Of a stretch of 25,105 bases of DNA, positions 1-25,105 are shown one piece after another (position 1 is the first letter of the stretch; the number at the start of each line of letters is the position of its first letter). A program made the position numbers and the translations under genes. The DNA lies in IMG/VR virus record IMGVR_UViG_3300042113_000047, positions 1 to 25,105 of that record. The stretch is one strand, 5' to 3'. The notes beneath the pieces were generated by a model that did not search any database, had not been told where the DNA came from, and saw nothing but the letters and a program-made list of their open reading frames with translations. The DNA comes from a virus.

Positions 1-147
1 CTTACAAATTTCAAACCTATTATTTCTTGTTTCTTCATCCACATATTCTGCATTAGGATTAATAAGATCCCAAGGCTTTACGCTTTTATTAGGATTAAGG
101 TTTTTTTGTTTTTCTAGGTATTGTTCCCACCTATTTTTTTCTGTCAT
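1..147 (-). CDS. Partial small hydrophilic protein, C-terminus outside window
   Basis: An ATG at 147 opens a frame that stays open for 49 codons to the window edge, so only the N-terminus is seen. It begins MTEKNRWEQYLEKQKN and ends RFEICK at the edge. The ATG overlaps the TGA of the preceding gene in an ATGA junction, which argues for translational coupling. The visible part is charged, with no signal peptide or membrane segment. The segment NPNAEYVDEETRNNRFEIC recalls small phage proteins in which an R-x-x-I-C motif leads into a Cys-rich, zinc-ribbon-like C-terminus. Only one cysteine falls inside the window, so that family assignment is an inference from memory and stays weak. That this is a real gene is fairly well supported by the junction and the codon content. 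Confidence 0.6.
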   Translation of the reverse strand, partial: MTEKNRWEQYLEKQKNLNPNKSVKPWDLINPNAEYVDEETRNNRFEICK

Positions 148-503
148 GGATAAAATATCCCATCTATATATTTTGAACCAATGGCTACCCACCTTGATTC
201 TTCTGGTATTTCAACTAAAATTGGATTACTCAAAACAATAGAACCCTGTCTTTCATCAAATTGTACGCCCTGTATTTCTTGTGTGTTTTTATCAATAAAA
301 GATACTAAAATTTCTTCATTGTCCATCTGCTGCTGCTCTTCAATAATTGAATTATTAAACATTGTAATAAATTCAACAGATAAAACATTAATATCTACTA
401 CTGTTTCGTTGATAACAAAACAGGTTAATTTATGTATATCTCTATTAACATGATCAAAGCTTCCTTCATGCATAATGTGTACAATTCCTTTATTTAATAT
501 CAT
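144..503 (-). CDS. Hypothetical phage protein, 119 aa
   Basis: This soluble 119-residue protein has no signal peptide, membrane segment or motif I can name. It has an N-terminal part with a basic stretch (NRDIHKLTCF), a Gln/Glu-rich middle (EEQQQMDNEE) and a C-terminal half that looks like short beta strands (EILVSFIDKN, GSIVLSNPILVEIP). It is the first gene after the large tail-tip protein and lies directly behind a strong promoter-like sequence, so it probably heads a new transcript with the gene that overlaps it at 144-147. The ATG at 503 fits a leaderless start seven bases after the -10 box. An alternative ATG at 473 has AAAGGA 12 bases upstream and would give a 109-residue protein. The function is unknown; a post-tail accessory role is only a guess from position. 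Confidence 0.65.
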   Translation of the reverse strand: MILNKGIVHIMHEGSFDHVNRDIHKLTCFVINETVVDINVLSVEFITMFNNSIIEEQQQMDNEEILVSFIDKNTQEIQGVQFDERQGSIVLSNPILVEIPEESRWVAIGSKYIDGIFYP

Positions 504-509
504 TTATGT

Positions 510-538
510 ATTTTACCAATTTTTCTAGTGGCTGTCAA
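510..538 (-). promoter_or_regulatory. Strong sigma-70/sigma-A promoter, possibly leaderless
   Basis: On the minus strand a perfect TTGACA -35 box (533-538) is followed by a 17-base spacer and TAAAAT (510-515) with an extended TGG just before it. The -10 box is followed by six bases and then the ATG at 503, so the expected transcription start falls on or next to the start codon. It lies in the only gap between the 899-residue tail gene and the next gene. Confidence 0.7.
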
Positions 539-542
539 TATT

Positions 543-3242
543 TTAATTTGGAACACATCCTGGAGCATAATATGTATTTCCTTCATATTTACATTGACCC
601 ACAAAATAACAAGGGTTACTTGCGGTATTTACGTCTGTCTGATTACATTTCCAATATACTAAAGACGCTGTTGTTGTAGTGGTAGTAGTAGTAGTAGTGG
701 TTTTATATACGTCTGGACAACAAGACCCGCTTGTAGTTCCGCTCAGGGCACCAGATCTTGGAGATCCAGAAGGACAGCATTGTGGTGCAAAATAATATGT
801 TCCATAATCTGAATATACGCAGGTACATACTGTTGTTGTAGTGGTTGTAGTAGTACAGGCTGGCGGATTTGATGAGGCTGGATATGATCCTGTATTATTA
901 TAAGAGCATACCGTTCTATAACTATTACAAACTACCTCTGAATCATCGGTTGTTGATTCATAATATTCATCTGGAAGACCACTTTGATAATAATTAACAT
1001 GACAGTACCACTTGTAGGTTGGAGCAGTCCATCCGCAGCGTCCATCTGTTAATTGATATGATCCATATGTTACGCTATTAGTACAACCAGATGTATCATA
1101 AGAAGATCCATCCCACACTCCATTAACATAAATTTTTCTTCTATAATATGTTGTAGTTACATCTCTATTAAATTGAGCATCACATTCATATGTAGTTGAT
1201 GTATACCAAACTTCGCAGGGACCATATGTTGTAGATGATGTCATATTAAAAGCTACTCCAGCACTCCAAGCACTTGCTAAGCTAGAAGGGCCGACGCTGG
1301 TTTCTCCTGCAGTTTCTACAGATCTAACATACATATATTGAGTAGTAGTAGAGGTTGGGCCAGTAGTATCAGATATTGGGCTAGATGATCCTGAACCATC
1401 TGGAGTTACTGCAAAGGTTGGTGCAGTGTTGCTAGTAAACCAATATATTTGATAGTACGGTCCAGATCCACCGCTAAAATTACAGGTTACAGTTCCGCCT
1501 ACTAGGCCAGCAACAACGGATGTAATTGTTGGAGCGGTTTTATTACTAACAACAGATATTTGCCTTGACCTAGTGCTTCTTGTAGGATCTCCTTGAGGCT
1601 CCCATTTTAATATAGCAGTATATGTTCCACCGCTTGAATATGTTTTAGTAATATTAGCAAAACTAGGGTTGCTTGTTCCAGTAGAAAAATATTGCCAACC
1701 ACTATCTGTTTCATCGCCATACTCTATAATATATCTTCTTGGATAAGACGCATAACCAGATGGATAAGATACGGTGCTTCCAGAAAATGTTACTGATGAT
1801 CCAGGACTGATGCTTGTACTACTAACATTTAAAGTCATTGCTGAAGATGGAGCAACAATAACTGTTCCTGGTAAGTCTCTTCCATATTGATATGTTTGAA
1901 TAGCTCCTAAATTTACTACACCATCATAATATGAAGCATTGGCATTTGATGTAGTTGAACTTGCACGAGCACTAAGTCTAAATAAATATTCCCATCTGGC
2001 TTGTCCAGTATTATATGTTGGTCCAGCAATTCCATATAATATGTCTGCGTTTATATAAGTTCTCCATACAACTGTTGCAGTAGTTCCATTTAGCGTAACT
2101 GACCATGGAGTTAAATCATCAGACCAAGTTGCTGAGTCTGTTACTGTAGTTGAATTCCATTTATAATAATTACCACTTTGCCTATTATACATTTTTGGCT
2201 CTAATAAATAATAAGTACTTGAAAGTGCATTATTAACAGTTGCCGTTATCCAGATATATCCATCTGTAATAATTCTAGGACTTGATTGATTATCAACAAT
2301 TAGATTCCCATTCTCATCTGTAAAATTAACATTTGTTATTACTGGCACATCACCACTTGATTTTACTAGAGTTACTGGAGAGCCATAATGATCTGTATAG
2401 GAATTTTGTAAATAAAGTTGAGCAACTATATATTGACCAGCTGGCAAGGCTGAGGCTAAATTATAATTTACTGATGCATCATATGTAGTTCCAGTTCCAT
2501 TATAGTCTTCATAAGACCCGCTTCTTGTTTCTGTTACTACAGTAATACTATCTAAATAATCTGTTCTAAGAGCAGTTCCTCCAGGAGTTTTAGAAGTATT
2601 TTGCCACCACTTTACATAAGATCTTGACCAGTCTACTGCGTTATACCATCTATCTTCAATATTAAAATTAAAAGTAAATTGTGTAGGGCTTTCTATCCAG
2701 CTGCTGCTATTAATTACTGGAGATTTTCTAATTAATTTAATTGGAGGATTTGAATATAAAACAGAACTTCCCCAAACGTTAGTTACCTTTACTTCATAAA
2801 ATAAATAAAAGGCATCTGCCCAATATCTTTTATATGCTACGTTAGATTCCGTTCCGCTTGTTAAATTATAAACATCTATAGATTCTAATGTGACTCTATC
2901 TTCATTACCAGTATCATCATAAGAGACTTTCATTTTTCTATAATTAAATGTTATTGGTTGCGCTCCAGTAATACTTGACCCATTACCATCATGTCCATAT
3001 AAAACAGCGTCTAAGTATTGTGGGCTTGGTACTACAGTTCCGTTATATCCACCAGATCTTATATTAAGCGGATCATTTGCATTTACGGCTGGAGCATCTC
3101 CTGGCCACATCTGAACCCAACCAAAATTTGTTTTAGCAAATAGTCTAGTTGCAGATTTCCATAACCCATCGGCAGCCTTAACAAATACTTTTTTAGCATT
3201 TGTTGACCAGTTACCGTCAGATTTTTTTAAATATATTGGCAT
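543..3242 (-). CDS. Tail tip/adhesion protein with PKD domain and Cys-Thr-rich C-terminus
   Basis: This 899-residue protein is probably a virion surface protein at the tail tip that contacts the host. Residues 1-48 hold three imperfect repeats built around Gly-aromatic and Phe-x-Lys motifs (DGNWSTNAKKVFVK, DGLWKSATRLFAK, FGWVQMWP). Residues about 50-465 are Ser/Thr/Tyr-rich beta sheet. Residues about 468-560 match a PKD domain, with SPGSSVTFSGS followed by EYGDETDSGW and an ITKTYSSGGTYTA strand. An FN3-like segment follows to about 662. The last 235 residues hold 18 cysteines and two pure threonine tracts of 8 and 11. The start has AGGA with an A-rich spacer and lies 9 bases after the previous stop. 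Many extracellular adhesins have PKD and FN3 domains, and the position after the fibre gene supports host binding, but no receptor or enzyme activity can be read from the sequence. Confidence 0.7.
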   Translation of the reverse strand: MPIYLKKSDGNWSTNAKKVFVKAADGLWKSATRLFAKTNFGWVQMWPGDAPAVNANDPLNIRSGGYNGTVVPSPQYLDAVLYGHDGNGSSITGAQPITFNYRKMKVSYDDTGNEDRVTLESIDVYNLTSGTESNVAYKRYWADAFYLFYEVKVTNVWGSSVLYSNPPIKLIRKSPVINSSSWIESPTQFTFNFNIEDRWYNAVDWSRSYVKWWQNTSKTPGGTALRTDYLDSITVVTETRSGSYEDYNGTGTTYDASVNYNLASALPAGQYIVAQLYLQNSYTDHYGSPVTLVKSSGDVPVITNVNFTDENGNLIVDNQSSPRIITDGYIWITATVNNALSSTYYLLEPKMYNRQSGNYYKWNSTTVTDSATWSDDLTPWSVTLNGTTATVVWRTYINADILYGIAGPTYNTGQARWEYLFRLSARASSTTSNANASYYDGVVNLGAIQTYQYGRDLPGTVIVAPSSAMTLNVSSTSISPGSSVTFSGSTVSYPSGYASYPRRYIIEYGDETDSGWQYFSTGTSNPSFANITKTYSSGGTYTAILKWEPQGDPTRSTRSRQISVVSNKTAPTITSVVAGLVGGTVTCNFSGGSGPYYQIYWFTSNTAPTFAVTPDGSGSSSPISDTTGPTSTTTQYMYVRSVETAGETSVGPSSLASAWSAGVAFNMTSSTTYGPCEVWYTSTTYECDAQFNRDVTTTYYRRKIYVNGVWDGSSYDTSGCTNSVTYGSYQLTDGRCGWTAPTYKWYCHVNYYQSGLPDEYYESTTDDSEVVCNSYRTVCSYNNTGSYPASSNPPACTTTTTTTTVCTCVYSDYGTYYFAPQCCPSGSPRSGALSGTTSGSCCPDVYKTTTTTTTTTTTASLVYWKCNQTDVNTASNPCYFVGQCKYEGNTYYAPGCVPN
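669..701 (-). repeat. Threonine-codon tract, 11 codons
   Basis: Eleven consecutive threonine codons (ACC, five ACT, ACC, ACT, three ACA) form a microsatellite-like trinucleotide tract inside the Cys-rich tail of the 899-residue protein. The last five codons are identical to the last five of the tract at 831-854. Confidence 0.9.
831..854 (-). repeat. Threonine-codon tract, 8 codons
   Basis: Eight consecutive threonine codons lie between two cysteine-containing modules of the 899-residue protein. The 15-base end ACCACTACAACAACA is shared exactly with the 11-codon tract, which suggests a duplication. Confidence 0.9.
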
Positions 3243-3251
3243 TTTTTTATC

Positions 3252-6236
3252 CTAATATGTAATAAAGATATCTCCAATATACCCCGTTGTGGAGCTAATT
3301 GATGTGGCTGTTGATTGTTTAATATATATATTTCTAACATATGCGCCAGCAGTACCTCCTGGATAGGTAAGCGGAGCACCTCTTCTTAATCTTAATGATG
3401 CGTCTATTGTGATCCAAGGTACTCTTGGGCCGTTTGGTCCGCTAGAACCAGTTGATTGAAAAGCAGATTGATATGATTTATTTGGATCTCCTAAATATAA
3501 ACCATCTTGAAAAACTAAAGAAGCTTTTGTTTGAGAAAACATTGCTGATTGTGTACCGCCAGCTATAATTTCTGTATATGATGAACCTGGACTTGAAATT
3601 TGCAAAAGCCCGTTAGACTCTATTTTACCATTTGCAATAGTAATTGTTGGACTTGATGATCCAGGGCTAATAGATTCATTACTTCCATTATCATTTAATT
3701 CAGTTCCTTCTTGATATGTTCCGTCTGCATATGCTTGAAGAACTCCTGCTGTAATAGCTCCAGTAACAGTTAAAGATGCTCCAGTAATTGATCCACCAGT
3801 AATTGATGGGGATGATAAAGATGTTCCAGCGCTTAAGGTTCCAGTGAAAAATGCAGCGCCAGTTGTATCTATTCTAAATTTAGGAGAACTTACTGTTCCA
3901 TTACTCAAATTTATTGCTGTTCCAGATGTTGTGAAATTAGAACCATCTGTTGGTCCAGAATGGTTTGCACTTTTAATAATACCAGTTGTTATCTTTGCAC
4001 CATCAATTGATGTTACGTTACTCATATCTGTTTTAGCTAGACCATTAATATCATTTGATGAAGCATATCCAGTAATTATTGCAGATTTCATAACTGTTGT
4101 ACCATCTGCTCTTACATAAAAATTAGCATTTGTATCTCTTGCGCCACCAGCCCAGAATACAATATCTGTCGCAGAATTTGTATTTGGTGTTGCAAGGCCA
4201 GCTGTATATGACGAACTTGATAATCTAATTTGAGCATTTGAAGAATCTAATGTAACTGTACCGCTATTTGAAGTTTTATTTATTGTGCTAGAGTTTACGT
4301 TCCAGCCACCAATATTTGCACTTGCTGTTGTAAATAAACCAGTAGAAGCATCAATTGTTGTAATTCCAGAAACAGACGCTGAGCTAAATGTAAGTCCAGA
4401 TGAATTTAAAATATATCCAGCTCCTACTAAAGATCCTCCAGTATCTCCTGTAGCAGTTACAGTATTGCCACCTATTGTGCCACTATATATAGAAGCACCA
4501 CTAGCCATATTTATATTTCCACTGAAAGATCCTTTTTTAGCTCTAAGATCTCCATCAATTACAAATGATGAGCCGTTCCATTCTATATAATTTGTTGTTG
4601 CTCCGCCAACCTTTAATGTAGCAGTTTGATTTGAATCAATGTACCAATAATTGTTTGCATTAAATACAAGACCACGTTTTCCAGTATCTACTCCATAACC
4701 AAATTTAAATGCTGTACTATCAGCATCAGAAGGATTTGCTTTTGCTTTAAAATATCCAGTAACATCTACCGTACTTGCAATATATGGTGTTCCGCCAACA
4801 TTAACATTTGATCCAGCAACATAATTAGAAGATGTGTTATTGTATTCATCATATGTAGCAACTGCTATTTCATAAGTTAATCCTGCTCCAAGTCCTGCTA
4901 ATCTATATGAAGTGCCAGTGCCTGGAGAGTCTGCATAAGAATAACTTGATGCTGGAGTTGTTACTGGTCTGAATCTAATTCTATATCCACGAATTCCACC
5001 ACCACTTACTGCTGGCCAAGATATGTCTGCATATCCATTAAATCCTACTGTACCAGTATTGTCTAGACCACCAGATGTTGTTACAGAACTTACATCTGCT
5101 GGACCTTCGGTGTCAGCGACAACTGGATTTGTTGGTGTTACAGATACTGCTGTGCCGTAAGATCCATATAAACCAATATTATCTACAAACCTTGCACGAA
5201 TCCATCTCTTATTAGTATTAGGAGTAATTGTAATTGCTGGATTTGAAGAACCAGAAAATACTTTAGTGTATCCAGTAGATGGAGCTGTACTTGCACTAGA
5301 CTCAACTTCTTCTATCTCTATTTTATCAAATGTGGCATCATTTGGTGTTGTATATGAAACGCTATACCCATTGCTAATTGCTGTTGCTACAATAGTTGCT
5401 GCTGGTAATGTGTTTGAGTATGCAGTTGAAGAAAAAGAAATTTCAGATCCTTCATTACCATATATATTTACTGTTCTTACTGTTCCACTAATACTGGTTT
5501 GTGGAACACCAAACATTGCTCTATTTTGAGATAAGCTAAGAGTAAATGCTTGTGATGATGTTCCTGGGGTTGGAGATAGTTCAACTACTTTTGAGGTTCC
5601 GCCTGCTGTTAGTTTAACTTTATAATAACTAAAATATTCTTCTGCTGGATTATGAGTAAAAGCAACCCTAAAATTAGTTCCCTGCCAAGATGCTGATACT
5701 CCTGAAGGTGGGGTATTTGGAGTTAGTTTAGGAGTTTCAAGTTGAGCTGTACTGAAATCTGACTCTACGCCAGTTAATGAAACTACTGTTAGCTTAACAC
5801 TATGAGCAACTGGTGGAACTGGAACCTTAATTGTTCCAGCAGCTTTTAAAGATCCAACAAGTCTATATGGAGAACCAATTAAAGTTTCATCTTTTACATA
5901 AACATTAATTCTATCAAAAGCTTTTGTATAAGGCTGACCACTAGCATCTAAACCATTCCATGTTATATTTAAAATACCATTAAAATATGTTAGATCTGTA
6001 GCAAGAAATTTTGGTGGTGTTAATGTAGGAAGGTTTATAGATGTAAAATCTTTTCCTGGAGACCAATCACTAACCGTTCCATCTTCATATACCCACTGAA
6101 ACTTAACAGTATATTTAGTATCAAGTTTTAAACCAGCAGCTTTAAAATTATAAAAATTTTTATCGGTTTGAGGTTGTTCAATTATTTGTAAATCTTGTGG
6201 GATGCTTTGACTTGAGCCGTAAACTAAATCTTTCAT
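3252..6236 (-). CDS. Tail fibre with FN3 domains and fibrous C-terminal shaft
   Basis: This 994-residue fibre or adhesion protein starts directly after the stop of the gene before it (TAA then ATG, with GGGA ten bases upstream). The first 475 residues read as about five FN3-like beta sandwiches (roughly 1-70, 73-170, 175-275, 280-370 and 378-475), seen from recurring patterns such as LDTKYTVKFQW, FDRINVYVKD and LTYEIAVATYDEY. Around residues 480-570 there is an NYIEWNGSSFVIDGDL segment and a SFSGNI motif, a pattern I associate with phage tail fibres and central tip proteins. Residues about 580-860 are a Gly/Ser/Thr-rich low-complexity shaft with repeats such as GGSITGASLTVTGAIT, as in trimeric beta-structured fibres. 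The C-terminus ends GYIGDIFITY, a typical short fibre cap. It probably works with the following 899-residue protein in host recognition. Confidence 0.8.
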   Translation of the reverse strand: MKDLVYGSSQSIPQDLQIIEQPQTDKNFYNFKAAGLKLDTKYTVKFQWVYEDGTVSDWSPGKDFTSINLPTLTPPKFLATDLTYFNGILNITWNGLDASGQPYTKAFDRINVYVKDETLIGSPYRLVGSLKAAGTIKVPVPPVAHSVKLTVVSLTGVESDFSTAQLETPKLTPNTPPSGVSASWQGTNFRVAFTHNPAEEYFSYYKVKLTAGGTSKVVELSPTPGTSSQAFTLSLSQNRAMFGVPQTSISGTVRTVNIYGNEGSEISFSSTAYSNTLPAATIVATAISNGYSVSYTTPNDATFDKIEIEEVESSASTAPSTGYTKVFSGSSNPAITITPNTNKRWIRARFVDNIGLYGSYGTAVSVTPTNPVVADTEGPADVSSVTTSGGLDNTGTVGFNGYADISWPAVSGGGIRGYRIRFRPVTTPASSYSYADSPGTGTSYRLAGLGAGLTYEIAVATYDEYNNTSSNYVAGSNVNVGGTPYIASTVDVTGYFKAKANPSDADSTAFKFGYGVDTGKRGLVFNANNYWYIDSNQTATLKVGGATTNYIEWNGSSFVIDGDLRAKKGSFSGNINMASGASIYSGTIGGNTVTATGDTGGSLVGAGYILNSSGLTFSSASVSGITTIDASTGLFTTASANIGGWNVNSSTINKTSNSGTVTLDSSNAQIRLSSSSYTAGLATPNTNSATDIVFWAGGARDTNANFYVRADGTTVMKSAIITGYASSNDINGLAKTDMSNVTSIDGAKITTGIIKSANHSGPTDGSNFTTSGTAINLSNGTVSSPKFRIDTTGAAFFTGTLSAGTSLSSPSITGGSITGASLTVTGAITAGVLQAYADGTYQEGTELNDNGSNESISPGSSSPTITIANGKIESNGLLQISSPGSSYTEIIAGGTQSAMFSQTKASLVFQDGLYLGDPNKSYQSAFQSTGSSGPNGPRVPWITIDASLRLRRGAPLTYPGGTAGAYVRNIYIKQSTATSISSTTGYIGDIFITY

Positions 6237-7154
6237 TTAGAATCCCAACTGTAATTTATATTCTATATCTACCTGTCTACCAGATGTTTTATATAAAATA
6301 TCATTACCTGTAAGAACTGATCTACTAATCATTCCATATGATGGATCAAATGTATCTTCGTCATTTATTCTAAGGGCGTCAAAGTAGGCTCTTGTTGGCC
6401 CCCCACTTTTAGCAGTTATTTCTATTCCTATTTTAATAATATTAGTAAAGTCTGGTGGTGTTACTGATGTATTTGTAAATAGATTTGATATTGATTGAGA
6501 TTGAGGAGGCTTGTTTCCAGTACCAGATGTAGGGGTAAAATCTATATAACAATATTGGTTATCTGAACTATAAAACTTTACTCTAATTTTATCTAAATAA
6601 TCATCTGCTTTTCTATATGCAATAGCCAGCGTGTCATTTATACTATATCCAGACAAATCAAATGGCTCTATTTTTACAAAATATTCTTTTGAAGCAGAAG
6701 GAAGTGCTTCCCAATAAAGTAAATTTTCTCCGATTCTAGCAGTAATATTAGAATCATTTAAATATATTCCAGGGTTTCCGCCATTAGAATCTAGCCAAGG
6801 CAGGTTGTTATCAAACGCTGCTATCATCTTACTATCAAAAAAGTTTTTAGATGTTCGGCTAGATGGATATAAACCTATTTCAGTAATAATTCCAGATATA
6901 TCTTGAGGAATTGTGCCCTGATAAATTGCTGTATAAGAAAATACTGGATCGTTATCTATGTCTACTCCAGTTTGCGTTATATCTATGCTTCCCAAATTAA
7001 CTGGGATTCTATAAATTTCAAATCCTAGTCTTGTATCATTTCCCTTTGCATTTGGAGTAGAGGAGTCTATTCCAAGTGCTAACTCTCTATCAAAAAATGA
7101 GACGTTCCCTGCTAAGTGGCTTATTAAAAATCTTTTTCCAAATTTAGTTATCAT
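6237..7154 (-). CDS. Minor tail protein, beta-rich, 305 aa
   Basis: This is probably a tail-tip structural protein that carries or anchors the fibres. The N-terminus (ITKFGKRFLISHLAGN, then a Gly-rich stretch and FEIYRIPV) recalls the N-terminal virion-attachment domain of phage tail-collar and fibre proteins, in which a new object is declared with an ISGIITEIGLY-like strand at about residues 88-98. The middle and C-terminal parts (NLLYWEALPSASKEYFVKIEP, IKIGIEITAKSGGPTRAYFDALRI) look like a carbohydrate-binding-type jelly roll: the phrase ending in a YFDALRI strand is common at the end of such folds. It starts in a four-base ATGA overlap with the 134-residue gene and ends directly against the fibre gene, so the three are co-translated. 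The exact family is not certain. Confidence 0.6.
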   Translation of the reverse strand: MITKFGKRFLISHLAGNVSFFDRELALGIDSSTPNAKGNDTRLGFEIYRIPVNLGSIDITQTGVDIDNDPVFSYTAIYQGTIPQDISGIITEIGLYPSSRTSKNFFDSKMIAAFDNNLPWLDSNGGNPGIYLNDSNITARIGENLLYWEALPSASKEYFVKIEPFDLSGYSINDTLAIAYRKADDYLDKIRVKFYSSDNQYCYIDFTPTSGTGNKPPQSQSISNLFTNTSVTPPDFTNIIKIGIEITAKSGGPTRAYFDALRINDEDTFDPSYGMISRSVLTGNDILYKTSGRQVDIEYKLQLGF

Positions 7155-7555
7155 ACAAGTTCTATCCTAGCATTTATTCCTTTTAATTCAACCCCGCTTG
7201 AATTCTTTACTTTAAAAACAACTGTTACTGAAGGCCTATTGTCTTTATCATAAACTATATTTTGAGAAACAATGGTTATATCTGATGAGCTTGGAACCTT
7301 TGCTCCTTCTCCGCCTTCATCACCGCTCCCGCCTTCGTCGCCTTTTGCACCATCATCTTCAATTAATTCGTCAGAAGAAATAAAGTCATCTTCTAGGCCA
7401 GTAGAATTTAAAAATAACGGCGATAAAGAGTTTCCAGGGATAAATCTAACAATTGCTGGGTCAAGGTCGCTGACCTCTTTAGAGTTTGTATATAGGGCAA
7501 TTCTTCCGCTACCAGTGGTACCAGTTTTAGATATTCTAATCTTTTCTTTTGCCAT
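7151..7555 (-). CDS. Small tail-tip protein with collagen-like Gly-X-Y tract
   Basis: With the ATG at 7555 this is a 134-residue protein of unknown function. Residues about 1-60 are a basic then mixed domain (AKEKIRISKTGTTGSGRIALY). Residues 69-86 form six Gly-X-Y triplets (GAK GDE GGS GDE GGE GAK) inside a very acidic linker. The C-terminal 45 residues are a short beta domain ending INARIELV. Collagen-like tracts in phage structural proteins usually trimerise fibres, so a short trimeric connector at the tail tip is plausible. The frame could also open with a TTG at 7579 that overlaps the TGA of the gene before, but neither start has a Shine-Dalgarno sequence. I prefer 7555 because an extended -10 box lies at exactly leaderless distance. 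It shares ATGA with the next gene. Confidence 0.65.
   Translation of the reverse strand: MAKEKIRISKTGTTGSGRIALYTNSKEVSDLDPAIVRFIPGNSLSPLFLNSTGLEDDFISSDELIEDDGAKGDEGGSGDEGGEGAKVPSSSDITIVSQNIVYDKDNRPSVTVVFKVKNSSGVELKGINARIELV
7298..7351 (-). repeat. Collagen-like Gly-X-Y repeat, six triplets
   Basis: Eighteen codons encode six uninterrupted Gly-X-Y triplets, residues 69-86 of the 134-residue protein, rich in Asp, Glu and Lys. This is short for a stable triple helix, so it may be a remnant or a linker. Confidence 0.75.
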
Positions 7556-7561
7556 ATTTAG

Positions 7562-7570
7562 ATTATACCA
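7562..7570 (-). promoter_or_regulatory. Extended -10 promoter, possibly leaderless
   Basis: The minus strand reads TGGTATAAT, a perfect extended -10 element, followed by six bases and then the ATG at 7555. No good -35 box lies 16-18 bases upstream (the best is TCATTT). The geometry matches the promoter at 510-538, but a perfect -10 in AT-rich DNA can arise by chance. Confidence 0.45.
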
Positions 7571-7575
7571 TTTGG

Positions 7576-9276
7576 TCAACTATAAAATGATCTAGCTGTA
7601 ATGGTAGTCTGAAGCCCCTCTCCAAAAGAATTGTCAACATTTGTTACTACAAATTTTTTAGTACTGTCTAAATTATTTTTAGGATAATTAATTGTTATTA
7701 CATCTCCAACTTCAATAGCTGGGTTTCCAAATATTTCAAGGTTGACCGACTGTTGTTGTTTTGACCATTGATTTTTAGCCCATGTAAAAAGAGATTTTGC
7801 ATCTTGCTCTGTTTGAATCCAAGTGGACTGGAAGGTGGCTGGTTCTGGAGTTGTATATTCATTTATAGACTCTTCGGTATATTCATGGCTTCCGTTTATT
7901 GAAATATAGTTTCCTATAATAAAAAAGTTATGAGCTCCAGATTGTAATGGTATAAATGTTCCAGCGTTATTTGCTACATATACTTCTGCTCCGTGATTAG
8001 TAAACCTACTTCCAATAATGTTTGCATATTGATTAACTCCAGTACTTGCATAAGATGGATATGCTCCTGGTTGAGCAAAATTTATTTTTACTTTTCTTAA
8101 TTCTCTAGCGACAGTTCCAAATTCTTCTATGTATGCTCTTTTTTCTAATGGAGTATCTATGTTATTAATTAATTTATCTCCATATGCAAAGTTTAACATT
8201 GTATCTCCAAATTGTCCGCTGTAGATATTTGCAAGTATGGCTTGATTATATTCTGTTTGAGATAGTGGCATTGAGTATATATAGTCAAAGTGTGCGGATC
8301 CTAGATTAGAAAATACTGCAATTTTATTAGTTTTAGGAATTGCTTTTTGTATTGGAGTAGCGGTTGCTGAAGTGTTATAAACATCTGCGGCGCTTATTTT
8401 AAAATTGTTAATATATAAATCAATAATTGTGGCAGCACTTGTTATTTCAACTTTAACGTCTACCTTATACTGAGTAGAACCAATAATTCCACCATACATT
8501 TTGGCATTAGTTCCCTCCTGGCTATCTGGTAATTCCTTTTTTACTCCGTCTACAAATTTTACTATTTTGACTGATTTATTTTTATTATCAACGCTTGCTT
8601 GCTCTGTTGTTATTTCTATAAAATACCCAGTGGTTGCATTATCATTAACAAAAAATGCTATTCCTCCAGAACATTTTGGAGTTTTAACTGGACTATCAAA
8701 AAATATTCCAGCACCAAATACATAGTGATTATATGAGGTAGAAATATTAATTGATTTTGTGGCTACAGAATATTTTTGTAAATCTTTATTTTTTGATGTG
8801 ACGGTAAAAAATGATCTTTGAATTGATCTATTATCTGATACAGCAACTGATGTTCCAGTAGTTTCTCCAGAATTACCAACACTACCAGATACTCCTACTA
8901 CCGAAGAAGATTTTGGAGTTACAAAACTGGTATAGGCATATTCTCCGTAGGTTCCAGTTTGATTAGACGATGAGTATGCCCTTAGTCTAATTACATAAGA
9001 TTGTCCTGGTGTTAAACCACTTAGTATATATGGAGACTGTTGAGTTGGTTGAGTATTTGTATTTATTACAAAGGTTGATGTTGTAAATGTTGTTCCTACA
9101 GAAACTGCACCTTCATAGCTTCCCGCCGCAATAACGCATGGGGGTACTGAAATTTTTACCTGAGTACCTCCAGCAACTAATTCAACTGATATCCATGATA
9201 TTGCAAAGTTTGCTGGAACTATAGCAGTTGGTGGTTCATACCCACCATCCAATAACCAATCTTCTAGTCTTACCAT
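7576..9276 (-). CDS. Minor tail protein: FN3, LamG-like and hub-like domains
   Basis: This 566-residue tail-tip protein joins three parts. Residues about 20-122 look like one FN3 domain (LSGLTPGQSYVIRLRAYSSS is a classic FN3 F-strand). Residues about 150-345 look like a LamG/concanavalin-type sandwich (HYVFGAGIFFDSP, GIAFFVNDNATTGYFIEITT, KVDVKVEITSAATIIDLYIN). Residues about 350-566 resemble the C-terminal part of tail hub or Tal-type proteins, with TEQDAKSLFTWAKNQWSKQ and the strand GNPAIEVGDVITINYP. The start is an ATG with AAAGGA about nine bases upstream, 22 bases after the stop of the gene before. Hub proteins form the cap of the tail tube; the extra FN3 and LamG domains suggest sugar or surface binding. 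Domain boundaries are read by eye. Confidence 0.7.
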   Translation of the reverse strand: MVRLEDWLLDGGYEPPTAIVPANFAISWISVELVAGGTQVKISVPPCVIAAGSYEGAVSVGTTFTTSTFVINTNTQPTQQSPYILSGLTPGQSYVIRLRAYSSSNQTGTYGEYAYTSFVTPKSSSVVGVSGSVGNSGETTGTSVAVSDNRSIQRSFFTVTSKNKDLQKYSVATKSINISTSYNHYVFGAGIFFDSPVKTPKCSGGIAFFVNDNATTGYFIEITTEQASVDNKNKSVKIVKFVDGVKKELPDSQEGTNAKMYGGIIGSTQYKVDVKVEITSAATIIDLYINNFKISAADVYNTSATATPIQKAIPKTNKIAVFSNLGSAHFDYIYSMPLSQTEYNQAILANIYSGQFGDTMLNFAYGDKLINNIDTPLEKRAYIEEFGTVARELRKVKINFAQPGAYPSYASTGVNQYANIIGSRFTNHGAEVYVANNAGTFIPLQSGAHNFFIIGNYISINGSHEYTEESINEYTTPEPATFQSTWIQTEQDAKSLFTWAKNQWSKQQQSVNLEIFGNPAIEVGDVITINYPKNNLDSTKKFVVTNVDNSFGEGLQTTITARSFYS

Positions 9277-9298
9277 TTAATTTTTCCTTTTAAAGTAA

Positions 9299-11209
9299 TC
9301 ATTTTACAGTAACCTCATAACCATTCCATTGTGAAATAATAGAATCAGCATTTGCATAATGATTATCTATTGGTGTGCCGAAAGCGCCTCGTGTTTTTAT
9401 TCTGAAAAATCCACTTGGCCTATAGTCATTAACAACGCTAGACAATGCTTGACCTAAATATTTTAACTGGTCTGTTTTACTAGTTAAATCTACTTTTACT
9501 AAATTACCAGAAGCGTCTGTATATTGAAATTGAATAGCATCGTATTCAATAATTTCAGAGTCTATCATTAAATATCCAGTATATGAATATGCAGATATTC
9601 CATATTCTTGTTCATTTAAAACTGCTGGAGACAAAGCAATGTATGAACCAGCGCCAGCTGTAGATAAAAGATTTTGATTTAAAGCAAAAGCTCCTAAGTA
9701 GTACGGATCAGATTTCCAAATGTCTTGTGAGCTTTCTATATAATTATTTGTTGAAACGCTATTCCAAAAAATTTTAAATTGATTTGCTGATGGTAAATCA
9801 TTTTTTGATAAAGATATAATGTTTGATAAATTTCCGCCTCCAGAATCGTATCTCAAAGACCAATTGGCTGGCCTTGTGCTATCAAATATATATTCTCTGC
9901 TGTAGAAATTTAAAACATTGTCGTATCCAAAAACTGCTGTTATTTGTGCATCCCTGCATAATTCTTGTAGGCAGTCCCAAACAGTTTTTGTATTGTCTGT
10001 CCACCAATATCTAGGAGAAAAAATAGATGAATCTGTTTCTTTTATATAAATATTATAGCTTGTAAATCCTACTGAATCTAAAAGCCTTCTTATAATTGCG
10101 GTTATAGAATATCCTTCACATACTATTCCTGGAGCCACTGTTTCTTGTAAAATTTTTGCGCTATCTAAAGCGTTTACAGATATATCTCCAAATTCTTCTG
10201 TTTCCCAAGTGTCTATAAGAAATGTTCCTTGTGGTATTAAGTCATAATTACCTTCCGCATCTGATTTAGATCCTGTAGAATTATATAACTTAATGTATGG
10301 CAAAACCATTGCTTGTTTGTATAGATATATCTTTGAGGAACTTAGCGTATCAGATTTATTAAAACTTAATATTTTTCTATCTGCCTCATACGATACTAAG
10401 TTTAGTTGTATAGAGTTAGCGGAAATTCTGCCTACTGGCATTAAATCTTCAGTACTTGTAGAAGACTCTTTACGAATATTAAATCTAACCAAATGATCTG
10501 TAATGTCTACATACCAACGTGGAGATAATTCTATTAGACCAACATATTTACCACTAACTGCAGAAGTTGTTATTTTAACACTTGTTAAGCTTATTGGCGC
10601 AGCTGGAGAAGATGGTTCTGTTGTAGACCATCCAGTTCCATTGTAATAAATTGTTACCGTTCCAGCATTAAAATTTTTATTTGATTCTGTTGTAAATGGA
10701 ACAATCGAAGCGCTTGAGCCAGTGGCAAGTTGTGATCCGTTTCCAAATATAGTCCATGTTCCTGGAGTTGAATGTGATAATTCAAAACGTGCAACTATTT
10801 TATTTGTTAGAATAGTTTTAGGATAAGTAATAGTTACGTCAAGGCCTGTGCTCAATCCTGATACATAATATTTATAATTAGTATCTGGGCCAGGATAATA
10901 AATTCTAAAATTAGGAGAGTAGGTTAATGAAGCTGGATTTTTCCATCCGTTATCAACATCTCCAGATATTGCATATTTAATTCCAGCTCCAATTGGTCTA
11001 AATGGTTTAATAATTGAATCTAGCGGAAATAATTTTTTAAATGGTTTATATGTATTACCAGCAGCATCTGTTTTAGTTACTTCTGCTCCAGATACTACTA
11101 TATTATCAATCATAGAATTCATATTATATTCTATATAACATGCCGCCCGATATGTTACAGATACGTTTTGCTCTAGTGCTGTACTAGCTCCTAATGGTAG
11201 TGGATACAT
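9299..11209 (-). CDS. Minor tail protein / tail hub component, 636 aa
   Basis: This is a large protein of the tail tip, translated directly after the distal-tail-like gene through a TAATG junction. Residues about 90-190 form a beta-rich insert (IVARFELSHSTPGTWTIFGNG) that resembles a discoidin or carbohydrate-binding fold. Residues about 345-450 carry an alpha/beta pattern seen in phage hub and baseplate proteins: NALDSAKILQE, then YSITAIIRRLLDSVGF, then KTVWDCLQELCRDAQITAVFGYDNVLNFYSRE. This is the section in which hub proteins build the ring under the tube. The C-terminus returns to beta structure. Its place after the tape measure and the distal-tail-like gene, and before another hub-like protein, suggests that the two proteins together close the tail. 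No peptidase or lysozyme motif was seen. Confidence 0.7.
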   Translation of the reverse strand: MYPLPLGASTALEQNVSVTYRAACYIEYNMNSMIDNIVVSGAEVTKTDAAGNTYKPFKKLFPLDSIIKPFRPIGAGIKYAISGDVDNGWKNPASLTYSPNFRIYYPGPDTNYKYYVSGLSTGLDVTITYPKTILTNKIVARFELSHSTPGTWTIFGNGSQLATGSSASIVPFTTESNKNFNAGTVTIYYNGTGWSTTEPSSPAAPISLTSVKITTSAVSGKYVGLIELSPRWYVDITDHLVRFNIRKESSTSTEDLMPVGRISANSIQLNLVSYEADRKILSFNKSDTLSSSKIYLYKQAMVLPYIKLYNSTGSKSDAEGNYDLIPQGTFLIDTWETEEFGDISVNALDSAKILQETVAPGIVCEGYSITAIIRRLLDSVGFTSYNIYIKETDSSIFSPRYWWTDNTKTVWDCLQELCRDAQITAVFGYDNVLNFYSREYIFDSTRPANWSLRYDSGGGNLSNIISLSKNDLPSANQFKIFWNSVSTNNYIESSQDIWKSDPYYLGAFALNQNLLSTAGAGSYIALSPAVLNEQEYGISAYSYTGYLMIDSEIIEYDAIQFQYTDASGNLVKVDLTSKTDQLKYLGQALSSVVNDYRPSGFFRIKTRGAFGTPIDNHYANADSIISQWNGYEVTVK

Positions 11210-11679
11210 TACACTTCATCCAATGATAGCGATACATTCCAGTGTGGTTGTAATCCTCTTTTTAAAACAGAGAAGTTACAGCCAGATATAACAACCGTAT
11301 ATTGTTCATATCCTGATGTAGATTGATCTGTGCCAGTTTTGGCAAGATTTACTCTAATATTAAAACTTTGTTTTCCATCATCACTTAAATAAAATGTTCT
11401 TAAGTCTTCTGCTCCCCATCCGCCATCAACAGTTAACGTCCTATATGAAGGAAGCATATCCCAAGATAGCTGGAACTTTCTTTTGTCTGCAATATGAGTT
11501 TTTCTTAACGTGCCATTAGATGTTCTAGTAACACGTTCAATTCTTTCTGGAGTTAATTCTAATGAACTGCGATTATGTTCTGAAATCTTATTCCAAATTT
11601 TTGTAGTTCCTGCGGGGGTAGCCAATAAATCTTTAGCCTCTATTAAAAGGATAGATCCTCTGGGCATAAATGTAGGCAT
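11209..11679 (-). CDS. Distal-tail-like minor tail protein, 156 aa
   Basis: This 156-residue protein follows the tape measure, the usual position of the distal tail protein or another tube-fold protein that joins tube to tip. It contains an ELTPERIERVTRTSNGTLRK segment, then RKFQLSWDMLPSYRTLTVDGG, and ends with a strand series closing in WNVSLSLDEV. This arrangement fits a tail-tube-like beta barrel, in which SWDMLP sits in a strand before a helix-loop. Its ATG shares a base with the TAA of the tape measure gene, and AGGAGGAG lies seven bases upstream, so translation is both coupled and strong. Its stop overlaps the next ATG in the same way. The exact role is inferred from order and fold pattern, not from a specific motif. 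Confidence 0.65.
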   Translation of the reverse strand: MPTFMPRGSILLIEAKDLLATPAGTTKIWNKISEHNRSSLELTPERIERVTRTSNGTLRKTHIADKRKFQLSWDMLPSYRTLTVDGGWGAEDLRTFYLSDDGKQSFNIRVNLAKTGTDQSTSGYEQYTVVISGCNFSVLKRGLQPHWNVSLSLDEV

Positions 11680-14600
11680 TAGGCAACTCCTCCTAGTAAT
11701 CTATTTCTTCCCTCTTTTGCATTAATTAATGCAAGTTCCGCCTTGAATCTTCTCATTATATCATCTACAGTAACATTTGTTCCATTCAAATCAATATCAA
11801 TATTATAGGTATTATTGTTAAATGAGCTATTAATACCTTTAGGCATATTGTATTTACCATCTTGTGGAAGATTAAATCTAGGACCATAATTTACATTTAA
11901 TAAATTGTTTGGAATTATTTGACCGCCACCTGATGGAATAAATAGCTCTGGTCCACGTTCTCCTACAAGGTATGGTTGGGTTCCCATAACTCCAGATACT
12001 CCAGAATCTGCACGTCTTATATATCCGCCCATAGCCATTCTTTCTGCAGCTGCTGGGAACCATCTAGAATCTTCTCCAGTTGTTACTTTATATTTTATTC
12101 CATTGGGTCCTTCAATTATGTCATCTTTTTTAAGTTTCTTTTCTTCTACTATCCGTCTCAATACTTCTGGACTTAATTCTGCTGTAGGTTTTCCATCTTT
12201 CATAATAAATGGAGTGTATGAGCTTCTATTTTTTTGTGAAATTCCAAGAAGTGATTCTACATCAGATTCAGAAGTAAGCTTAACAGTCTTACCTGATGGA
12301 GGCTTGTTTGCATCTTTTAATATATTATAAATATCAGTAAGATCTCTATTGTCCTCTCCCATTAACTTAAGTGCAAAATCTGTGTATTCTTGACTAAGTT
12401 TACCAAGCTCAGTTAAAGCAGATCCTGGACTAGATGTTAATCCATATCCTAATTCATATGTTAAATCAGATATTGATCCAGGCATATAATTACCCTTGGC
12501 ATCCTTTTTATATTCATAAATAGGCTGATTATTTTTATCCTTTTTACCAGTATCTGTTCTTGCTAAAAATTGTTTATATGAATTAAATACTTCTGGATTT
12601 TTTGAAGCAGATATTGCAATATTTCTTAAGACATTTGAAAACTCCATATTAAATCTTTGAATATCATCAGCAGTAACTGCTGTAGCTTTTAATTTTATAA
12701 CCTTGCTTAAAGAGTCTGCAATTTCTTTTATTGATTGCATTTTTGCGCTTATCTTGTCTGCGGCTGAGGAAGCATTTTCTGCTGCAGTCTGTAGAGAGTC
12801 TTTATAATTTTGATCAGCTTCTAAAATACTTTGTTGCTTTTCTTCATCTTTTCTTGCTAATTCATCAATTCTAGCTTCAGCCTGTTTTAATCCAAGTTCC
12901 TTTTGTATCTGTTGAATTCTTAATTGAGCCTGTGCTTGTGCTGCCGCATCTCCTCTTGCAACAGCTGCCTGTAAATCAATTTGAGCTTGTTGTAATTCTA
13001 ACTGTGCATTTTCTTGATCAAATGTTTCTCTGAGAGCTCGTTTCTTTGCATCTGCAAGTTCTCTTATACCTTTAATCTTATCTTGTATAGCCTTAATTTC
13101 AGCTTTATCTAGTCCTTTTCTAGATATGCTTTCTTGATTTGCAGCTTTTTGTAAGTTTTTATATTTTTTATCTAACTCTGCTAATGTTTCTGCTGCAACC
13201 TTTAATCCTGAAATACCACTAGTTGTATCTAATGCTGCTTTACCTGCTGCATCTAAACCTGATGTAAATTTAGCTAACATTTCTGCTTGCTCAGAACTAA
13301 TTTTAGATAAATCTCCGCTTACGCCTTGAAGGAGCAATCTCCATTTAGCATACATTCCACCTATTGTATCTGAATCATTTAATATTCCAGCCAACTCTGG
13401 TCTTTGTGCTTTTAGAACTTTAAGAGTTTCTGCACCTAATTTATTATCTTTAACTTTTGCATCTGCCATTTTTTGAAACTGAACTGCAAGGGCCTCTGCT
13501 TCGTCAAGAGTATTACCAGTAGCATCTTTTGTTCCAATCAATCCTTGAACTGCAGCATCAAGTGAAGATATTGCGGTATCAACATTTGATGCAAATGCTG
13601 CTGGATCTATGTCTTTAAGATTTTTAACATTTTCTGCAAGATTTTTAATTATATAATTTGCAGCAGATCCTTTATCAGATATTCCCATAAAGGCTTTATT
13701 GGTTAATGTACTAATTCCTTGACCAGCTTTATTTGAAGATTCAATTAATGCATAAATTAAATTATTTGCTTCTTCAACACTCTTTCCTGCAGCAACCATT
13801 TGTGCTTTAAGATTTGAAGCCCATTGATTTACTTGAGATGAATCTATATTATTTAATATTGCCAAAGTTTCTGGCATATCTGTTTTAACACGTTCTTTTA
13901 ATTCCTTTAATTGCTGAATTGTTAAAGTAAGTCCGCCTACACCTGCAGATGTATATGATTCAAAAAATGCCTTTGCTTTATCTGCCGCTAATTTCTGCTC
14001 TTCTTTTACGGCTTTAATTCTATCTGTTAAGGTTACATATTGAATGCCAGCTTCTTTAGCACCTTTTTCTGTAATTCCATTAAGAGCCTGTGCATCTCTT
14101 TTTGCTTCCGCAATTCCCTTTCTCCAATTTTGAAATGCTTTTACTAAACCAAATATTGTTGATAGTACTGCTACTCCTGGGATTGCTCTTGTAAGAAGAA
14201 CTAAGCCTCCTCTTACGACAGTTACTATCTTACTAAAACTTGTAAATCCAGCAATAATTTTTGGAATAAGTGTAAGCATTTTTCCAAGGCCGCCTGGAGC
14301 AATCATAGATATTACTGAAGCAACTTGAAGAGCAGCTCCTGCTCCACCGCCTATTCGTTGTCCAGCCATTTGTAGTCCCATACCTACACCAATACCTGCT
14401 AGTGGAGAACTCATCATTCCGCCCCCACCCTTACCGCCAAATCCAAAAAATCCTTTTTCTCTAGCCTCCCCAATTATTCCTTTTTTATATTTTTGAATTC
14501 CAACTATACCATTTTGTAGCCCAAGCATGCTGTCTACGTTGTATCCAGCATTCATAAGAGTTAGGGCTCCCTGGTTTCCAGCAGTTGCTGTTTTAGTAAT

Positions 14601-17600
14601 CACAGATTCTCCTGGTTCAATTAAGGCTGGAATTATATCTCCGCCACCATAACCTGGAACTTGAGTTACACCATTTTGGTATTTACCAATATTTTTTTTA
14701 TAATTTGTTGGATCAGTAGCATGCAAAAATAATTCATAATCAGAACCTCTAAACGCATCTTTTCCAATAATAATCTTTTGTCCATTAAAATCTCTTAGAA
14801 CAATTGGTTTATAGCTACTACTTCCTCCACCTGCGCTTCTATTAACAACACTTGTACTTACTGGACTCTTTGAGCTAAACTGTTTCCATAAAGATAATAT
14901 TTCTGGATTGTCTCTATATTTCATTCCAATAACTTTATTTGATTCTGTCCAATATGGATTTGTTGAATCTCCAATAAATGATTTAGAAGAAACTTTGTTT
15001 ACATAATTTTTAGAAATTGTTTCAAGAATGTCGTCTGCTTCTCTAACGTTTATTTTTCCAGAATTAACAAGTGCTCCTATAAATTTATCTGTTCCTCCTT
15101 TAACTATACCGTTACCAGCAGCCAATACTGATTCAAGATACGGAGCTACTGGCATTGTTCCAGACTCTAATAATTTATTTACTTTTGTAGCACTCATCCC
15201 TGGAATTGATCTACCAAATACTCCAGATACGGTTTTAAACTTATATGCAGCTTTAGATGCTTTTGAAGAAATTAATCCTAATTTTTGTGCTATTGCTCTT
15301 CCTAAAGTTAATCCAGCACCAATAGCTCCGCCAGCATATTTTTTAATTCCAACTTCTCCCATTGCAAATTTTCTTGGGCGTGTAGTTTCAATATTATATC
15401 CAGCTCCAGATGTTCTTACACCAAGAGAACGTGCTACTTTATCAATTAGGTCACGAGTCTTACTCTTTTTAAATAGTTCACGCATATTTGATTTACCAGT
15501 TGGATCAACGACTGGTTGATTTAATGTAGGAACCATTGTTGGATTTAGTGTTCTTCCCATAGCTGTCGCTTGAGCTGTCGCAGTAGAAGCAATCATTTGT
15601 TCAACTTCTAAATTTAATGCTATAATTTTTGCTTTTGCTTGTTCAACTGTTAATTTACCAGCTCTTAATTCTGCAACAATTAATGAAGATTCTTTAGCGG
15701 CATTATTGGTAATTGTAGAAATTGCTGGAAGCATATTATCAAATTGATCCATAAAGTCTTTACTAACAACGCCAGTTGCCATAACTTGTGTCTTTAATTT
15801 TTTAATTTCTTCTTTTGATTGCATAGCAAGGGTAGCTGTCATAGCATGCCATCTTGCCGCTTCACCAGCAACCACACCAGTTGAAGTTCCGCCTATGGTT
15901 GTTAACCCTGGAACATCTGGTAGTCTATCAGACATATAAATTTGTGGAGCTTCTCCAATTTTTCTATTTACTGGTATAGATCCTGGAACAAGTCCAAATA
16001 TTGTTTGTTGTAGTCTTTGATCTTCTGTCATTCCGCCTCTTGGAACCATATGCGTAGAAGCACGACTTCCCATAGTTCCTACTAATGGGTGTGATGGATT
16101 TACAACTCTTCCGCCACCAGCACCCATAACTAAATTTCCAGCCATTGTAGAAACTGCTGGGCCAACAGAAACTGCACCTGATTTAGCTTTTGCTTCTAAT
16201 ATTGCAAACTCATCAATTAAATTACGAAGTGCTGTTTGTAAAATTGCTGCTGCTTTAGCATCGCTATAAAATGTTTGTTCTACTAATTTTCCTGCTTTTT
16301 CTGCAGCAAGCATTTCTGGAGTTAAATATTTCCATCCTTCTCCGCCTTTAAAGAATGCTTTCATGTGACCTACACCCTTTAGAATATATCCAAAGAAGTT
16401 AGCAAGTACACCAGTTAACATAATAAGTGGACCAGCAACTGCTGTAAGTGCACCTAAAAATGTAAGAGCTTGTTTAATTGGTTTTGGCAAATTACCAAAA
16501 AATTCTAATGCTTTATCTACTATATTAATTATATTTGTACTAATTGTTAAGAATTCATCACCAAGTCCAGCAAGGTCTGCTTTTAAACTTTCTATTGCTC
16601 TCTTATACTTACCAGATGCTGATTCTGTCACCGCCGCCAACTCTCGGCCTGCTACTGCTTCAAGGTCACTTGCACTTGCTTTCATTAAGTCTAAAACCTG
16701 TAACGTCTGGCTTCCTTGACGACCTAAGTTTTCAAATAAAGCATTTAATCTTGAAAATTGGAATTTACCAAATAGTTGCTCAATTGCTTGTTGTTTTTGT
16801 AAAGGATCAAGCTTATCAAGCGATGCTTGTAGCTCTAATAAAGTTTTTGTTACATTACCAGCGTTATTATTTACAATACCTAGAAGGTCAATTCCAAAAC
16901 CTTGAAATTTTGCTACAGCTACATCTGTTGGGTTAATTAAAGATGCTAGTGCTGACTTTAAAGCATTTGCTCCTTCTGATGCCGAAACCCCACCTTCACG
17001 CATAGCGGTAAGATAAAGAGCAAGGTCTTGTACGCTTCCGCCAAGTCCTTTAATTACTGGACCTGCTTTTGGAATTGCTTCTACTAAATCTTGTAGAGTT
17101 GTTGATGTTTGGTTTTCAACTGCGTTTAGGAAGTTAATTGATCGTGCAAGTTCTTCGGTGTTTGCTTTAAATGCCGACTGAATTGCTAGGGTTGCCTTCA
17201 TTGCTTCTTGACGATCAACTTCACCTAAAACTGCCAAACGACTAGTTTCTTTTACTGATGCTAAAAGTTCATTTCCTTGTTTACCAGTAGCAGCAATATC
17301 AGCAGCTAATCCTATTGTTTCTGCAAAGTTGGTGCCGTATGCAGAAGATAATTCTTTTGAGGTATTAATTACATCTTGTCTTACTTTACCTAATTCTGCT
17401 GAAGATGTTCCTGCAATATCTCCATAGACCTTGGTTAAACGAGTTAATTCTTGATCTGCAACTTTAAATGCATCTGCAGCTGCTTTTCCAAAAGCAGCCA
17501 TTGGAACAGTTAAACCTACTGTTAACTGACGACCTGCCCACTGTGTATTTTTACCCCAGTTAATAAGTTGTACTGCACCATCTTGAATAACCTTATTCAT

Positions 17601-18080
17601 AATAGCAAGTTCTTGTCTTGCTATTGATGTTTTGTTTTTAATTGCGTCTAGGCCTCTTGGCACATGAACATTAAATTGCATAAGGCCTTCAGCGTTTCTA
17701 CCAAGTGGCTGAAGGACTGCATTTTGCATAGCAACCTGTTGTCTGGCAAGGTCTCTTATGAGGCCGCCAGATGTTTTAACATGTGTCTGGAAGGTATTAA
17801 AATAGTCTCTTAATTTTAGTTTGCCGCCATCAAGATTTTTACCAAACTTTTCAACATCCGATGTAAGGCTAACAAAGTGTGTTGAGAATTGACCAGTACT
17901 TCTAAGAGTGTCTGCAAATGTTCTATTTATTACAGAAATATTGTTTGCCAACATTTTGTTGGAAACTGCAAGTTGCTCCTGTAATTTAGATAGGCTGGCT
18001 GTGACCTTATGCACATCTGCGATAAGGGCTGAAAAGTCGGCATTAGCGACTATTCGGGTACTGATTGTTTCGTCAGCCAT
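11679..18080 (-). CDS. Tail tape measure protein, 2133 aa
   Basis: The largest gene encodes the protein that sets tail length and later helps DNA enter the cell. Residues about 170-500 match the TP901-type tape measure domain, with WAGRQLTVGLTVPMAAFGKAA, a repeated-helix stretch and AMREGGVSASEGANALKSAL. A hydrophobic segment at 540-570 and a second hydrophobic, Gly-rich region at about 1225-1315 could insert in the membrane. Residues 1144-1160 (IPALIEPGESVITK) and 2035-2050 (YLVGERGPELFIPSGG) are Gly-Pro motifs often seen in such proteins. A Gln/Ala-rich coiled coil spans about 1650-1765. At about 0.15 nm per residue the tail would be near 320 nm. AAGGAG, within the end of the chaperone gene, lies 13 bases before the ATG. 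No lysozyme or peptidase domain was recognised. Confidence 0.95.
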   Translation of the reverse strand: MADETISTRIVANADFSALIADVHKVTASLSKLQEQLAVSNKMLANNISVINRTFADTLRSTGQFSTHFVSLTSDVEKFGKNLDGGKLKLRDYFNTFQTHVKTSGGLIRDLARQQVAMQNAVLQPLGRNAEGLMQFNVHVPRGLDAIKNKTSIARQELAIMNKVIQDGAVQLINWGKNTQWAGRQLTVGLTVPMAAFGKAAADAFKVADQELTRLTKVYGDIAGTSSAELGKVRQDVINTSKELSSAYGTNFAETIGLAADIAATGKQGNELLASVKETSRLAVLGEVDRQEAMKATLAIQSAFKANTEELARSINFLNAVENQTSTTLQDLVEAIPKAGPVIKGLGGSVQDLALYLTAMREGGVSASEGANALKSALASLINPTDVAVAKFQGFGIDLLGIVNNNAGNVTKTLLELQASLDKLDPLQKQQAIEQLFGKFQFSRLNALFENLGRQGSQTLQVLDLMKASASDLEAVAGRELAAVTESASGKYKRAIESLKADLAGLGDEFLTISTNIINIVDKALEFFGNLPKPIKQALTFLGALTAVAGPLIMLTGVLANFFGYILKGVGHMKAFFKGGEGWKYLTPEMLAAEKAGKLVEQTFYSDAKAAAILQTALRNLIDEFAILEAKAKSGAVSVGPAVSTMAGNLVMGAGGGRVVNPSHPLVGTMGSRASTHMVPRGGMTEDQRLQQTIFGLVPGSIPVNRKIGEAPQIYMSDRLPDVPGLTTIGGTSTGVVAGEAARWHAMTATLAMQSKEEIKKLKTQVMATGVVSKDFMDQFDNMLPAISTITNNAAKESSLIVAELRAGKLTVEQAKAKIIALNLEVEQMIASTATAQATAMGRTLNPTMVPTLNQPVVDPTGKSNMRELFKKSKTRDLIDKVARSLGVRTSGAGYNIETTRPRKFAMGEVGIKKYAGGAIGAGLTLGRAIAQKLGLISSKASKAAYKFKTVSGVFGRSIPGMSATKVNKLLESGTMPVAPYLESVLAAGNGIVKGGTDKFIGALVNSGKINVREADDILETISKNYVNKVSSKSFIGDSTNPYWTESNKVIGMKYRDNPEILSLWKQFSSKSPVSTSVVNRSAGGGSSSYKPIVLRDFNGQKIIIGKDAFRGSDYELFLHATDPTNYKKNIGKYQNGVTQVPGYGGGDIIPALIEPGESVITKTATAGNQGALTLMNAGYNVDSMLGLQNGIVGIQKYKKGIIGEAREKGFFGFGGKGGGGMMSSPLAGIGVGMGLQMAGQRIGGGAGAALQVASVISMIAPGGLGKMLTLIPKIIAGFTSFSKIVTVVRGGLVLLTRAIPGVAVLSTIFGLVKAFQNWRKGIAEAKRDAQALNGITEKGAKEAGIQYVTLTDRIKAVKEEQKLAADKAKAFFESYTSAGVGGLTLTIQQLKELKERVKTDMPETLAILNNIDSSQVNQWASNLKAQMVAAGKSVEEANNLIYALIESSNKAGQGISTLTNKAFMGISDKGSAANYIIKNLAENVKNLKDIDPAAFASNVDTAISSLDAAVQGLIGTKDATGNTLDEAEALAVQFQKMADAKVKDNKLGAETLKVLKAQRPELAGILNDSDTIGGMYAKWRLLLQGVSGDLSKISSEQAEMLAKFTSGLDAAGKAALDTTSGISGLKVAAETLAELDKKYKNLQKAANQESISRKGLDKAEIKAIQDKIKGIRELADAKKRALRETFDQENAQLELQQAQIDLQAAVARGDAAAQAQAQLRIQQIQKELGLKQAEARIDELARKDEEKQQSILEADQNYKDSLQTAAENASSAADKISAKMQSIKEIADSLSKVIKLKATAVTADDIQRFNMEFSNVLRNIAISASKNPEVFNSYKQFLARTDTGKKDKNNQPIYEYKKDAKGNYMPGSISDLTYELGYGLTSSPGSALTELGKLSQEYTDFALKLMGEDNRDLTDIYNILKDANKPPSGKTVKLTSESDVESLLGISQKNRSSYTPFIMKDGKPTAELSPEVLRRIVEEKKLKKDDIIEGPNGIKYKVTTGEDSRWFPAAAERMAMGGYIRRADSGVSGVMGTQPYLVGERGPELFIPSGGGQIIPNNLLNVNYGPRFNLPQDGKYNMPKGINSSFNNNTYNIDIDLNGTNVTVDDIMRRFKAELALINAKEGRNRLLGGVA

Positions 18081-18087
18081 TTATTAT

Positions 18088-18749
18088 TTATTGCTCCTTA
18101 AAGTATCCTAATCCTGCTCCAATTCCAAACCCAGCTTCCGCTGCGAATGATCCTTGTAGCGAAACAACATCATCTGCTGTAGCATTTATTCCTGATGCTC
18201 TCAAACGAATGTCGTCAAACGAGGAACTTTTCTCTTCTTCGTATTCACCTATATCTACACCCTTTAGCATTGCTTGAAACTTTCTTTGTTCGTGTTCCTT
18301 TTTCTTTAATGCTTGTAGCGTATTTATAAGTTCTGGCATTGAAAGATTTTCTTCTAGTTCATCGTAATTTTTCCAATGACCTAAAAGGAAAAGCTCTCCT
18401 TCAAGTGCGGCTAAGTCTAGTTCTGTCCAGCCAGAACCGCTGCCGCTAGAAGGTTTGGGTCGTCAAGTTTAATTCCTCCGCAAACTTCAAGAATGCGGTT
18501 CATTGTAGGAACATCAAGAGCGTCTTCTAGAGCTTCTCTGTCTTTTACCAAATCTGGTAGTTGCTTCTCTAAAGCAATTGCACAAGCGTCAATAAGAATT
18601 GTTAGGGTCTCTCCCTCTGTCTTAACTTCGCCAGTCTTTTGAATAGCCTCCATAAATTTACGGAGTTCTTTAATTGATAATGGTTTGAGCTTTATGTTTT
18701 GCCCATTTTGTAGTTGAATTTCTTCTACGTTATATACTGTAGTAGCCAA
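18088..18749 (-). CDS. gpGT-type tail assembly chaperone made by -1 frameshift
   Basis: This is the long form of the tail assembly chaperone, joined from 18749..18453 and, after a -1 shift that reads 18453 twice, 18453..18088. It would have 99 + 121 = 220 residues. Past the slip site the -1 frame stays open and reads PSSGSGSGWTELDLAAL, then a helical segment (LINTLQALKKKEHEQRKFQAM) and a Gly-rich end. In lambda the equivalent gpG and gpGT bind the tape measure and tube protein during tail assembly and are absent from the finished virion. An ATG at 18339 in this frame has no good Shine-Dalgarno sequence and would discard a long open upstream stretch, so I do not take it as the start. The stop lies eight bases before the tape measure ATG. 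Confidence 0.85.
18407..18446 (-). other. Predicted frameshift-stimulating hairpin
   Basis: Six bases after the slippery heptamer, GCGGC (18446-18442) can pair with GCCGC (18411-18407). Inside it GTTCTG (18437-18432) pairs with CAGAAC (18425-18420) around a six-base loop. The short form's stop codon lies in the structure. Spacing and position are typical of -1 stimulatory structures; pairing was done by eye. Confidence 0.6.
18417..18749 (-). CDS. gpG-type tail assembly chaperone, short form
   Basis: The short chaperone has 110 residues when read from a TTG at 18749, giving MATTVYNVEEIQLQ. I choose this start because AAGGAGG (18755-18761) stands five bases upstream, an ideal distance; the earlier TTG at 18773 has no such site. 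The protein has an N-terminal beta segment (IKLKPLSIKELRKFMEAI) and helices, a layout common in tail chaperones of siphophages. It lies between the major tail protein and the tape measure, the standard place of gpG. Most ribosomes should stop at the TAG at 18417-18419, and a minority should slip 12 codons earlier and make the longer form. It has a candidate promoter of its own just downstream of the tail-tube terminator. Confidence 0.85.
   Translation of the reverse strand: MATTVYNVEEIQLQNGQNIKLKPLSIKELRKFMEAIQKTGEVKTEGETLTILIDACAIALEKQLPDLVKDREALEDALDVPTMNRILEVCGGIKLDDPNLLAAAVLAGQN
18453..18459 (-). other. Programmed -1 frameshift site CCCAAAC
   Basis: The minus strand reads C CCA AAC in the frame of the short chaperone, the canonical X-XXY-YYZ slippery form. 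After a -1 slip the next codon is CCT at 18453-18451, and the new frame is open to 18088. The -1 frame carries a stop (TGA) three codons upstream of this heptamer, so the slip must occur in the 18419-18462 stretch, and this is the only canonical heptamer there. Confidence 0.85.
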
Positions 18750-18754
18750 TTTAT

Positions 18755-18761
18755 CCTCCTT
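18755..18761 (-). promoter_or_regulatory. Shine-Dalgarno that fixes a TTG start
   Basis: AAGGAGG on the minus strand lies five bases before the TTG at 18749. It decides the start of the chaperone over the upstream TTG at 18773. Confidence 0.85.
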
Positions 18762-18775
18762 GGATAGTCTCAATT

Positions 18776-18804
18776 ATTATAACATAATGGTTTTACACAT
18801 ACAA
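18776..18804 (-). promoter_or_regulatory. Candidate extended -10 promoter for chaperone-tape measure unit
   Basis: TTGTAT (18799-18804), a 17-base spacer and TATAAT (18776-18781) with an extended TGT lie between the tail-tube terminator and the chaperone start. The -10 is perfect and the -35 weak. The predicted start near 18769 gives a short leader containing the strong Shine-Dalgarno. Confidence 0.6.
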
Positions 18805-18811
18805 GCAGAAA

Positions 18812-18831
18812 GCCCCCGAAAATTCGGGGGC
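18812..18831 (-). terminator. Intrinsic terminator after major tail protein
   Basis: A nine-pair GC-rich stem (GCCCCCGAA with TTCGGGGGC) around a two-base centre is followed on the minus strand by TTTCTGCTTGT. It lies 22 bases after the stop of the major tail protein. The U tract is short, so read-through is likely. Confidence 0.8.
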
Positions 18832-18853
18832 CTCTGAATTTTATCTAATTAAA

Positions 18854-19588
18854 TTAGACTGCCAATACACGGTCAATAATTTTACCGTACTCTTGTCCTT
18901 CGTAGCCGCTCATAGCGGTTGGAAGAAGACGGAATGTTACTGGGAATGTGGTTGGTGTAGAACGAGCCAAAGAGAATTGTGACTGTTGTACTGAAAGAAC
19001 ACGACGTGCATAATATACACGCTCTGTTCTAGAAGCACTCTCTGTTGGTGCTTGTCCAACTGCAATCAACTGACGCTCTGTTGGCGCAATACCAAGAGCA
19101 CCTGCTGCAAGACCAAGTTCGGTCTTTTTGCTTGTACCAGTTCCTGTTTCAATAATTGTATTAGTTTGGCTAATAGCAGTATTATTGGCTGGATCATCTG
19201 GCTGTCCGAAAATAACTAGAACGTTTTCTAGTGTACCTTCTGACATTTCTGTTGCGATCATAACCTCCATCGCAGACTTGAACAGCTTAGCTGTATCAAG
19301 CAACTGGTCAACGGTTACGGAGTCGTATGTTGGATTGTAAGTAATTTGAAGACCATTATTGGTAAACCCTACGTTTCTGTAGTAAAATGTTGGAGCTGTT
19401 GGGTCTGTCTTTTCATTAAGTGTATCTGTATAAGACTTTCCTGCTACAAAAGCACCAGCACTAGTTGTACCTGGTTCTGAATTTTCGTATGTTGCATAAC
19501 CTGATGTTGTCGAATCAATATTCGAAATAAACAACGGAGAAGCTCCTACGAGAATATTTTTGGCATTACCTGCATTTTGTTTTGCCAT
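18854..19588 (-). CDS. Major tail (tube) protein
   Basis: This 244-residue protein should polymerise into the tail tube. Its size, its place between the tail terminator and the chaperones, and its own terminator all fit. The sequence is beta-rich with Ser/Thr/Gly loops: GLQITYNPTYDSVTVDQLLD at about residues 80-99, then a helix (TAKLFKSAMEVMIA), a flexible Thr-rich loop around 140-155, and a C-terminal SRTERVYYARRVLSV to FPVTFRLLPTAMSG strand set, a pattern known from tube proteins. AGGAGGT at 19601-19607 lies 12 bases before the ATG. A candidate promoter sits just upstream, so this abundant protein can be made apart from its neighbours. The call rests on order and general pattern rather than a diagnostic motif. 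Confidence 0.85.
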   Translation of the reverse strand: MAKQNAGNAKNILVGASPLFISNIDSTTSGYATYENSEPGTTSAGAFVAGKSYTDTLNEKTDPTAPTFYYRNVGFTNNGLQITYNPTYDSVTVDQLLDTAKLFKSAMEVMIATEMSEGTLENVLVIFGQPDDPANNTAISQTNTIIETGTGTSKKTELGLAAGALGIAPTERQLIAVGQAPTESASRTERVYYARRVLSVQQSQFSLARSTPTTFPVTFRLLPTAMSGYEGQEYGKIIDRVLAV

Positions 19589-19668
19589 GTTTTTATTTCC
19601 ACCTCCTGGGGTTTCTAAATATTTAGTTTTTAAAATCTAAGCTGGCTAGGCTTCTTTCCTCTTATCCA

Positions 19669-19697
19669 ATTTTAGGCTATAAATGGTCAAAAGGCAA
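19669..19697 (-). promoter_or_regulatory. Candidate promoter of major tail protein gene
   Basis: TTGCCT (19692-19697), a 17-base spacer and TAAAAT (19669-19674) match 9 of 12 consensus bases. It sits in the 114-base gap before the tail-tube gene and directly after the stop of the tail terminator-like gene. Confidence 0.5.
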
Positions 19698-19702
19698 ACA
19701 GG

Positions 19703-20215
19703 CTAACTGAACCTGCCTGAGCCATCCGTAACCCTTGAATATTTGATTTCTAAAATTATATCGGTAGAGAAAAATCCTTGTAATTCTTCAGATGGGGCTG
19801 TTGGGGATATGTCGGCTAAATATATGCTATGGAATTTAAACTTATTAGATAGACTAGACCAGTAGTTAACATCTCTTGCCGACTCGTCCATCCGCCTAAA
19901 TTGATCTGTCATAAAGTTTCTAATTTCATTTATTTCTGAAAACTCTGTTGAATATACGCTAAATAATATCTGCTCACAGCATATAAGCCAATTTTCGTCA
20001 TAAGACATGCCTATTTTATCATAGACTATATGCTTTTTTCCGCTTAAAAATTGATTCATTTCTGGAAGCTGCTGAACTGGAATTATTGGAATAAGGTTTT
20101 CATTGACATTATCGCTCCAATAATCCGTATCGTCAAATATGTTTCTATCTGTTAACTCTTTCCATAAAAACTTACGAAGTTCCAGCATGGCGTCTAGTTT
20201 GTAGTTTGCTGTCAT
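19703..20215 (-). CDS. Tail terminator-like protein, 170 aa
   Basis: This 170-residue protein lies directly before the major tail protein, the usual place for the tail terminator that stops tube growth and joins the tail to the head. It starts with a helix (ELRKFLWKELTDRNIF), has the strand NWLICCEQILFSVYST, then the helix FSEINEIRNFMTDQFRRMDESARDVN, and ends with the strand STDIILEIKYSRV. This strand-helix-strand order with a Cys-Cys in the central strand matches tail terminator-like proteins I recall from siphophages. The ATG shares a base with the previous stop (TAATG), and GGAGG lies nine bases upstream, so translation is coupled and also directly initiated. The identification is by context and predicted fold. 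Confidence 0.65.
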   Translation of the reverse strand: MTANYKLDAMLELRKFLWKELTDRNIFDDTDYWSDNVNENLIPIIPVQQLPEMNQFLSGKKHIVYDKIGMSYDENWLICCEQILFSVYSTEFSEINEIRNFMTDQFRRMDESARDVNYWSSLSNKFKFHSIYLADISPTAPSEELQGFFSTDIILEIKYSRVTDGSGRFS

Positions 20216-20997
20216 TATAGAGATCCTCCATAAGCCTGAGTTAGTGCCGCATCTGCTTGGCTAAGCAATGTTTTTGGATAAAACTTATATTGTACTTTTT
20301 TAATGTTAGATGGTAATCTCATTGCTCTTACTAATCCAGAATTAAACACCTGTTGAAATTTAGATTTCTTAATAGACATATTTACTAAATTGCTATTGAA
20401 GAATCTAGAGTATGCTAATACAAATTGATTTTTAACTCCAGGTCCGCCTGGTCTTTTAACAAATGTAGATTTGCCTTTAGGCATAAATACTGTTTCTCCA
20501 TTATATTCAAACACTAAGCGCTCTGCAGATTTGGGAGAAATTTTTAATGCCATTCCAGCTTCCATAACGGAAGCCTTATTTACAAACACATGTCTACGTC
20601 TACTGTTGCTTGACGGAACTAAAGATCTTGAAGGCTTAAACTCAAAACCTAATTTAAAAGACAATCCTTCTGTAGACAAAACCTTTAAATCAAATAATCT
20701 TGATTTTGGATTCCCAGCTTTTTTCCATTCATAAACGTGATGCATATTTCTTGGACGGCTTCTTGCTATAGCATCTATATATTCTCCAAAATCTTTTTGA
20801 ATTTGATTAAACATCGTAGTTGTAAACTGATTTTGAAATTCTTTGTTAGTAGTTAATTTAGCAATTACATTTGACTGATAATATATGAAAGCAGATACCT
20901 GTGCTACAGTTGAATCCTTTAAAACTCCAGGAGCCATTCCTGTCATTAGGTTTTCTAAACCACTGGCAGTTTGAACTAGCAGCACACTATTGTCCAA
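20215..20997 (-). CDS. Neck/virion protein in the HK97 gp10 position, 260 aa
   Basis: This protein lies between the putative head-closure gene and the tail terminator-like gene. Its N-terminus is helical (STVAQVSAFIYYQSNVIAKL) and the rest is a basic, beta-rich domain with the motifs RRRHVFVNKASVMEAGMALKI and ETVFMPKGKSTFVKRPGGPG, close in style to neck proteins of the HK97 gp10 type but longer. I use the TTG at 20997 because GGAG lies ten bases upstream and the frame then overlaps the previous gene by only 11 bases. The longest frame from a TTG at 21051 would overlap by 65 bases, and an ATG at 20946 lacks a Shine-Dalgarno. The function is inferred from order only. Confidence 0.6.
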   Translation of the reverse strand: MDNSVLLVQTASGLENLMTGMAPGVLKDSTVAQVSAFIYYQSNVIAKLTTNKEFQNQFTTTMFNQIQKDFGEYIDAIARSRPRNMHHVYEWKKAGNPKSRLFDLKVLSTEGLSFKLGFEFKPSRSLVPSSNSRRRHVFVNKASVMEAGMALKISPKSAERLVFEYNGETVFMPKGKSTFVKRPGGPGVKNQFVLAYSRFFNSNLVNMSIKKSKFQQVFNSGLVRAMRLPSNIKKVQYKFYPKTLLSQADAALTQAYGGSL

Positions 20998-21415
20998 TCT
21001 TCTGGTTCTCCGATCTTTTAATTGTAGAATTGTATCCAACAACTTTTCCAAACGGGTCTGTTATTGGTGTAGTTCCCATAACCTCAAAAACTGTTGGGGT
21101 ATCTGAAGGGTAGTTTAATTCTACCCATATAGGGTTTCCATCTGAATCACAAATATTTGTTATTTTTTCTCTTAAGGTAATTTTTTCAGAAGTTCTAATT
21201 TGAATAGTTTGATCATTTACATACTTGTTAGAAATAATTTGTTTATCTGTAGATCTTGCACTAGCAGAGTTACTTATAATACCTTTAGCGTGACATGGTA
21301 CTGTTTTATAAAATGCCCATTCTTTTACTAATGCTCCAGTATCTGAATCTTGTTGATCAAATTGTTTATAAACATCTAATGTCATGGATAGAACACCGTC
21401 CATTAAATCAAACAT
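20987..21415 (-). CDS. Putative head-closure (stopper) protein, 142 aa
   Basis: The ATG at 21415 shares a base with the TAA of the adaptor gene (TAATG), giving MFDLMDGVLSMTLDVYKQFD and 142 residues. A longer reading from 21475 would add 20 residues that overlap the adaptor gene and has no support. The protein is mostly beta strand (HAKGIISNS, TIQIRTSEKITLREKITN, TVFEVMGTTPITDPFGKVVGYNSTIKR), which fits the small beta barrel of head-closure proteins such as SPP1 gp16, whose loop blocks DNA exit after packaging. Its order directly after the adaptor supports this role. The upstream Shine-Dalgarno (AGAGA) is weak, so it probably depends on translational coupling. There is no unique motif, so this is a fold and context call. 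Confidence 0.6.
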   Translation of the reverse strand: MFDLMDGVLSMTLDVYKQFDQQDSDTGALVKEWAFYKTVPCHAKGIISNSASARSTDKQIISNKYVNDQTIQIRTSEKITLREKITNICDSDGNPIWVELNYPSDTPTVFEVMGTTPITDPFGKVVGYNSTIKRSENQKIGQ

Positions 21416-22407
21416 TATAGTATCTCTAATCTTGGCCTTACATAATTTGTAAGAAGTTTGTCTGCATATGCACAACCAGTTCCAGAATATGCTTCTGATG
21501 AATATTCAAAGTCCCAGTCAAATGTGGATATATTTTTTAAATATCTGTCTGCCCAAACACGATCTTTTGCAAAGTAGTGGCCCATTAATTGTATACATGC
21601 CTGCTCAACATCATCTGGAACTAAATTCCAGCCAAAAATTCCATCAATTTTATATTCAACTGAATCGTTAAATGCTCCAGTAAATCCATAATCATTTACT
21701 GTTGGCTGAACCATGCCGTTTGCTGAATATACAGTATTATCTATCGTTGATGATCTATTTACATAAAGACTGTACCCGTCTTCTGAAATTTCTGGAGCAT
21801 AAATCCAATTATTTATATTTGGAGAAGATAATTTATCTATTACCTTTAAACCATTAATATAAAATCTTGAAAGACTTAAAATTTTAAAAGGTAATTGTAG
21901 TCTATCTGATCCATTACCATATACTCTTACCGTTTCATAGTATTGTGAAAAATCTTGTCCAGTATAATTTTCAATTACTTTTCTAGCATACTTTTCTGCC
22001 ATTCTTAATTCATGATAAGGTTTATAATTTGGATCAGAAGGGTCTGTACCAATATTTAAATCTTCAATAGCTTCTGCAATATTACAGTATGGAATAACTA
22101 AATCACAATATGTTGTGTTTGTAGAAGAAACTCCTTGATAGGAGTATTGCCAAACAACTTTTAATTTTTTAGGTCTATTTGCAAGTGCGGTTGGTATATT
22201 AAAGTAATATGTTCCAATATTAGTTTCTTCTTTTATTGTTGAAAATGTATATTGTACAGTTGAAGGATCAATATTTGGAATAACTGATGGATCTTTTGTT
22301 ATATCATAGATAGTGACAGTAACGTTATTATCAGCATCAACTAGTTCTCCATTAAAAAATATTTTAGTATATACTGGAGAATTTGTTCCTACATAAGCCT
22401 GTGCCAT
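21415..22407 (-). CDS. Head-tail adaptor with extra N-terminal beta domain, 330 aa
   Basis: Residues about 115-330 match the adaptor (connector) proteins that dock on the portal: helix YHELRMAEKYARKVIENYTG, the strands DRLQLPFKILSLSRFYING, and a C-terminal VPDDVEQACIQLMGHYFAKDR helix, the pattern seen in HK97 gp6 and SPP1 gp15-type proteins. Usual adaptors are about 100-200 residues, so this protein is longer: residues 1-110 form a separate beta-rich, Ig-like domain (DNNVTVTIYDITKD, GTYYFNIPTA, KLKVVWQYSYQG). That extra domain could sit on the outside of the neck. The start has no Shine-Dalgarno and lies 14 bases after the previous stop, so it may depend on coupling. The stop overlaps the next ATG. 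Confidence 0.75.
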   Translation of the reverse strand: MAQAYVGTNSPVYTKIFFNGELVDADNNVTVTIYDITKDPSVIPNIDPSTVQYTFSTIKEETNIGTYYFNIPTALANRPKKLKVVWQYSYQGVSSTNTTYCDLVIPYCNIAEAIEDLNIGTDPSDPNYKPYHELRMAEKYARKVIENYTGQDFSQYYETVRVYGNGSDRLQLPFKILSLSRFYINGLKVIDKLSSPNINNWIYAPEISEDGYSLYVNRSSTIDNTVYSANGMVQPTVNDYGFTGAFNDSVEYKIDGIFGWNLVPDDVEQACIQLMGHYFAKDRVWADRYLKNISTFDWDFEYSSEAYSGTGCAYADKLLTNYVRPRLEIL

Positions 22408-22421
22408 TTAATAAGGCTAGA

Positions 22422-22823
22422 TTAGTTATAGTACTCCTGAACCTCTGTTGGGGTAGCTAATCTAAAGCCCTCCTCCTTATCAAAAATTTTCTGAGCATCA
22501 TCTTTGCCCATAGCAACAAATGGGTGCTCTCTTGTAAATGTATGTCCTAGAATATCATATCTAAAATTAGCTCGTGTCATTCTAACAAGGACAGTGTTTT
22601 CTGGATCGTTCTTTTTCGGGTCAATTTTTGGAAGAGTGTCTTCTATGGTCTCCATTGATTCCTCATTTATCTTTTTAGTGGTCTGTTCGTATACAGACCA
22701 GGTTACGCCTTCTTCAGCCAACGCTGAGATAATGTCTGTTTTATTCTTTAAACCTTCTGTTTCGACTGCAAAATCTTCTGCAATCTTTTTTAGTTCTGAT
22801 ACTTTTAATGTCTCAAATGACAT
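22422..22823 (-). CDS. Head protein with SAP/Rho-N-like N-terminus, 133 aa
   Basis: This 133-residue protein lies between the capsid and adaptor genes. Residues 1-40 (LKVSELKKIAEDFAVE, then GLKNKTDIISALAEEG) have the helix-turn-helix spacing of SAP or Rho N-terminal domains, small folds that often bind nucleic acid. A linker (about 50-70) leads to a C-terminal part with NTVLVRMTRANFRYDILGHTFTREHPFVAMG and EEGFRLATPTEVQEYY. The combination is one I recall from other actinophage structural clusters, next to the capsid gene, but its role is not established to my knowledge. It may link capsid and DNA. AGGAG lies six bases before the ATG, and a promoter and a terminator lie just upstream, so this gene opens a new unit. 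Confidence 0.6.
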   Translation of the reverse strand: MSFETLKVSELKKIAEDFAVETEGLKNKTDIISALAEEGVTWSVYEQTTKKINEESMETIEDTLPKIDPKKNDPENTVLVRMTRANFRYDILGHTFTREHPFVAMGKDDAQKIFDKEEGFRLATPTEVQEYYN

Positions 22824-22850
22824 ATATTTCTCCTATTTCTACTTAAAACA

Positions 22851-22879
22851 ATTATAGCATTAGTAAATTTAAATGAAAA
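22851..22879 (-). promoter_or_regulatory. Extended -10 promoter after the capsid terminator
   Basis: TTTTCA (22874-22879), a 17-base spacer and a perfect TATAAT (22851-22856) preceded by TGC form a good promoter. The -35 overlaps the last bases of the capsid terminator by four bases. The expected start near 22844 leaves a leader of about 20 bases with AGGAG. Confidence 0.65.
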
Positions 22880-22912
22880 GCCCCCCAAAAAATTTAATTT
22901 TGAGGGGCTTTT
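22876..22912 (-). terminator. Intrinsic terminator after major capsid protein
   Basis: AAAAGCCCC (22876-22884) pairs with GGGGCTTTT (22904-22912), followed inward by a single mismatch and five more pairs around a seven-base loop. It begins 22 bases after the capsid stop. The flanking A and T runs would let it work on either strand. Confidence 0.8.
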
Positions 22913-22933
22913 AGCGGATCTAAATCCTATAAA

Positions 22934-23986
22934 TTAGGAAGCGACCTTAACGTTCTTTACAACTACCCAGCAATCTGCCTGTTCGATTTGAACGCCAACA
23001 CGAGTATACATTGTGTACTCAATGGAGTCCTTACGTGGCCAGAAGAAGCGGTATACGGTTACGTCACGCTTAACACCAATAACTACGTTATTTGGGAATG
23101 TTAAGTGTACGTCTCCGTGTGAACCTGTTTGTCCTGTGTAGTCTCCAGCCTGTGTTTCAGGAAGCAAAGGAACTTCTACTAGAGGAATTCCAAATGCATA
23201 TGGAGCCACATAACCTGCTGGTCCACCTAGAGGTGCAACGTCTCCACGGATAATGCTTGAAGCGATATCCTGTGGGTTTACGTTTTGAATGCCTGTTGAT
23301 GCGCTGTACAAATAATCTTGGATCAAGTTTGAACCTGCAAGGAAGCGAAGGTCGTTACGACGTTGCTTGTACTTACGAGGCATAGCCTTGAGAGCCTTAT
23401 TAAATGTTTCACGTGAGATGCCTGTTGCGGCACCATTGTCTACTACACGTCCAGCAGCCTTAGCAAGTTTAACTACACCATCAAATGATTTGTATAGTGC
23501 GTCTCCTGTATTAGCGGTATTTCCATTGAGAACTACGTCCTCAATATCATTTCCAGCTTGTGTTGCCATCATACGTGCAATATGATCTTCTAGATCAGCA
23601 CCCTCAATATTGTCTTCTAGAGACTCTGTTGAAAGCTCCCAATCTAGACGAAGTTTCTTTGTTGTTAGAGAAATCTTTGAGAAAGTAACAGCTGCGTTTG
23701 AAGCGGTATCATCTGCTTCAGTTGCAAGCTTCATTAACTTCTCACCTACTCCAATGCGATCAATTTCAGTGGTATCGGCTCTCATACGGACTGTACGGGC
23801 TACCTTACCAATAACTGTCGCATCGAACATGTAATCCAAGAATCGTGCTGATTGCTCTGGATTTAAAAGACCACCTTTTCCTTCGTTTCCACGATGGATA
23901 CCAGTGTCTTGAAATGCAGCACCTACCATAGTACCAGTTTGTGTGGTATTAGCAGCTACTGTCTTTTCTAATGTTTCATTGCTCAT
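22934..23986 (-). CDS. Major capsid protein, HK97 fold
   Basis: This 350-residue protein has the layout of HK97-type capsid proteins: an N-arm (residues about 1-60, ending GGLLNPEQSARFLDYMFDAT), an E-loop region with KISLTTKKLRLDWELSTESLEDN at about 105-127, a spine helix (DHIARMMATQAGNDIEDVVLNG) at about 133-154, and P and A domain segments with ETFNKALKAMPRKYKQRRNDLRFLAGSN and AFGIPLVEVPLLPE. There is no N-terminal delta domain of the length seen in HK97 itself; the scaffold role is carried by the gene before. AGGTAGGTG lies about ten bases before the ATG, 21 bases after the scaffold stop. A terminator follows directly. Lys and Asn residues that could cross-link cannot be identified with confidence. 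Confidence 0.9.
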   Translation of the reverse strand: MSNETLEKTVAANTTQTGTMVGAAFQDTGIHRGNEGKGGLLNPEQSARFLDYMFDATVIGKVARTVRMRADTTEIDRIGVGEKLMKLATEADDTASNAAVTFSKISLTTKKLRLDWELSTESLEDNIEGADLEDHIARMMATQAGNDIEDVVLNGNTANTGDALYKSFDGVVKLAKAAGRVVDNGAATGISRETFNKALKAMPRKYKQRRNDLRFLAGSNLIQDYLYSASTGIQNVNPQDIASSIIRGDVAPLGGPAGYVAPYAFGIPLVEVPLLPETQAGDYTGQTGSHGDVHLTFPNNVVIGVKRDVTVYRFFWPRKDSIEYTMYTRVGVQIEQADCWVVVKNVKVAS

Positions 23987-24007
23987 TATATTGTTTCACC
24001 TACCTTA

Positions 24008-24535
24008 TTAGTTAAATAGTTCGTTTACGGAACCGAGGAAAGAACCGTTCCACTTTGATTTGGATTTTGTTACTACTTCCTGTGACCCGCCAAGGTCAGA
24101 GGACTTCTTAATTGCAGTCTCAGCTTCGACTGCGTCAACACGCTTTTCGACATTATCGATGGTGTCTTTGATGTTTTGTACTGCCTGTGAAAGTGCGGCA
24201 TGCTGTTCTGCCAACTCTGAAATTCTAGTATCTACGCTCTTGCTGAATGTCTCTACTGTTTCTTTAATTCCAGAAACTTGAGCAGCATTAGCCTCAGAAG
24301 CCTTATTTAGAGTCTCTGAGAAAAAGCCTTTTAGATCGCCTAGCATCTTTGCAAAATCAGGTTCATCAACCTCAACTTCTGATACGTCGGCTGCTTTTTC
24401 CAGAACTTCGGCAGAAGCATCTGCTGCTGCATCTGCAGGAGCTTCAGCTGCTACTTCTTCAGCAACAACTGGTGTTTCTTCTACGGCAACAGGAGTTTCT
24501 TCAACTGCTGCTACTGTCTCTGTGTTTTCTGACAC
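24008..24535 (-). CDS. Nested capsid scaffold protein (internal in-frame start)
   Basis: Inside the protease gene, and in the same frame, a GTG at 24535 is preceded six bases upstream by AAGGAGGT, a full Shine-Dalgarno. Translation from it would give 175 residues starting MSENTETVAAVEE. The product has an acidic Ala/Glu/Val-rich N-terminal part with the repeat VAVEETPVV, a coiled-coil region at about residues 67-139 (FFSETLNKASEANAAQ to NIKDTIDNVEKRVDAVEAE) and a basic conserved-looking end (KWNGSFLGSVNELFN), as capsid scaffolds often have. Lambda uses the same plan: Nu3 starts inside gene C. Without the internal start the domain would still reach the head as the protease's C-terminal part. 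The start is not proved by sequence alone. Confidence 0.6.
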   Translation of the reverse strand: MSENTETVAAVEETPVAVEETPVVAEEVAAEAPADAAADASAEVLEKAADVSEVEVDEPDFAKMLGDLKGFFSETLNKASEANAAQVSGIKETVETFSKSVDTRISELAEQHAALSQAVQNIKDTIDNVEKRVDAVEAETAIKKSSDLGGSQEVVTKSKSKWNGSFLGSVNELFN

Positions 24536-25105
24536 TTCATTACCTCCTTCTGCGTTTGCCTGTTTTGCGATTATGTTTGTATCAGGCAACGTCAATCTTG
24601 ATTTCTTGTGTGAATCAAGAATTCTATCTATTTCTTTTGCTTTGTTAACATCATTACTCTCAACCCATCCAATTAGTTCCGCCTGCTTACCTGTAACTGG
24701 GGATGTATAAGAAGATTCTGTCGAAATAAAAACAGAGTCAGATTCTTCACAATAAAAAATGTTTTCAGTTTTTGTTTCTGCTGCAATACCTTTAAACATA
24801 AGTTGACCATTCATTTTCTGGATAGACAAAATATTACAAAGCTCGTTTGCTGGTGAATCTACAACAGATAATTCCATTAATGCATATTCTTTAATAAAGC
24901 GAACTGGTTGACCAGTTGACTTATTAACTTCATTCTCTGAATCAATAATCTTTCCGCCTATTGAAAATCCTTGAAGTGTTCCATCAAGAATTTTTTCCCA
25001 TGTATCTTGTGCACCTTTTGAAATGTAAGCATCTACATAAACGCCATTATAAAATTCTTTTGTTGCTGGATCATAAAATGTTTCTGGTTTAAATGAAACC
25101 ATTTT
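24008..25105 (-). CDS. Prohead protease with C-terminal scaffold, partial 5' end
   Basis: The frame is open to the window edge, so the true start lies outside; the ATG at 25102 is not taken as the start. The visible part shows GTLQGFSIGGKI (catalytic Ser in GFS) and ALMELSVVDSPANELC, motifs typical of the S78/XkdF-type (Peptidase_S78_2) prohead serine proteases; the catalytic His would be upstream. Residues after about 190 are an acidic linker and a coiled-coil scaffold. The protease cleaves the scaffold and capsid protein during head maturation; the scaffold part targets it into the prohead. The 3' part probably also makes a separate scaffold (24535). The stop lies 21 bases before the capsid ATG. 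Confidence 0.8.
   Translation of the reverse strand, partial: KMVSFKPETFYDPATKEFYNGVYVDAYISKGAQDTWEKILDGTLQGFSIGGKIIDSENEVNKSTGQPVRFIKEYALMELSVVDSPANELCNILSIQKMNGQLMFKGIAAETKTENIFYCEESDSVFISTESSYTSPVTGKQAELIGWVESNDVNKAKEIDRILDSHKKSRLTLPDTNIIAKQANAEGGNEVSENTETVAAVEETPVAVEETPVVAEEVAAEAPADAAADASAEVLEKAADVSEVEVDEPDFAKMLGDLKGFFSETLNKASEANAAQVSGIKETVETFSKSVDTRISELAEQHAALSQAVQNIKDTIDNVEKRVDAVEAETAIKKSSDLGGSQEVVTKSKSKWNGSFLGSVNELFN
24542..24549 (-). promoter_or_regulatory. Perfect internal Shine-Dalgarno before scaffold start
   Basis: AAGGAGGT on the minus strand, six bases before the in-frame GTG at 24535, within the protease coding sequence. This is the longest Shine-Dalgarno match found before any candidate start in the window. 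Confidence 0.7.

Follow-up and report, generated by a model that had tools for sequence, protein, structure and literature searches.

A cysteine-rich fibre tail with threonine tracts in an environmental phage: a candidate O-glycosylated, exchangeable receptor-binding tip

The C-terminal tail of the fibre protein described here – a string of small cysteine-rich modules interrupted by pure threonine tracts – is, on balance, best read as the receptor-binding tip of a minor tail fibre: O-glycosylated, mucin-like, beaded by disulfides and exchanged horizontally. The window (the whole stretch of DNA analysed, a virus record of 25,105 nucleotides, or 25.1 kb) encodes the fibre itself; its relatives with threonine tracts all carry, just downstream, a gene for a PF11397 enzyme annotated as 'Glycosyltransferase (GlcNAc)', and for this reason such phages probably build mucin-like stalks. 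Relatives are cited below by locus number (L002 and so on) where they must be told apart.

The window holds a tailed-phage structural module, with protease, major capsid protein, head–tail genes, tape measure and minor tail genes. Its major capsid protein is 59–60% identical to those of Streptomyces phages of the Stanwilliamsviridae, and its gene order matches that of Faust, Tomas and Mildred21 as far as the tape measure and minor tail genes – a likeness judged by the capsid protein and tail gene order. The ~60% capsid identity and the matching order make an actinobacterial host probable, and the phage is probably a siphovirus. Faust differs: its annotation shows no cassette-like fibre following the gp44-type gene, and it lacks a PF11397 gene. 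Elsewhere in the window, adjacent genes at 7576–9276 and 9299–11209 match successive parts of phrog_10359; Streptomyces phages have this as one gene (gp41 type), which is thus split in the window. Two small genes ahead of the tape measure gene (18088–18339 and 18417–18773) occupy the place equivalent to that of Faust's tail assembly chaperones, and a programmed frameshift is possible there.

The fibre gene (543–3242; 899 residues) is the last gene of the tail module, downstream of the tail genes phrog_9983 and phrog_11445, the tape measure and the minor tail genes; it and the features of its product given below, like the two genes that follow it, lie on the minus strand. Its body (residues 1–662; 1257–3242), 55–59% conserved in relatives with other C-termini, has a single cysteine, at residue 587. 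The tail (residues 663–899; 546–1256) is of quite different composition, just as the initial annotation had described it: there are indeed 18 cysteines within the last 235 residues (676, 687, 720, 736, 747, 772, 779, 796, 806, 808, 822, 823, 841, 842, 866, 878, 884 and 896), where the other 18 proteins of the window, with 25 cysteines in 7283 residues, would lead one to expect 0.8 (probability of 18 or more, about 8e-19), and there are indeed pure threonine tracts, T8 (tract 1, residues 797–804; 831–854), a putative O-glycosylation site and stalk, and T11 (tract 2, residues 848–858; 669–701). Given a threonine content of 13.6% in the fibre protein, the expected number of T8 runs is 9e-5 and that of T11 runs 2e-7. 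As ACT, ACA and ACC codons are mixed, the tracts are not a simple DNA microsatellite; three relatives (L030, L031 and L032) each retain a tract of exactly T11 although most of its codons differ, which shows that threonine is selected at the protein level. Searches of Pfam, PHROGs and the PDB with the whole protein or the tail gave no match, tail homologues sought in cultured phages and plasmids were not found, and cellular genomes searched with queries A1 and A3 yielded no relative.

Among relatives in uncultured tailed phages, the presence of the tracts is followed closely by that of one enzyme gene. This gene, of ~300 codons, matches PF11397 with E-values of 1e-30 to 3e-36 and scores of 107–126 bits, against a curated cut-off of 21 (the proteins of L132 and L123 match too). 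In searches of whole records, it is present in all 13 relatives with threonine tracts, ~2 kb or less downstream, and absent from all 10 relatives without tracts; six of these 10 have the cysteine cassette but no threonine run. With relatedness ignored, Fisher's test gives 9e-7, and since carriers share ancestry these counts overstate independence. Contrasts between related bodies point the same way: L013 and L030–L032 have tract and enzyme, whereas L045/L046 and L002–L007 have neither, and L014/L017 against L050, and L019 against L039/L052, agree. The sharpest is that between L031 (T11 and enzyme) and L046 (neither), which are 95% identical in DNA downstream of the enzyme gene, the gene itself being cleanly missing in L046. 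In seven close carriers the gene starts 633–651 bp past the fibre stop, and the window record ends 542 bp past it, which places the expected start ~91–109 bp beyond the record end; we infer that the window phage encodes the enzyme there. Residues D91, H93 and H227 of the phage enzyme, an invariant D-x-H with a later histidine, are conserved in 80 of 80 sequences. By analogy with GT27 we take them to be putative metal ligands; such a motif is expected of a metal-dependent GT-A enzyme.

The association also holds when the enzyme alone is used as bait. Of 80 viral loci found in this way, 64 had 3 kb of upstream DNA, and 38 were left after near-duplicates were removed; an upstream same-strand ORF carries a threonine tract in 59 of the 64 and in 33 of the 38, and two of the five non-redundant exceptions hold Thr/Ala/Pro or Thr/Pro repeats instead. 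Runs of five or more threonines number 290 in 98,433 residues upstream of the enzyme and 16 in 202,981 residues elsewhere in the same loci, a ~37-fold difference in density, and threonine dominates the homopolymer runs of these loci (306, against 29 for glycine, the next). Many of the fibres so linked, from quite different phages, are cysteine-rich as well. The converse does not hold: a Thr11 bait run across viral contigs found the enzyme nearby in only 2 of 47 loci with 2.5 kb of downstream DNA, and the notion that any threonine tract implies the enzyme was rejected on this count. Thus finding the enzyme foretells a tract (33/38), but outside phages of this kind a tract is no guide to the enzyme (2/47). 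The other Thr11 tracts have as neighbours endolysins, a few GT2 genes and a ~305-residue family of unknown function (phrog_4417, seven members), which lies directly 3' of the Thr11 ORF in L162, L151, L174, L188, L199, L204 and L239.

Some enzyme loci have further genes of possible relevance to modification. A radical SAM/SPASM protein directly precedes the PF11397 gene in many of them (L110:7000–8001, L080:7000–8001, L019:5786–6787, L106, L115 and L127), and at times a sugar epimerase comes after it; peptides are frequent targets of SPASM enzymes, which here possibly modify the cysteine-rich fibres. PF11397 and DUF7164 are fused in one protein in L123 (7140–8921), and in L072 DUF7164 is a separate gene neighbouring the PF11397 gene.

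An account in which the tracts are merely bare, flexible or extended linkers, and the linked enzyme modifies host cell-wall glycan, the capsid or DNA, has to be taken seriously, even if we regard it as unlikely. Threonine tracts evidently do not need the enzyme in general and may work bare, given the 2 of 47 loci just cited, and some cassette carriers join modules A and B without any threonine. The PF11397 family itself has other uses, to judge from its distant members in phages XacN1 and RAS14, which have no T5 run within their 30-kb neighbourhood; that of XacN1 sits beside sugar genes (carbamoyl transferase, GT9). What such an account leaves unexplained is why, among the relatives of the window, the enzyme follows the tract exactly, through swaps of module and body alike, why it is so cleanly missing from tract-less L046, and why a search with the enzyme alone lands so regularly downstream of threonine tracts.

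We therefore prefer glycosylation, with the threonine tracts as the likely acceptor of the PF11397 enzyme, a reading drawn from gene content and sequence. The phage enzyme would O-glycosylate the tracts, adding HexNAc while the fibre is still in the host cytoplasm and unassembled. Glycosylated threonine runs are stiff and protease-resistant, and the modified tracts would become mucin-like stalks of this kind, holding the small modules – folded as beads, whose disulfides would form after lysis – away from the fibre body, so that the beads could make contact with the cell surface. The suggestion of a mucin-like stalk or sugar-modified site, made earlier from the sequence, has gained considerable weight through the presence of the enzyme gene in tract forms and its absence from tract-less ones, the gene itself lying outside the window record. 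That phages possess a dedicated system of mucin-type O-glycosylation, consisting of a PF11397 enzyme and threonine-tract fibres with exchangeable disulfide-rich beads, is in our view as likely as not. If they do, they offer a concrete enzyme–substrate pair (the PF11397 protein and a Thr8–Thr11 peptide) for phage-made protein O-glycosylation, and an explanation of the threonine-only linkers in these environmental fibres. We found no description of phage glycosylation of threonine tracts in the openly licensed full-text literature.

The tail as a whole behaves as a mobile, horizontally swapped C-terminal cassette in these sequence comparisons. Body relatives L002–L007 (55–59% identity) have further repeats in place of the Cys/Thr tail, and the tail used alone as query retrieves fibres with unrelated bodies from uncultured tailed phages. 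Its modules (X1, X2, A and B), 49–88% identical, stand at the ends of fibres whose bodies fall into six groups by N-terminal sequence, and the window's own body group mixes carriers and non-carriers. The cassette is C-terminal in every case; its linkers are threonine runs or of the TTTTAP type, and are sometimes missing altogether. The accompanying domains, of types usual in proteins that make contact with surfaces, are fn3, PKD, InlB repeats and PASTA, the last in as many as nine copies. One such fibre (L029:1–6291), of 2097 residues, contains the PASTA domain nine times and module A twice, along with many threonine linkers; in another (L052:4362–5660), X1 occurs in tandem, in at least two and apparently three copies, after a PASTA domain. 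Two threonine-tract fibres (L080:3257–6247 and L086:4658–7309) end in a Hint-like domain after the Cys/Thr region, the match being a weak one to Hint_2, below the cut-off.

The gene that follows the fibre appears to travel with the tip. In relatives, the order is fibre, a gene of ~120–130 residues, a small gene (DUF6171 in L009) and the ~300-residue PF11397 gene. In the window, the gene next to the fibre gene is g119 (119 residues; 144–503), and the start of the one after it (1–192), which runs off the record end, is homologous to the small protein. Canonical module B is paired with a g119-type gene in nine of nine cases, the window included, and the variant B' with relatives of g119 of 127–136 residues in nine of nine, a pairing that spans three body groups; L017, which has no module B, has neither type of gene. 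The small gene before the PF11397 gene (g107) occurs in cassette carriers with threonine tracts and in those without. A co-swapped next gene would fit a chaperone or partner of the tip, for which g119 is the candidate in the window; alternatively, it accompanies B or B' through simple linkage. The original proposal of a receptor-binding tip, which would bind the host, is supported by this co-swapping, by the place of the cassette at the very C-terminal end of the product of the last tail gene, by its transfer onto unrelated bodies and by the company of PASTA, InlB-repeat, fn3 and PKD domains.

Four modules can be distinguished within the tail. X1 (residues 673–737; 1032–1226; four cysteines) is confidently predicted as β-rich (pLDDT ~81–97); X2 (738–796; 855–1031) has four cysteines and A (806–847; 702–827) six, as CxC..CC..CC. 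The terminal B (862–899; 546–659) was aligned with copies as little as 21% identical, 18 in all, and its four cysteines are the only invariant columns. Every copy of A has six cysteines and every copy of X1 four, and each of the 20 tails compared has an even number of cysteines. The model of the tail (pLDDT 75) covers X1 alone well; a fold search with it gave at best VIA Z-scores of 3.9 and 3.6, for X1 against G5 domains, which is too weak to rely on, and the low-confidence model of A and B (pLDDT 68) had no fold match, such small cysteine modules being poorly served by structure prediction. Neither sequence nor fold searches produced a match pointing to what the modules bind.

Even parity and invariant cysteines are best explained if the modules are disulfide-paired. 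Metal-binding beads of the zinc type, free of disulfides, would suit an assembly that takes place, as that of virions does, in the reducing cytoplasm, and the CxC and CC pairs of module A are what one might expect of them; yet the cysteine number is even in every tail, and the distances between cysteines vary greatly among copies of B and of X1, which makes this alternative doubtful. Disulfide-paired beads could also be carbohydrate-binding domains like fungal CBM1 (or CBM14), which likewise sit on Thr/Ser-rich linkers, and module B has a C-x5-C and an N-x-Y-Y before its last cysteine. We nonetheless consider this identity improbable: a CBM1 pattern after PROSITE PS00562 is not matched by module B, an outcome on which CBM1 was rejected for it, and there is no Pfam match and no sequence or fold match in the PDB, although domains this small are hard to match. 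Sugar binding as such is a possible function of the terminal modules. The initial annotation had seen in A and B two copies of a knot-like domain sharing C-x-Y...TYY-AP-x-C, and the shared pattern is real in the window (CVY-SDYG-TYYFAP-QCCP in A, CKY-EGN-TYYAP-GCVP in B), but a duplicated cysteine knot is very improbable, as the two profiles align with a probability of 2% over nine columns, the modules have six and four cysteines, and B' variants lack the TYY, all of which speaks against duplication. The knot fold fares no better, since an ICK takes six cysteines in three interlocked disulfides, which A could supply in number and B, with only four, could not form alone.

Several known systems resemble parts of this arrangement. 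PASTA proteins (PF03793) share a polypeptide with the cassette in L029, L019, L039 and L052, whereas the fibre protein of the window is itself without a PASTA domain. Phage fibres with swappable tips and a cognate downstream chaperone are familiar from T4 gp37–gp38 and lambda Tfa, and here too different bodies carry interchangeable tips, each of which comes with its own next gene (g119 with B, the 127–136-residue genes with B'); the tip here, however, is a chain of small cysteine modules, likened to those systems by arrangement. If the proposal is correct, interchangeable small disulfide modules are at work at the host-contact tip in phages of uncultured bacteria. For the stalks, the closest parallel is protozoan. 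A PDB sequence search with the phage PF11397 enzyme gave no match, the enzyme being too distant, and the comparison runs through the family, PF11397 / CAZy GT60, to which TcOGNT-2 of Trypanosoma cruzi and DdGnt2 of Dictyostelium presumably belong. TcOGNT-2, a polypeptide α-GlcNAc-transferase related to DdGnt2, uses UDP-GlcNAc and Mn2+ to start mucin O-glycans and glycosylates a Thr8 peptide, KPPTTTTTTTTKPP (PMC3769586). Both systems thus combine a threonine run, as the acceptor in T. cruzi and the putative acceptor in the phage, with an enzyme of this kind, the phage one by its match to PF11397; that of T. cruzi is eukaryotic and resides in the Golgi, whereas the phage case would play out in the bacterial cytoplasm. 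If phages do have the proposed system, protozoan mucin glycosylation has a viral equivalent that operates in the cytoplasm.
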